A stretch of DNA of 64,000 nucleotides from Gemmatimonas aurantiaca T-27 (GTDB lineage Bacteria; Gemmatimonadota; Gemmatimonadetes; Gemmatimonadales; Gemmatimonadaceae), in NCBI RefSeq assembly GCF_000010305.1, contig NC_012489.1:992001-1056000 (forward strand). The letters are read 5' to 3'. The notes under the pieces are model-generated. The model made no database searches and was not told the DNA's origin. It saw nothing but the letters and a program-made list of their open reading frames with translations. The stretch's first letter is position 1; each line of letters opens with the position of its first letter. The position numbers and the translations under genes are program-made. Of this stretch, positions 1-64,000 are shown piece by piece.

Positions 1-136
1 CACGCGGAAAGAGCGTGGTGGGGATGCGTTCATGGTCATCGAAGTGGATGAACGCCCCAACGAAGAAGTGCGCGACGCCATTCGGGCACTCGGCTGGGTG
101 AAGTGGGCGTTTCGTCTCGACAAGGTGAGCGCATGA
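1..136 (+). CDS. sdaAB: L-serine dehydratase beta subunit, C-terminal end (partial)
   Basis: Only the last 44 codons are in the window, read from base 2 to a TGA at 134-136. The translated end contains GGDAFMVIEVDERP followed by an amphipathic helix and a short strand (WAFRLDKV), which fits the end of an ACT domain as found at the C-terminus of the beta chain of two-subunit L-serine ammonia-lyases. The alpha subunit gene follows 41 bases downstream, which supports the call. The enzyme deaminates L-serine to pyruvate in the cytoplasm. The 5' end lies outside the window. Confidence 0.8.
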   Translation, partial: TRKERGGDAFMVIEVDERPNEEVRDAIRALGWVKWAFRLDKVSA

Positions 137-177
137 GCGCGCACCACGCATGGATCCTGTTCGGCGAGGGCCGCTAG

Positions 178-1062
178 ATGTACCGCAGCCTGGCTACGGC
201 CATTCACGATGCTGAAGCGCGTGGTGTGACACTGTCCACCGTCGCACTCGAAGTGGAAGCGAAGGATCAGGGACGCCCCGTTGGTGAGATCCGTGATGCC
301 TTGCGGCGCGCGCTCGTGGTGATGCGCGAAGCCGTGGATCGTGGGCTCGTCGGTGATCTCAAGTCCTCGTCGGGCTTGGTGGGTGGTGATGCCGCCAAAC
401 TGCGTACGGGCCCGGATGGACCACTCAGTGGCACGCCATTCCGTGATGTGTTGGCGCGTGCACTGGCCGTGCAGGAAGTGAATGCCGCCATGGGTGTGAT
501 CGTGGCAGCGCCGACGGCCGGTGGGGCCGGTGTATTGCCGGCGGTGCTCACCGGCCTGGCGTCGGCGCGTGGCATCGACGACGAACGACTGATTGATGCG
601 CTGGCCACGGCCGGGCTGATTGGCGCCGTGGTGGCGGATCGGGCGTCGTTGTCGGGGGCCGAAGGTGGATGTCAGGCCGAAACGGGGGCTGCCGCGGGCA
701 TGGCGGCCGGTGCGGCTGTGGAGATGCTGGGCGGCACACCGCGGCAGGTGGGACATGCGACGGCGCTTGCACAGCAAGGCACCCTGGGCCTCGTGTGTGA
801 TCCACTCGGTGGACTGGTGGAGTTGCCCTGTGTCTTCCGGAACGCCACCGGTGCCGCCATCGCATTGGCCGCGATCGAGATGGCCATGGCCGGTATCGAG
901 TTTGCGATTCCGGCCGATGAAGTCATCGATACGATGGGCGAGATCGGTGCGAGCATGGACGTGCGCTATCGCGAGACCGCCGGTGGTGGACTGGCTGCCA
1001 CACCCACCGGGCGTCGGCTGGCGAAGGAACGCCTCTACGATCTCAAGCGCGCCGGCGGCTGA
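178..1062 (+). CDS. sdaAA: L-serine dehydratase, iron-sulfur-dependent, alpha subunit
   Basis: This 294-residue protein is the catalytic alpha chain of the [4Fe-4S] L-serine ammonia-lyase, converting L-serine to pyruvate and ammonia. The family serine-binding segments are visible (KSSSGLVGGDAAK near residues 62-74, APTAGGAGVLPA near 111-122). Three conserved cysteines are in the expected places for cluster binding: Cys165 in EGGCQAE, Cys207 in LVCDPLGG and Cys218 in LPCVFRN. Length is normal for a split alpha subunit. The start is fixed because an in-frame TAG immediately precedes the ATG; a purine-rich GGCGAGGG lies about 8 bases upstream. It forms an operon with sdaAB. Confidence 0.95.
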   Translation: MYRSLATAIHDAEARGVTLSTVALEVEAKDQGRPVGEIRDALRRALVVMREAVDRGLVGDLKSSSGLVGGDAAKLRTGPDGPLSGTPFRDVLARALAVQEVNAAMGVIVAAPTAGGAGVLPAVLTGLASARGIDDERLIDALATAGLIGAVVADRASLSGAEGGCQAETGAAAGMAAGAAVEMLGGTPRQVGHATALAQQGTLGLVCDPLGGLVELPCVFRNATGAAIALAAIEMAMAGIEFAIPADEVIDTMGEIGASMDVRYRETAGGGLAATPTGRRLAKERLYDLKRAGG

Positions 1063-1063
1063 G

Positions 1064-2005
1064 GTGACGCGTCGCGTCATGGCGCTGCTGGTGGGAGTAT
1101 TGGGCATCGCCGTGGTGTCGCTGAGCGCCTGTGACGGCATCGGTCGTGTGCGCACCACGTGGGTGGCCGATGGCGACACCATCATGCGCGAAACGGTGCG
1201 GGTGGGCCGTCTCACGGAACAGGATTTGCGCGAAGCGTCAGGGCTCTTCCCGTCACAGCGGGAGGCCGGCGTCTTCTGGTTTCTCAATGACAGCGGCAAC
1301 GACGAACGGCTGTTTGCCGCCGACAGTACCGGACGGGCACTCGGCACCGTGCGGGTAACCGGCCCCCGCAATCAGGACTGGGAAGCGCTCTCGGGCGGTC
1401 CTTGCCCTCAGGGCCACTGTCTGTATATCGCTGACACCGGCGACAACATGGCACTGCGTCCGGTGGTGCAGTTGCTGCGTGTCGTCGAACCGTCCACCAA
1501 CGATCGCGAGATCCCGATCGCGCAGACGGTGGTGGTGCGTTACGCTGACGGTGCGGTTGATGTAGAGGCGATGTATGTCGCACCTGACACCAGTGTGTGG
1601 CTGATCACGAAACGGCCCGCGGTGGATACGGCCGGTGCATTCCGGCCCGTGCGGGTGTATCGGATTCCACCGGAGGCGTGGGGGAGTACGGAGCCGGTCA
1701 CCGTGTCGGTGATCGATTCGCTGCCGGTGGTACCGGTACGACGTTCCTCACGCGACTGGGTGACCGATGCGAACCTTTCCGCACCTGACAGCCTGGGGCG
1801 TCGCCGGTTGGTGCTGTTGAGCTACGGTGCGGTCCATGTCTTCGAGGCCGATGGAGCCTCCGGGCGCCCTGGAGCCAAGGTGGCCCGCTGCTCGTTGCCC
1901 ATCCACGAGCGGAGCTCGGAAGGGGTCACCTGGCTGCCTGATGGCCGGCTCCTGCTGGTGAACGAGGGGCGCGGCGGGGTCATGTACGCGGGCGCCTGCC
2001 CCTGA
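1064..2005 (+). CDS. Predicted lipoprotein with propeller-like repeats, function unknown
   Basis: The 313-residue product begins with a lipoprotein signal: a basic start (MTRRVM), a hydrophobic run and a lipobox LSAC with the modified cysteine near residue 23. The mature part has strand-rich repeats, with segments such as FLNDSGNDERLFAAD, QDWEALSGGPC and LYIADTGDN that recall beta-propeller proteins of the envelope. A GTG start at 1064, one base after the sdaAA stop, keeps the positively charged n-region; an ATG at 1079 is the alternative. No catalytic residues are recognised. It could be co-transcribed with sdaAA, but the functional link is not evident. Confidence 0.7.
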   Translation: MTRRVMALLVGVLGIAVVSLSACDGIGRVRTTWVADGDTIMRETVRVGRLTEQDLREASGLFPSQREAGVFWFLNDSGNDERLFAADSTGRALGTVRVTGPRNQDWEALSGGPCPQGHCLYIADTGDNMALRPVVQLLRVVEPSTNDREIPIAQTVVVRYADGAVDVEAMYVAPDTSVWLITKRPAVDTAGAFRPVRVYRIPPEAWGSTEPVTVSVIDSLPVVPVRRSSRDWVTDANLSAPDSLGRRRLVLLSYGAVHVFEADGASGRPGAKVARCSLPIHERSSEGVTWLPDGRLLLVNEGRGGVMYAGACP

Positions 2006-2081
2006 GGGTATCTTCACGGGCGAAACGAATCGTCCCGGTGCACCGTACGGCAGAGCATCCGAACCTACAGGAACCGCATTT

Positions 2082-2486
2082 ATGGTCACGCGTGAAGACA
2101 TCGAGGCCTTCCTCGATCGCTTGAGCGCCGATGGCGCAACCCACGAGGAAGTCGAACCGGGCCTTTGGGCCGTCACGCCAGGCGGCGCGCTCGATTTTGT
2201 GGTGGTCGTAACGCACAATCCGCCGGTGGTGGTGATGCGCGTGAAGGTGATGGCATTGCCTGCTGACGCGACGGATGCAGCAGCGCTCAACCGGCGTCTG
2301 CTCGAACTGAATGCGTCGGACCTGCTGCATGGGGCCTATGGTATCGAAGGAGATGCCGTGGTCCTCACAGAGGCTCTCGAACTCGCCCATCTCGATTTCG
2401 AGGAGTTTCTCGCATCGTTCGAAAGCATGACACTCTCGCTCACCACGCATATGCGTGAGCTGGCCGCCTTCCGCGAGGCTCGCTGA
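2082..2486 (+). CDS. YbjN/CesT-fold small protein upstream of pspA
   Basis: This 134-residue acidic protein has the alpha-beta pattern of YbjN and type III secretion chaperone-like proteins: an N-terminal helix, four strands (for example DFVVVVTHNPPVVVMRVKVM), the LNRRLLELNA helix near residues 70-79 and a C-terminal helix. Such proteins usually act as small binding partners and not as enzymes. It ends three bases before the pspA-like gene, so the two are almost certainly one operon. The pairing of a ~130-residue protein with a PspA homologue resembles the E. coli yjfI-yjfJ arrangement, although I cannot show homology to YjfI. An AGGAA ribosome-binding site precedes the ATG. Confidence 0.65.
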   Translation: MVTREDIEAFLDRLSADGATHEEVEPGLWAVTPGGALDFVVVVTHNPPVVVMRVKVMALPADATDAAALNRRLLELNASDLLHGAYGIEGDAVVLTEALELAHLDFEEFLASFESMTLSLTTHMRELAAFREAR

Positions 2487-2489
2487 TCC

Positions 2490-3344
2490 ATGGGTATCTT
2501 CGATCGTCTTTCGACTGTCATCAAGTCGAATCTCAACGACCTCATCTCCTCGGCGGAAAATCCCGAGAAGATGCTGAATCAGATCATCGTGGACATGCGC
2601 GACCAGCTCGCCAAGGCCAAGCAGCAGGTGGCCGCCGCGATCGCTGACGAAAAGCGCCTCAAGGATCAGGCGGACGCCGAGTTCAAGCTCGCCGATGATT
2701 GGGAAAAGCGCGCGATGCTCGCCGTGCAGGAAGGGCGTGATGATCTGGCCAAGCAGGCGCTCATGCGCGGGCAGGAACATCTCGAACACGGACAGGCGCT
2801 CGCCACGACGTGGGAAGCGCACAAGATGGAGACGGAGAAGCTCAAGCAGTCGCTCCGTGACCTGAACGACAAGATCGAAGAAGCCAAGCGCAAGAAAAAC
2901 TTGCTGCTGGCCCGTCAGCGTCGTGCCGAAGCCCAGGCGCGCATTTCGCAGACGATGTCTGGGTTGTCGAACAACTCAGCGTTCGATGCGTTCGCTCGCA
3001 TGGAAGAGAAGATCACGACGAACGAACGGCAGTTGCAGGCGGCCCAGGAGATCGACGAAGAGTTCAGCGGCGATCGTCTGGCCGGCGAGTTCAAGCAGCT
3101 CGAGCGCGCGACGGGTGGAGCGAGTGCCGATATGCAGTTGCAACTGCTCAAGCAGCGCATGGGCGCACTGTCGGCAGGGGCGCCGACGTCGGCGCGTCAG
3201 CTTGCGGCTGGGGCACCGGAAGCGGCCAAGCCGGCTGAACCGGCGGCGCAGCTAACGGCTGGCAAGACTGAAGACAAGAAGACCGGGGAAGCGGAGCTTA
3301 TCGCAGAGATTGAGCAGCTACGCGATATCAATCCTCGCTCCTGA
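2490..3344 (+). CDS. pspA: PspA/IM30 (Vipp1) family membrane-stress protein
   Basis: The 284-residue protein starts with the family amphipathic helix (MGIFDRLSTVIKSNLNDLI), followed by the typical NPEKMLNQIIVDMRDQLAKA segment and long charged coiled-coil helices to about residue 220. The final ~60 residues are an Ala/Pro/Lys-rich tail ending in a short helix. Members of this ESCRT-III-like family assemble on the inner face of the cytoplasmic membrane and protect it during stress. No pspF or pspBC gene is nearby, so the classic sigma-54 control is not evident. A strong terminator follows directly. Confidence 0.9.
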   Translation: MGIFDRLSTVIKSNLNDLISSAENPEKMLNQIIVDMRDQLAKAKQQVAAAIADEKRLKDQADAEFKLADDWEKRAMLAVQEGRDDLAKQALMRGQEHLEHGQALATTWEAHKMETEKLKQSLRDLNDKIEEAKRKKNLLLARQRRAEAQARISQTMSGLSNNSAFDAFARMEEKITTNERQLQAAQEIDEEFSGDRLAGEFKQLERATGGASADMQLQLLKQRMGALSAGAPTSARQLAAGAPEAAKPAEPAAQLTAGKTEDKKTGEAELIAEIEQLRDINPRS

Positions 3345-3364
3345 ACAACGGGTGGGTTGTGGCT

Positions 3365-3410
3365 TGCGCCGAAGCGTCGGGATTGTGCCGATGCTTCGGC
3401 GCATTCCTTT
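3365..3410 (+). terminator. Rho-independent terminator after pspA
   Basis: A 16-bp stem (TGCGCCGAAGCGTCGG at 3365-3380 with CCGATGCTTCGGCGCA at 3388-3403) has only one G-T wobble and a 7-base loop. It is followed by TTCCTTT. It begins 20 bases after the pspA-like stop codon. Confidence 0.75.
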
Positions 3411-3420
3411 GAGGGCGCGG

Positions 3421-3463
3421 GGTTTTAGGGGGCGAGGTACTAGGCTGTAGGTGGTAGGTGTTA
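3421..3463 (+). repeat. Left copy of an inverted repeat flanking a four-helix-bundle pseudogene
   Basis: This G/T-rich segment carries TTTTAGGGGGC and GTAGGTGGTAGG. The same words occur on the opposite strand at 3921-3967, about 460 bases away and just beyond the pseudogene start. The repeat overlaps the pseudogene stop codon. Repeats of this TAGGTGGTAGG style stand out from the surrounding coding-like composition. Confidence 0.55.
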
Positions 3464-3841
3464 GGGGGCGGCTGGTTCTGGTGTGGTGAGGGGTGGACTG
3501 AGGCGATTGTGCAGGGCGATTAGTTGGCGGCGGGTGCTGTTGCAGCGTTCGAGAAGATCGTCGCATTCTGCGTGTGGCAGTGCACGGGTGTCGCGGGCGA
3601 GCAATACGTGATTGGTGACTTCATTGGCGGAACCGATGGCAATGCCGAGGAATCGGGCGAATTGCGCGCGCGAGGGCTGGCCGGAGCCTTCAGCGATGTT
3701 GGCGGCGATCGATGCGGACGCACGCCGCAGTTGAAGGATCAGCGTGGCCCTGCCTCATGCGGCTTTGCCACACACACGTTCCGTCTCGACCGCGAGACCA
3801 TGTGCCGCATGCCATACCCTGAGCTTTGTGAAGTCTTGCAT
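3461..3841 (-). pseudogene. Four-helix-bundle protein (23S rRNA-intervening-sequence/bAvd-like family), interrupted by a stop
   Basis: Reading the minus strand from an ATG at 3841 gives MQDFTKLRVWHAAHGLAVET, then an in-frame TGA at codon 29 (bases 3755-3757), then continued homology-like sequence LQLRRASASIAANIAEGSG and two further helices to a TAA at 3461-3463. The opening RVWHAAH and the RRA-SI-ANIAEGSG motif are hallmarks of the ~120-residue four-helix-bundle family found in 23S rRNA intervening sequences and as stand-alone genes. The total of 126 codons is the normal family length. No ATG or GTG allows restart just after the stop, so the gene is probably inactive. It lies between inverted repeats. 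Confidence 0.75.
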
Positions 3842-3920
3842 GGGGGTACAGTGGCGTATGCTGATACCAGATGTCTCACCAAAATGCTGCTGTCTCACCG
3901 ATTGGAACGCAGAAGCCAGT

Positions 3921-3967
3921 CCACCCTACCACCTACGTCCTATCACCTATCACCAAGCCCCCTAAGA
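3921..3967 (-). repeat. Right copy of the inverted repeat flanking the four-helix-bundle pseudogene
   Basis: Reverse-complemented, this segment begins GTCTTAGGGGGCTTGGTGAT and contains GTAGGTGGTAGG, matching the left copy at 3421-3463 in the same order with a short extra TAGGTGATAGG unit. The pair encloses the pseudogene and its 5' flank. Beyond it, from 3968 to 4065, I see only a pyrimidine-rich stretch. Confidence 0.55.
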
Positions 3968-4065
3968 CCAATGCCCGCAGTTCCCAACTCCCCACCCGCG
4001 TTCCCATAACACCCCCCGCGCATTCTTGATGACACTCCCCCGGTCGACTTGCTGCATAGTCGTCC

Positions 4066-4689
4066 GTGCCCCAAAACCCTCTCCTCTCCCTCGTCAACGC
4101 AACCGCCGTCTGGCATGCCGGCCTTCCACCGGACTGTCTCGCCTCGGTCCGTTTCCTCGATGCGCTGACCCTGGCCATCCATCGTGGTGATTGTGCGGTC
4201 ATTCGGCACCACGACCCCGCCGGTGCCCAGGTGTTGCTGGCAGCTCTTGCCGGTCACCCGGCCACCTTCGCGCCCGCACACTGGACCGGCGAGCGCCTGG
4301 CTGCGCATGGTCTGCGTGTTCGACGCGCTGCGGTTCGGGTCGATGTGATTCCCTGGATCCTCGCCGGGTGGCACGCGGCAGCGGCGGCAGACGGGCCCGA
4401 ACGCGCCTCACCGCCACGCGCCGTCGCGGAGCCGGCCGTACCACTTGCACCCGTGGTGCACCTGCTCCGCGCGTCGCGTGAGGGCGTGCTGTCGTCCTTC
4501 GAAGGTCGCCAGTGGGAGCGCTGGGCACGTGCGGAATCTCGGCAAGGCAACGCGGTGGTACTGGTGGCGTCCTCGCTGCCTCGCAGTGCCAGACCGCTCT
4601 GGGGATCGGATCACCGTCCCCCCGCACCACCGCGCGCGTCCCCCTCCGTGCGTGAATTCCGGTTTCGCGATGGCCGTCTGCTCCCTTAG
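4066..4689 (+). CDS. ABC-ATPase-like protein lacking a functional P-loop, unknown function
   Basis: The 207-residue product resembles a shrunken ABC ATPase. Residues 31-63 read as the usual start of such a domain (LDALTLAIHRGDCAVIRHHD then PAGAQVLLAALAG), but the Walker A lysine and flanking glycines are missing. The end (WARAESRQGNAVVLVASSLP near 153-171, then FRFRDGRLLP) matches the region after Walker B and the H-loop. No signature LSGGQ or Walker B acidic pair is seen between them. The start is a GTG at 4066. It lies about 100 bases before cysS on the same strand. It may be a degenerate regulator of membrane transport or a decaying gene; the function is unknown. Confidence 0.5.
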   Translation: MPQNPLLSLVNATAVWHAGLPPDCLASVRFLDALTLAIHRGDCAVIRHHDPAGAQVLLAALAGHPATFAPAHWTGERLAAHGLRVRRAAVRVDVIPWILAGWHAAAAADGPERASPPRAVAEPAVPLAPVVHLLRASREGVLSSFEGRQWERWARAESRQGNAVVLVASSLPRSARPLWGSDHRPPAPPRASPSVREFRFRDGRLLP

Positions 4690-4786
4690 TCCACGCCTGC
4701 GTCCAAGTGCGCTAGATTGCCAAGGTTCCCACCCTCACCCGCGCAAACCGGGCCGAGGGCGCTTTGTGTCCTCACGTGCTGCCGCC

Positions 4787-6208
4787 ATGCCCGAGTTCCG
4801 CCTGTACAACACGCTCACGCGCCGCGTGGAGCCGTTCGCGCCCGTCGATGGTCAAACGGTGCGTATGTACACGTGTGGACCGACGGTCTATAACCCCGCG
4901 CACCTCGGCAATTTTCGCACGTTCCTCTTCGAGGATCTGCTGCGTCGTGTCATCCGGCTGGCCGGCTGGCAGGTGGAGCAGGTGATGAACCTGACGGATG
5001 TCGACGACAAGATCATCCGGAAGGCCGCAGCCACAGGGCAGGACATCCTGCAGGTCACGGAGCCGTTCACGGCGCTGTTCCATCAGGATCGTCGTTACCT
5101 GCGCATCGAAGACGCCGAGCGCTATCCCAAGGCCACCGAGCACGTCCCCGAGATGATCGAACTCGTGGAGCGGCTTGTGGCGAATGGTGTGGCCTACACG
5201 GCCGAAGATGGTTCCGTGTATTTCGCCATCGATCGGTTCGCCGACTACGGCAAGCTCTCTCAGCTCGACAAGCGCGAGCTGAAGAGCGGGGCCCGTGTGG
5301 CGCAGGACGAGTACGCGAAGGAAAACGCCCAGGACTTTGCGCTCTGGAAGAGTGCCAAGCCGGAAGACGAAGCCACCGGGGCCGCATGGGATTCTCCCTG
5401 GGGACGCGGACGTCCGGGCTGGCACCTCGAGTGCTCGGCCATGGCCATGAAGTACCTCGGCGAAACCTTCGACCTGCATGCCGGCGGTATCGATCTCATC
5501 TTCCCGCACCACGAAGACGAAATCGCGCAGAGTGAGGCCGCCACCGGCAAGCAGTTCGCCCGGTGCTGGTGCCATGGTGAGTTCCTGCTCACCGACGGTG
5601 CCAAGATGGCCAAGCGCATCGGCAACGTGGCCAATGTGGTGGAGTTGCGGGAGCAAGGCATCAGCGGCACGGTGTATCGCCACTTTGTCTTCAACGCGCA
5701 CTACCGCAAGCAGCTCAACCTCACCGAGGATTCGCTCGAGCAGTCACGCGCGGCGGTCAATCGCATCGGCGCGTTTGCTCGGCGACTCGGAGAGGCCACG
5801 CACGGCACACCGGCGTTGGTGGTGGTCGCGGAACGTGCCGAACAGGAGTTTTACGCCGCGCTGTTCGAAGACCTCAATGCGCCGGAAGCGCTGGCCGCAT
5901 TGTTCACGTTCATTTCCGACGCCAACCGGGAGCTCGATATCGCGGTGGCCGAACCGGCGGTAGGTGACACGGCGGCTCTGGAGCGCGCGAGGACGGCGTT
6001 CCGGCTGATGGACAGTGTGCTGGACCTGGTGCCGGAGCAGTTGACCGACGGGGAGTTGGCCGATTGGGTGGAAGAACGCCTCGCAGCCCGCCGGGCGGCC
6101 CGGGAGCGGCGGGATTTTGCGGCCGCCGACGCTATTCGGGTCGAACTGACCGAACGGAACATCCTCATCGAGGATGGACCAGCCGGTACCCGCTGGCGCC
6201 GGGGCTGA
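4787..6208 (+). CDS. cysS: Cysteinyl-tRNA synthetase
   Basis: This 473-residue class I synthetase charges tRNA-Cys in the cytoplasm. The HIGH-type motif is PAHLGN at 37-42, and the zinc ligands of the family are present at Cys30, Cys216, His241 and Glu245 (GWHLECSAM and FPHHEDE). The KMSKS loop is unusual, reading KMAKR at 273-277. The C-terminal helical anticodon-binding domain ends in the expected helix with RDFAAADAIR. The ATG at 4787 was chosen because MPEFRLYNTLTRRVEPF matches the family start; the frame extends further upstream without a plausible homologous segment. Confidence 0.95.
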   Translation: MPEFRLYNTLTRRVEPFAPVDGQTVRMYTCGPTVYNPAHLGNFRTFLFEDLLRRVIRLAGWQVEQVMNLTDVDDKIIRKAAATGQDILQVTEPFTALFHQDRRYLRIEDAERYPKATEHVPEMIELVERLVANGVAYTAEDGSVYFAIDRFADYGKLSQLDKRELKSGARVAQDEYAKENAQDFALWKSAKPEDEATGAAWDSPWGRGRPGWHLECSAMAMKYLGETFDLHAGGIDLIFPHHEDEIAQSEAATGKQFARCWCHGEFLLTDGAKMAKRIGNVANVVELREQGISGTVYRHFVFNAHYRKQLNLTEDSLEQSRAAVNRIGAFARRLGEATHGTPALVVVAERAEQEFYAALFEDLNAPEALAALFTFISDANRELDIAVAEPAVGDTAALERARTAFRLMDSVLDLVPEQLTDGELADWVEERLAARRAARERRDFAAADAIRVELTERNILIEDGPAGTRWRRG

Positions 6209-6302
6209 GGTGGGTCGGTGCCGTGGCAATGAGCCTCGGCACCACCTACCAAAAGGGGAACACCCCGATTATCGTTGGGGACTCCGGGAGTTCGGGTCCT
6301 TC

Positions 6303-6375
6303 GCTGGCGTAGCTCAGTTGGTAGAGCAGCTGATTTGTAATCAGCAGGTCAGGGGTTCGAGCCCCCTCGTCAGCT
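6303..6375 (+). tRNA. tRNA-Thr (anticodon TGT)
   Basis: A complete 73-base cloverleaf: acceptor GCTGGCG/CGTCAGC with one G-T pair, D arm GCTC-GAGC, anticodon loop TTTGTAA giving TGT, T arm AGGGG-TTCGAGC-CCCCT and discriminator T. CCA is not encoded. It is first in a cluster with tRNA-Tyr and tRNA-Gly. Confidence 0.97.
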
Positions 6376-6409
6376 TTTGCCCCCGACCGGTGCAGATGCC
6401 GGCGGACTT

Positions 6410-6492
6410 GGTGGGGTACTCAAGTGGCCAACGAGATCAGACTGTAAATCTGACGGCGCAAGCCTTCGAAGGTTCGAATCCTTCCCCCACCA
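6410..6492 (+). tRNA. tRNA-Tyr (anticodon GTA)
   Basis: An 83-base class II tRNA with acceptor GGTGGGG/CCCCACC, anticodon stem CAGA-TCTG around CTGTAAA giving GTA, an extended variable arm and T loop TTCGAAT. The long variable arm and the GTA anticodon identify tyrosine. Confidence 0.97.
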
Positions 6493-6541
6493 CTCGTAGT
6501 TGCAGGACGGGCTCCCGGGCCCGAAGTTGTAGGCCAGCCTT

Positions 6542-6614
6542 GCGGGAGTAGCTCAGCTGGTAGAGCGCAAGCCTTCCAAGCTTGATGTCGCGGGTTCGAG
6601 CCCCGTCTCCCGCT
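6542..6614 (+). tRNA. tRNA-Gly (anticodon TCC)
   Basis: A 73-base cloverleaf with acceptor GCGGGAG/CTCCCGC, D arm GCTC-GAGC, anticodon loop CTTCCAA giving TCC, and T loop TTCGAGC. It is the last tRNA of the first cluster, and a terminator starts 20 bases downstream. Confidence 0.97.
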
Positions 6615-6634
6615 CTGTCATACACGCAGTACAC

Positions 6635-6662
6635 AAAACGCCGACCATCTGGTCGGCGTTTT
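6635..6662 (+). terminator. Rho-independent terminator after the tRNA cluster
   Basis: A perfect 12-bp inverted repeat, AAAACGCCGACC and GGTCGGCGTTTT, around a 4-base loop ATCT. The A/T ends make it potentially bidirectional. It separates the tRNA-Thr/Tyr/Gly unit from the sigma factor gene. Confidence 0.9.
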
Positions 6663-6739
6663 GCGTTTCGGCCCTTGAGTCTCGAAGAGGTGACGGTTTT
6701 CCGGCCGTTGCTGCGCAATGCCGGAGGACGCCAGCTCCT

Positions 6740-7348
6740 GTGCCGGTGTCCGCCGAGACCTCTGCGCGCATCCATGCCGTACATTCGCCGATTGCTGCCG
6801 CCCACCCCGGTACCCACATTTCTCGGGTGTCTGCGGATCAGGCCGCCCTCGATGCACTCTTCAGTCTCGCCTACGAAGAGCTGCACCGCCTCGCACAGCG
6901 TGTGTGGCGGGGCGAGCCCGGCGTATCCCTGTCACCCACCACGCTCGTCAACGAGGCGTGGCTCAAGCTCTCGGCCACACCGGCGGCGGCCAACACGTCG
7001 CCACTGCATTTCAAGCGCATCGCGGCGCGCGCCATGCGACAGGTCCTCGTCGAAGCGGCCCGTCGACGGCAGGCCACCAAGCGCGGTGGGCGCGAGGTGG
7101 TGCATGTCACCCTCGACCAACAGGTGCCACGTGCCGACGAGAGTGACGACGTGATTGCGCTCCACGAAGCCCTCGATCGTCTCGCCCTCCTGTCTCCACG
7201 ACAGGCGCAGTTGGTGGAAAGCCGCTATTTCGGTGGTCTCGACGTACAGGCCGCGGCCGAGCTGCTCGGCATCAGCGAATCCACTGCACTACGGGATTGG
7301 CGACTCGCGAGAGCCTGGCTGGCCCGCGAACTCCAGGCGTCCCGGTGA
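6740..7348 (+). CDS. ECF RNA polymerase sigma factor
   Basis: The 202-residue protein has region 2 features (LDALFSLAYEELHRLAQRV near 36-54, then LVNEAWLKL) and a region 4 helix-turn-helix (LSPRQAQLVESRYFGGL then AAELLGISESTALRDWRLAR). The layout matches the ECF subgroup typical of Planctomycetes, Acidobacteria and Gemmatimonadota that travels with Ser/Thr kinases. The start is taken as GTG 6740; GTG 6827 just before the conserved region is possible. Its stop overlaps the GTG of the kinase gene (GTGA), so the two are translationally coupled. No anti-sigma factor gene is present, so the kinase may control the sigma factor. Confidence 0.88.
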   Translation: MPVSAETSARIHAVHSPIAAAHPGTHISRVSADQAALDALFSLAYEELHRLAQRVWRGEPGVSLSPTTLVNEAWLKLSATPAAANTSPLHFKRIAARAMRQVLVEAARRRQATKRGGREVVHVTLDQQVPRADESDDVIALHEALDRLALLSPRQAQLVESRYFGGLDVQAAAELLGISESTALRDWRLARAWLARELQASR

Positions 7349-10089
7349 ACGGCTCGGAGCGCCCCGACGGCATGTCCGCTCGCTGGGCCGTGGTGCAGGA
7401 ACTGTTCGACGCCGTGGTGGACTTGCCGGCCGAAGCCCAGCGCAGTCGCCTGCAGCAACTCACCGACGATGCCGCGCTGCGTGAGGAGGTCGTGCAGTTA
7501 CTGCAGGCCGATCGTGGACCAGCCGGTCTCATTGATCACCCGCTCGAACACGTCGCTGCTCGGCTGATCGACAACGCTGCCGCGTATATCGGACGTGCCG
7601 TGGGTCCGTATCGATTGAGTGCCCTGCTCGGCGAAGGCGGCATGGGCGTGGTGTATCGCGCGGAACGCGAAGACCTGTCGCGTCCCGTGGCGGTGAAGAT
7701 TCTCCGTGACGGAGCACTGTCTCCGGCGCGACGTGCGCGTTTCATCGCGGAACGTCATGCGCTGGCACAACTCACACACCCCGGTGTCGCGCAGTTGTAT
7801 GACGCCGGCACGCTCGATGACGGGACGCCATGGTTCGCCATGGAGCACGTGTCCGGTGTTCCCCTCGACGAATATTGTGCGACGCGCGCGCTCGGACTCG
7901 AGGACCGCCTCGCTCTGATCGAACGGGTGTGTGATGCCGTGCAACACGCGCACGAACACGCCATCGTGCATCGGGACCTCAAGCCGTCCAACGTACTCGT
8001 CACCGAAACGGGTGACGTGAAGCTGCTCGACTTCGGTATCGCCAAACAGCTCGCCGCGGCCGACGACCCCGCGACGGCGGATGCCGGGGCCACCGTTACG
8101 AACACGGGTGGCGCCTCGACCGCCACACGATCGCAGTTGCGTCTCCTGACGCCGGCCTATGCGGCACCCGAACAGGTGCGTGGGGATGCGGTAGGCGTCT
8201 ACACCGATGTGTATGCGCTCGGTGTGATGCTGTATCAACTGCTGGCGGGACGCCTGCCCTTTGACCTGTCGCGTTCGACGCCCGGCGAAGCCCTCACCGA
8301 GATTGTCGATCGTGAGCCGGAGCGTGTCTCCGTGGTTGCGCAGCGCGAAGCCGCCGCATGGATGCATGGCGTGCGACGTCCGCAATGGACCGATATCGAC
8401 CTGTTGTGCAGCACGGCGATGCACAAGGACGCCAACCGGCGCTACCGCACCGTGGATGCCCTGCGACGGGACCTCCAGCATCTGCGGCGCAGCGAGCCAC
8501 TGGAGGCACACCCGGATAGTCTGCCCTATCGCACCGCACGTTTCCTGCGTCGACACACACGCGCCGTCGCCCTTGGCGCCGTACTGGCTCTGACGATCGC
8601 CGGCATTGGTGGTGCTTCGGTGCGGCAGATTGCCGGCGCGCGAGACGATGCCCGCGCGGAGCTGCATCGTCGCGCCGAGTTGCAGCGATTCCTGCTCGCG
8701 ATCTTCAGTGGCAACGAACACGGTGCTCCACCGGACAGTCTGCGCATCACCACCGTGATCGAACGCGGCGAGCGTCAGGCGTCGATGCTCGAACAGGACC
8801 CGTTGGTGCAGGGGGATCTGCTCGTGGCGCTCGGACGTATTCAACGGGCTCTCGGGCGGTATGATCGGGCCGATTCACTGATGCTCGCGGGAATCGGTGC
8901 CCTGCAGCGTGCGGGGGATACTCTCGCCGTGGCGGGGGCACTGTTGGCTCGAGCCGACGTCCGTCTCGAGCAGGCACAGTATCCGGCGGCGGACTCACTG
9001 CTGGATGCCGCGCAAAGGCTGGTGAAGCATGCATTGGACAAGCCCACGCCGCTCGCCTGGCGTCGGGACGCCGATCGTGAGCGGTCTGCGGCGACGCTCG
9101 ATGCGCAGTTGTTCGATCTGCGCGGTCGTCGGCAGGTGCTGCAAGGGCAATATGATTCCGCGCGTACGACGCTCGATCTGGCGTTGCGTCTGGTGCCACC
9201 GCAGTCACCGGATCCGATGCTCACGGCCGATATTCTCGGTGACCTGGCGGATGTGGCGTTCTACACCGGTGCATACGATCGCGCCGATACACTCAATCGT
9301 GATGTGCTGACGCGGGTGCAACGGCATGCGGGAGCGTTCCATCCGCGCGTGGCGAGTACGATGGTGAACATCGGTGCCACGGAGTTCGAGCGTGGACGGT
9401 ATGGCGAAGCGGAACGATGGTTTCGTGATGCGCTGGTGATCGCGGAACGCTACTTCGGCACCGAACATGTGCAGGTGGCTTCCACGCGGACGATGTTGGG
9501 TCGTGCGCTGGTGTTCCAGAACCGGCTCGAAGAAGCCACCGTGGCATTGGAGCAGGCCCTGCGTGTGCAACAAGCGAGTGTCGGCGCGAATCACCCAGGG
9601 GTGGCGAGTATCCTCAACGAACTCGGCAACGTCGCCATCCGTCGCCAGCAGCTCGACCGCGCCGATGCGTACTTCGCGCGAATGGCCGAGGTGTATTCGG
9701 CAAGCAATGGTGATGCGCATTTCACGGTGGCGGTTGCACTGTCCAATCGTGGTACCGTGGCAATGGAGCGCAAAGATCTTCCGGCGGCCGAACGCTGGTA
9801 TCGTGAGGTGGTTCAGCGATTCGCCGCGGCGCAGGGCGCAGGGCATCTCAATACCGGCATTGCCCGCATCAAGCTGGGGCGGGCTCTCATTCGTCAGCAG
9901 CGCTGGCGCGAAGGCATCACCGAATCAGAGGCCGGCTACGAGATCGTGAAAACGAATGCCGCTCCCGGTGTCAGTTTCTTGCAGGCCGCGCGCCGCGATC
10001 TGGCGATCGCCTATGAGGCACTGGGCCAGCAGGACACGGCCACGAGATACCGTCGCGAAGCCGAGCAATACGACCCGCCCAAGCCGTAG
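7345..10089 (+). CDS. Transmembrane Ser/Thr protein kinase with TPR repeats
   Basis: The 914-residue protein has an N-terminal helical segment, then a Hanks-type kinase domain from about 88 to 370: glycine loop GEGGMG at 96-101, Lys118 in VAVKIL, HRDLKPSN with catalytic Asp211, DFG at 229-231 and APEQ in the activation segment. One membrane helix lies near 408-427, and the rest is tetratricopeptide-type helical repeats (for example the repeated AERWFRDAL, ADAYFARMAEVY, AERWYREVVQRF units). It presumably phosphorylates cytoplasmic partners while the C-terminal repeats lie outside the membrane. The GTG at 7345, overlapping the sigma gene stop, is the best start; a TTG at 7297 is possible. Confidence 0.92.
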   Translation: MNGSERPDGMSARWAVVQELFDAVVDLPAEAQRSRLQQLTDDAALREEVVQLLQADRGPAGLIDHPLEHVAARLIDNAAAYIGRAVGPYRLSALLGEGGMGVVYRAEREDLSRPVAVKILRDGALSPARRARFIAERHALAQLTHPGVAQLYDAGTLDDGTPWFAMEHVSGVPLDEYCATRALGLEDRLALIERVCDAVQHAHEHAIVHRDLKPSNVLVTETGDVKLLDFGIAKQLAAADDPATADAGATVTNTGGASTATRSQLRLLTPAYAAPEQVRGDAVGVYTDVYALGVMLYQLLAGRLPFDLSRSTPGEALTEIVDREPERVSVVAQREAAAWMHGVRRPQWTDIDLLCSTAMHKDANRRYRTVDALRRDLQHLRRSEPLEAHPDSLPYRTARFLRRHTRAVALGAVLALTIAGIGGASVRQIAGARDDARAELHRRAELQRFLLAIFSGNEHGAPPDSLRITTVIERGERQASMLEQDPLVQGDLLVALGRIQRALGRYDRADSLMLAGIGALQRAGDTLAVAGALLARADVRLEQAQYPAADSLLDAAQRLVKHALDKPTPLAWRRDADRERSAATLDAQLFDLRGRRQVLQGQYDSARTTLDLALRLVPPQSPDPMLTADILGDLADVAFYTGAYDRADTLNRDVLTRVQRHAGAFHPRVASTMVNIGATEFERGRYGEAERWFRDALVIAERYFGTEHVQVASTRTMLGRALVFQNRLEEATVALEQALRVQQASVGANHPGVASILNELGNVAIRRQQLDRADAYFARMAEVYSASNGDAHFTVAVALSNRGTVAMERKDLPAAERWYREVVQRFAAAQGAGHLNTGIARIKLGRALIRQQRWREGITESEAGYEIVKTNAAPGVSFLQAARRDLAIAYEALGQQDTATRYRREAEQYDPPKP

Positions 10090-10111
10090 CAGAGCGTTCC
10101 GTCCGCCGATT

Positions 10112-12646
10112 TCAGGGCGTGGCGCGGGCCGCGCGACGCACGCGCTTTTCCTCGTACAAGGTTTCATCGGCGCTACGCAGCAGCTCGTCGAGTGTCGACG
10201 GTGTGCCGGGATGGTAGGCCGCATAGCCGAAGCTCATGCCGATCGGGCAGGGACATACCCCCAACGCGTTCACGTCCTCCAGCGCGGCGTCGATCTTCTC
10301 GCGCAGGGCCTCGATCGATTCCGCCGGGGTGTCCACCAGCATGGCGACGAATTCATCGCCCCCCAGTCGTGCGACGATGTCACCGGAACGGAAGCACGTT
10401 CGCAGCACCGAGGCGATCGTTTGTAGCACCCGGTCGCCCACTTCGTGCCCATAGGTGTCGTTCACCTGCTTGAATCGATCGGCGTCTCCGTAGAGCATCA
10501 AGGCGGGCGCATTCCGCCGCCGCGCGTCGTCGAGTCGGGAATTGGCCATGGCAAAAAACCCGCGGCGATTGAACAGGCCCGTGAGTTCGTCATTCATCGC
10601 CTGTGTACGCAGCATCTCTTCGGCACTCTTGCGATCGGTCGCGTCCCGCATCACGCACACCAGACCACCCGTCGGCAACAGCGTGATGGAGAGTTCCTGC
10701 GGGAAGGCTTCGCCGTTGGCGCGCAACCCAATGACTTCGCCACTCCAGGCACCCAGTCGCGTCACGAGTGGAATGATGTCGCGCTCGATACGCATCGCTT
10801 CATCGTCCGGGAATCGTGATGTCCATGGACGGCCGATCAGGTTGCGGGGACGATCGCGATGCACGCGTGCATAAGCGTGATTCACAAATTCCAGCCCTCC
10901 GCCCACACTGACGATGCCGATGCCGTCGGTGGTCACGGCCAACGCCGCCGCGAGCTGCTGGCGCTCGCGTTCTTCGCCTTTCCGACTCGTGATATCGCGC
11001 TCCACCGAAATCCACGATGTCACCTCACCATGTTCATTCCGCAGTGGCGTGGTGTGCACCTCCATCCAGAACGGTGTGCCATCGCGGCGATAGTTGAGTA
11101 CCTCGCCGGCGAACGGCTCTCCCTGTCGCGCCGCGGCACGCATACGCTCGACGGTGTCCGCCGCCGTATGGGTGCCATGCAGCAACTCACCGGGACGCTT
11201 GCCGATGGCCTCTTCGAGAGAATACCCGGTGGCTTCGCTCCAGGATCGGTTCACCCAGGTGAATCGCAACTGGGCATCGGTCATGGCGATCGGCTGGTCG
11301 GTCTGCTCCAGGACCACGGAGAACGAGCGCAGGCGTTCTGCCGTGGCGCGCTCGTCGGTGATATCGACAAAGGACCCCACGACCGCTCGGCGCCCCTGCA
11401 GTCCGAACTGGTCGCTTTGCACCAGACGCAGATTGATACGCAACCAACGCATCGTTCCGTCCTGACGGCGCACCGTCAGGACGCGGCCCGTCTGGGCGAC
11501 GCCCGTGCGAAGGACCTCGTTGAACGGATGCTGATCTTCCTGCACGGACTCACCGCTTTCATCGAGCACGTCGAAGACCTTGCCCGTGCCGACGATCCGT
11601 GCGAAGTCGGCCTCCGAGATGCCCGCGATGCGTGCCGCGCTGGGATTCCAGGCTTGTAGCCGTCCGTGGTCATCGCGCAAGACGAGTCCTTCCGCCATGG
11701 TGGCGAAAATGGCGCGATAACGTTCCTCGTTGGCCCCCAAGGCCACCTGTACGGATTCGAGCAACTGGCGATGCTCTTCCATGGTGCGTTGCTGCGCCTG
11801 CAACTCGTGGTTCTGCGCCTCGAGTTCGTGTGCCGCGTCTTCGAGCGCGGCGGCCTGTTCGGCGAGCCGGCGATTGGACTCCGCAATGGACTTGGCCATC
11901 GCGCCCATGCGCATGGCGGCCGGGCGCAACACGATCAAGACGAGCAGCAGCACCACGACGATGATACCGCCGAACACGATGCCCTGGTCGCGCTGCAGGG
12001 CGTGTGTGCGCTGCTCGGTCCATTGCACTTCGTTGGCGACGATCGCATCGACGAGGGCGATGAATTCATTGAGTTGCAGCACCAGGGCCGCGATTTCCGA
12101 CTCGCTCAACTGGCCGCGGGTGCCGTCGAGGCGTTCGGTGATCAGCGCGTCCCCTGTGCGGAGCAGGGCGTGCGCCGCGCTGTCCATGCGGGACAGATCC
12201 GCGATCAGCGCTGGTCGTACCGTCAGCGAGCCATCCGTGGCGCGACGTGAGATTTCGTGCAGTTCTGCGAGCGACCGTTCGATAGCCGTGCGGGTCCACT
12301 CCCGTTCGGCGAACCATGGGGCGCGTGCCTGGCTCGACGGGGCCTGCATCGAGGCGATGGTGCCGAAGATGAACCGCTGCGAGAGCATGCGATCACGCGC
12401 GATCAGCGCCGTGCGCGCCGGCACCGCCGTGATCTGCTTGGTCACCGCGCGCACCCACAGCCACTCCACACCACAGAGGACCAGGAACGCGACCATGCAG
12501 GCGGCCGCGAGGCGGGTGAATTGACGAAAAGGGCTGGTGCTGGTGGGCACGCGCGCGGAAGCTCGGGAATGCGGGCGCCGGACCACCGTCGGTCCATGCA
12601 GGTCGGCCGAGTCAGGTCTGACGGCCTTCGATACGGGACGCGCCAT
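10112..12646 (-). CDS. Diguanylate cyclase with PilJ-like sensor and PAS domains
   Basis: This 844-residue membrane protein has two membrane helices (about 46-64 and 222-241) flanking a helical periplasmic region with RDRMLSQRF, a motif of PilJ-type sensor domains. A coiled coil (252-305) leads into three PAS-type modules (starting near 310, 440 and 565), then a GGDEF domain. The active-site GGDEF at 762-766 is intact, and an inhibitory-site RxxD (RSGD, 753-756) sits exactly five residues before it, so product-inhibited c-di-GMP synthesis is expected. No EAL domain is present. It converges with the kinase gene across a 22-base gap. The downstream tRNA-Thr lies in the opposite direction. Confidence 0.92.
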   Translation of the reverse strand: MARPVSKAVRPDSADLHGPTVVRRPHSRASARVPTSTSPFRQFTRLAAACMVAFLVLCGVEWLWVRAVTKQITAVPARTALIARDRMLSQRFIFGTIASMQAPSSQARAPWFAEREWTRTAIERSLAELHEISRRATDGSLTVRPALIADLSRMDSAAHALLRTGDALITERLDGTRGQLSESEIAALVLQLNEFIALVDAIVANEVQWTEQRTHALQRDQGIVFGGIIVVVLLLVLIVLRPAAMRMGAMAKSIAESNRRLAEQAAALEDAAHELEAQNHELQAQQRTMEEHRQLLESVQVALGANEERYRAIFATMAEGLVLRDDHGRLQAWNPSAARIAGISEADFARIVGTGKVFDVLDESGESVQEDQHPFNEVLRTGVAQTGRVLTVRRQDGTMRWLRINLRLVQSDQFGLQGRRAVVGSFVDITDERATAERLRSFSVVLEQTDQPIAMTDAQLRFTWVNRSWSEATGYSLEEAIGKRPGELLHGTHTAADTVERMRAAARQGEPFAGEVLNYRRDGTPFWMEVHTTPLRNEHGEVTSWISVERDITSRKGEERERQQLAAALAVTTDGIGIVSVGGGLEFVNHAYARVHRDRPRNLIGRPWTSRFPDDEAMRIERDIIPLVTRLGAWSGEVIGLRANGEAFPQELSITLLPTGGLVCVMRDATDRKSAEEMLRTQAMNDELTGLFNRRGFFAMANSRLDDARRRNAPALMLYGDADRFKQVNDTYGHEVGDRVLQTIASVLRTCFRSGDIVARLGGDEFVAMLVDTPAESIEALREKIDAALEDVNALGVCPCPIGMSFGYAAYHPGTPSTLDELLRSADETLYEEKRVRRAARATP

Positions 12647-12719
12647 CGGCCGGCACCGTCACGCCCCGGGTGCCTTGTCCAAGCCCTGCCAATCCAATAC
12701 CTTGGGTGTCTGCTGTACT

Positions 12720-12792
12720 GCTCACGTAGCTCAGTCGGCAGAGCACATCCTTGGTAAGGATGAGGTCACCGGTTCGATCCCGGTCGTGAGCT
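12720..12792 (+). tRNA. tRNA-Thr (anticodon GGT)
   Basis: A 73-base cloverleaf with perfectly paired acceptor GCTCACG/CGTGAGC, anticodon loop TTGGTAA giving GGT and T arm ACCGG-TTCGATC-CCGGT. In many bacteria this gene directly follows tRNA-Gly; here about 6.1 kb separates them. Confidence 0.97.
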
Positions 12793-12819
12793 CTTGGTTA
12801 TTGGCTTTGGCTGTGTCAG

Positions 12820-12851
12820 CCCCATCGTCTTTCTCAGGACGGTGGGGTTTG
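12820..12851 (+). terminator. Terminator after tRNA-Thr(GGT)
   Basis: CCCCATCGTC at 12820-12829 pairs with GACGGTGGGG at 12838-12847 (one wobble) around an 8-base loop, followed by TTTG. It starts 28 bases after the tRNA. Confidence 0.65.
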
Positions 12852-12896
12852 TTCTTGTCGGTACGCGTCCACCCTCCCCGGCCGCTCCGGACCCTC

Positions 12897-15800
12897 GTGG
12901 TGATATCCGGCTGGTTCCGCCCAGTACGCGCTGTTCTGATCGCCGCCCTGTCGGCCGCGATCCTGTTTGGGCATCCCGCCCCGGTGGAGGCGCAAGCCCG
13001 TGCCAACCGCCTGCGTATCGATCCCGTCGACGCCCGGGTTAGCGCCCGGGCGTGGGGCGTCGAACAGGGGCTGCCGCAGGGTTCGGTCACGGAGCTGGCC
13101 ATCGATGCCGATGGGTACGTCTGGGGCGCCACCTTTGGTGGCCTGTTCCGCTTTGATGGCCAGACCATCACCCGCTATGCTGTGGCCGATGTCCCCCTGT
13201 TGGTCACCAACTCGGTGACGGCCCTGCTGACGGCGCCGGACGGCCTCCTGTATGTCGGCACCCCCTTGGGTACCGTCGGGCGCCTGCAGGGCGGACGCCT
13301 GCTCGACACGCTCAGTTCTCAGAACCGGCCCCTGCTGCGGGGCGTCGACGCGCTCGCCATCGATGGGACTGGGACCACCTGGCTGCGGAGCAGCGGACAC
13401 GTCTACGCCTATCGGGATGGACGATGGCGCCCGGGCTCGATGCCCCACCTGGCCTATTCCGCGATGGTCATTGATCGCGAAGGGGCGATGCTCTACGCCG
13501 GGCCGGAGGGGCTCATTCGGGCGACGGACGCGGGGTCGGAAATCCTCGCACCTACCCGGCACAAGATCCTGGACGGGCATGACTTCGGGCTTCACGCCGA
13601 TCGGTACGGTCATCTGTGGCTTGGACAGCCCAACGGCCTGTACCTGTTCACCGATGGAGCCCTGCGCCGTATTCCCGGCATCGAGGGCAGGGTGCGCTCG
13701 ATCATCTCGGACGGGCGCGGCATGATCTGGGTGGCGGCGGACGGTCGCCTGTACCGGTTTCGCTCCGGCGCGGGAGAAGCGGTCCTCTCCCGCCCCGAAC
13801 TGGTCCTGACCACCAATAGCGACATTTACTCGCTGTTGCTCACGCCGGACGATGTGCTGGTGGGCGGCACCTTGCAGGGGCTGTTCACCATGCGGGAGAG
13901 CGTGGTGCGCGTGGTCGAGAATCCGGCCGGTCCGCGCCATCCGGAAGTCTCGTCCATGATGCCGGCAGGCGGGGGGCGGATCTGGGTCACTGGCAGTTGC
14001 ACCGATGTCTATCTCATCGATCAGCAAGGACGGGCCCTGGATTCGATCGCCCGCCCGAACAAGAACGTGTGCGTACGCAGCATGTTGCTGGACCGCCGCG
14101 GTGCCCTGTGGTTTGGCAATGATGGCTTCATGAAGCGCCGTGATGCGTCGGGCCGTGAGCGCGAATGGTCGCTGCCTCAGTGGGGCTACAATCCGAGTCT
14201 GGCGCGGCCCATTCTGCTCGCTGGCGACACGGTGATGTTCGGCCTGTCCGACGGTCGCATTGCCGGTATCACCCCCGATGATTCCCTGCGCATGATCGCG
14301 CCATGGGATCAGGTCACCAACGTCGCCATCGAGTCGATGACTCGCGACGAAGACGGCACAATCTGGGTGGGGCAACTGGGCCGCGTCACACGCTGGCGGG
14401 GACAGGTGCTGGAGAGCTCGGACGAAACGGCCGGTGTGCCGAAGGCCGTACCGCGTGCCTTGCTGGTGGAGCCGGGGCGCGGTGTCTGGATCGGCACGTA
14501 CGGCAGCGGGATGTGGTATCTCGCCACGGGCCGGCGGGCGCGTCCGGTGCCTCTGGTCGATGAAACCATCTCGGCCATCCTCAGTGACCCGAGAGGACGC
14601 CTGTGGATGCCGGGCAATCGTGGCATCAGCGTAGTGTCCCGCGAGTCGTTGCGGCGCTGGATACTCGATAGCATCGACATTCCCGATGTCCGGCTGCTGA
14701 GTGATGGTGACGGCGTGCCGGAAGGCAACTCCGGCTATCCGGCCGCCGGCATCATCGCACAGGATGTGCTGGGTTTTGCCTCGGTATCCGGGCTGGTGTC
14801 TCTCCAGGAACGACAGATTCTGTCGACGTCGGCATCGTCCACCGTGCAGGTCGACGAAGTCCGCACATCCCGGGGACGGCGCGTGGTGGAGGAAGGGGTC
14901 GTGCGCCTCGCTCCCGACGAACGCATCGTACTGCTCAATTTCAGCGCGCCCACGTTTCGTTTCGCGGACGAAGTCCAGTTTCGGTATTGGCTGGATGGAC
15001 GTGACACCGAATGGGTCTCCGCTGGCAATAGTCGGGAAATGCGCCTGGTGACAGAATCGCCGGGGGTCTACACGCTGCACCTCGAATCCCGTATTCCGGG
15101 TGGGCAGTGGCAAGTGGCCGACGCCATCCGGTTCGAAGTGGAGCCCATGCTGATGGAACGCCAGTCGCTCCGGGTGCTGCTGGTCCTCACCGTCATTGGC
15201 CTGGCGGCGCTGTTCTATCGTCAACGCATCAATGCCCTGCAGGCCGTGGCCCGGGCCCGGGAGATCAGCCTCAACGCCCGGCGGGACGCAGCGGAAGAAG
15301 CGGCGCGCCATGAACGTGAGCTGGCCCAGGTCGGCCGCCTCGGCGTGGCCGGCGAATTGACGGCGTCCCTGTCGCACGAACTCGGACAGCCGTTGGCGGC
15401 GATCGTGAACAATGCCGAGGTGGCCCGCCGCATGATCGAACGGGGGCGCGATGGCCGGCATGTCGACCGCCGCGCACTCGACGACGTCCTCCGGGATGTG
15501 GTGGCCCAGGGGCACCGGGCCTCGGAAATCGTGCGCGAGTTCCGGCGATTCCTGCGCCGCGAGAAAGGGGAACGCGAAACGATGTCGGTGCGGGAGCTCA
15601 TGGAAAGTGCGGCCCTCCTGCTTCGCCAGGAGTACAGCGCCGCACACGTGCCGCTGGAGATTCGCATCGGCGCACGCACGCCCACTATCACAGTGGAACG
15701 GGTTCTTTTGCAGCAGGTGATCGTGAACCTGTTACAAAACGCACTCGAGGCTGTGCGGCGTGTGCAGGGCGGGCGGGTGTTGATCCGTGCGCGCCCCGTC

Positions 15801-16097
15801 GCCCGGGGTATCCGGATCACCGTCCTCGACAACGGACGTGGATTCACCCGCGACGTACGCCGCTTGGCCTTCGAGCCGTTCGTGACATCGCGGGCCACGG
15901 GTATGGGGCTGGGACTGGCCATCGCCCGACGGGTGGTGGATGCTCATGGCGGACATATCGCGCTGGGGTGCTTCCCCGGCGGCGGCGCCGTCGTATCCTT
16001 CTGGATCCCGTCCGTGCCGAATCCTTCGGAACACTCTGATTCGCTTGTGCCGCCACAAATCGTGGCGTCGGCATTTCGGGAAGAGACGTTGCAGTAA
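12897..16097 (+). CDS. Propeller-type periplasmic sensor histidine kinase
   Basis: The ~1066-residue protein begins with a signal peptide (WFRPVRAVLIAALSAAIL, cleavage after PVEAQA). A long periplasmic part follows, with repeats of the two-component-regulator propeller type (DGYVWGATFGGLFRFDG and DPRGRLWMPGNRGISVV are examples), then a Y_Y_Y-like domain (RFADEVQFRYWLDGRDTEW) and a membrane helix near 758-777. The cytoplasmic part has a HisKA box SLSHELGQPLAAI with His827, N box VNLLQNALEAV, DNGRGF and GMGLGLAIARR. GTG 12897 gives a clean signal peptide; GTG 12900 or TTG 12855 are possible. The FixJ-like gene 22 bases downstream is its likely partner. Confidence 0.9.
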   Translation: MVISGWFRPVRAVLIAALSAAILFGHPAPVEAQARANRLRIDPVDARVSARAWGVEQGLPQGSVTELAIDADGYVWGATFGGLFRFDGQTITRYAVADVPLLVTNSVTALLTAPDGLLYVGTPLGTVGRLQGGRLLDTLSSQNRPLLRGVDALAIDGTGTTWLRSSGHVYAYRDGRWRPGSMPHLAYSAMVIDREGAMLYAGPEGLIRATDAGSEILAPTRHKILDGHDFGLHADRYGHLWLGQPNGLYLFTDGALRRIPGIEGRVRSIISDGRGMIWVAADGRLYRFRSGAGEAVLSRPELVLTTNSDIYSLLLTPDDVLVGGTLQGLFTMRESVVRVVENPAGPRHPEVSSMMPAGGGRIWVTGSCTDVYLIDQQGRALDSIARPNKNVCVRSMLLDRRGALWFGNDGFMKRRDASGREREWSLPQWGYNPSLARPILLAGDTVMFGLSDGRIAGITPDDSLRMIAPWDQVTNVAIESMTRDEDGTIWVGQLGRVTRWRGQVLESSDETAGVPKAVPRALLVEPGRGVWIGTYGSGMWYLATGRRARPVPLVDETISAILSDPRGRLWMPGNRGISVVSRESLRRWILDSIDIPDVRLLSDGDGVPEGNSGYPAAGIIAQDVLGFASVSGLVSLQERQILSTSASSTVQVDEVRTSRGRRVVEEGVVRLAPDERIVLLNFSAPTFRFADEVQFRYWLDGRDTEWVSAGNSREMRLVTESPGVYTLHLESRIPGGQWQVADAIRFEVEPMLMERQSLRVLLVLTVIGLAALFYRQRINALQAVARAREISLNARRDAAEEAARHERELAQVGRLGVAGELTASLSHELGQPLAAIVNNAEVARRMIERGRDGRHVDRRALDDVLRDVVAQGHRASEIVREFRRFLRREKGERETMSVRELMESAALLLRQEYSAAHVPLEIRIGARTPTITVERVLLQQVIVNLLQNALEAVRRVQGGRVLIRARPVARGIRITVLDNGRGFTRDVRRLAFEPFVTSRATGMGLGLAIARRVVDAHGGHIALGCFPGGGAVVSFWIPSVPNPSEHSDSLVPPQIVASAFREETLQ

Positions 16098-16119
16098 CGA
16101 CGCTATCCGGAGTGAGGTG

Positions 16120-16785
16120 ATGGAAGAGAACGTGCGGAATACCGCAGACCCCGCGCACAGCGGGATGGGAACACCGTCGGTCATTACCACCGTTGCTGTG
16201 GTGGATGATGATGCCGCGGCGCGCATTTCACTCGTGCGGCTGTTGCAGCTCGAGGGCTATCACGTACATGAGTACGATTCGGCCAGCAGTTTTCTGGAGG
16301 GGGCCGAGAACCGAGCGTATTCCTGCATCGTCACCGACCTGCGCATGCCCGGGGTGACGGGGCTCGATCTGCAGAAATCACTCGAGGGGCGCGGCGTGTT
16401 TGTCCCCCTCGTTTTCGTGACAGCCTTTGGCACCGTGCCGGCCAGTGTACAGGCCATGCGGAGCGGGGCGGTGGACTTCCTCGAAAAGCCCGCTGATCCG
16501 AGTGCGCTGCTCGATGCCGTGAAGCGCGCGGTCGCCCGATGCGACGCTCACGCCACCAAGCAGGAACTCCTGTCCGCCGTGCTGCAGCGCATCGAGCGAC
16601 TCACCGCCCGTGAACGCGAAGTGTTCGAAGGTGTTGCCCGGGGATTGCCCAACAAGAGCATCGCCACAGAACTCGGCATCGCACTCAAGACGGTCAAGGT
16701 GCACCGTGGTCGCGTGATGACCAAAATGGACGCTGAATCGGTGGCTGATCTCGTGCGCGCCCGCGAAGTCCTCGGCGACAAATAG
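16120..16785 (+). CDS. FixJ-family response regulator
   Basis: This 221-residue two-domain regulator has a receiver domain (about 22-140) with acidic pocket VDDDAA, phospho-acceptor Asp73 in VTDLRMPG, the conserved Thr in FVTAFG and Lys in LEKPAD. A LuxR-type helix-turn-helix follows (LTAREREVFEGVARGLPNKS at about 166-185, then KTVKVHRGRVM). It should bind DNA after phosphorylation by the kinase encoded just upstream. The ATG at 16120 is preceded by GGAGTGAGG. The first 20 residues before the receiver domain are a non-conserved extension. Confidence 0.92.
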   Translation: MEENVRNTADPAHSGMGTPSVITTVAVVDDDAAARISLVRLLQLEGYHVHEYDSASSFLEGAENRAYSCIVTDLRMPGVTGLDLQKSLEGRGVFVPLVFVTAFGTVPASVQAMRSGAVDFLEKPADPSALLDAVKRAVARCDAHATKQELLSAVLQRIERLTAREREVFEGVARGLPNKSIATELGIALKTVKVHRGRVMTKMDAESVADLVRAREVLGDK

Positions 16786-16805
16786 GCATCGCGCTCCGCG
16801 ACACC

Positions 16806-16842
16806 CCACCGCGTCCCGCTGTCTTCAGCGGGGCGCGGGTGG
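16806..16842. terminator. Inverted repeat between convergent genes, possible bidirectional terminator
   Basis: CCACCGCGTCCCGCTG pairs with CAGCGGGGCGCGGGTGG apart from a one-base bulge and a wobble, with a TCTT loop. It lies between the convergent response regulator and DUF1003 genes and overlaps the last codons of the latter. There is no T run on either side, so termination is only a guess. Confidence 0.4.
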
Positions 16843-17358
16843 CTGCAAGCTCTCGCGCAATGCCTGCATCTCCTGTTGCAGCCCCTCGAGTCGGCTCTGT
16901 ACGAGCCGAATTTCGAGCTCGGCCTTCAGGTTGACTTCATAGTCGTTGCGTGTCTCGAGACGGTCCCGTTCGGCCTGTCGATTCTGCGACATCAGAATGA
17001 CCGGCGCTTGCAGCGCCGCCAGCATCGACAACATCAGGTTGAGAAACACATACGGGTACGGATCGAACGCATCCTGCCGTGGGCCCAGAATGGCCGTGTT
17101 CAGTAGCGTCCAGGCCACCATCACCACCAGGAACGTGATGATGAATGGCCATGAGCCACCAAAACCCGCGATGCGGTCGGCCATGCGATCGCCGAAGCTG
17201 CTCTCGGTCCGGAATTCATGCTCGGTATCGCGCACGAGCGGGAGATCGAGCAGCAAGCGTCCAAGGGTGCGTCGTTCGTCTTCGCTCAGGCCACCAAAGG
17301 CGGCGGAGCGCAGCGACTGGAGCAACACCTCGGAGGGAGGCAGTGGGTCAGCAGGCAT
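16825..17358 (-). CDS. DUF1003 family membrane protein
   Basis: The 177-residue protein has the DUF1003 pattern: a soluble N-terminus, a helix with GDRMADRIAGFGGSWPFI, a first membrane helix (FIITFLVVMVAWTLLNTAIL), a DAFDPYPYVFLNLMLSMLAA segment forming the second helix, then QAPVILMSQNRQAERDR and a charged coiled coil. The molecular function of the family is not established. It lies 68 bases downstream of the TolC-like gene on the same strand and could be the last gene of the efflux operon. Confidence 0.88.
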   Translation of the reverse strand: MPADPLPPSEVLLQSLRSAAFGGLSEDERRTLGRLLLDLPLVRDTEHEFRTESSFGDRMADRIAGFGGSWPFIITFLVVMVAWTLLNTAILGPRQDAFDPYPYVFLNLMLSMLAALQAPVILMSQNRQAERDRLETRNDYEVNLKAELEIRLVQSRLEGLQQEMQALRESLQPPAPR

Positions 17359-17426
17359 CGTCGGAGGGAAAGCGGACGGAGCAGGGAGCGGCGTCCGTGT
17401 GACACCGCTCCGCTGACCGAAATTGA

Positions 17427-18839
17427 CTAGCGCGACGACGCGCCCGACAGCCCGGCCAATGATGTGCTTTCCGGTACCATGTCACCCACATAGTACGACA
17501 TGAGCGATTGCTGGAATGCCAGGGCGTACTTGGCTGACACGACAGCACTGGCCGCCTGCACGAGCTGTGCGCGTGCCGCCGTCACTTCCACCAGCGTGCC
17601 GGCACCCACCGCATACCGACGGGCCTGTGTGTTGGCGGCGAGGTCCGCTGCGGCCAACTGCACACGCGCCGCGTCGTACTGCTCCACCGCCGCCGTGTGG
17701 TTGAGGTAGGCTTCGCGCACTTCCGATCCGATGGCCAGACGGCGGTCCTGCACCGAGAGTCGGGCGTTGTCTGCCGCGATCCGGGCCTGCTGGGCGGCCA
17801 CGCTGGCCTGTCGTCGATCGAAGATCGGAACGCTCAGCGCCAGTCCCAGGGAGCCACTGCGCCGCTGGTTGAACTGATTGCCAAACGACAGTTCACTCGC
17901 CGAATTGAACGCCGTGCCGTAGCCCAGGCTCATCGACACCTGCGGGAGTCGTGAGCCCGCAGCGTTGCGAACCGTGAAGGCGGTGGCTTCGAGGCGGGTG
18001 TCGAGTGCTTCGAGATCGGCACGTGATCCCAGGGCCTTCACCAGGAGACTGTCCAGATTGAACCGCAGGATCTGCATCGAGTCGGCCATCGCTGGCGCCA
18101 CGAAGTTGTATTCGCCGCGCGGGTCGAGCTGCAGGGCACGCATGAGCGCCACACGCGCCAGTTCGCGATCACGCTGTGCCGTCACGAGCGAGTACTGCGA
18201 GCTCGCCACCGTGGCCTGCTGCTGATACTGGTCGGAGATCGGTCGTGCACCCGCACGCACCATGCGCTGAATGGCGGTGTCCTGCGCCATCTGCGCGGAG
18301 AGGTTGTCGCGTTGCACACGCACCTGCTCCTCGCGCTGGACGAGGGTGAGGAATCCCGACGCTGCCGTGAACACCGCCGTCTGCCGCGCGCGCGACAAGT
18401 CGGCGTCGTTGGCGTTGTTCGACAAACGCGCTTCCTTCAGTTGCGCGATGTTGCGTCCCCCGTCGTACACGGTCAACGCCGAGTTGGCGTTCAGGTTCAC
18501 CGACGTGGTCGTCTGATCGACGATGCGTCCTTCGTTCTGGTTGAACGTGTATCCGTACGACTCGGACGTATTGGTGCTCAACGAAAACGACGGCAGAAAT
18601 GCCGAGGAACGCTGACGCACCGTCTCGGTGCTGGCAGCCACGGTGTTCTCGGCCTGCCGAACGGCGACGCTCTGCTTGAGCGACAGGCGGATGGCATCGT
18701 CGAACGTGATGGTGATGGCGCCCTGGGCCGCGCTCCGTGAGGCGAAACCCGGGATCGCGAGGCACAGCGCCAATGCACTGTGCCGAATGGTGCTCCAGCG
18801 GAACGAAAGCATCGTATGAGTTCTCCCGCGCGCGTTCAT
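17427..18839 (-). CDS. TolC-family outer-membrane efflux protein
   Basis: The 470-residue product has a signal peptide ending near SRSAAQG and the two-fold helical repeat of TolC-type trimeric channels. Each half starts with a typical segment (ITFDDAIRLSLKQSVAVRQA near the N-terminus, LEALDTRLEATAFTVRNAAG in the middle), with long amphipathic helices between strands. It would form the outer-membrane tunnel for the adjacent ABC pump. Its ATG overlaps the permease stop (ATGA), implying coupled translation; a second ATG at 18812 also precedes the signal sequence. Confidence 0.92.
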   Translation of the reverse strand: MNARGRTHTMLSFRWSTIRHSALALCLAIPGFASRSAAQGAITITFDDAIRLSLKQSVAVRQAENTVAASTETVRQRSSAFLPSFSLSTNTSESYGYTFNQNEGRIVDQTTTSVNLNANSALTVYDGGRNIAQLKEARLSNNANDADLSRARQTAVFTAASGFLTLVQREEQVRVQRDNLSAQMAQDTAIQRMVRAGARPISDQYQQQATVASSQYSLVTAQRDRELARVALMRALQLDPRGEYNFVAPAMADSMQILRFNLDSLLVKALGSRADLEALDTRLEATAFTVRNAAGSRLPQVSMSLGYGTAFNSASELSFGNQFNQRRSGSLGLALSVPIFDRRQASVAAQQARIAADNARLSVQDRRLAIGSEVREAYLNHTAAVEQYDAARVQLAAADLAANTQARRYAVGAGTLVEVTAARAQLVQAASAVVSAKYALAFQQSLMSYYVGDMVPESTSLAGLSGASSR

Positions 18840-20050
18840 TCGTAGCGCAGCGCCTGAATGGGGTCCAGCGCAGCAGCCTTGCGCGCCGGGTAGTAGCCGA
18901 AGAAGACGCCGACCGCTGCCGAGAATCCGGTGGCGATGATGATCGACGTGATGGAGGTGGCCGTGTGCCAGCCCGTGATGCGCCCGACGATCATCGAACC
19001 ACCAATGCCGGCGAGCAGTCCCACGATGCCGCCCATGAGACAGAGCACCACGCTCTCCACCAGGAACTGCGTGAGCACATCGGAACCGCGGGCACCGATC
19101 GCCATGCGGATGCCGATCTCGCGGGTGCGTTCGGTGACCGACACCAGCATGATGTTCATGATGCCGATACCGCCCACCACCAGGGAGATCGAGGCAATCG
19201 CAGCCAGCAGCGCCGTCATCACCGTGGTCGTGCTGGTCGCCGTGGTGGCCAGCGCCGACTGATCGCGCACCGTGAAATCATCGGCGCCCCCGCCGACACG
19301 GTGGGATTCCCGCATGATGTCGCGGATCTCGTTCATCGCGGCTGGGATCGCCTTCGTGTCATCGGTCATCGCCAGAATGGAACCGATGAAGAAAAAATTG
19401 CTGATGCGCGTCTGGGCGGTGCTGTACGGCACGACCACGATATCGTCCTGATCGGTACCAGTGGCCGCTTGACCTTTCGCCGACATCACGCCAATCACGG
19501 TGAACGGTGTGCGTCCCAGGCGCACACGCTGACCCACTGCGTTGCCGTCGGGAAAGAGACCATTGGCTACGGTCTTGCCCAGGATCACGACGGTCCGCTT
19601 GCCCTGCACGTCTTCTTCCGTGAACTCGGCACCGCTTTCCACCGTCCAGTTGCGAATGCGGAAGAAACCCGTCGACACACCGTTCACTTCCGTGCGCCAG
19701 TTGCCGGTGGTGGCAATCACCTGCGTGCGAGTGTTGATGACCGGCGACACCGCCGACAACAGCGTGCCCTCGCGCTGCAACTTCTCCACGTCTTCGATCG
19801 TGAGACGATTGAACGTCTGCGCGCCCTGATTGGAACCGCCAGCCTGCGTCGTGCCCGGCGTGACGACGATGAGGTTGGTGCCCAGTGTCGCGATCTGTGA
19901 TTCGATCTGACCACGGGCACCGGCGCCGATCGCCACCATCACGATCACCGCGGCCACCCCGATCACGATGCCAAGCATCGTGAGAAAGGTGCGCATCTTG
20001 TTCTTGACGATGCTTTGCATCGCCATACGGAGCAGGACCATGAGCTTCAT
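18836..20050 (-). CDS. MacB-like ABC transporter permease
   Basis: This 404-residue permease has the MacB/LolC topology: an N-terminal membrane helix (KMRTFLTMLGIVIGVAAVIV), a large periplasmic MacB-type domain (about 45-270) and three C-terminal membrane helices, with the family motif ERTREIGIRMAIGARGSDV and the end ARKAAALDPIQALRYE. It couples ATP hydrolysis to periplasmic substrate export with the adaptor and TolC partners. The ATPase is encoded as a separate protein instead of fused as in E. coli MacB. Start and stop overlap its neighbours by four bases. Confidence 0.93.
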   Translation of the reverse strand: MKLMVLLRMAMQSIVKNKMRTFLTMLGIVIGVAAVIVMVAIGAGARGQIESQIATLGTNLIVVTPGTTQAGGSNQGAQTFNRLTIEDVEKLQREGTLLSAVSPVINTRTQVIATTGNWRTEVNGVSTGFFRIRNWTVESGAEFTEEDVQGKRTVVILGKTVANGLFPDGNAVGQRVRLGRTPFTVIGVMSAKGQAATGTDQDDIVVVPYSTAQTRISNFFFIGSILAMTDDTKAIPAAMNEIRDIMRESHRVGGGADDFTVRDQSALATTATSTTTVMTALLAAIASISLVVGGIGIMNIMLVSVTERTREIGIRMAIGARGSDVLTQFLVESVVLCLMGGIVGLLAGIGGSMIVGRITGWHTATSITSIIIATGFSAAVGVFFGYYPARKAAALDPIQALRYE

Positions 20051-20805
20051 GTGACTACCTCCTGCGCGTCGTAGGCGGCCAGGTCGATGGCGGCATCACC
20101 ACGGTCTTCGACCGGGTGATCCTTTCGGATCTTGCCGTCACGCATCTCCACGATGCGCTTGGCGTAGTGGCTGACTTCCGGTTCGTGCGTCACCAGCAGG
20201 ATGGTGATCCCCTGGTTGTTGAGCTGTTGAAACAGCGCCATCACATCGAGTGTGGTACGCGTGTCCAGGTTGCCCGTGGGTTCGTCGGCGAGCAGCAGCG
20301 TGGGACTGGTCACCAGGGCCCGGGCGATCGCCACACGTTGCTGCTGGCCGCCCGAGAGCTCACTCGGGTGGTGATCCATGCGGGTGCCGAGGCCAACGCG
20401 CTCGAGTGCCGCACGCGACATCGCCTTGGTGTCCTTGTGTCGTGCCAGGCGATCGTACAACAGCGGCAACTCGACGTTGTCCAATGCCGAAGTCCGCGAG
20501 AGCAGGTTGAAGCCCTGAAACACGAACCCGAGCTTGTGATTGCGGAGGTCGGCGCGTTCGTTGCGCGACATGCCATCCACCCGCACACCATCGAGCAGGA
20601 ACGTGCCGGCGGATGGAGTATCGAGACAGCCGAGGATGTTCATCAACGTGGACTTGCCGGATCCCGACGTGCCCATGACCGCGATGAACTCGCCGGGCAT
20701 GACCGTGAGATCCACTTGCCGGAGTGCAGCCACTTCCGTGGACCCCATTTGATAGGTCCGCGTGAGTCCATGCACTTCGATGACGGGAGTGGTAGAGGTG
20801 CTCAT
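20047..20805 (-). CDS. MacB/LolD-like ABC transporter ATP-binding protein
   Basis: The 252-residue ATPase carries Walker [10 protein letters not shown] (45-53), a Q loop at FVFQGFNLL, signature LSGGQ (150-154), Walker B LLLADEP (170-176) followed by TGNLD, and the H-loop LVTHEPEV. The [19 protein letters not shown] segment is characteristic of the LolD/MacB exporter group. It energises the adjacent permease from the cytoplasmic side. The gene begins 11 bases after the adaptor stop and overlaps the permease start. Confidence 0.95.
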
Positions 20806-20816
20806 GTCAGCTCCGG

Positions 20817-22184
20817 TCAGAAGGGACCAGGAGGGCCGCCGCGACCACGCTGCTGCTGTTGCTGGAACGGGCTGGCCGTCGTGCTCGACGCTGCGCCCGT
20901 CGCACCGGCCGCGTTCGTACCGATCACCACCTGCATGCCCGCCGTGATGCCTTCGCCGCGAATCTCGGTGCGCGTCCCGTCGGTGATGCCGATCTGCACA
21001 CGATGTGGCACGAGCTTCGTCCCTTCGAGTGTGAAGACCATGCCCATGTCCGACCGCGGACCACCGGCGCGACGTCCTTCACCACCGGCTCCACCCGCTC
21101 CGGCGCCACTACCAAACCCACCCTGACCACTCGCTCGCGGTGCGGCGCCTGCAGCGGTACTCGCCTGCGCACCCGTTGCGGCACTACCGGTGTTCGCTGA
21201 TGCACTCGGCGAAGCGCTCGCCGAGGCACCCGCACCGGTGCGACGCGCTGCACTGTCGGCCGGATCCACCGGAGGACGGAAACGCAACGCCGTGTTGGCG
21301 ACCATCAGCACGTCGGAGGCTTCACCGGTCACGAACTGCACCGTCGCCGTCATGCCGGGGAGCAGCGCACCATCCGGATTCGCCACGTCGATGACCACCG
21401 TATAACTCACCACGTTGTTGGCGGTGGTCGACGACAGACGCACCTGCTCCACGGTGCCTCGGAACTGCCGGTCCTGGAACGACTGCACGGTGAAACGTGC
21501 TTGCTGGCCTTCCTTGATCGACCCGATATCAGTTTCGTCGACCGAGGCGAGGATCTGCATGTGCGACAGATCGTTGGCAATCACGAACAGCTTCGGCGCC
21601 GAAAGACTGGCGGCGACTGTCTGGCCAAGATTGATCGCCCGCTCGATCACCACCCCGTCGATCGGCGCATAAATGTTCGTGTAGGCGAGATTCTGTCGCG
21701 CACGTTCCAGCGCGATTTGCGCCGAGGTCACGCTGGTCTGTGCCAGGGCGAGTGTGGTGCGCGCCGTATTGTACTCCGTCTCGGTCACGATCTTTTCGTC
21801 GTGCAGCGTCTTCGTGCGATCGAATTCCTCCTTGGCTTGCGCCAGTGAGGCATTCGCCCGAGCGACACCGGCGTCGGCGTCCTGCACGGCCTGCTTCAGA
21901 AGACTCGGGTCGATGCGCGCGATGAGCTGCCCCTTCTTCACGCGGGAGTTGAAGTCGACCAGCAGTTCGGAAACCTGCCCCGACACCTGCGTACCCACTT
22001 CGACGGTCTGCACCGCGTTCAGGGTGCCGGAGGCCGATACGGTGGAGCGGAGCGAGCCCTGCTCCACGGCGGCGAGTCGATAAGTCGTTTCTTCGGCGCC
22101 ACGCTTGGACATGGTCCACATGCCGGCACCGGCGAGTGCGGCAACACCGATTGTCGCCGCAGTGATCTGCATCAACCTGGTCAT
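20817..22184 (-). CDS. MacA-like periplasmic adaptor (HlyD/RND MFP family)
   Basis: The 455-residue adaptor has an N-terminal signal-anchor (ITAATIGVAALAGAGMW), a split lipoyl domain (VGTQVSGQVSELLVDFNSRV near the start and YAPIDGVVIERAINLGQTV after the hairpin), a helical hairpin and beta-barrel and membrane-proximal domains. It bridges the permease and TolC-like channel. Oddly, the C-terminal part contains a ~60-residue Ala/Ser/Gly-rich insertion, and the protein ends in a glutamine run and RGRGGPPGPF. ATG 22184 was selected because MTRLMQITAAT gives a normal signal; upstream codons are Pro/Arg-rich and unlikely. Confidence 0.9.
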   Translation of the reverse strand: MTRLMQITAATIGVAALAGAGMWTMSKRGAEETTYRLAAVEQGSLRSTVSASGTLNAVQTVEVGTQVSGQVSELLVDFNSRVKKGQLIARIDPSLLKQAVQDADAGVARANASLAQAKEEFDRTKTLHDEKIVTETEYNTARTTLALAQTSVTSAQIALERARQNLAYTNIYAPIDGVVIERAINLGQTVAASLSAPKLFVIANDLSHMQILASVDETDIGSIKEGQQARFTVQSFQDRQFRGTVEQVRLSSTTANNVVSYTVVIDVANPDGALLPGMTATVQFVTGEASDVLMVANTALRFRPPVDPADSAARRTGAGASASASPSASANTGSAATGAQASTAAGAAPRASGQGGFGSGAGAGGAGGEGRRAGGPRSDMGMVFTLEGTKLVPHRVQIGITDGTRTEIRGEGITAGMQVVIGTNAAGATGAASSTTASPFQQQQQRGRGGPPGPF

Positions 22185-22484
22185 GGTCGTTCGGATAAGG
22201 GGCGGAACGGGCGGGGGCGCCCAGCGCGCGCATCTCCACCACGGCGGTGGGGCGCGGTCCACTCACCTTGGTAGACGTCGTCCTGGCGCGACGTTTATGG
22301 CCGCGGCACGAACCGCCGTCCGGTGTTCTGAACCGTCGGTTGACGCACACGAACGCCGAATGCGCCTATTGGAATCCGCATTTTGTGGCGACCGATCCAC
22401 CGTTCATGTGCCGCCGACGGCGGTCCACGACACGGTCTCCCCTCGATGCTGGCGCCCGATGCGGGCCCCGGGGTATGCTGGGGC
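22185..22484. other. Divergent intergenic region between efflux operon and LytS-like kinase
   Basis: This 300-base spacer separates the minus-strand adaptor gene from the plus-strand histidine kinase gene, so it should hold two promoters. I see no convincing minus-35/minus-10 pair and no clear inverted repeat, although the ATTGGAATCCGCATTTT stretch near 22370-22386 is locally AT-richer. The shared region makes it possible that the LytTR regulator controls the efflux operon; that is inference. Confidence 0.35.
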
Positions 22485-23651
22485 ATGTCACGTGATCTTC
22501 AGCGCGCCGAGGTGTGGACTACCGGAACGCACGCCGTGCTGTCCACGACCGTCTCCCGCCGAGAACGACTGCTCATTGCGGCGTTCTGGCTGCTCTATGC
22601 GGTGGTGACCGTGGTGAACGTGCTGTTCGGTGGTCGTCGCGGCCCCGATGGCACATCCGATGCCGTCATCTTCTGGATCGCCATCGCAGAAGCCGTGGGC
22701 TGGGCCCTCGCCACCCCGTTGCTCTTCGAACTCGTCGCCGGCCATACGGTCGAAGAGGGCGACGACGCACTCACCTCCGGTGAGTTGCTGCGCTTTGTGC
22801 TGATCGGGCTCGGTGTCGTGGGCCTCATGACCGCGTTCGGAGTCGGTCTGCGCGCGGCCCTCTTTCCGCCGCGTCGTGGGGGAGGCGGGCCGCCCATCTG
22901 GTTCGCGTTCACCAACAACGCGGTGCTCTATGGAGCTGTCATCGCCGCGGGGCTGGCGCGCGCCTATTCCCTGCAGTCCCGGTGGCGTGAGCAACGGGCA
23001 GTGCGACTGGAAGCCGAGCTCGCCCGGGCCACCCTGGCAACGCTGCGGCAGCAGATCGATCCGCATTTTCTGTTCAATACCCTCAACCTCATATCGTCTC
23101 TGGTTGATCGGGATCCGAAAGGCGTGCGGCGCATGATCGCGCGTCTGAGCGAGCTGTTGCGCGCCAGCCTGGAGACAGGCGGACGGCAGGAGATCCCGCT
23201 GCGGCAGGAGTTGGCGTTGCTCAATGCCTACCTCGACATCATGCGGATGCGTTTCGGCGCACGACTCGATATCACACACACCGTGGACGAGTCACTCATG
23301 GATGTGTTCGTTCCGAGCTTCCTGCTCCAGCCACTGGCTGAAAACGCCATGCGTCACGGCATCGAGCCGCTGCGAGGAGCGGGACGGGTGGAGGTGCAGG
23401 TTCACCGGGCCGACCACGAACTGGTCATGCAGGTACGTGACAACGGCAACGGCAGTCTTCCGGACGACACCGCGCCAGACACTCCCCGGAACACCCCTGT
23501 GTCTCCGGATGAAGCGGGAGGGATTGGTCTTGGCAACACGCGCGCGCGACTGATGCAGTTGTATGGACCGGCCGCTTCTCTCGATTTGCGCCGGGAGCAG
23601 GGCATGACCGTGGCCGAAGTCCGCATTCCGTTGCCGGCAGGTGTGGCATGA
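22485..23651 (+). CDS. LytS/YehU-type sensor histidine kinase
   Basis: The 388-residue protein has four predicted membrane helices in the first ~170 residues (for example LLIAAFWLLYAVVTVVNVLF and FVLIGLGVVGLMTAFGVGL), then a His_kinase domain with the family signature QIDPHFLFNTLNLISSL containing His194, and an ATP-binding domain with QPLAENAMRHG, VRDNGNGS and GIGLGNTRARL. The ATG at 22485 was chosen because MSRDLQRAEVW begins the coding-like region; a longer frame exists upstream. Its stop overlaps the response regulator start (ATGA), so they are a two-component pair. Confidence 0.92.
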   Translation: MSRDLQRAEVWTTGTHAVLSTTVSRRERLLIAAFWLLYAVVTVVNVLFGGRRGPDGTSDAVIFWIAIAEAVGWALATPLLFELVAGHTVEEGDDALTSGELLRFVLIGLGVVGLMTAFGVGLRAALFPPRRGGGGPPIWFAFTNNAVLYGAVIAAGLARAYSLQSRWREQRAVRLEAELARATLATLRQQIDPHFLFNTLNLISSLVDRDPKGVRRMIARLSELLRASLETGGRQEIPLRQELALLNAYLDIMRMRFGARLDITHTVDESLMDVFVPSFLLQPLAENAMRHGIEPLRGAGRVEVQVHRADHELVMQVRDNGNGSLPDDTAPDTPRNTPVSPDEAGGIGLGNTRARLMQLYGPAASLDLRREQGMTVAEVRIPLPAGVA

Positions 23652-24517
23652 GCGTCAACGCGCGGATACGGGTGTTGCTGGTCGACGACGAGGAGTTCAA
23701 TCGCCTGCGTCTGCGTGACCTGCTGGACGCCGAGTCCGACGTGGATATCGTGGGCGAAGCGGCTGACGGGGTGGAGGCGGTGGAGCAGATCCGTGCCCTG
23801 CGCCCCGATCTCGTCTTCCTTGATATCCGGATGCCCGGGCTCTCAGGTCTCGACGTGGTGCGTCAGGTGGGGGTCGACCTGATGCCGGCCACGGTGTTTG
23901 TGACGGCGTATGACCAGCACGCGGTGGAGGCGTTCCGGTTGGCGGCGCTCGACTTTCTGGTCAAGCCATTCGACGACGAGCGCTTTGCGCAGACCCTGCA
24001 ACGGGCGCGGAAGCTGGTGGTCATGAATGATCTGGCCACGATGCGGGCTCGGCTTTTGGAAGTGCTGGCGCCGTCGCCGGTGAGTGCGGTGGTCGAGGGG
24101 GCAGCGCCTGACACGACCGGAGCCATCACCGGCCCTGGTCCCGGCTCCGGTCCCGGCACCGGCCATGGCAGTGGTGGTGGCTATCTCGAGCGCATCGCGG
24201 TGGAGGCGCAGGGGACCATCAAACCAGTGGCGGTGGCCGACATCGACTACATCCTGGCCAGCGGTCCGTATGCGGAGCTGGTGGTGGCGGGTCGGCGGCA
24301 TCTGGTCCGGGAGTCGATGCAATCGCTGGAGGATCGGTTGGACCCGCGGCGTTTTCTTCGCATCCATCGCTCGGTGATCGTGCGTCTGGACCGGGTGGAG
24401 GGGCTCAAGCGCGGGGCCGGTGGTGATGGCGAGGTGCTGCTCAAGGGGGGCGGGCGCCTGCGTGTCAGCCGTACTCGGCGGGAGGCGCTGGAGCGCTGGC
24501 TGGGGATCGTGGCCTGA
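23648..24517 (+). CDS. LytTR-family response regulator
   Basis: This 289-residue regulator has an N-terminal receiver domain with VDDEEFNRLRLRDLL, phospho-acceptor Asp59 in FLDIRMPGLSG, VTAYDQHAVEAF and a conserved Lys in LVKPFDDE. A flexible Gly/Pro/Ser linker (about 147-177) precedes a LytTR DNA-binding domain with IDYILASGPYAELVV, SMQSLEDRLDP and FLRIHRSVIVRLDRVEGL. The linker is unusually long and low in complexity. It should be phosphorylated by the LytS-like kinase encoded just upstream. Its target genes are not known; the divergent efflux operon is a candidate. Confidence 0.93.
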   Translation: MSVNARIRVLLVDDEEFNRLRLRDLLDAESDVDIVGEAADGVEAVEQIRALRPDLVFLDIRMPGLSGLDVVRQVGVDLMPATVFVTAYDQHAVEAFRLAALDFLVKPFDDERFAQTLQRARKLVVMNDLATMRARLLEVLAPSPVSAVVEGAAPDTTGAITGPGPGSGPGTGHGSGGGYLERIAVEAQGTIKPVAVADIDYILASGPYAELVVAGRRHLVRESMQSLEDRLDPRRFLRIHRSVIVRLDRVEGLKRGAGGDGEVLLKGGGRLRVSRTRREALERWLGIVA

Positions 24518-24823
24518 GCCTGGCGAGCTCTGCTATAGCGATGGGCGGTGGCGAGTGTGCCGGGGATCTTGCGTGTCTCTTCGGCCGTGATTCGGGTCCG
24601 GGCGGAGCGCACTAAGCGTCCATTTTACCGGGACTTGCGGCGCTGATCGTGGTCATGTGGACACGACCAGACCGTGACTTGCGACAGGAATCGGACCGCG
24701 CTACCTTGCAAGGCTCACCCTGCACCGGCGAAATCCGGGTGTGGGTGGCGTTCGTTATTACGTCACGCTGTACGCCACAGTCGCAGCCAACGCGTTGCCA
24801 GCAACGCAGTACGGAGCCGGATC
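24518..24823 (+). other. Intergenic region upstream of rpmG-secE-nusG
   Basis: About 300 bases with no convincing gene. It holds the candidate promoter at 24679-24707 and a leader of roughly 110 bases before rpmG. No tRNA-Trp cloverleaf is present, although that tRNA often sits in front of secE in other bacteria. Confidence 0.6.
24679..24707 (+). promoter_or_regulatory. Candidate housekeeping promoter for rpmG-secE-nusG
   Basis: TTGCGA and TACCTT are separated by exactly 17 bases, with the start codon of rpmG 117 bases downstream. The match to the sigma-70 consensus is four of six at each box. Confidence 0.5.
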
Positions 24824-24976
24824 ATGCCGCGCGAGAAGATCATCCTCGGTTGCACCGAGTGCAAGAACCGCAATTATTTCACGATGAAGAACAAGCGTCT
24901 TCATCCTGAGCGCGTGGAGTGGAAGAAGTACTGCCCACGCTGCAACAAGCATCAGACGCACAAGGAAACCAAGTAG
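24824..24976 (+). CDS. rpmG: 50S ribosomal protein L33
   Basis: A 50-residue basic protein with the bacterial L33 pattern: [40 protein letters not shown] and the end HKETK. The two CxxC pairs (CTEC and CPRC) make it the zinc-binding type. It is the first gene of the unit, with secE two bases downstream, an order shared by many bacteria. Confidence 0.96.
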
Positions 24977-24978
24977 TC

Positions 24979-25212
24979 ATGAATGCTCCCGTCGAGGTAA
25001 CCCGTCCGGGAGCCGGCACGCGGCTGGTCACGTTCTATCATGAAGTGATCGCCGAGATGAAGAAGGTCACCTGGCCGGATCGCCCGCAACTGCAGCAGGC
25101 GACCATTCAGATCATCATCTTCGTGCTGGTCCTTGGTGCTGTGATCGGGCTGGTGGACGTGGCGTTGCAGGCGCTGTTGGTGCGTCTGCCGAGCATGCTC
25201 CTCGGCAATTGA
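24979..25212 (+). CDS. secE: Preprotein translocase subunit SecE
   Basis: This 77-residue single-span SecE has the conserved amphipathic segment FYHEVIAEMKKVTWPDRPQL followed by one membrane helix (IIIFVLVLGAVIGLVDVALQ). It clamps SecY in the translocon. The short one-span form is usual outside Enterobacteria. ATG 24979 lies two bases after the rpmG stop. Confidence 0.95.
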   Translation: MNAPVEVTRPGAGTRLVTFYHEVIAEMKKVTWPDRPQLQQATIQIIIFVLVLGAVIGLVDVALQALLVRLPSMLLGN

Positions 25213-25222
25213 GCGCGCACCC

Positions 25223-25780
25223 ATGACCGTGTCGATGCTCGAGCACCGGTGGTACGCAATCCAGACGACGTCAGGCCATGAGAACAAGGTGCAGCGGCTG
25301 ATCCAGCGGAAGATCGACATGGATCCTGCGCAGCCTGAAGATCGTCTCATCCGCCAGGCACTCGTGCCGACGCAGCAAGTCGTGGAGATCAAGAACGGCA
25401 AGAAGGTCACCGTCGAGCGCAAGATTTTCCCCGGCTACGTGCTGGTGGAGATGGTGGCCAGTCAGGATACCCTGCACGAGATCAACGCCATTCAGGGCGT
25501 GATCAAGTTCGTGGGGAAGGACAAGGATCCGATGCCGCTGCGCGACGACGAAGTGCGTCGGTTGCTGGGGCAGGCGGATCCGGCCGATGAAACACCGGTG
25601 CGTGAGGAGATTCCGTTCCTCGTGGGGCAGGCGGTGGCAATCACCGAAGGCCCGTTCGCCGATTTCAACGGCACCGTCGAGGAGATTCTCCCCGACAAGG
25701 GCAAGGTACGGGTGTCGGTCAGCTTGTTTGGTCGACCCACGTCCGTGGAACTGGATTACCTCCAGTTGCGCGGATACTAG
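25223..25780 (+). CDS. nusG: Transcription termination/antitermination factor NusG
   Basis: The 185-residue protein has the NGN domain (HRWYAIQTTSGHENKVQRLI, then KIFPGYVLVEM and VIKFVGKDKDPMPLRDDEV) and a C-terminal KOW domain (VGQAVAITEGPFADFNGTVE to LDYLQLRGY). It binds RNA polymerase and links it to Rho or the ribosome. It may start at ATG 25223 or at the internal ATG 25235, which is closer to the conserved core. A 98-base gap follows before rplK. Confidence 0.96.
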   Translation: MTVSMLEHRWYAIQTTSGHENKVQRLIQRKIDMDPAQPEDRLIRQALVPTQQVVEIKNGKKVTVERKIFPGYVLVEMVASQDTLHEINAIQGVIKFVGKDKDPMPLRDDEVRRLLGQADPADETPVREEIPFLVGQAVAITEGPFADFNGTVEEILPDKGKVRVSVSLFGRPTSVELDYLQLRGY

Positions 25781-25878
25781 AGAGAGAGCAGGACGTCGCT
25801 ACCACCCGACGAAAAACACCGTGGCAGCAAGACCACGCGCGGATGGTCCGTGTGTGGAACTCGCGATGAGGAAGTCGC

Positions 25879-26301
25879 ATGGCCAAGAAGGTCACTGGAT
25901 TCGTCAAGCTGCAGATTCCTGCAGGCAAGGCGAACCCGGCGCCCCCAGTAGGTACGGCCCTCGGACCCCAGGGTATCAATATCATGGGGTTCTGCAAGGA
26001 GTTTAACGCTCGCACGCAGGGCGGGGATATGATCATCCCCGTCGAGGTCACGATCTATGCAGACAAGTCATTCACCTTCATTCTCAAGACGCCGCCCGCG
26101 GCGGAATTGATCAAGAAGGAGCTTGGCGTGGAGCGGGGCTCGGGTCAGCCGAACAAGGTAAAGGTGGGCACCATCACGCGGGCGCAGTTGGAGAAGATTG
26201 CGACCACGAAGATGCCCGACCTCAACTGTGAGTCGATGGAGAGCGCAGTGGCGATGATCGCCGGTGCCGCACGCTCGATGGGCATCACGGTGAAGGATTG
26301 A
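25879..26301 (+). CDS. rplK: 50S ribosomal protein L11
   Basis: This 140-residue protein matches L11 through its length: [20 protein letters not shown] and [18 protein letters not shown] near the start, [14 protein letters not shown] in the middle, and an RNA-binding C-terminal domain ending [19 protein letters not shown]. It forms the GTPase-associated centre with 23S rRNA. A GAGGAAG ribosome-binding site precedes the ATG. Confidence 0.97.
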
Positions 26302-26306
26302 GCCTC

Positions 26307-26996
26307 ATGAAGACCAACGGGAAGAAGTTCCGCGCGGCGAGTGAGCAGCGCGTACTCGGGAAGTCGTACGAGGCCAAGCAGGCGATTGCCCTGGTGAAGC
26401 AGATGGCGTTTGCGAAGTTCGATGAGACCGTCGAAATCGCCATCCGTCTCGGCGTCGATCCGCGTCATGCCGACCAGGTCGTGCGTGGCACGGTGGTGCT
26501 TCCGGCCGGTACCGGCAAGACGATGCGTGTGCTCGTCATCGCCACGGGTGCCAAGGTGCAGGAAGCGCAGGAAGCCGGTGCCGATTTCGTGGGAACCGAG
26601 TTTCTCCAGAAGATCAAGGATGGCTGGCTCGATTTCGACGTCATGATCGCCACGCCGGACCAGATGGGACAGATCGGCCAGTTGGGTCGTGTCCTCGGTC
26701 CGCGCGGTCTCATGCCGAATCCGAAGGCGGGCACGGTGACCTTTGATGTGAGCAAGGCGGTGCGCGAGTCGAAGGGCGGCAAGATCGAATTCCGCGTCGA
26801 CAAGGGCGGCAATGTGCATGCCCCGATCGGCAAGGTGTCGTTTGCGCCGGACCAGCTCGAGACCAACTTCTCCGCACTGATGGACACCATCGTGCGCGCG
26901 AAGCCGGCCGCCGCAAAGGGCCTCTACATCCGCAACGTCGCGATCTCGAGCTCCATGGGTCCTGGCGTCACCATCGACACCACGCCGTTCCGGTAA
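26307..26996 (+). CDS. rplA: 50S ribosomal protein L1
   Basis: The 229-residue protein contains the L1 signatures [40 protein letters not shown] and [20 protein letters not shown]1 binds the mobile stalk of 23S rRNA and represses its own mRNA in other bacteria. The ATG at 26307 matches the family start; a TTG at 26298 overlapping the rplK stop is less likely. Confidence 0.97.
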
Positions 26997-27011
26997 GAGG
27001 GAGACGTCACC

Positions 27012-27515
27012 ATGAAAGGCAAGCCCAAGGCCAAGCAGAGCGACAAGCAGATCCTGGTAGATAGCCTCAAGACGCAGTTGGGTGATGCGCAGGCCGTCTA
27101 CTACACCGACTTCACGGGATTGAACGTGAAGCGCATGACGGAGCTGCGTCGCCGCCTGCGGAAGGCCGGTGTCGAGTACGTCGTGATCAAGAACACGCTG
27201 GCGCTCCGTGCCGTCAACGAGAGCGGTCTGGTGTCCCAGCGTCTGAAGGGTCCGACGGGGGTGGTGGTTGCAAAGGATGGCATCACGGCGGCCAAGGTTC
27301 TCTCCGACTTCGCGAAGGAGAACGACCAGCGGCCTGCGGTGAAGGGTGGGATCTACGAAGGCAATGCGGTGGACGAAGCGATGGTCAAGAAGTTGGCCGC
27401 GCTCCCGAACCGTGAGGACGCCCTGTCGATCTTCGCCGGCTACCTCAACAGCATCCCGATGATGTTCGCCCTCGCCCTCGACGCCCGTAAGACGCAGCTC
27501 GAAGGCTCCAACTGA
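27012..27515 (+). CDS. rplJ: 50S ribosomal protein L10
   Basis: A 167-residue L10: the N-terminal rRNA-binding domain has YYTDFTGLNVKRMTELRRRL, VIKNTLALRAV and LKGPTGVVVAKDG; the C-terminal helix after residue 140 anchors L7/L12 dimers. The gap to rplA is only 15 bases, so the usual long L10 autoregulatory leader seen in other bacteria is not present here. Confidence 0.96.
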   Translation: MKGKPKAKQSDKQILVDSLKTQLGDAQAVYYTDFTGLNVKRMTELRRRLRKAGVEYVVIKNTLALRAVNESGLVSQRLKGPTGVVVAKDGITAAKVLSDFAKENDQRPAVKGGIYEGNAVDEAMVKKLAALPNREDALSIFAGYLNSIPMMFALALDARKTQLEGSN

Positions 27516-27557
27516 GTTCCCCAGGCGTTCGCCGTAAGGCATCCCTGATCACAAACG

Positions 27558-27574
27558 CCCCAGGCTCCCTGGGG
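27558..27574 (+). promoter_or_regulatory. Small hairpin between rplJ and rplL
   Basis: CCCCAGG and CCTGGGG form a perfect 7-bp stem with a three-base loop, 22 bases before the rplL start and just upstream of its GGAGAAAG ribosome-binding site. It may tune rplL translation, which must exceed rplJ fourfold. Confidence 0.4.
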
Positions 27575-27596
27575 GAGATACGGAGAAAGTACCACC

Positions 27597-27980
<384 letters not shown>

Positions 27981-28033
27981 AGTCCGGCCCAGGCCAGGCT
28001 CTACGTCGACATACCGTAGTTCCGTCGTTGTAA

Positions 28034-28092
28034 CGCTCCGCCCCGGGGGCGCCGGTCGCGATTTCGTGACCGGCGCCGTCGGGGACGGAGCG
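28034..28092 (+). promoter_or_regulatory. Extended stem-loop in the rplL-rpoB spacer
   Basis: The inner stem is perfect: GGCGCCGGTC at 28048-28057 with GACCGGCGCC at 28068-28077 around a 10-base loop. An outer arm (CGCTCCG and CCCC with GGGG and CGGAGCG) extends it almost to the rpoB leader. There is no T run, so processing or attenuation is more likely than full termination. In E. coli the same spacer contains an RNase III site and an attenuator; similarity of role is inference. Confidence 0.5.
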
Positions 28093-28153
28093 CTTTGCGC
28101 CTCCGGTTTCCCGGATTGTGCGCGCCCCGCACGAGGGTGAGCCCCACAAGGAT

Positions 28154-31100
28154 ATGATGAACCAGATCTCGTTCGCGAAGCTCGAGACGGGCATGGATAT
28201 GCCCCACCTGCTGGACATCCAGACGCGCGCTTTCGAGTCGCTGCTGCAGCTGGATGCCGCCTCGCAGGAGCGCGAGGACGTCGGCCTCGAGCGCGTTTTC
28301 AAGGACCTGTTCCCGATCACGGATGTCCACGAGAATTTCTCGCTGGAATTCGTTCGGTACAGCCTCGGTGAGCCGAAGTACACGGTCGCGGAGTGCATTG
28401 AGCGCGACATGACGTACTCGGCCCCCCTCAAGGCCACCCTGCAATTGGTCATCTTCGAGGATACCGGCGACGGCAAGCGTCCCCGGAACATCATCGAAAA
28501 GGAAGTCTATCTCGGCGAACTGCCGCTCCTCACCGAGCTCGGCACCTTCGTCATCAATGGCGCCGAACGCGTCATTGTCTCTCAGTTGCACCGTTCGCCC
28601 GGTGTCGTGTTCGAAGAGAGCACACACCCCAACGGCCAGCGCCTGCTCTCGTCACGGATCATTCCGTTCCGAGGCTCGTGGGTGGAGTTCACCGTGGACA
28701 TCCACGATGTGATCTACGTCCACATCGACAAGAAGAAGAAATTCCCCGCCACCGCGCTGCTGCGTGCGTTTGGCTACGGGGAAAATCGCGATATCCTGCG
28801 CCTCTTCTTCGCCGAACGCGATCTCGACCTCACCAAGAAGCGCGAGACCCGCAACGATCAGCGCGAAGTCCTCGGCGCCATCATCGCCGAAGACATCACG
28901 CTCGAAGGCGAGGTGACGGCTGCGGATGCGCCCAAGCCCAAGACCAAGAAGGCCAAGGCCGAACGCGAACGCTCGGAAGCCGAGCTGCTCGTCCGGGAAG
29001 GCGACGAACTCACCGAAGAAGTGCTCAACCGCCTCGTGCGGCAGGGCATCAAGACGGTCAAGATGTTCGCCTCCTACACGCAGATCGATCTGCGCGACGA
29101 ACAGGACGCGATCGACCGTGGCGAGCGTGAAGTGCGCCGCATGCTGGCGCGCGATGTCATCGATCAGGATACCGGCGAAGTGGTGGCGGAAAAGGACACC
29201 ACGCTCACCGATGCCGTGATCAAGCGCATCCGCAAGGCCGACATCGTCAAGGTGTTCGTCTTCGTGGCATCAGGCCGCGCCGAATCGACGCTCATCAAGA
29301 ACACCCTGGCCAAGGACCCCACCAAGGCGGAAGAGGAAGCGCTCAAGCAGATCTATGCGCTGCTCCGTCCGGGTGATGCCCCGAACCGTGAAACCGCGAA
29401 GCAGGCGCTCGAGCGTCTGTTCTTCTCGCCGAAGCGATATGACCTCGGCCGCGTCGGCCGGTACAAGATCAACCAGCGTCTGCGCCTCAACACGCCGATG
29501 CGGACCACGGTGCTCACGAAGGAAGACTTCGTGGAAATCATGCGTCAGCTCGTCGAATTGCATGAAGGCCGCGGCGATGTGGATGACATCGATCAACTGG
29601 GCAACCGTCGTATCCGCTCGGTCGGTGAACTGATCGCGAACCAGTTCTCCGTGGGCCTCTCGCGCATGGCGCGTCTGGTCAAGGAGCGCATGTCGATCAA
29701 CACCGATCCGGAGAAGATCAGCCTCGACGATCTCGTCAACGCCCGCACGGTGTCGGCGGTCATTCAGGCCTTCTTCGGATCGTCGCAGCTCTCGCAGTTC
29801 ATGGACCAGACCAACCCGCTCGCCGAACTGACGCACAAGCGTCGTCTGTCGGCGCTCGGACCGGGCGGTCTGACTCGTGAGCGCGCCGGCTTCGAAGTGC
29901 GAGACGTGCACTACTCGCAGTACGGCCGCATGTGCCCCATCGAAACGCCGGAAGGTCCGAACATCGGCCTGATCACGTCGCTCGCCTGCTTCGCGCAGGT
30001 GAACGACCTCGGCTTCATCGAGACGCCGTACCGTATCGTGAAGGAAGGTCGTGTCACGGGTGAGATCGTGTGGCTCGATGCGAATCGCGAAGAAGATGCG
30101 ATCATCGCGCAGGCCAACTCGAAGCTCAATCCGGACGGTACGTTCGTCGATGATCTCGTGTTGTCGCGGAAGCGCGGAGATCTTCCGCTCGAGCCGCCGA
30201 TGAACATCGACTACATGGACGTGGCGCCGGAGCAGCTCGTCTCCATCGCTGCCGCGCTCATTCCGTTCCTCGAGCACGATGACGCCAATCGCGCGCTCAT
30301 GGGCTCGAACATGCAGCGCCAGGCGGTGCCACTGCTCAACCCGGCCACGCCGTTTGTCGGTACCGGACTCGAAGCCACCGTGGCGGTGGACTCGGGCGCG
30401 GTGATCATCGCGCGCCGTCCGGGTGTGGTGACGAATGTGACGGCCGATGAGATCATCATCGACGCCGGCCTGAACCAGGAAGCGGTGGACGATGGTCGTC
30501 CGCTCACGCGCTTGGGTCAGCTCGATCGGTACCGCCTCAAGAAGTACTGGCGCACCAACCAGGACACCGCGATCAATCAGCGGCCCCTGGTGCGCATGGG
30601 CCAGACGGTCGCCAAGGGTGAAGTGCTCGCCGATGGTGCAGCCACCGAAATGGGGCAGCTTGCACTCGGCCGCAACGTCACCGTGGCGTTCATGCCGTGG
30701 TACGGCCACAACTTCGAAGACGCCATCGTGCTCTCCGAACGCCTGGTGAAGTTCGACGTGTTCTCGTCGATCCACATCCAGGAGCTCGAACTGCATGTGC
30801 GCGACACGAAGCGTGGTCAGGAAGAAATCACGCGCGAAATTCCGAACGTCGCCGAAGAGTCGCTGGTCGACCTCGACGAGCGTGGCATCGTGCGGATCGG
30901 CGCGGCGGTGAAGGCCGGTGACATCCTCGTCGGCAAGATCACGCCGAAGGGTGAGACCGAGCTGTCGCCGGAAGAGAAGCTGTTGACGGCCATCTTCGGT
31001 GAGAAGGCGAAGGACGTGAAGGACTCGTCCCTCAAGGTCTCCCCGGGTATGGAAGGTGTCGTCATCGACGTGAAGATCTTCTCCCGTGTGGAAGACCAGG

Positions 31101-32725
31101 TCGTCGAAAAGGATCGTGGTGAGCGCATCGGTGAAGTGCGCCGCCTCGAAGGCGAAGAGAAGATCCGCGTGAACGAAGTGCGCGATGCCGAACTGTCACG
31201 CCTGTTGGAAGGCGAGACGGTGGCGCTGGCACTGAAGGCGGGCACGGTGGAAGAGGCGATTGGCGCGGGCACAACGCTCACGCGCGAGATCCTCGACGGC
31301 TTGCGCTTCGCCACGCTCGACCTCAAGACGTTCCGCGTCGAAAACAAGAAGGCGAACGATCGCGTGCGTGATATCCTCGATGCTGCGGCCGAAGAAAAGG
31401 CCCGCATCGAAGAGCGCGCGGAAGATCGCATCGACCGCATTCTGCAGCCCGACGAATTGCCGCCGGGCGTGATTCAGTTGGTGAAGGTGTACCTGGCGGA
31501 GAAGCGCAAGATTTCCGTCGGTGACAAGATGGCCGGCCGACACGGCAACAAGGGTATCGTGGCCCGCATCGTCCCCGAAGAAGACATGCCGTTCCTTCCG
31601 AACGGTCGTCCGGTGGACATCGTGCTCAACCCGCTGGGCGTGCCGTCGCGTATGAACGTGGGGCAGATCCTCGAAACCCACCTTGGGTGGGCCGCGAAGC
31701 TGCTCAACTTCTACGCGAAGACGCCGGTGTTCGAAGGGGCGAACGAGCGCGAAATCGGCCTGCTCATGAAGCTGGCAGGTCTGCGCTGGGCGCGCGAAAC
31801 ACTGATGTTGGGTGGCCCGGCGTCGGATACGACGACGGCTGAAGTGAAGGCGTTGCTGTCCGACATCAAGCCGGATCGCCGTCTCCCCGACAAGGTCGAG
31901 CTGCTGGGCGATGCCAACCTGAACGATCTGGGTGGCAAGGCCATGTCTCCGGAAACGAAGGCCCTGTTCACGCGTGTGCGCGAATTCGCGACGCAGAGTG
32001 CACGGGCCATCGCCGACCGGGAACTCGATGCCGTGCGTGCGGCGATCTCCATTCATCGTGGAGAGGCCAGCGAAGTGCCAGAGGGCGCACCGGCTGCGCT
32101 CGAGGTGCTCGAAGGGTTTGCCGCTCTCTCGTCGACGGAAACGTTGCAGCGCATCGGTCAGCCCGCGCTGGCCGCCATGCTGGTCGGTGGCAAGGATGCG
32201 GATGTCGACGCCGCGGCTTCGGAGTTGATCCGTCTCGCCGGACTGACGCCCACCGGCAAGGTCCGCCTGCGGGATGGTCGTACCGGAGAAACGTTCACCG
32301 CGCCTGTCACGGTGGGCGAGATCTACATGCTCAAGCTGTCGCACCTTGTCGACGACAAGATTCACGCCCGCTCCATCGGACCGTACTCGCTGGTGACCCA
32401 GCAGCCGCTCGCCGGTAAGGCGCAGTTTGGCGGCCAGCGTTTCGGAGAAATGGAAGTGTGGGCGCTGGAAGCGTACGGCGCGGCGCACACGCTGCAGGAA
32501 ATCCTCACGGTCAAGTCCGACGACGTGAACGGACGCAGCCGTGTGTACGAAGCGATCGTGAAGGGTCAGAATCTGCCGGAGCCCGGCATTCCGGAGTCGT
32601 TCAACGTGCTCGTGAAGGAATTGCAGGCGCTCGGTATCAAGGTCACGCTCGGTGCCACTGACGGCACTGGTGTTGAGCTTGTGGACGCCGGCGGTAGCGT
32701 CGCCGGTAACGGTGGGGAGGAATAA
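28154..32725 (+). CDS. rpoB: DNA-directed RNA polymerase subunit beta
   Basis: This protein of about 1523 residues is the beta subunit. It shows the fork and rifampicin-region segments ([51 protein letters not shown]), the active-site [10 protein letters not shown] and the C-terminal clamp [20 protein letters not shown]. It is well above the ~1340 residues of E. coli. One cause is an apparent extra segment of about 150 residues between [19 protein letters not shown] (near 1192-1210) and [13 protein letters not shown] (near 1367). ATG 28154 or the adjacent ATG 28157, after AAGGA, is the start. Confidence 0.97.
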
Positions 32726-32727
32726 GC

Positions 32728-37038
<4,311 letters not shown>

Positions 37039-37051
37039 GTGATGCAAACTG

Positions 37052-37086
37052 AAAACGGCGGCGGACCATTGGTCCGCCGCCGTTTT
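37052..37086 (+). terminator. Terminator of the rpoBC operon
   Basis: A perfect 16-bp inverted repeat (AAAACGGCGGCGGACC with GGTCCGCCGCCGTTTT) around a 3-base loop, ending in TTTT and followed by CTGTTT. It lies 13 bases after the rpoC stop and could also end the convergent kinase transcript. Confidence 0.95.
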
Positions 37087-37137
37087 CTGTTTCTGGTACC
37101 GAGTCACGCATCAGGGCCGCGGCTCGGTCGTGATGCG

Positions 37138-39117
<1,980 letters not shown>

Positions 39118-39307
39118 GAGAGATGCCGACGGGGCGTTGGCGGTTTGGGCTGTTCAATGTACAGGGGCGGCTGCCGCGGTGACGGCGGACCAGAAAAATC
39201 CGGTCGACGCACCAGGATGGCGCCTTGTCCCTGAATTTCGTAACGTTGCAACATCCATGCTGTTAAGACACCAGGTGGTGCTTCCACCGATGCGCTGGAG
39301 TGGTTCC

Positions 39308-39940
39308 ATGGAAATGACACCTTCAATCCATACGGGTGTTGCCCCGTATCTGCTTCGACTGCCGGTACGGAGGGTGGTGCGAATGAGCGTGCTGCTGGCC
39401 GCGGTTACCGGGTGCGCCAGCGGAGGAAAATCCGGCCCCAAAGCCGATGACATGGGTGGTACCAGTGTGTCGACGGCCGTGGTGCGGAGTGAGACGGCGG
39501 GCATCGCCAGCGGGGTCAACATGGTGTCCATCACCGAGGTGAACAACACGATCGTCATGGCGCCGCCCGACAAGGTCTTTCAGGCCCTGTCGGCCGCGTA
39601 TGGGACGCTGAATATCCCTGTCACCGAGGTCAACCAGAGCGGCCGGACCATCGGGAATGCGGCGTATCGGGTCCGCCGCCGCATCGGTGATGTGCCCACC
39701 ATGCGGGCACTGGACTGCGGAGGGGATTCCGGCATGCCCAACGCGGAAACCTACCAGCTCACGCTGGCCATCCGGTCGCGGGTGGTGCCCAATGACGCCG
39801 GTGGCAGTGTGGTGCAGAGCACGGTAGAGGGCTCGGGGCGCAACCCTACCACTTCCGCGACGAGCGACGTACGGTGCAGTTCGCTTGGTGTGCTAGAGAA
39901 GCGAATCGGGGAACTGGTCAAGAAGACCGTTGCCCCCTGA
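39308..39940 (+). CDS. Predicted lipoprotein, function unknown
   Basis: The product of about 210 residues carries a lipoprotein signal (RRVVRMSVLLAAVTGC, lipobox VTGC) followed by a Gly/Ser-rich linker. The mature domain of about 130 residues has alternating strands and helices (PDKVFQALSAAYGTLNIPVT, TYQLTLAIRSRVV) and ends in a helix. I do not recognise the family. ATG 39308 follows a GGAG site; GTG 39374 or ATG 39383 are alternatives that shorten the signal. It is divergent from the kinase gene and upstream of the rpsL promoter. Confidence 0.65.
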   Translation: MEMTPSIHTGVAPYLLRLPVRRVVRMSVLLAAVTGCASGGKSGPKADDMGGTSVSTAVVRSETAGIASGVNMVSITEVNNTIVMAPPDKVFQALSAAYGTLNIPVTEVNQSGRTIGNAAYRVRRRIGDVPTMRALDCGGDSGMPNAETYQLTLAIRSRVVPNDAGGSVVQSTVEGSGRNPTTSATSDVRCSSLGVLEKRIGELVKKTVAP

Positions 39941-39979
39941 CCGACCCAGGGTGGCCCGCTGGGGCTCGGATGTGGGCGG

Positions 39980-40008
39980 TTGACCACCTCTGCCCGGTGG
40001 ACTAAGCT
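39980..40008 (+). promoter_or_regulatory. Candidate promoter of rpsL-rpsG
   Basis: TTGACC and TAAGCT are separated by 17 bases, a good sigma-70 type pair, about 138 bases before the rpsL start. It lies just after the lipoprotein gene, so rpsL-rpsG has its own promoter here. Confidence 0.6.
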
Positions 40009-40027
40009 TAGGGTTCTGTTCCGTGCC

Positions 40028-40081
40028 GCCTCAGGTATGCGCCGTTGCACTGCACACCGTGCGTGGGTGAGATCCTGAGGC
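40028..40081 (+). promoter_or_regulatory. Leader hairpin upstream of rpsL
   Basis: GCCTCAGG at 40028-40035 and CCTGAGGC at 40074-40081 are perfect 8-base complements in the leader downstream of the candidate promoter, with a second short stem (GCAC with GTGC) inside. It could be an autoregulatory structure for S12 or S7; the sequence alone does not show that. Confidence 0.35.
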
Positions 40082-40145
40082 GATCCACGTAGAAGTCGGA
40101 GTTCGAACGCCCCGGTGGCGATGTCACCGGTCAAACCACTCGCGA

Positions 40146-40550
40146 ATGCCTACGATTAACCAGCTGGTCCGCCGCGCCCGTAAGGATGTGGTGGAGAAGT
40201 CCAAAGCGCCCGCGCTCAAGAGCAATCCGTTCAAGCGTGGCGTCTGCACCCGCGTCTACACCACGACGCCCAAGAAGCCCAATTCGGCGCTGCGCAAGGT
40301 TGCGCGTATTCGTCTGACGAATCAGCTCGAAGTCACGGCTTATATCCCCGGTGAAGGCCACAACCTGCAGGAACACTCGATCGTGCTCGTGCGCGGCGGT
40401 CGTGTGAAGGACTTGCCGGGTGTGCGTTACCATATCGTTCGCGGTACGCTTGACGCCTCGGGCGTGAACGGCCGTAACCAGAGCCGTTCGAAGTACGGCA
40501 CCAAGCGTCCGAAGCCGGGTCAGGCTGCGGCTGGAGGTAAGAAGAAGTGA
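40146..40550 (+). CDS. rpsL: 30S ribosomal protein S12
   Basis: A 134-residue S12 with [20 protein letters not shown], the conserved [17 protein letters not shown] around the streptomycin-linked lysine, [16 protein letters not shown]-like text and [19 protein letters not shown] short lysine-rich tail ends the protein. It lies at the decoding centre of the 30S subunit. It is coupled to rpsG by a four-base overlap. Confidence 0.98.
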
Positions 40551-41017
40551 GCCGCCGCAAAAGTGCCGTAAAGCGTACCATCCTGCCGGATGCGCGCTAC
40601 GATAGCCAGACCGTTTCGAAGTTCATCAACTCCCTGATGATTCAGGGCAAGAAGTCCACCGCCGAAGGCATCTTCTACGGCGCCATGGACATCGTCGAAG
40701 CGAAGACCAGCCAGCCGGGTGTGGGCGTGTTCAAGCAGGCGCTCAACAACCTCAAGCCGGTGGTGGAAGTGAAGAGCCGCCGCGTCGGTGGCGCCACCTA
40801 CCAGGTGCCGGTCGAAGTCCGTCAGGATCGCCGGACGGCGCTCGCCATGCGCTGGTTGATCAGCTACTCGCGCGATCGCAACGAGAAGAGCATGAAGGAG
40901 AAGCTGGCCGCCGAAGTGCTGGCCGCTTCGCGTGGTGAAGGCAATGCGGTCAAGAAGAAGGAAGACACGCACCGCATGGCCGAAGCCAACAAGGCCTTCG
41001 CGCACTATCGTTGGTGA
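40547..41017 (+). CDS. rpsG: 30S ribosomal protein S7
   Basis: The 156-residue S7 contains [60 protein letters not shown] and the C-terminal [15 protein letters not shown], the usual end. It starts with GTG overlapping the rpsL stop (GTGA). It is not followed by fusA; a terminator comes next, and fusA lies about 11 kb away. Confidence 0.98.
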
Positions 41018-41042
41018 ACACCGAGTTGTTTGCAGGAATCAG

Positions 41043-41070
41043 AAAGGCTCCGGGATCTCCCGGGGCCTTT
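41043..41070 (+). terminator. Terminator after rpsG
   Basis: AAAGGCTCCGGG pairs with CCCGGGGCCTTT (one wobble) around the 4-base loop ATCT, followed by CTTGTTT. It closes the short rpsL-rpsG unit. Confidence 0.85.
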
Positions 41071-41246
41071 CTTGTTTCCCCGTGCCTGTGGCGTGATGGT
41101 TTCACTGGCGAAAGTTGCTGACGGCAGTCACGTTTGAGGACGTGACGGTTGGGCAAATGTGCCCGACCTGCAGGAGAGGTACGAGCGTTACCGGTTGCGG
41201 GATACTGCGGTGATGCGTCCTGACCCTGACCCCCTGCATCAGCTTC

Positions 41247-42116
41247 GTGACATCCGTTCCTGGAGCGGGACTGCGCTTGTCTTCCGTCAGAATTTTCTCT
41301 CTCCGCCTCGCGCGTCAATTGGTGCTGGCGTGCACGGTGGCGCCGGTCATGCTCCAGGCGCAGACACGAGACAGCACCCGTGTAGTCACCCCTCCGGGGC
41401 CTGCAGCATGGCACTTGCAGCTCTCGACCTTCCACAGCTCCGCTGACAACGGCTACGGCGTCTGGCAGGGGCAGGATGCGCGCCTGCTGTATTCGTCCAC
41501 GAGACTGAGTCCTTTCGTGAGCGTGGGCACGCAATCACGACCCAATGGCCGCCAGCAGGTGTTTGGCGCCGGGTCGTACATCAACATCGCGCCATGGATT
41601 TACGCCATCGTGGGTGTGGGTGGAGCGCCTGACAACGGTACGGTGCTTTTCCCCAAGATCCGCAGCGACGCCAGCGTGTTCGTCGCCGTGCCGAAGCTGA
41701 AGGGCGTGTTGGTTTCCACGGGGTTCACCGACTTGCGCTACACCGACAAGCGGGCCGGCGGGCACATCGTGTCACTCGGTTCCATGGTGTATCGCGGACG
41801 GGGCATCTACAACGCCGCCGTGTTTCTCAATGAAGATCGCGCCAGCGGCGCACGCTCGAGTGCCTGGCAGGCCGGCGGCCAGTGGGGCACGCAGGGGAAG
41901 TTCTGGGTTGGCGGTGGTGTGGGCTCGGGCAATGAAGCCTATCGATTGCTCTCCACCACGCCGTTCGACGCGCGTTTCAAGAGTCAGTTTGTCACCGCCT
42001 TCGCCTCGAAGTGGATCACGACCAGCACCGGTGTGTCCGTTCGCCTCGACTACGAACGCAAAGTGGATGTCTTCAATCGTCGTGCCATTGGCCTGACGTA
42101 CTTCATCGATTTCTGA
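41247..42116 (+). CDS. YaiO-family outer-membrane beta-barrel protein
   Basis: The 289-residue product has an N-terminal signal ending near MLQAQT, then alternating hydrophobic strands and a C-terminal phenylalanine (FIDF), as expected of an outer-membrane barrel. Segments such as HSSADNGYGVWQGQDARLLY and VSVRLDYERKVDVFNRRAIG resemble the YaiO family, which in other bacteria accompanies polysaccharide-type glycosyltransferases. The GTG at 41247 sits upstream of a plausible but long n-region. Four bases separate it from the next gene. Confidence 0.7.
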   Translation: MTSVPGAGLRLSSVRIFSLRLARQLVLACTVAPVMLQAQTRDSTRVVTPPGPAAWHLQLSTFHSSADNGYGVWQGQDARLLYSSTRLSPFVSVGTQSRPNGRQQVFGAGSYINIAPWIYAIVGVGGAPDNGTVLFPKIRSDASVFVAVPKLKGVLVSTGFTDLRYTDKRAGGHIVSLGSMVYRGRGIYNAAVFLNEDRASGARSSAWQAGGQWGTQGKFWVGGGVGSGNEAYRLLSTTPFDARFKSQFVTAFASKWITTSTGVSVRLDYERKVDVFNRRAIGLTYFIDF

Positions 42117-42120
42117 CCGT

Positions 42121-44133
42121 ATGAAGGCATCGTCGGACGCGCCCGCGTCGCGCCAGCGCTGGGTGACCTGGGCATTGGCCGCGCTCGCGACGGCGAGTCT
42201 GATGACCTGGATGGTGCAGAGTCGTGCCGTCGCACTCTGGTGGGAACAGGCGTCGTTTCTCACGTTTGTTCTCAAGTCCTTCATGCAGACGCCCGTTCTG
42301 CACGCACTGCCGTTCAAAGTCCCTGTATCCGTAGCGGATGCAGGGTTCGGCGTGCTCGGGGCGGCCATCTGTATTGCGACGGGAATGTTCGTGGCGCGCG
42401 GAGCACGTGGTGCATCGCACGCTGCGCCTGCGGGCTGGTTGACCGCTATTGCCCTGGCCGTTGTTCCCCCGATGGTGCTCGCCGGCATTGGCTGGCCTGA
42501 CGGGAAGGGCATGATCACCAGCGGCACGATGGTGATGGCGCAGGGCGCGCTGGCACTCGCGACACTTGGATGCCTGCGGATGCTGCACGGGGAAAACCGC
42601 ACGCCCCCTGCCGCCGGCACACCGCACGAAACGATCAGCACTACCACGGCTGATGTCGGTCCTGCCATGCATCGCCATGTGCTGACGTTGCTCACGATAC
42701 TGGCCGTGGTCTACTGGCTGATCGTATTGCTTGCCGGCCAGTCAGGGTTGCAAGGTTACGACTCGTTCAGTGACCATATCGCACGCCCCGCGCGATGGCT
42801 GGTGACCGGCCGACTGGAGCCGGGCATCGACGGCGAAGTCGTGACGTACTACCCCGGCAATTTCGAGATCCTCGTTCGCTGGTTGCTGTCTTTTGGCAGT
42901 GATCGTTTTGCGTTCCTGGCGTCGTATGCGAGCAGTCTGGCTTCCACCTGGGTGGTGTATCGGCTGGCGCGGGAAGTCGGACAATCGGTGTCGGCCGCGC
43001 GCCTCTCGGCGCTGGCGGCCGCTTCGCTGCAGGTGCTCGCTTACCAGAGCATCGTGGTGTACAGCGACACGTTCACGGCCCTCTGTTTGTTGTTGGCCAC
43101 GTGGCTGTTGCTGCTGTGGGTGCGCGGTGGTGGAACCGATCGATCGCTGAGCTTTGCATTCGGTCTCGCGCTTGGCATCGCGATGGGTGCCAAGTATTCG
43201 GCCGGTCCGCCTGCGGTGGTCCTCACCGTGTTCTGGGCCTGGTACGCGAGTCGCGGTCCGCAACGCGAAGGATTCGATCAGCCGTTGGTGGACTGGGGCG
43301 CGTTGGTGCAGCAGGGGCTCTGGTATGCAGCGGGCGTGCTGCCGGGCATGATCTTCTGGTATGCACGCAATCTCGTGCGCGAAGGGAATCCGCTCTATCC
43401 GCTTTCGGTGGCCGGGCTTCCGGGTATTCCGCTCGACAACCTGCTCGCTGGTGCGCCGGGGCCACGCACCTTCTGGGAGCGCGTTTCGTATCCGTGGACG
43501 GAAACGGGACACATCCTCGGTTTCGAGACCGGCCTTGGTGCAATCGTTGCCACAGTGGTGGTGCTGGCCGTACTCATGGGCCCGTGGACCAGTCAGGGGT
43601 CGCGACTGCACCGTCTGCTGTGGCTCATACTGGCCGCCGCCGCATTTGCCTGGGTGCGCACGGGTGTGCTGGTGCCGCGCTACGGATTTTTCCCGATGCT
43701 GCTGGCCTTTGTCTTCGTCGGCAGTCTGCTCACGGCATTCCCGTCACGATGGCTGCAGGGCGTCACGGCGGCGGCGATTGCCGTGACCATGGTCGGTGTC
43801 GGGTTCCAGCTCGCCGGTGGTGCCGCGTACAACATGCTGTTCTACGACGCCCGACCGCCGATCCCGGCGGTCATCGACACGCTCCCTGGATCTTCCATTG
43901 TCAATCTCGCGGCGCAGCCGTCAGGCTACTACGCGATGGGCGCCGACTATCGGCATCGGGTGTTGACGCCGTTCCGGCATTTCACGCCAGACGATGTCCG
44001 GAAGACCGGAGCGAAGTATCTCCTCGTGTTGGAGTCCGAAGAGACGGTCTACACGCGTGCATTGCCCATGCAGTTGGTGGAGCGGTGGTCACGCCCCAAT
44101 TGGCCATCCACTGCGCTGTGGCGTCTTGAATAG
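42121..44133 (+). CDS. Multi-span membrane glycosyltransferase (GT-C/ArnT-like)
   Basis: This 670-residue integral membrane protein has about 12-13 predicted helices and the GT-C layout: a large early loop with the acidic QGYDSFSDHIARPARWLVTG, repeated helices such as FAFGLALGIAMGAKYSAGPP, and a C-terminal periplasmic region (VIDTLPGSSIVNLAAQPSGY). Enzymes of this type transfer sugars from polyprenyl-phosphate donors on the outer face of the membrane. The precise acceptor is unknown. It is followed two bases later by a methyltransferase gene. Confidence 0.7.
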   Translation: MKASSDAPASRQRWVTWALAALATASLMTWMVQSRAVALWWEQASFLTFVLKSFMQTPVLHALPFKVPVSVADAGFGVLGAAICIATGMFVARGARGASHAAPAGWLTAIALAVVPPMVLAGIGWPDGKGMITSGTMVMAQGALALATLGCLRMLHGENRTPPAAGTPHETISTTTADVGPAMHRHVLTLLTILAVVYWLIVLLAGQSGLQGYDSFSDHIARPARWLVTGRLEPGIDGEVVTYYPGNFEILVRWLLSFGSDRFAFLASYASSLASTWVVYRLAREVGQSVSAARLSALAAASLQVLAYQSIVVYSDTFTALCLLLATWLLLLWVRGGGTDRSLSFAFGLALGIAMGAKYSAGPPAVVLTVFWAWYASRGPQREGFDQPLVDWGALVQQGLWYAAGVLPGMIFWYARNLVREGNPLYPLSVAGLPGIPLDNLLAGAPGPRTFWERVSYPWTETGHILGFETGLGAIVATVVVLAVLMGPWTSQGSRLHRLLWLILAAAAFAWVRTGVLVPRYGFFPMLLAFVFVGSLLTAFPSRWLQGVTAAAIAVTMVGVGFQLAGGAAYNMLFYDARPPIPAVIDTLPGSSIVNLAAQPSGYYAMGADYRHRVLTPFRHFTPDDVRKTGAKYLLVLESEETVYTRALPMQLVERWSRPNWPSTALWRLE

Positions 44134-44135
44134 CT

Positions 44136-44861
44136 ATGGACCGTGATGCCTTTACGCTGATGGCCGACGCCGAACGGGATCATTGGTGGTTCCGGGGGCG
44201 TCGGTTTTTCATCGAGCGCATGATCCAGCGGCTGTCTCTGCCACCTGCAGCGAACGTGCTCGATGCAGGATGTGGATCAGGAGGCAATCTCGCGTTGCTC
44301 TCCGGCCTTGGAACGCTGCATGGGTTCGAGTACGATGCCGAGGCCCGCGCCGTCGCCGAGACATTGGGGCTGGGGAAGATCGCGGCGGGGGCATTGCCGG
44401 ATGGCATTCCCTTCGGCGACACACGCTTCGATCTCATCGGTCTGTTCGATGTGCTCGAACATCTGGCCGAGCCGGTGCCCTCACTCGAGGCTCTGCGTTT
44501 GCGGCTTCAGGATGGCGGTGCGCTCGTGCTCACCGTGCCTGCGCTCCCATGGCTCTGGGGGCCGCACGATGTCGTGCACAATCACTATCGCCGCTACACG
44601 GCCTCCACGTTGCGCGCACACCTGACGGCGGCGGGCTATGAGGTGGAATACCTCAGCTACATGAACCTCCTGTTGTTGCCGCTTGCGGTGGCACAGCGGC
44701 TCAAAGAGCGGCTGTTTGGCTATCGGGTGGAGGCGCTCACGCCGTCACCGTTCATCAACAACCTGCTGTATCGGATCTGGCGACTGGAACGGGCCTGGAT
44801 TCCCCAACGCCGCCTGACGTTGGGATTGTCCTTGCTAGCTGTTGCCCGTCCTGCGCGGTGA
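44136..44861 (+). CDS. Class I SAM-dependent methyltransferase
   Basis: The 241-residue enzyme has the SAM-binding motif VLDAGCGSGGN at 41-51, an acidic post-I strand (GFEYDAEARAVAETL), DLIGLFDVLEHLAEPVPSLE and the later LVLTVPALPWLWGPHDVVHN. The following YRRYTASTLRAHLTAAGYEV segment is common in methyltransferases that act on sugars or lipid-linked intermediates in polysaccharide clusters. The substrate is unknown. It is cytoplasmic and shares the operon with glycosyltransferase genes. Confidence 0.85.
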   Translation: MDRDAFTLMADAERDHWWFRGRRFFIERMIQRLSLPPAANVLDAGCGSGGNLALLSGLGTLHGFEYDAEARAVAETLGLGKIAAGALPDGIPFGDTRFDLIGLFDVLEHLAEPVPSLEALRLRLQDGGALVLTVPALPWLWGPHDVVHNHYRRYTASTLRAHLTAAGYEVEYLSYMNLLLLPLAVAQRLKERLFGYRVEALTPSPFINNLLYRIWRLERAWIPQRRLTLGLSLLAVARPAR

Positions 44862-44871
44862 GCACCTGATC

Positions 44872-45642
44872 ATGCCGCCCTTGGTGCTGGTGGTGCCGTG
44901 TTTCAATGAAGCGGCCCGTCTCGACGGCGCGCGTTTCATCGAAGCGGTGGACCGCTATCCGTGGTTGCAGTTGTTGTTCGTCAATGACGGCAGCACCGAC
45001 AACACGGAGCAGGTGTTGCGCGCCCTGCAGGATCAGCGCGCCACACGCATTGCCTGCCTGCATCTGGCCCGGAACGGGGGCAAAGCTGAAGCCGTTCGGC
45101 AGGGGCTTCTCCAGGTTCAGGTATCCACCCATGAAGATGGTCTCTGCGGCTTCTGGGACGCTGACCTGTCGGCGCCGCTCACCGAGTTGGTCGCGCTGCG
45201 GGAGACGCTCGAACGTCGACCGGATGTGCAGTGGGTATGGGGGATCCGCCTGCGTGCGCTCGGTCGTCAGGTGACACGGCGTCCATTGCGCCACTATCTT
45301 GGGCGCTTGTTCGCGACCTGCAGTTCCATCGTCCTGGGCATTGACTCGTACGACACACAATGTGGTGCGAAGCTGTTTCGCAATTCCGCGCTGCTGCGCA
45401 CGGTGCTCGCTGAACCTTTCCGTTCGCGATGGATCTTCGACGTGGAACTGCTCACTCGCGCGCAGGGCGTCCTCGCATTCACCAAGCAGACCACCCTCGA
45501 ACAGGCGGTCTACGAACAGCCCCTGGGCCATTGGGAGCACCGCGCCGGCTCGAAGGTGCGCAGCGCGGATTTTGTGAATGCCCTGCGGGAACTGCTGGTG
45601 ATCCGCAACGCACGAGCGCACTGGCATCGTGCGTGCGATTGA
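44872..45642 (+). CDS. GT2 glycosyltransferase (DPM1/ALG5-like)
   Basis: This ~256-residue soluble GT2 enzyme has VLVVPCFNEAARLDG, LLFVNDGSTDNTEQVLRALQ, ARNGGKAEAVRQGL, and the metal-binding GFWDADLSAPLTEL. The later DTQCGAKLFRNSALL and RSRWIFDVELLTRA match dolichyl-phosphate-sugar synthase relatives, which make polyprenyl-phosphate sugars for GT-C enzymes. That fits the GT-C gene just upstream. ATG 44872 gives the family start; TTG 44842 would add 10 residues overlapping the methyltransferase gene. It ends directly against the convergent bactofilin-like gene. Confidence 0.88.
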   Translation: MPPLVLVVPCFNEAARLDGARFIEAVDRYPWLQLLFVNDGSTDNTEQVLRALQDQRATRIACLHLARNGGKAEAVRQGLLQVQVSTHEDGLCGFWDADLSAPLTELVALRETLERRPDVQWVWGIRLRALGRQVTRRPLRHYLGRLFATCSSIVLGIDSYDTQCGAKLFRNSALLRTVLAEPFRSRWIFDVELLTRAQGVLAFTKQTTLEQAVYEQPLGHWEHRAGSKVRSADFVNALRELLVIRNARAHWHRACD

Positions 45643-46689
45643 TCAGCTCACCGTCAGACCGTCTGCAGCGGCCATGACGGCACCATAGACGGTCGCACCT
45701 GGAAGCAGGCGGACGATCGGTGCCGTGACCGTGGTCCGCTTCCCTGAACCACCCACCACGGCGGCCTCGACCACGACGGCGGTTTCAGAGATGATCGGGC
45801 CACTGACGCGCGCGCCACGTTCGATGGTGACGCGATCACGTGCGGCGACGGAGCCCACCACCACGGCACCATTGCGCACAATCACCTCACCGTGCGCCTT
45901 GATCGATCCGGTGATGCGCGCCCCATCGTTGACGACGATGGAACCGGTCGCGATCAGTGATCCGATGAGCACACTGCCTGCCGGAATCGATACGCCGCCC
46001 TCGACACGCCAATATGCCGGCCCGAGTTCGCGGGCCTTCTTGGGCACGAATCGCTCGTAGGCGCCGGTGGGGAGTACCGGTGCTTCGGCCGTTTCGACAT
46101 CGGTGACACGAATGACATCCGATTCGAGCCGATCGAAAGCCACGTTGGTTCCCAGCACGATCTGCCGCTCTGCGGTCGCACGGCCCCACAGCCGCGAATT
46201 GTCCGCCACCTCGAGGCGACCACGGGCATGCACCCAGCGCTGCACCACGGACTGGGGGCCGAGGTACACGTCGCGCTGTCCGAGCAGCGCGCGGTACGTG
46301 ACCCGGGCGCTACCACGCACCGTCAGACGCGCCAGGCATTCGCTCGCGAGTTCCGTGCCCTCTGGCAGCGGCTCGCTGTCCATGAGCACGATGAACTCTT
46401 CGAACGCTTTGCGCTGTGCCGGCAGCGGCTGACCAACCGAATGGGTGCGCACCGTGGTGCCATCGGACAGGCGTGGCGGCACCATGGTCCCCAACAACCC
46501 TTCGCGCGTCGCGCGCGCCGTGAAGGACTCGGCGAAATACGTCAGGTTGCCGGCATCGTTGCCAACCGCATCGAGCGGTGCCGCATCCCGCGGACGCATC
46601 AACTCCATGAACGCGGGAATAAGCGGGATCGCCATCCACGCCAGCATGGTGAGCAACAGCAGGAAAAACATCATCGTGGGAGATCCCAT
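45643..46689 (-). CDS. Membrane-anchored bactofilin-like (polymer-forming) protein
   Basis: The 348-residue protein has an N-terminal membrane helix (FFLLLLTMLAWMAIPLIPAF, about 8-27), a middle region of about 200 residues, and a C-terminal right-handed beta-helix-like region (about 235-345) with repeats such as GSVLIGSLIATGSIVVNDGA, GSIKAHGEVIVRNGAVVVG and RVTIERGARVSGPI. This repeat is the mark of bactofilins, which polymerise without nucleotide. A membrane-anchored form with a long middle domain is unusual. Its ATG overlaps the GT2 synthase stop (TGATG), so translation is coupled. Confidence 0.75.
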   Translation of the reverse strand: MGSPTMMFFLLLLTMLAWMAIPLIPAFMELMRPRDAAPLDAVGNDAGNLTYFAESFTARATREGLLGTMVPPRLSDGTTVRTHSVGQPLPAQRKAFEEFIVLMDSEPLPEGTELASECLARLTVRGSARVTYRALLGQRDVYLGPQSVVQRWVHARGRLEVADNSRLWGRATAERQIVLGTNVAFDRLESDVIRVTDVETAEAPVLPTGAYERFVPKKARELGPAYWRVEGGVSIPAGSVLIGSLIATGSIVVNDGARITGSIKAHGEVIVRNGAVVVGSVAARDRVTIERGARVSGPIISETAVVVEAAVVGGSGKRTTVTAPIVRLLPGATVYGAVMAAADGLTVS

Positions 46690-47972
46690 CACTTGCTCCT
46701 CGACTGCACACGTGACTCGCGATGACGTTCCGTCTTCTGCCACTGCACGGGCTGACCACGCAACCACGACGCTCGTGACAGGGATGCCCGGCCTACCGAC
46801 ACGGTGCTCACCAGGAACCCGAGGAAGAGGAACGGCAGCATCCGGATGCGCTCACGTGAACCATCCAATCGACTGGCCGCCGCCACCTGGAAGAACGCGG
46901 CGAAGTTGCCGACGGTGTTGAAGGACGAAATCGCCAGAATGGTGACACGTCCCCACTGCGGCGGATAGCCGGCATAGAACAGGGCGATGGTGCAGAGCCA
47001 TCCTGCCAACAGCACCAGCGGCACCACGAATACACCGAGCAACAGCACGCCGTCGAGTACCTGCCAGAACGGAAGGTCGCTGCGATTGCGGATCAGGGCG
47101 CCGAGGTAGCGACGCAGAGCCTGATTGTGCCCCTTCGCCCAGCGCTTGATCTGCCGGATGCGCGATTCCCAGGTCTCTGGCACCTCTTCATAACACTCAG
47201 ACCGGTTCTGATAGACCACTTCCCAACCGGCAATCACCAAACGCACGGTGAGATCGGTGTCTTCGGCCAGCGAGTCCACACGCCAGCCGCCCACGTGATC
47301 CAATGCCGCACGACGCACGCCGCCGACGGTACCGCCATACTGCGGCACGAGGCGCAGATTCATGCGGGCCTGCTGGTCGACCTGATAACCACCGGCCCGC
47401 TCGAGATCGAGCAGGCGCGTGAGCAGCGACACGCCCACGTTCAGCGGCACAACGCGTCCCATGACTGCGCCGACTTCGGGATCGAAGAACGGTGACACGA
47501 GCTGCTTCAGGAGCCGCGTGCCGGGGATGTAGTCGGCGTCGAACACCAGAAACACTTCATCGGTGTGCAGCGCCATCGCGTCGGCGAGCGCGGCGGCCTT
47601 GCCGGGAATGCCATCGTCGCGCAGGAAGGGGATGACACGCCCGGGATAGTTCTCGGCGTACTCCACCAGGATACTGCGTGTGTCGTCGCTCGATCGATCG
47701 TCGATGGGGACGATCTTGAGGCGATCTTCCGGATAGTCACAGGTGAGCAGCGCGTCGAGCGAATCGCGCACCACGCGCGACTCGTTGTGCGCGGGCACAA
47801 ACACCACGAGTGAGGGCCAGTCTGCCTGCAGGATGTCGACAAACGGCTGCCGATGACGCCCGAACAGCCGGTTCAGCGTGAAGAAGTAGTGCCGCAGTGT
47901 GTAGATCGCGAGCACCGCGATGCAAAACCACAGCACCACATTGGACACGCTCACCAGGGTACCGACGTTCAT
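46689..47972 (-). CDS. Membrane GT2 glycosyltransferase (BcsA/PgaC-like)
   Basis: The 427-residue enzyme has an N-terminal membrane helix (NVVLWFCIAVLAIYTLRHYF), the GT2 catalytic domain with VVFVPAHNESRVVRDSL, PIDDRSSDDT, the metal-binding VFDADYIPG, the catalytic EDTDLTVRL and the processive-type IKRWAKGHNQALRR, then three or four C-terminal helices. This is the architecture of processive polysaccharide synthases such as those making cellulose or poly-N-acetylglucosamine. The product is unknown. It overlaps the next gene upstream by four bases and the bactofilin-like gene downstream. Confidence 0.88.
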   Translation of the reverse strand: MNVGTLVSVSNVVLWFCIAVLAIYTLRHYFFTLNRLFGRHRQPFVDILQADWPSLVVFVPAHNESRVVRDSLDALLTCDYPEDRLKIVPIDDRSSDDTRSILVEYAENYPGRVIPFLRDDGIPGKAAALADAMALHTDEVFLVFDADYIPGTRLLKQLVSPFFDPEVGAVMGRVVPLNVGVSLLTRLLDLERAGGYQVDQQARMNLRLVPQYGGTVGGVRRAALDHVGGWRVDSLAEDTDLTVRLVIAGWEVVYQNRSECYEEVPETWESRIRQIKRWAKGHNQALRRYLGALIRNRSDLPFWQVLDGVLLLGVFVVPLVLLAGWLCTIALFYAGYPPQWGRVTILAISSFNTVGNFAAFFQVAAASRLDGSRERIRMLPFLFLGFLVSTVSVGRASLSRASWLRGQPVQWQKTERHRESRVQSRSK

Positions 47973-48868
47973 GTGCGTCCTCCCATGCCCAGGCGACGCA
48001 TCACGAAGTTCCCGAGCATGCCACCAAGGCTCACCGCGCGTACGACGCGCGAACCGATCGGTGTGATCGCACGCACCGACTGCGGCGTCGGTGTCGGGCG
48101 CGGACGGGTGGTCGGGTAACGGGCCGGACGCATGGGCGGACGACGATCTGTGGCGTCAAGGACACCGCCGGAACGCCAGCTCATGCCCCAGCCGTACAAG
48201 GCCACATACACGAACACGTCGAGCAGTACGCCGAACACGAGGAACAGGAGCGGCATCGCCAGCACCGACGCGCGGTGGATCACCCAGGCGTGCACCGCCG
48301 CCTGCATCGGCAGGAGCAGACTCAGATGCACCAGCAGCATGGTGGCCATGGCCAGCTTCTGCCAAAGCAGGAAATCGAAAATGTGAAACGTGAACGCCAC
48401 GAGGAACGGCGCCAGCACGAGGATGATGACACCACACACCAGCAGACCGGCGATGTAGTCGGCCAGGGAGTAGGTGAACGGCGGCGAGGCGAAGCTGAAC
48501 CAGAGTTGGGCCGTCGCCTGGAGTACCGCGAGCGCGCGCAGCAGGTATCCCACAGGCAGCAGGCGGCCCTTGAGGAACATGCCTGTCACGAAGAGGATGC
48601 CACACACCAGCCATCCGGTATTCACATCGAGTGACTGCGGCCATTCGGCCGTTGCCGTGAAATACGGAATCGCCACGCCGAAGGGCCCGACTTCGAACAC
48701 CTGTGTCGAGACCACGCCCGGGAGACCCAGGGGTTCACGAATCAGGTTGAAGAAATCGCGCCAGAGTGCCATCAGGGGGTCGAGCAACGCAAACATCGCC
48801 ACCGCAAACATCAGCGGCAGCACGACCAGATCAATGAGAAGCGACCACGACACCTCGAGGCCGATCAT
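47969..48868 (-). CDS. Multi-span membrane protein of unknown function in polysaccharide operon
   Basis: The protein of about 299 residues has seven or so hydrophobic segments (for example VSWSLLIDLVVLPLMFAVAM, YIAGLLVCGVIILVLAPFLV, FLLWQKLAMATMLLVHLSLL), with a basic Pro/Arg-rich tail that faces the cytoplasm. I do not recognise the family. ATG 48868 starts at the first helix; a GTG at 48958 would add 30 residues. The tight coupling with the GT2 gene suggests a partner in synthesis or export of the same polymer. Confidence 0.65.
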   Translation of the reverse strand: MIGLEVSWSLLIDLVVLPLMFAVAMFALLDPLMALWRDFFNLIREPLGLPGVVSTQVFEVGPFGVAIPYFTATAEWPQSLDVNTGWLVCGILFVTGMFLKGRLLPVGYLLRALAVLQATAQLWFSFASPPFTYSLADYIAGLLVCGVIILVLAPFLVAFTFHIFDFLLWQKLAMATMLLVHLSLLLPMQAAVHAWVIHRASVLAMPLLFLVFGVLLDVFVYVALYGWGMSWRSGGVLDATDRRPPMRPARYPTTRPRPTPTPQSVRAITPIGSRVVRAVSLGGMLGNFVMRRLGMGGRT

Positions 48869-49008
48869 GGCTCGGTGTGGCGCAATGCGACCACCTCGGA
48901 ATCCACGATCCCGCAACTCGCTGGTGCGACGAGTCGGACTACCAGTTACGCGCGACACCGACGGCTACTCCGTGGTTGGAAAAAGTGGACGGGATGCTGG
49001 AGTCGTAC

Positions 49009-50217
49009 TCACAGTCCCACCGAAAGACGTTCGAGCGTCGCGTTGACTTGCTGATGATCGAGGCGCCGCGGTCCGCGCCGATCCTGCGGACTACGCAGCA
49101 ACGTGTCGATCACATCGGCGATGCGTTTGGCCGCGTGCCCGTCGCCAAAAGGATTCTGGCCACTCGAACGCGCCTGGTAGAGCGCAGGGTCATTGAGGAG
49201 GGCCGAGGTGCGCGACAGGATGGTCTGGGTGTCCGTACCGACCAGTTCACCAAAACCGGCATGCACGACTTCCGGACGTTCCGTGGTGTCGCGCAGGATG
49301 AGGATCGGCTTGCCGAAGGAGGGCACTTCTTCCTGGATGCCGCCGGAATCGGACAACACAAAATGCGAACGGCGAATGAGCTCGAGCAGTTCGGGATACG
49401 GCAGCGGGTCGAGCAGATGGATGCGCGGGGTCTTGCCCAGTCGCGCAAACACCACGTCGCGTACGCGGGGATTGAGATGCACCGGGAAGGCGATCTCGAC
49501 GCGCTCGTGTTGTGTGACGATGGCTTCCAGCGCGTCGCAGATGGCCTCGAGATGGTCGCCGAGGGATTCGCGACGGTGCACCGTCGTGAGCAACACCCGC
49601 CCCTCACTCCACGGGATGGCATTGAGCGCCGGCGTGTCGAATTGCGCGCGCGGTGGCACCATGTGCAGCGCATCGACCACCGTGTTGCCGGTGACGTAGA
49701 TGTCCCCGTCGGGAATGCCTTCGGCGATCAGATTGTTGCGCGCTTCGTTGGTGGGCGCGAAGTGCACATTGGCCGTGCAGGTCGCGACGCGGCGATTGAC
49801 TTCTTCCGGGAACGGGCTCGAGAGATCGAAGGAGCGTAGCCCTGCTTCGATATGCCCGATGGGGATGCCTTGATAGAAGCCAGCGAGGCAGGCGGCGGTG
49901 ACTGTGGAGGTGTCACCCTGCACCAGCAGAAAGTCGGGGCGGTGCTCGAGAAAACACTCGGTGAGCGCAGCCATCGCTCGAGCCGTGAAGACTCCGAGAT
50001 TCTGACCGTTCTGCATGAGCCCGAGGTCGATGTCGGGTTCGATCCCGAACACATCGAGTGCCTGTCGCAGCATTTCACGATGCTGCGTGGTCGCGACGAC
50101 GAGTGGCGTGAGAAACGGGTGCGCCTGCACGGCTTTGACGACCGGGGCCATCTTGATGGCTTCCGGGCGTGTGCCGATGACGATGCACACCTTGTGGAGC
50201 GCAGGAGCGACGGACAT
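49009..50217 (-). CDS. wecB: UDP-N-acetylglucosamine 2-epimerase (non-hydrolysing)
   Basis: This 402-residue enzyme interconverts UDP-GlcNAc and UDP-ManNAc. It has VCIVIGTRPEAIKMAPVVKA at the start, LLVQGDTSTVTAACLAGFYQ, IGHIEAGLRSFD, VLLTTVHRRESLGDHLEAIC and SDSGGIQEEVPSFGKPILIL, the full set expected of the non-hydrolysing group. ATG 50217 was chosen because the family starts right before KVCIVIGTRPE. Together with the neighbouring transferases it points to a ManNAc- or hexosamine-containing surface glycan. The gap to the membrane-protein gene downstream is 140 bases. Confidence 0.95.
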   Translation of the reverse strand: MSVAPALHKVCIVIGTRPEAIKMAPVVKAVQAHPFLTPLVVATTQHREMLRQALDVFGIEPDIDLGLMQNGQNLGVFTARAMAALTECFLEHRPDFLLVQGDTSTVTAACLAGFYQGIPIGHIEAGLRSFDLSSPFPEEVNRRVATCTANVHFAPTNEARNNLIAEGIPDGDIYVTGNTVVDALHMVPPRAQFDTPALNAIPWSEGRVLLTTVHRRESLGDHLEAICDALEAIVTQHERVEIAFPVHLNPRVRDVVFARLGKTPRIHLLDPLPYPELLELIRRSHFVLSDSGGIQEEVPSFGKPILILRDTTERPEVVHAGFGELVGTDTQTILSRTSALLNDPALYQARSSGQNPFGDGHAAKRIADVIDTLLRSPQDRRGPRRLDHQQVNATLERLSVGL

Positions 50218-50545
50218 CAGCGGTCTAGACGTGGGAGAGCTCGCCGGGGCCACCGGTCGGTGACGCCCGTCGCTGTGGAGGTGTGACAACGTCGATTCCG
50301 GAGCAATCGTATCTCGCCGGATCGGGCGCCAGGGCGTGCAGGTGTGAGGATTGGCATCCCGCTGCCACACTGCCTCTGCAGCACCGTCACAGATCGAGCG
50401 CCCAGCAATATGGCATACTGACCTGATCGTGGTGAGGGAGGTGCGCTAGATCACCCCATTCATCGCTCGTGCTGGCAGTAACGGGAAAAAGAAGGCGCCC
50501 CCTGTCGTGAGACAGGGGGCGCCGACGTTCTTCGCGTGATGCCGA
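50218..50545. other. Intergenic region between wecB and the PEP-CTERM gene
   Basis: About 330 bases on the minus-strand path between the two genes. It holds the PEP-CTERM terminator at 50481-50523 and presumably the wecB promoter. I see no convincing promoter boxes and no RNA gene. Confidence 0.4.
50481..50523 (-). terminator. Terminator of the PEP-CTERM gene
   Basis: A perfect 13-bp stem (GGCGCCCCCTGTC at 50494-50506 with GACAGGGGGCGCC at 50511-50523) and a 4-base loop. On the minus strand it is followed by TTCTTTTTCCC. It lies 22 bases after the PEP-CTERM stop codon. Confidence 0.93.
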
Positions 50546-51301
50546 TCAGGCCTGCTGCTGCTTGCGGCGACGCGCCACCAGACCCAGTGCCAGCAGACCC
50601 GCGCCCATCAGCGCGTAGGTCGACGGCTCGGGAACGACCGTACCGGCCGCGCCCACCGTGAAGCCGTGCCAGTTCTCGTTCTGTTCCACCGTGAACTGGA
50701 TCGTGTTCATCGAACCCGCGAAGCGCAGCACGCCGCTGAATTCGATACCCGTGAACAGGTAGCCCAGCAGCGGATCGAACCCGGTCGTGTACGTGCCGTT
50801 GCCCCAGTACGCTCCCGGCGTGGTTCCCGGCGCATTGTTCGAGATGATCTCGAAGGGGCGATCAAAGGCGTAGGTCACCGCGTTGTTGGCGTTGCCGACG
50901 CTGATCAGGGCGATGTACGGATCGATCACGGCCTGACTGAAGGTGATCGTGCTCGGCCGGATCGGCTGATAGCCGTTCGGGCCAGCGGCCACCATGTCGA
51001 TCAACTGGATGAACGACGAGTTGTCGGGCATCGGGTTGTACGAGCCCGGCGAACCGCTGAAATAATTGATGCCGCCAGTCGGCACCGAGCCAGCGCCCCA
51101 GCTACCGGTTGGAGCCGCGCAGCCATTGCCGGCGGCGTCGACGACACCGTTGTACTGACCGGTGTAGGAAACGGTCGTGCTGCCGAATGACCCGGTGACG
51201 GTCGAGGAACACGACGCGTTCCAGGACGCCCAGGTCTGCGCCGTGAGGGCACTCGGGAGAGCGAGGAGAGCAGCGACCGCGAACGTCAGGGACTTCTTCA
51301 T
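50546..51301 (-). CDS. PEP-CTERM sorting-domain exported protein
   Basis: The 251-residue protein has a signal peptide (MKKSLTFAVAALLALPSALT, cleaved before QTWA), a Ser/Thr/Gly/Asn-rich mature domain with short strands, and a classic C-terminal sorting signal: VVPEPSTYALMGAGLLALGL then ARRRKQQQA. The PEP motif, hydrophobic helix and basic end are recognised by an exosortase that anchors or releases the protein at the surface, usually together with an exopolysaccharide. No exosortase gene lies in this window. ATG 51301 follows GAGG at good spacing; its own promoter and terminator are visible. Confidence 0.93.
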   Translation of the reverse strand: MKKSLTFAVAALLALPSALTAQTWASWNASCSSTVTGSFGSTTVSYTGQYNGVVDAAGNGCAAPTGSWGAGSVPTGGINYFSGSPGSYNPMPDNSSFIQLIDMVAAGPNGYQPIRPSTITFSQAVIDPYIALISVGNANNAVTYAFDRPFEIISNNAPGTTPGAYWGNGTYTTGFDPLLGYLFTGIEFSGVLRFAGSMNTIQFTVEQNENWHGFTVGAAGTVVPEPSTYALMGAGLLALGLVARRRKQQQA

Positions 51302-51450
51302 GGTGTTAGGCCTCATGGGCACAGAAGATAGCGAAGTGACTCAACGCACAGTAGAGGTGCGACGCTCATCCTGAATGCATCTGGCGTACCACGGTCGATC
51401 CTGGCGATGGAATGCCCCCTTGCCGACCGCGGTCAGGTACCTCGATGAAT

Positions 51451-51479
51451 AGTATATAACGCCTTGCCGTGGAATGACA
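51451..51479 (-). promoter_or_regulatory. Candidate promoter of the PEP-CTERM gene
   Basis: On the minus strand TGTCAT and TATACT are separated by 17 bases. The minus-10 box is close to consensus and the minus-35 is weak. The implied leader is about 145 bases. Confidence 0.4.
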
Positions 51480-51761
51480 TATACGCTCGTGGCCGCCATT
51501 GCACCTGGGGGTCTGAATGGTCGAGTTCGGCATATGTTACCAAACGGCGAGTGTTGCATCTGCAGCAGAGGTGATACGGACTCATCGTGGTCTGTAGGAT
51601 TCATGCAACGGTTTGTGGCCTGCTGGTGCGGCCAGTCTTCCCAGGGCACGTGCCCACCCGTCCCTTCCCTTCATGTAGACTTGGCGCAGACCAGCGACCG
51701 AAGGTACGCCGGACCGGCTGAACGACCGATGAACGCGCCCATGCGCCGGCCGATGTACCTC

Positions 51762-51795
51762 GATGATGTATGTGGATGATGTATGTGATGATGTG
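51762..51795 (+). repeat. Short tandem repeat, unit GATGATGTATGTG
   Basis: Two exact adjacent 13-base copies (51762-51774 and 51775-51787) are followed by a partial copy ATGATGTG. It lies in the noncoding region upstream of fusA. Length may vary between strains. Confidence 0.7.
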
Positions 51796-51866
51796 CACCG
51801 CTGCCCGAATGTGCGCCGTCGTGCCCGGTGGTGTGGCCGGAGGCTGTAATCCCTCTGTGGGCTGGG

Positions 51867-51895
51867 TTGACTTGCCTCACGGCCTCGCTCATCTT
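51867..51895 (+). promoter_or_regulatory. Candidate promoter upstream of fusA-tuf-S10
   Basis: TTGACT and CATCTT lie 17 bases apart (or ATCTTA at 18). The minus-35 match is good, and the minus-10 resembles the TACCTT proposed for rpmG. The distance to fusA is about 390 bases, so other promoters closer to the gene are possible. Confidence 0.3.
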
Positions 51896-52285
51896 AGGTG
51901 ACTGCCGAAAAACGCCGCCCCTTGGGGCGACACCGGCACCCGCTTTCTGTCGGCGATCTGCGGCCGACTCCTATGGGCCACGGCCAGTGCGGCGTGGGGT
52001 GTCAGTGATGGTTCGCCACTACTGATGCGCTGTACCGGCGACTCCACCGTGATGGTGCGGGCCGCTCCCGAAACACAACGCAGCCAATTCAACGTCGTTC
52101 CTGGAGTCAGCAGTTCTTCGGGGTCGGCGCGCTTGGGTCCCCACTCGTGCAGCAGCGGCGAGCGTACCCGGCGACAGCGGATGGATACCGCTCCTGCATC
52201 ACGGCAGGGGGCCAGGTCCAGCCGTTTTTTTGCTGGTCAACCTCGTTCTCCCACTGCGCCGTTTCGGCGGCGCTGACTGAAGACT

Positions 52286-54406
52286 ATGCCGCGTACGACC
52301 CCGCTCGAGCACTACCGCAATATCGGCATCATGGCGCACATCGATGCCGGCAAGACGACCACCACTGAGCGCATCCTCTATTACACGGGGAAGTCGCACA
52401 AGATTGGTGAAGTGCATGATGGCGCTGCCACCATGGACTGGATGGAGCAGGAACAGGAGCGCGGCATCACGATCACGTCTGCTGCGACGACCTGCTTCTG
52501 GATGCGCCATGGCCAGTCGCATGAGAAGGGCACGGGTGCGGAATACCGCATCAACATCATCGACACCCCGGGACACGTCGACTTCACGGTCGAAGTGGAG
52601 CGTTCGCTCCGCGTACTCGACGGCGCCGTGACGCTGCTCGACTCGGTGGCCGGTGTGGAGCCGCAGACCGAAACGGTGTGGCGTCAGGCCGATCGGTATC
52701 GCGTGCCGCGCATGATCTTCTCGAACAAGATGGATCGCGTGGGCGCGAACTTCGATCGCTGCCTCGCCATGATCCGCGACCGCCTGAGCAAGCGCGCGTT
52801 CCCGCTGCAGCTGCCGGTCGGATCGGGTGAGACGTTCACGGGCCACATCGACGTGCTCGAGCGCAAGCAGTACATCTTCCACGACGAGACGATGGGCAAG
52901 ACGTTCTCGGTGGTCGATGTGCCGGAAGAGTTCAAGGATGCCTGTGAGATCGCCCGTCACGAAGCGATCGAAGCGGCCGTCGAACATGACGAAACGCTGA
53001 TGGAGAAGTATCTCGCCGGCGAAGAGCTCTCCATGGAAGAGATCCGTCGCGCGATCCGTCAGGCGACGATCGCCATGGAATTCATCCCGGTGTTCTGCGG
53101 CGCCTCGTTCAAGAACAAGGGCGTGCAGGCGTTGCTCGATGCCGTGATCGATTACCTCCCGGCGCCGATCGACGTGCCGGCGATCAAGGGACACCTGCCG
53201 CACCACGACGAAACGTTCATCGAAGCGCCGATCAAGGACGACGCGCCGTTTGCCGCGCTGGCGTTCAAGATTGCCACCGATCCGTTCGTCGGTAAGCTGA
53301 CGTTCTTCCGCGTCTACTCGGGCGTGATGGCGTCGGGTTCGTACGTGTACAACAGCACGAAGGACAAGCGCGAGCGTGTCGGCCGTCTGTTGCAGATGCA
53401 CGCCAACAAGCGTGAAGAAATCGAAGAGGTGCGCGCGGGTGACATCGCGGCCGCCATCGGTCTCAAGGACACGCGCACGGGCGATACGCTCTGCACCGAG
53501 GACAATCCGATCATCCTCGAAGCGATGAAGTTCCCGAACCCCGTCATCGACGTCGCCATCGAGCCGAAGACGAAGGCCGACCAGGACAAGCTGGCCATCG
53601 CGCTGCAGAAGCTGGCCGAAGAAGATCCGACGTTCCGTGTGCGTTCCGACGCCGAGACGGGCCAGACGATCATCGCCGGCATGGGCGAACTGCACCTCGA
53701 GATCATCGTCGATCGCATGATGCGCGAATTCAAGGTCGACGCGAACGTGGGCCGTCCGCAGGTGGCCTATCGCGAAACGATCAAGAAGCGCGTCGAGAAG
53801 ATCGAAGGCAAGTTTGTCCGCCAGTCAGGCGGTAAGGGTCAGTACGGCCACGTGGTCATCAACATGGAGCCCAGCGAGCAGGGTCAGGGCTACGTGTTCG
53901 AAGACAAGGTCGTGGGCGGTGTCATTCCGCGTGAGTACATCGGACCGGTGGAGCAGGGCATCAAGGAAGCGCTCGAGACGGGCGTCCTGGCCGGCTACCC
54001 GGTGGTGGACATCAAGGTGCAGCTGGTGTACGGCTCGTACCACGACGTCGACTCCTCGGAAATGGCGTTCAAGATCGCCGGCTCCATGGCATTCAAGGAG
54101 GCGGCCAAGCAGGCCAGCCCCTGTCTGCTCGAGCCGGTGATGAAGGTCGAGGTCGTGAGCCCCGAAGCCTACATGGGCGACGTCCTTGGCGATCTCTCCT
54201 CGCGGCGCGGCAAGATCGGCGGCATGACGCAGCGTGGTGAGGCGCAGGTGATCTCGGCGACCGTGCCGCTCGCTGAGATGTTCGGTTACTCGACCAAGCT
54301 TCGCAGCATGTCGCAGGGTCGGGCGGTCTACTCGATGGAGTTCTCGCACTACGAAGAAGTGCCGAAGTCGAAGGCCGAAGAGATCATCAGCAAGGTGAAG
54401 GCGTAA
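52286..54406 (+). CDS. fusA: Elongation factor G
   Basis: This 706-residue translational GTPase has the G1 loop [10 protein letters not shown] (17-26), switch regions around [13 protein letters not shown] and [10 protein letters not shown]4 NKMD, then domains II-V including [20 protein letters not shown] and the C-terminal [20 protein letters not shown]. It drives translocation and ribosome recycling. Length is normal. It starts the downstream half of the split str operon, with tuf 41 bases after it. Confidence 0.98.
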
Positions 54407-54447
54407 GCCTCACCCACTCATTCACTACCCAACACAGATTCCGAACC

Positions 54448-55650
<1,203 letters not shown>

Positions 55651-55660
55651 TCACGGAGCA

Positions 55661-55700
55661 GGTCGCGCGCGACGGTCCGGACGGACTCTCGCGCGCGACC
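55661..55700 (+). promoter_or_regulatory. Perfect hairpin between tuf and rpsJ
   Basis: GGTCGCGCGCGA (55661-55672) and TCGCGCGCGACC (55689-55700) are exact 12-base complements, starting 11 bases after tuf. The 16-base loop contains the palindrome GTCCGGAC. No T run follows, so processing, attenuation or mRNA protection is more likely than termination. The 5' part of the rpsJ leader is immediately downstream. Confidence 0.55.
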
Positions 55701-55720
55701 GGTTCACAGACGGAACCCAG

Positions 55721-56029
55721 ATGGCTGGCCGCATTCGTATTCGCCTCAAGGCTTTCGACCACGCCGTGATTGATCAGGCGTCGGCGGACATTGTCCGCAC
55801 CGCCGAGAAGACCGGTGCTTCGGTTTCGGGGCCGATCCCGCTCCCGACCAAGACGCAGCGTTGGACGGTGCTCCGTTCGCCGCACGTCGACAAGAAGTCG
55901 CGTGAGCAGTTCGAACTGAAGACGCACAAGCGTGTGATCGACATTCTCGATTCCCGCGCCGGCACCGTGGACGCGCTCACCAAGCTGGATTTGCCGGCTG
56001 GTGTGGACGTCGAGATCAAGGTCGAATAG
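55721..56029 (+). CDS. rpsJ: 30S ribosomal protein S10 (NusE)
   Basis: A 102-residue S10 with [40 protein letters not shown] and [20 protein letters not shown]. It also acts as the NusE antitermination factor in other bacteria. The ATG at 55721 begins the conserved [10 protein letters not shown]. It opens the S10 operon and follows tuf after the hairpin spacer. Confidence 0.98.
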
Positions 56030-56172
56030 CAGGACCGTAGTACCGCAGGAAGCAGGGAGTTCACGCCGCAGTGGATCGCGGCGCGTACCGGTGGGGCTGC
56101 ACAGGGCGGTCCCATCCACAGTCCAACGGCGGCGCGAAGGCGTCCCGCGACTCGTACGGAGTGAGTCATTTC

Positions 56173-56856
56173 ATGATCGGTATCATCGGCAGGAAGCTGG
56201 GGATGACCCAGCTGTTCAACGAGCTGGGGCAGCAGGTGCCCTGCACCGTGGTGGAGGCCACGCCCAACCCCGTGACGAAGGTGTCCACGGTGGATCAGGC
56301 GGGTTTCGCGTCGGTGGAGCTCGGATTCGGCGCGCAGCGTGTGGCGCGCGCCAACAAGAAGGGTGAGCGTACCCCGAAGGGACATCGCGCCAGCAAGGCG
56401 GAAGTCGGGCATGCGAAGAAGGCGGGGCTCGATGCACCGCCGGCCGTGCTGAAGAGCTTCCGTCTTGACGACGCCCCGGGCAAGAACCCGGAGATCCCGA
56501 CCTATACCCCCGGCGACAAGATCACCGTCGACATCTTCACGCCCGGTGAGCGTGTGAAGGTGACCGGTACGTCGAAGGGTCGTGGCTTTCAGGGTGTCGT
56601 GAAGCGCCATGGTTTCCATGGCGGTCCGAACACCCACGGCAACACGAAGCACCGCAAGCCCGGCTCCATCGGCGCCGGCACCGACCCGTCGCGCGTGATC
56701 AAGGGCAAGAAGATGCCCGGCCAGTACGGCAACACGCAGCACACGGCGCTCAACATCCGCATCGAGAAGGTCGACACCGAGCGGAACCTCATTTATCTGC
56801 GCGGCAGCGTAGCGGGGCCGACGAACGGCATCCTCTTCGTGCGGAAGCAGGGCTGA
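56173..56856 (+). CDS. rplC: 50S ribosomal protein L3
   Basis: The 227-residue protein shows [27 protein letters not shown] and the loop reaching the peptidyl-transferase centre, [20 protein letters not shown], then [29 protein letters not shown] ribosome-binding site precedes ATG 56173. The 143-base spacer after rpsJ is the longest gap in this part of the operon and may carry a regulatory leader, but no strong structure was found. Confidence 0.97.
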
Positions 56857-56858
56857 TC

Positions 56859-57500
56859 ATGACGACGGAAACCAAGACCTTCGAAGCGCCGCTCTATTCG
56901 GCGCAGGGCAAGCAGGGCGGTACGCGCCAGCTTCCCGAAGGCACGTTTGACGGCATCGTCAACGTGCCGGTCATGCACCAGGCGGTGAAGGCGTTTCTCG
57001 CCAATCGTCGTCAGGGCACGGCCAAGACCAAGACCCGCGGTGAAGTCACCGGCGGTAACCAGAAGCCGTGGAAGCAGAAGGGCACCGGTCGCGCCCGTCA
57101 GGGCTCGACGCGCGCGCCGAACTGGCCGGGCGGTGGTACCGTGTTCGGTCCGCAGCCGCGGAGCTACACGCAGATCGTGCCGAAGCAGGTGCGTGTGCTG
57201 GCGCGCAAGAGCGCGCTGAACGCCCGCGCCCGTGAGAACGCCGTGGTCGTGGTGGAAGCGCTGAACTTCAGCGCTCCCAAGACCAAGGCGATGACTGAGC
57301 TCTTCACGAAGCTCGGCGTGCTCGGGAAGAAGGTGCTGGTGTTGACCGACGGCGTGAAGCCGAACGTTTACCTGAGCGCCCGCAACCTCGGCCAGGCACA
57401 CGTGATGCCTTACAGCGATGCGAACACGTATCACATCCTCTGGTCGGATGTGGTGGTGATCGAATCGTCGGCACTCACCCAGACTCCGGCGGAGGGTTAA
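56859..57500 (+). CDS. rplD: 50S ribosomal protein L4
   Basis: A 213-residue L4 with the extended exit-tunnel loop: KTKTRGEVTGGNQKPWKQKG, TGRARQGSTRAPNWPGGGTV and FGPQPRSYTQIVPKQVRVLA. The N-terminal ~15 residues before the conserved core are variable. In E. coli L4 represses this operon. The start lies two bases after rplC. Confidence 0.97.
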   Translation: MTTETKTFEAPLYSAQGKQGGTRQLPEGTFDGIVNVPVMHQAVKAFLANRRQGTAKTKTRGEVTGGNQKPWKQKGTGRARQGSTRAPNWPGGGTVFGPQPRSYTQIVPKQVRVLARKSALNARARENAVVVVEALNFSAPKTKAMTELFTKLGVLGKKVLVLTDGVKPNVYLSARNLGQAHVMPYSDANTYHILWSDVVVIESSALTQTPAEG

Positions 57501-57503
57501 GCG

Positions 57504-57791
57504 ATGTCCTCACTGTATCGCACCATCGTGCGCCCGCTCATCACGGAGCGCACCTCAGCCGCCTATCAGGATCGCGGCGAGTACACGTTCGAAGTGGCGC
57601 CCGACGCCACGAAGCTGAACATCAAGGAGGCCGTCGAGCGCCTCTTCGGCGTCAAGGTCACCGGTGTCTGGACGTCGATCGCGCGTGGTAAGGCGCGTCG
57701 CGTCGGCCAGTCGATCGGCCGCCGTCCACATACCAAGAAGGCGATTGTGAAGCTGCGTGACGGCGACACCATCGCGATCTTCGAGGGCTGA
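57504..57791 (+). CDS. rplW: 50S ribosomal protein L23
   Basis: A 95-residue L23 with [51 protein letters not shown] and [20 protein letters not shown]. It lies at the tunnel exit and docks the signal recognition particle and trigger factor. It begins three bases after rplD. Confidence 0.97.
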
Positions 57792-57796
57792 GTCGC

Positions 57797-58627
57797 ATGG
57801 GTATCCGTCAGTTCAAGCCGGTCAGCAAGGCCTCGCGCTTCCGCTCGGTGTCCGATTTTGCCGAGATCACGCGTTCGACGCCGGAAAAGTCGCTCGTCGA
57901 GCCCCTCAAGAAGTCGGGCGGTCGCGACAATCACGGCCACATCTCGATGCGTCGCATCGGTGGTGGTCACAAGCGTCGCTATCGCGTCATCGATTTCAAG
58001 CGCGACAAGCATGGTGTGACGGCCACGGTGGCCCACATCGAATACGATCCGAATCGTTCGGCGCGCATCGCGCTGCTCGAGTACGCGGATGGTGAGAAGC
58101 GCTACATCCTGCACCCGAAGGGGATCAAGCAGGGTGACACGGTGGTGTCGGGCTCGGGCAGCGATGTGCGCACGGGCAACGCGATGCCGCTCAAGGAAGT
58201 GCCGCTCGGCACGTCGGTGCACAACATCGAACTGAAGATCGGCAAGGGCGGCCAGATGGCCCGCTCGGCCGGCACCTTCGCCCAGGTCGTGGCGAAGGAA
58301 GGCGATTACGTGACGCTCCGACTGGCCTCCACGGAAATGCGCCTGGTGCACGGCAACTGCATGGCGACGATCGGCGAAGTGGGCAACTCCGAACACGAGC
58401 TGCAGTCGCACGGCAAGGCCGGCAAGAGCCGCTGGCTCGGCAAGCGCCCGAAGGTGCGTGGTGAAGTGATGAACCCGGTGGATCACCCGCATGGTGGTCG
58501 TACCCGCGGTGGTCGCAACGTGGTGAGCCCGTGGGGCAAGAAGGAAGGCGTCAAGACGCGCAACAAGAAGAAGGCGTCACAGCGTCTCATCGTGCGCGGC
58601 CGCAAGCGCGGCCGGGCAACGCAGTAA
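57797..58627 (+). CDS. rplB: 50S ribosomal protein L2
   Basis: The 276-residue L2 contains [40 protein letters not shown], and the active-centre segment [20 protein letters not shown] with the conserved histidine. It is required for subunit association and peptidyl transfer. Length is normal. Confidence 0.98.
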
Positions 58628-58651
58628 CCGCCAGGCGAGACGAGAACCGAT

Positions 58652-58942
58652 ATGTCGAGAAGCATTAAGAAGGGTCCGTTCGTCGCTGAACGCCTGGAGG
58701 CCAAGGTGGTGACGATGAACGCCAAGAGCGAAAAGAAGGTCGTGAAGACCTGGTCGCGCGCGAGCACGATCCTCCCCGAGTTCGTGGGCCACACCTTCGC
58801 GGTGCACAACGGGAACAAGTTCATCCCGGTGTACGTGACGGAAAACATGGTGGGCCACAAGCTGGGCGAATTCTCGCCGACGCGTCTGTTCCGCGGTCAC
58901 GCGGGCCAGAAGGCGGACGTGAAGAAGAAGGGAGGCAAGTAA
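58652..58942 (+). CDS. rpsS: 30S ribosomal protein S19
   Basis: A 96-residue S19: [40 protein letters not shown] and [20 protein letters not shown]. It forms a head complex with S13 on the 30S subunit. The tail is lysine-rich. Confidence 0.97.
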
Positions 58943-58945
58943 CCC

Positions 58946-59323
58946 ATGGCCAAGGCAGCCAAGACGGGGATTGAGGCGCGCGCGATTCAGCGCACGACGC
59001 GTCAGTCGCCTTACAAGATGCGGCTGGTCATCGACCAGATCCGCGGTCAGCGCGTCAACGATGCGCTGGCGCTCCTGAAGTTTTCCAAGAAGCACGCGGC
59101 CGAGCAGATCGGAAAGACGCTCAACAGCGCCGTGGCGAACGCGGAACAGGCGGCCCGTGCCGCCAACCTGTCGCTGGACGTGGACACGTTGGTGATCACG
59201 AAGGCTATCGTGAACGAAGGACCGAAGCTCAAGCGCTGGACGCCGGCGGCCATGGGCCGTGCGACGCCGATGCTGAAGCGGACGAGCCATGTGGAGATCG
59301 TCGTGACGGAGGCGGTGCGCTAA
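58946..59323 (+). CDS. rplV: 50S ribosomal protein L22
   Basis: The 125-residue protein has [40 protein letters not shown] and the tunnel hairpin region [20 protein letters not shown]. It lines the exit tunnel near the macrolide site. Its stop overlaps the rpsC ATG by one base (TAATG). Confidence 0.97.
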
Positions 59324-59982
59324 TGGGACAAAAGACAAATCCGATCGGGTTCCGCCTCGGTGTCACGAAGAACTGGCGCTCGACCTGGTACGCGAAGAAG
59401 GAGATGCCGGCGCTTCTGAAGGAAGACGCGCTGCTGCGGAAGTACCTGAAGGCCCGTCTCGACAACGCCGCGATCGCCGATGTGACGATCGAGCGCAAGC
59501 CGGGCAAGGTGGTGGTCACGGTGCACACGGGTCGTCCGGGTGTGGTGATCGGCAAGAAGGGCGCGGAAGTCGACAAGCTGCGTGACGAGCTGGCTCAGCT
59601 CACGGGCAAGGAAGTCGGCATCAACGTCGAAGAGATCAAGCGTCCGGAAGTCGAGGCCCAGTTGGTGGCCGACAACATCGCGGCGCAGCTCTCGCAGCGT
59701 ATCTCGTTCCGTCGCGCGATGAAGCGCGCGGTGCAGAGCGCGATGCGGATGGGCGCACTGGGTATCAAGGTGAAGGCTGGCGGCCGTCTTGGCGGCGCCG
59801 AAATCGCGCGCGTCGAAGGGTACATGGAGGGCCGGGTGCCCCTTCACACGCTGCGCGCCGACATCAACTACGCGACGAGCACGGCGAAGACCACCTACGG
59901 CACCATCGGTGTGAAGGTGTGGATCTTCAAGGGCGAGATCGTGGAAGATCGTCGCGGCAAGACCTACTCGACCGGCAACTGA
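59323..59982 (+). CDS. rpsC: 30S ribosomal protein S3
   Basis: This 219-residue S3 has [20 protein letters not shown], a KH domain with [20 protein letters not shown] and the C-terminal [40 protein letters not shown]. It lies at the mRNA entry site. The short lysine-rich tail present in some species is absent. Confidence 0.97.
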
Positions 59983-59993
59983 GGAACTGAGAG

Positions 59994-60422
59994 ATGCTGA
60001 GTCCGAAGCGGGTCAAGTTCCGCAAGATGTTCAAGGGCCGGATGACCGGCCTGGCGCACCGCGGCTCCGACGTGTCGTTCGGCACGTACGGCCTGCAGGC
60101 GCTCGAGCCGGGCTGGGTGACGAGCCGGCAGATCGAAGCGTGCCGCGTTGCGATGACGCGTCACATCAAGCGTGGCGGCAAGGTGTGGATCCGGATTTTC
60201 CCGGACAAGCCGATCACGAAGAAGCCGGCCGAAACCCGCATGGGTAAGGGTAAGGGTTCGCCGGAGTTGTGGGTGGCGGTAGTGAAGCCAGGCCGAGTGA
60301 TGTTCGAGATCGAAGGCGTGTCGAAGGAGCTGGCCGAAACGGCCATGTCCCTCGCCGCCGCGAAGCTCGGCGTGAAGACCAAGTTCGTGGCGCGCGAGGA
60401 GGCGGTGACCCATGAAGGCTGA
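59994..60422 (+). CDS. rplP: 50S ribosomal protein L16
   Basis: A 142-residue L16 with [40 protein letters not shown] and [20 protein letters not shown]. It organises the A-site side of 23S rRNA. Its end overlaps the rpmC start by 11 bases. Confidence 0.97.
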
Positions 60423-60615
60423 AGAAATCCGCGGACTCGCTGACGACGAACTCGTCGCCCGCGTGCTGGAACTGGAAGAGGAGCGTTTCCGTCTCCGGTT
60501 CCGTAGCGGCACCGAAGCGCTTGAAGAGCCGCTGCGGTTGCGCAGCATCCGCAGGGACATTGCGCGCCTCAAGACGGTGCAGCGTGAGCGTCAGCTCGCT
60601 GCTCGTGGCCGCTAA
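60412..60615 (+). CDS. rpmC: 50S ribosomal protein L29
   Basis: A 67-residue two-helix L29 with [20 protein letters not shown] and the second helix [20 protein letters not shown]. It sits next to L23 at the tunnel exit. The overlapping start suggests translational coupling to rplP. Confidence 0.95.
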
Positions 60616-60629
60616 CCGGAATCCGATCG

Positions 60630-60926
60630 ATGGCTGAACTGAACAACGCGAGCGCCGCGCAGAACGGCGCCCCCGACCGGTCCGCGCGCAAGCTGCGCGT
60701 GGGCTTGGTGGTGAGCGACAAGATGGACAAGACGGTGGTCGTGAAAATCGATCGCCGCATGCCGCACCCCCAGTACGGCAAGATGGTGACGCGGACCCGC
60801 AAGCTGAAAGCACACGACGAAGAGAACTCGGCGAAGCTCGGCGACACGGTGCGCATCATGGAGACCCGGCCCTTGTCGAAGGACAAGCGGTGGCGCGTGG
60901 TCGAGATCGTCGAACGCGCACGCTGA
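60630..60926 (+). CDS. rpsQ: 30S ribosomal protein S17
   Basis: A 98-residue S17 with [40 protein letters not shown] and [20 protein letters not shown]. The first ~20 residues, before the OB-fold core, are an Ala/Asn-rich extension. Confidence 0.97.
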
Positions 60927-60937
60927 GGTAACGGACC

Positions 60938-61306
60938 ATGATTCAGCAGGAATCCGTCGTAAAAGTCGCGGATAACAGTGGCGCCAAGCGCGCCCTGGTG
61001 ATCCGTGTGCTGGGCGGCACGCGCCGCCGCTACGCGGGACTCGGAGATCGGGTCATCGTGGCGGTGAAGGACGCCTTGCCAAACGGCACCGTGAAGAAGT
61101 CGGACGTGGCCAAGGCCGTGGTGGTGCGCACGGTCAAGGAAACGCGCCGCAAGGATGGCAGCTACATCCGCTTCGATGAAAACGCCGTCGTGATCATCAA
61201 CGACAACGGCGAACCGAAGGCGACGCGTATCTTCGGCCCGGTGGCGCGCGAGCTCCGCGAGAAGCGCTACATGAAGATCGTCTCGCTGGCACCCGAGGTG
61301 CTCTGA
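60938..61306 (+). CDS. rplN: 50S ribosomal protein L14
   Basis: The 122-residue L14 reads [40 protein letters not shown] and [20 protein letters not shown], ending [14 protein letters not shown]. It forms part of the subunit interface. Length is exactly that of the family. Confidence 0.98.
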
Positions 61307-61307
61307 G

Positions 61308-61712
61308 ATGCGTAAGAACGTGTACTACCGAACGGATCGCGGCCAGCGCCTCGGCGCCGGACGTCACGCGCTCAAGGCGTCGCGTGAAGTGATCCACGTA
61401 ACGAAGGGTGATACCATCCGCGTGATGCGTGGCGACGACAAGGGGAAGGAAGGCAAGGTCCTTCAGGTGTACCCCAAGACGGGCCGCATCAAGGTGGAAG
61501 GCATCAACATCGTAAAGAAGCACCGCAAGGCGCGGAACGCGGAAGAGCAGAGCGGCATCATCGAGATGCCGGCGCCCTTCCACGCGTCGAACGTGATGCT
61601 GCTCGATTCGAAGACCGGCAAGCCGACGCGTACGAAAGTGCGCATCGACAAGGACGGCACGAAGGAGCGCATCGGCGTGAAGAGCGGTGAAGTCATTCCC
61701 CGCGCGCGCTGA
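61308..61712 (+). CDS. rplX: 50S ribosomal protein L24
   Basis: This 134-residue L24 has the KOW segment GDTIRVMRGDDKGKEGKVLQ and VEGINIVKKHRKARNAEEQS, GIIEMPAPFHASNVMLLDSK. It is longer than the ~104-residue E. coli protein because of about 25 extra N-terminal residues (RKNVYYRTDRGQRLGAG). An internal start is possible, but the ATG lies one base after rplN with no gap for another. Confidence 0.95.
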   Translation: MRKNVYYRTDRGQRLGAGRHALKASREVIHVTKGDTIRVMRGDDKGKEGKVLQVYPKTGRIKVEGINIVKKHRKARNAEEQSGIIEMPAPFHASNVMLLDSKTGKPTRTKVRIDKDGTKERIGVKSGEVIPRAR

Positions 61713-61726
61713 CCGGAGTAACGACG

Positions 61727-62500
61727 ATGGCGACCAAGGAAAAGGGCGCTGCCAAGGGCGGCGCCAAGGCTGGAGCAAAGCCAGCAGGCAAGACCGGCGC
61801 TGCCAAGGGTGGCGCGGGTCAGAAGGGTGGCAAGGGTGGCAAGCAGGCGGGTCAGCCGCGGCAGGCCATCGACTTCACGAAGCGTGAGCATGCCGGATCG
61901 GAGTTGCCGGCAGCGGCTCCGCGTCTGAAGACCCACTACGAGCAGACGGTGCGTGCGGCGCTGGCCAAGCAGTTTGGCTTCGGCAATCCGCACGAGATTC
62001 CGTCGCTGACGAAGATCGTGATCAACTGCGGTGTCGGCGAAGCGGTGAAGCAGCCCAAGCTGCTCGACGTCGTGGTGGAAGAACTCGCACTGATCTCCGG
62101 CCAGAAGCCGGTGCGCCGCAAGGCGAAGAAGTCGGTCGCGAACTTCGGTCTCCGTGAAGGTCAGGAGATCGGCGCGTCGGTGACGATGCGTGGCGCGAAG
62201 ATGTGGGAGTTCCTCGATCGGTTCGTGACGGTGGCGTGCCCGCGTATCCGCGATTTCCGCGGCCTCGGCACGAAGTCGTTCGACGGTCGTGGCAACTACA
62301 CGCTCGGCATCAAGGAGCAGATGATCTTCCCCGAGATCAACTACGACATGGTCGAGCAGATTCACGGCATGGACATCACGTTCGTGACGACGGCGTCCAA
62401 GGATGCGCACGCGTTTGCGTTGCTGCATCAGTTGGGCATGCCGTTCCGTGGCGACGACAAGCCGGTGACGCCCAAGGTGGCGCAGCCGAGCGCGGCCTGA
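61727..62500 (+). CDS. rplE: 50S ribosomal protein L5 with basic N-terminal extension
   Basis: The L5 core runs from about residue 64 ([20 protein letters not shown]) to GALLHQ-like and PFRGDDK text near the end, with [40 protein letters not shown] and [20 protein letters not shown]. In total it has 257 residues, well above the ~180 usual. About 60 residues at the N-terminus are Lys/Gly/Ala-rich and repetitive. The ATG at 61727 has a GGAGTAACG site; no internal ATG lies near the core. Confidence 0.95.
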
Positions 62501-62522
62501 CCGGACACCAGGACTTACTACG

Positions 62523-62828
62523 ATGGCAAAGACGAGCAAGTTGGCCCGGAATGCGCAGCGCACGGAACTGGTACAGCGCTACGCCCAGAAGCGCGCTGCG
62601 CTGAAGGCCACGATCAGCAGCCCGAAGAGCACGCCGGAAGAGGTGCAGGCCGCGGTGAACGCGCTGCACAAGCTGCCGCGTGATTCGTCGAAGACCCGCA
62701 TCCGCAACCGCTGCAGCATTAGCGGCCGTCCGCGGGCGTATCTCCGGCACTTCGGTCTGAGCCGTATCGCACTGCGCGATATGGCCCTCAACGGCTTCAT
62801 TCCGGGCGTCCGGAAGGCGAGCTGGTAA
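62523..62828 (+). CDS. rpsN: 30S ribosomal protein S14 (zinc-independent long form)
   Basis: A 101-residue S14 with [40 protein letters not shown] and the end [11 protein letters not shown]. It lacks the paired CxxC zinc motifs of the short form, so it is the zinc-free type, in contrast to the zinc-type L33 encoded by rpmG in this window. Confidence 0.96.
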
Positions 62829-62884
62829 CCATTCACTTCCTACAGGTCCGCCGAGTGCGGAAACCATAGGAGAACTCCGAGAGC

Positions 62885-63286
62885 ATGAGCCTCAACGACC
62901 CTATTGCCGATATGCTGACGCGGCTTCGTAATGCGTGTGCGTCCAAGCACCGCCGCGTCGACATGCCGGTATCGAACATCAAGATCGAGATCGCGCGCAT
63001 CCTGAAGGAGAACGCGTTCATTCAGGACTATCGCACCGTCGACCTCGAGGACGGCAAGACCATCCTGCGCGTGATTCTGAAGTACGCGCATGGTGGCCAG
63101 TCGGTCATCCGTCAGGCGCGCCGCGTTTCGACGCCCGGCCTGCGGAAGTACGTCGGCGTGAGCGAAATCCCGCGCGTGCGTAACGGCCTGGGCATGGCCA
63201 TCCTCAGCACGTCGAAGGGGATCATGTCGGATCGTGATGCGCGTTCCGCCAACACGGGCGGCGAATTGCTCGCCCTCGTCTGGTAA
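62885..63286 (+). CDS. rpsH: 30S ribosomal protein S8
   Basis: The 133-residue S8 has MSLNDPIADMLTRLRNACAS, VSNIKIEIARILKENAFIQD and the C-terminal GLGMAILSTSKGIMSDRDAR, GGELLALVW. In E. coli it represses the spc operon. Forty-odd bases of spacer precede it, with AGGAG before the ATG. Confidence 0.97.
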   Translation: MSLNDPIADMLTRLRNACASKHRRVDMPVSNIKIEIARILKENAFIQDYRTVDLEDGKTILRVILKYAHGGQSVIRQARRVSTPGLRKYVGVSEIPRVRNGLGMAILSTSKGIMSDRDARSANTGGELLALVW

Positions 63287-63299
63287 GGAGACCGCACTC

Positions 63300-63839
63300 A
63301 TGTCCCGTATTGGCAAGCGCCCGATCCCGGTTCCGGCCGGGGTGACAGTGGCGATCGACGGCAGCGCGGTCACGGTGAAGGGCCCGAAGGGAGAACTCTC
63401 CCGCGTGCTGCCCGCCGACATCGTGGTGTCGCAGGAAGGGGCCGAGCTCCTCGTGAAGCGGCCGTCGGATGAAGAGCGCCACAAGGCGCTGCATGGTCTG
63501 ACGCGTACGCTCGTGGCGAACATGGTCGAAGGTGTGACGACGGGCTTCAAGCGCGTGCTGGAAATCACGGGCGTCGGCTACAAGGCCGAGATCAAGCCCT
63601 ACGGCGCGCTGCTGTCGCTGGGCTTCTCGCACCAGATCGAGTACAAGGCGCCGCAAGGCGTGCAGATCACCGCGCCGAATCCGACCACGGTCGTGATCGA
63701 AGGCGCGAGCAAGGAGCATGTCGGTCAGGTCGCCGCGGAGATTCGCAGTCTGCGCAAGCCCGAGCCGTACAAGGGCAAGGGCGTCAAGTACCAGGGTGAA
63801 GTCGTCCGTCGCAAGGCCGGCAAGGCCGGGGGCAAGTAA
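63300..63839 (+). CDS. rplF: 50S ribosomal protein L6
   Basis: A 179-residue L6 with [34 protein letters not shown], and the rRNA-binding [20 protein letters not shown] and [23 protein letters not shown] 63300 has an AAGGAG site. Its stop overlaps the next start by one base (TAATG). Confidence 0.98.
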
Positions 63840-64000
63840 TGGCCAAGATCGCGATTCCGCGTACGAACGCGGAGCGGCGCAAGCGCCGGCACCTTCGGGT
63901 GCGCAAGGCGGTGTCGGGGACGCCAGAGCGTCCGCGTCTCGTCGTGTTCCGTTCGCTGAAGCATATCTACGCCCAGGTCGTGGACGACGTCGCGCAGCGC
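63839..64000 (+). CDS. rplR: 50S ribosomal protein L18 (N-terminal part, cut by window edge)
   Basis: The first 54 codons are present: [40 protein letters not shown] and [14 protein letters not shown]. This matches the start of L18, which binds 5S rRNA. Its position after rplF fits the spc operon. The remaining part lies beyond the window. Confidence 0.95.

Follow-up and report, generated by a model that had tools for sequence, protein, structure and literature searches.

A wecB-linked polysaccharide synthase cassette with a bactofilin-like partner between rpsG and fusA of Gemmatimonas aurantiaca: a putative exopolysaccharide system

Few synthase-dependent exopolysaccharide systems have been characterised so far. 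A periplasmic TPR scaffold is a feature of the Pga, Bcs, Alg, Pel and Nfr systems. PgaC of the PNAG systems is a GlcNAc polymerase, and NGR of Escherichia coli, the receptor of phage N4, is a glycan made by NfrB. In many species wecB is clustered with the nfrB synthase gene (PMC8669469, PMC8669472). The use of UDP-ManNAc by NfrB has been argued on the grounds that wecB alone among the ECA genes is needed and that wecB adjoins nfrB wherever there is no other wecB (PMC8669472, PMC8669469). As for scaffolds, the bactofilin BacA recruits PbpC, a cell-wall synthase, and a transmembrane helix is rare among bactofilins (PMC12448750).

The window analysed here is a stretch of 64,000 nucleotides, bases 992001-1056000 of the single 4,636,964-base chromosome of G. 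aurantiaca T-27. In the window, the str operon is interrupted between the end of rpsG (41017) and the start of fusA (52286) by an island at 41247-51301 that is made up of two convergent gene blocks. A first-pass annotation had placed nine genes in the island and proposed a surface-polysaccharide locus. All nine were found in place by an ORF check and family scans, and they are given below with the two genes that border the slot.

40547..41017, plus strand: rpsG, left border of the slot, also located in relatives by tblastn
41247..42116, plus strand: YaiO-family outer-membrane beta-barrel, above the cut-offs of both its models (TIGR04390, 204.7 bits, cut-off 32; PF19413, 48.4 bits)
42121..44133, plus strand: 670-aa polytopic protein of the optional block, possibly a GT-C glycosyltransferase by appearance only
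44136..44861, plus strand: SAM methyltransferase of the optional block (PF13489, 62 bits)
44872..45642, plus strand: small GT2 of the optional block, possibly a polyprenyl-phosphate-sugar synthase (PF00535, 52 bits); alternative start at 44842
45643..46689, minus strand: bactofilin-like protein (PF04519, 30.6 bits, above the gathering cut-off of 27.9)
46689..47972, minus strand: GT2 membrane polysaccharide synthase (PF13641)
47969..48868, minus strand: six-helix inner-membrane protein, the "multi-span protein" of the first-pass annotation (no family match; AlphaFold2 model)
49009..50217, minus strand: wecB, non-hydrolysing UDP-GlcNAc 2-epimerase (TIGR00236, 442 bits, cut-off 210); ATG at 50217, ORF extendable to 50370
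50546..51301, minus strand: PEP-CTERM surface protein, peripheral (PF07589 / TIGR02595, 32 bits, cut-off 20.7)
52286..54406, plus strand: fusA, right border of the slot, also located in relatives by tblastn

The minus-strand genes for WecB, the six-helix protein, the GT2 synthase and the bactofilin-like protein form the core unit (45643-50217), to which the YaiO barrel also belongs. We consider it probable, at about 70%, that UDP-ManNAc feeds a synthase-dependent exopolysaccharide system encoded by these core genes, with the bactofilin-like protein as a scaffold on the cytoplasmic side. In the proposed mechanism, WecB would convert UDP-GlcNAc to UDP-ManNAc, which the GT2 synthase and its six-helix inner-membrane partner would polymerise while passing the chain through the inner membrane. 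The YaiO barrel would be the exit of the polymer at the outer membrane. A single helix would anchor the bactofilin-like protein, leaving the solenoid on the cytoplasmic side, and the protein would keep the synthase in place or gather it into clusters, in the way that BacA recruits PbpC. We infer the substrate, the polymer, the export path, the topology and the role of the scaffold from homology, linkage, motifs and predicted folds.

The NGR/Nfr system resembles this set in having an inner-membrane GT2 synthase, an outer-membrane pore and WecB for UDP-ManNAc. The window system, however, has no NfrB-family synthase, MshEN domain, NfrA-type TPR pore or YbcH, and adds the six-helix and bactofilin-like proteins. 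Profiles of the core families compared with E. coli NfrA, YbcH and NfrB gave no distant-homology signal for the partner proteins. In the PNAG systems (PgaABCD/IcaABCD), PgaC provides the best model for the synthase and PgaD is also a small membrane partner; the deacetylation carried out by PgaB is paralleled by deacetylase-like genes of the cassette in other phyla. In contrast to PNAG loci, family scans of the island proteins gave no PgaA, PgaB or PgaD annotation, and wecB is linked to the synthase. The uncharacterised yaiS-yaiP-yaiX-yaiO cluster of E. coli also brings together a GT2 (YaiP), a hexapeptide beta-helix protein (YaiX), a YaiO barrel and a deacetylase. The similarity is weak (51, 19 and 13 bits for YaiP, YaiX and YaiO, respectively), and that cluster, unlike the window set, lacks wecB and the six-helix protein; the window system may be a distant cousin of it. 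The cellulose cortical belt of Komagataeibacter/Gluconacetobacter shares the idea of a cytoplasmic scaffold that aligns polysaccharide synthases, but the belt protein has not been identified as a bactofilin, and the synthase family and the accessory genes are different (PMC7811197). The first-pass annotation knew of no polysaccharide system described with these genes, and searches of the open-access literature brought up none either.

The synthase carries the processive-type GT2 motifs D, DxD, ED and QxxRW (D92, DAD 145-147, ED 237-238 and Q274-R277-W278), all of which are invariant in an alignment of 21 homologues. It had been described as BcsA/PgaC-like. The protein is a PgaC-like GT2 with cellulose synthase among its PDB relatives. 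PgaC is the nearest named model (TIGR03937), but the score of 123 bits is far below the cut-off of 422.3, so the protein is not PgaC itself. It is not NfrB either, since it scores 13 bits against E. coli NfrB and has no MshEN domain. In a tree with E. coli PgaC, YaiP, NfrB and BcsA the synthase family stayed together; the outgroups lay on very long branches, so that their placement is meaningless.

The six-helix gene overlaps the synthase gene by 4 bases (47969-47972). Its product, like members of its family in relatives, had no Pfam or NCBIfam match in the family scans; it had no PDB match by sequence, and structure searches of the PDB gave no convincing resemblance; by these comparisons it appears to be a new family. 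In the AlphaFold2 model (pLDDT 87.5), six long helices are accompanied by a hairpin at 53-70. The tail is basic, and together these features suggest that both termini are cytoplasmic.

The first-pass annotation had named, as a check, a search of other genomes for the trio of synthase, bactofilin-like protein and multi-span protein. A search of 61 genomes with the six-helix protein gave a match in 16, the window's own included, and we compared the surroundings of the other 15 loci, 14 in the same genus and one in another family. The gene order in the genus is wecB, (YaiO), six-helix protein, synthase and bactofilin-like protein. Among the 15 genus loci including the window, rpsG and fusA flank the cassette in 8, one border is reached before the contig end in six, and one lies on a contig too short for borders. 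Identity to the window proteins within the genus is 78-87% for the synthases, 45-76% for the six-helix proteins and 54-75% for the bactofilin-like proteins. In profile searches of 395 Gemmatimonadota genomes, the six-helix protein and the full-length bactofilin-like protein were found in exactly the same 26. A further 71 genomes gave weak, partial matches to the bactofilin profile, mostly at residues 220-300. Since these matches mostly cover the bactofilin domain, as in ordinary bactofilins, the bactofilin profile alone is misleading for co-occurrence. The synthase, six-helix and bactofilin-like genes are retained in eleven loci outside the genus and in the G056 locus; in most of these, wecB and YaiO are likewise present, with the order unchanged. 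In two loci outside the genus (L060 and L062) the cassette likewise lies between rpsG and fusA. The trio is strongly conserved, and in several phyla.

The conserved set, which is not peculiar to the window genome, is narrower in one direction and wider in another than first described: wecB and YaiO belong to it, but the GT-C/methyltransferase/small-GT2 block and the window's PEP-CTERM gene do not. We considered whether the whole island at 41247-51301 could be one glycan locus, in which the GT-C-like protein, the methyltransferase and the small GT2 would take part in building or capping the polymer. The block (42121-45642, plus strand) occurs in only three of the 15 genus loci (the window, L019 and L022). 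In all three, the YaiO gene sits with the block and is missing from its place beside wecB, which would fit such a joint locus; so would another GT-C-like family near five loci in other phyla. That family, however, has no match to the window's GT-C-like protein, the block is missing from most cassettes, and its strand is opposite to that of the core. The island as a single unit was rejected on the ground that the block is optional, and a contribution of the block to the polymer seems to us improbable. The GT-C-like protein had no Pfam or NCBIfam match in the family scans, and the small GT2 had no PDB relative by sequence. The YaiO gene lies at the far end of the island here and between wecB and the six-helix gene in most relatives; its product is likely to be the export pore.

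An exosortase gene is present elsewhere in the chromosome (658232-658984). Relatives carry a distinct PEP-CTERM family near the cassette (L020:6003-7109, L023:12565-13677, L024:6208-7614 and L033:14391-15257) with the pattern ELVWEGYYNQ ... FWYVRPP ... GVAVGVGSQWP. This family, from which the window's PEP-CTERM protein differs, was also seen in another family of the order.

A search of GTDB genomes with the alignment of 21 synthases gave 350 relatives, the best 80 of which were examined. These loci are not independent events, and many come from metagenome bins. They belong to Gemmatimonadota, Acidobacteriota, Pseudomonadota, Rhodothermota, Eisenbacteria, Krumholzibacteriota and others. Near the synthase, the bactofilin-like gene was present in 79, the six-helix gene in 73, wecB in 68 and YaiO in 65, and all five families lay within about 9 kb in 58 of the best 80. 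An outer-membrane beta-barrel is therefore encoded with the synthase, as is expected of synthase-dependent systems. Many of the absences fall at contig ends; in L028, YaiO was not found and the absence is not attributed to a contig end. The gene order varies between phyla, so common descent of a single stretch does not fully account for the linkage. In phyla other than Gemmatimonadota, a deacetylase-like gene was found at 30 loci (within the cassette span in 26) and an alpha/alpha-toroid-like gene at 21 (within the span in 20). The "toroid" label is a reading of the sequence pattern, and the protein had no PDB or Pfam match. In these phyla the operon-encoded deacetylase-like and toroid-like proteins might trim or modify the chain.

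A complete copy of the cassette was found on an IncI1/B/O conjugative plasmid of Escherichia fergusonii from sheep faeces (NZ_CP057682.1; L201:6581-13206), in the order 165-aa bactofilin-domain protein, wecB, YaiO, six-helix protein, acyltransferase, toroid-like protein and synthase. The plasmid cassette was not found in 5,426 E. coli genomes, and at megablast sensitivity it was in no other plasmid. A contig labelled Candidatus Kuenenia (L109, CALQGY020000163.1) carries a Gemmatimonas-like cassette and rpsG; it is probably a binning error and was not counted as an extra phylum.

The bactofilin-like gene had been reported to be translationally coupled to the synthase gene through TGATG. The sequence bears this out, with the synthase stop at 46691-46689 and the ATG of the bactofilin-like gene at 46689-46687. 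Among the best 80 loci, the overlap of the two genes measures 4 bases in 45 and 1 base in 10, and its recurrence in 55 of 80 homologous loci indicates that it is not due to chance. The AlphaFold2 model (pLDDT 94.2) showed a helix at 4-31, the single N-terminal transmembrane helix, with most of the remainder folded as a beta-solenoid, the C-terminal part of which is the bactofilin domain. Residues 230-342 matched the bactofilin BacA (2n3d) at the top rank, with Z 8.6 and an rmsd of 2.4 A over 101 of 103 residues. Further beta-helix proteins followed within 1 Z unit. A sequence search of the PDB with the profile gave no match. The protein is thus like Caulobacter BacA in its PF04519 match and its beta-helix fold, and differs in having the transmembrane helix and an extra N-terminal solenoid. 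The known client of BacA is PbpC, a cell-wall synthase, unlike the polysaccharide synthase proposed here.

There is another possible interpretation of this protein. In the same exopolysaccharide system, the solenoid could be periplasmic and could handle or modify the polymer, as beta-helix enzymes do in alginate assembly. The predicted solenoid spans the entire soluble part, middling structural matches (Z 5-8) to polysaccharide-active beta-helix enzymes were obtained, and the N-terminal helix could act as a signal anchor. The charge distribution argues against it: in 57 homologues there was no K/R before the helix and about 3 after it. By the positive-inside rule, which is weak for one helix, this suggests that the solenoid is on the cytoplasmic side. 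A periplasmic location also accords poorly with the presence of about five Cys per protein, with the few conserved polar residues in the alignment, and with the E. fergusonii member, in which no transmembrane helix is evident. We therefore regard the periplasmic location as unlikely and prefer a cytoplasmic scaffold.

The rpsG-fusA slot is shared with a different synthase. Among 30 genomes of the genus, the bactofilin-linked cassette was present in 15 and an NfrB-type synthase in 7; none had both, and eight had neither, several of these eight being incomplete. The probability of zero overlap by chance is about 0.003 (hypergeometric), on the assumption of independence among species that are in fact related, and mutual exclusion of the two cassettes is only suggestive. 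In four genomes (G028, G029, G005 and G016), rpsG and fusA flank the NfrB-type genes together with those for a TPR protein, WecB and a secreted protein. Over about 530 residues, the NfrB-type synthases of these sister species share 36-37% identity with E. coli NfrB (310-324 bits). Since both cassettes lie between rpsG and fusA, one slot is used by two unrelated wecB-linked synthase cassettes.

These facts bear on the sugar that is polymerised. WecB retains the motif GTRPEAIKMAP and is predicted to supply UDP-ManNAc. UDP-ManNAc is proposed as the substrate because the linkage argument made for NfrB and wecB also applies here: wecB accompanies the synthase in 68 of the 80 loci, and the second wecB-like gene of the chromosome (691960-692994) is only 38% identical and adjoins a UDP-sugar dehydrogenase-like gene, an arrangement as in other envelope-sugar loci. 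The genome nevertheless has two wecB-like genes, and wecB or YaiO was not found in some loci. UDP-GlcNAc, alone or along with UDP-ManNAc, might be the substrate of the synthase. The polymer could be other than ManNAc-based, with WecB supplying a polymer of mixed or different composition, or a separate pathway. The 123-bit match to a GlcNAc polymerase, PgaC, and the loci with no wecB found in the vicinity of the synthase would agree with this. The linkage of wecB across phyla and the slot common to the NfrB/wecB system speak against it, and we think such a polymer improbable. A further point against a UDP-ManNAc-fed exopolysaccharide system, which we still prefer, is that its five proteins appear to lack the periplasmic TPR, PilZ and MshEN domains of classical systems. 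Family scans of the island proteins gave no TPR match, including in YaiO, and none to the c-di-GMP receptor domains PilZ and MshEN.

A wider reading is put forward only tentatively. The core genes may represent a second family of ManNAc exopolysaccharide machine supplied by WecB, unrelated to the NGR type, which extends over several phyla and at least one conjugative plasmid. In it, a dedicated bactofilin-type scaffold would set the site of synthesis on the cell, and at one chromosomal slot the family would alternate with the NGR type, possibly driven by phages. We think this wider reading less likely than not. The gene set is tight, occurs in many uncultured and some cultured bacteria, has been annotated piecemeal and has its own cytoskeleton-like protein. 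It opens two testable questions, namely which polymer is made by UDP-ManNAc-linked synthases and whether a bactofilin can position a polysaccharide synthase. The exchange with an NfrB-type cassette seen in sister species amounts to a natural experiment on the replacement of surface glycans.

The rpsG-fusA gap (41017-52286 in the window; L188, L189, L190, L191 and L194 in relatives) is a variable slot, which holds either of the two wecB-linked synthase cassettes or other genes, or is empty. The empty slot, of 344 bases, is that of G112, where the cassette is elsewhere. In sister species, a 272-aa secreted protein with a weak match to 3-keto-disaccharide hydrolase precedes the NfrB-type cassette (L188:1664-2482). 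In G025, a long ORF beside rpsG (L192:86-4212) ends in what looks by eye like a TPR-plus-barrel protein and is preceded by a possible PilZ-type protein (86-574). Judged by eye, these ORFs may belong to a third, cellulose-like exopolysaccharide locus.
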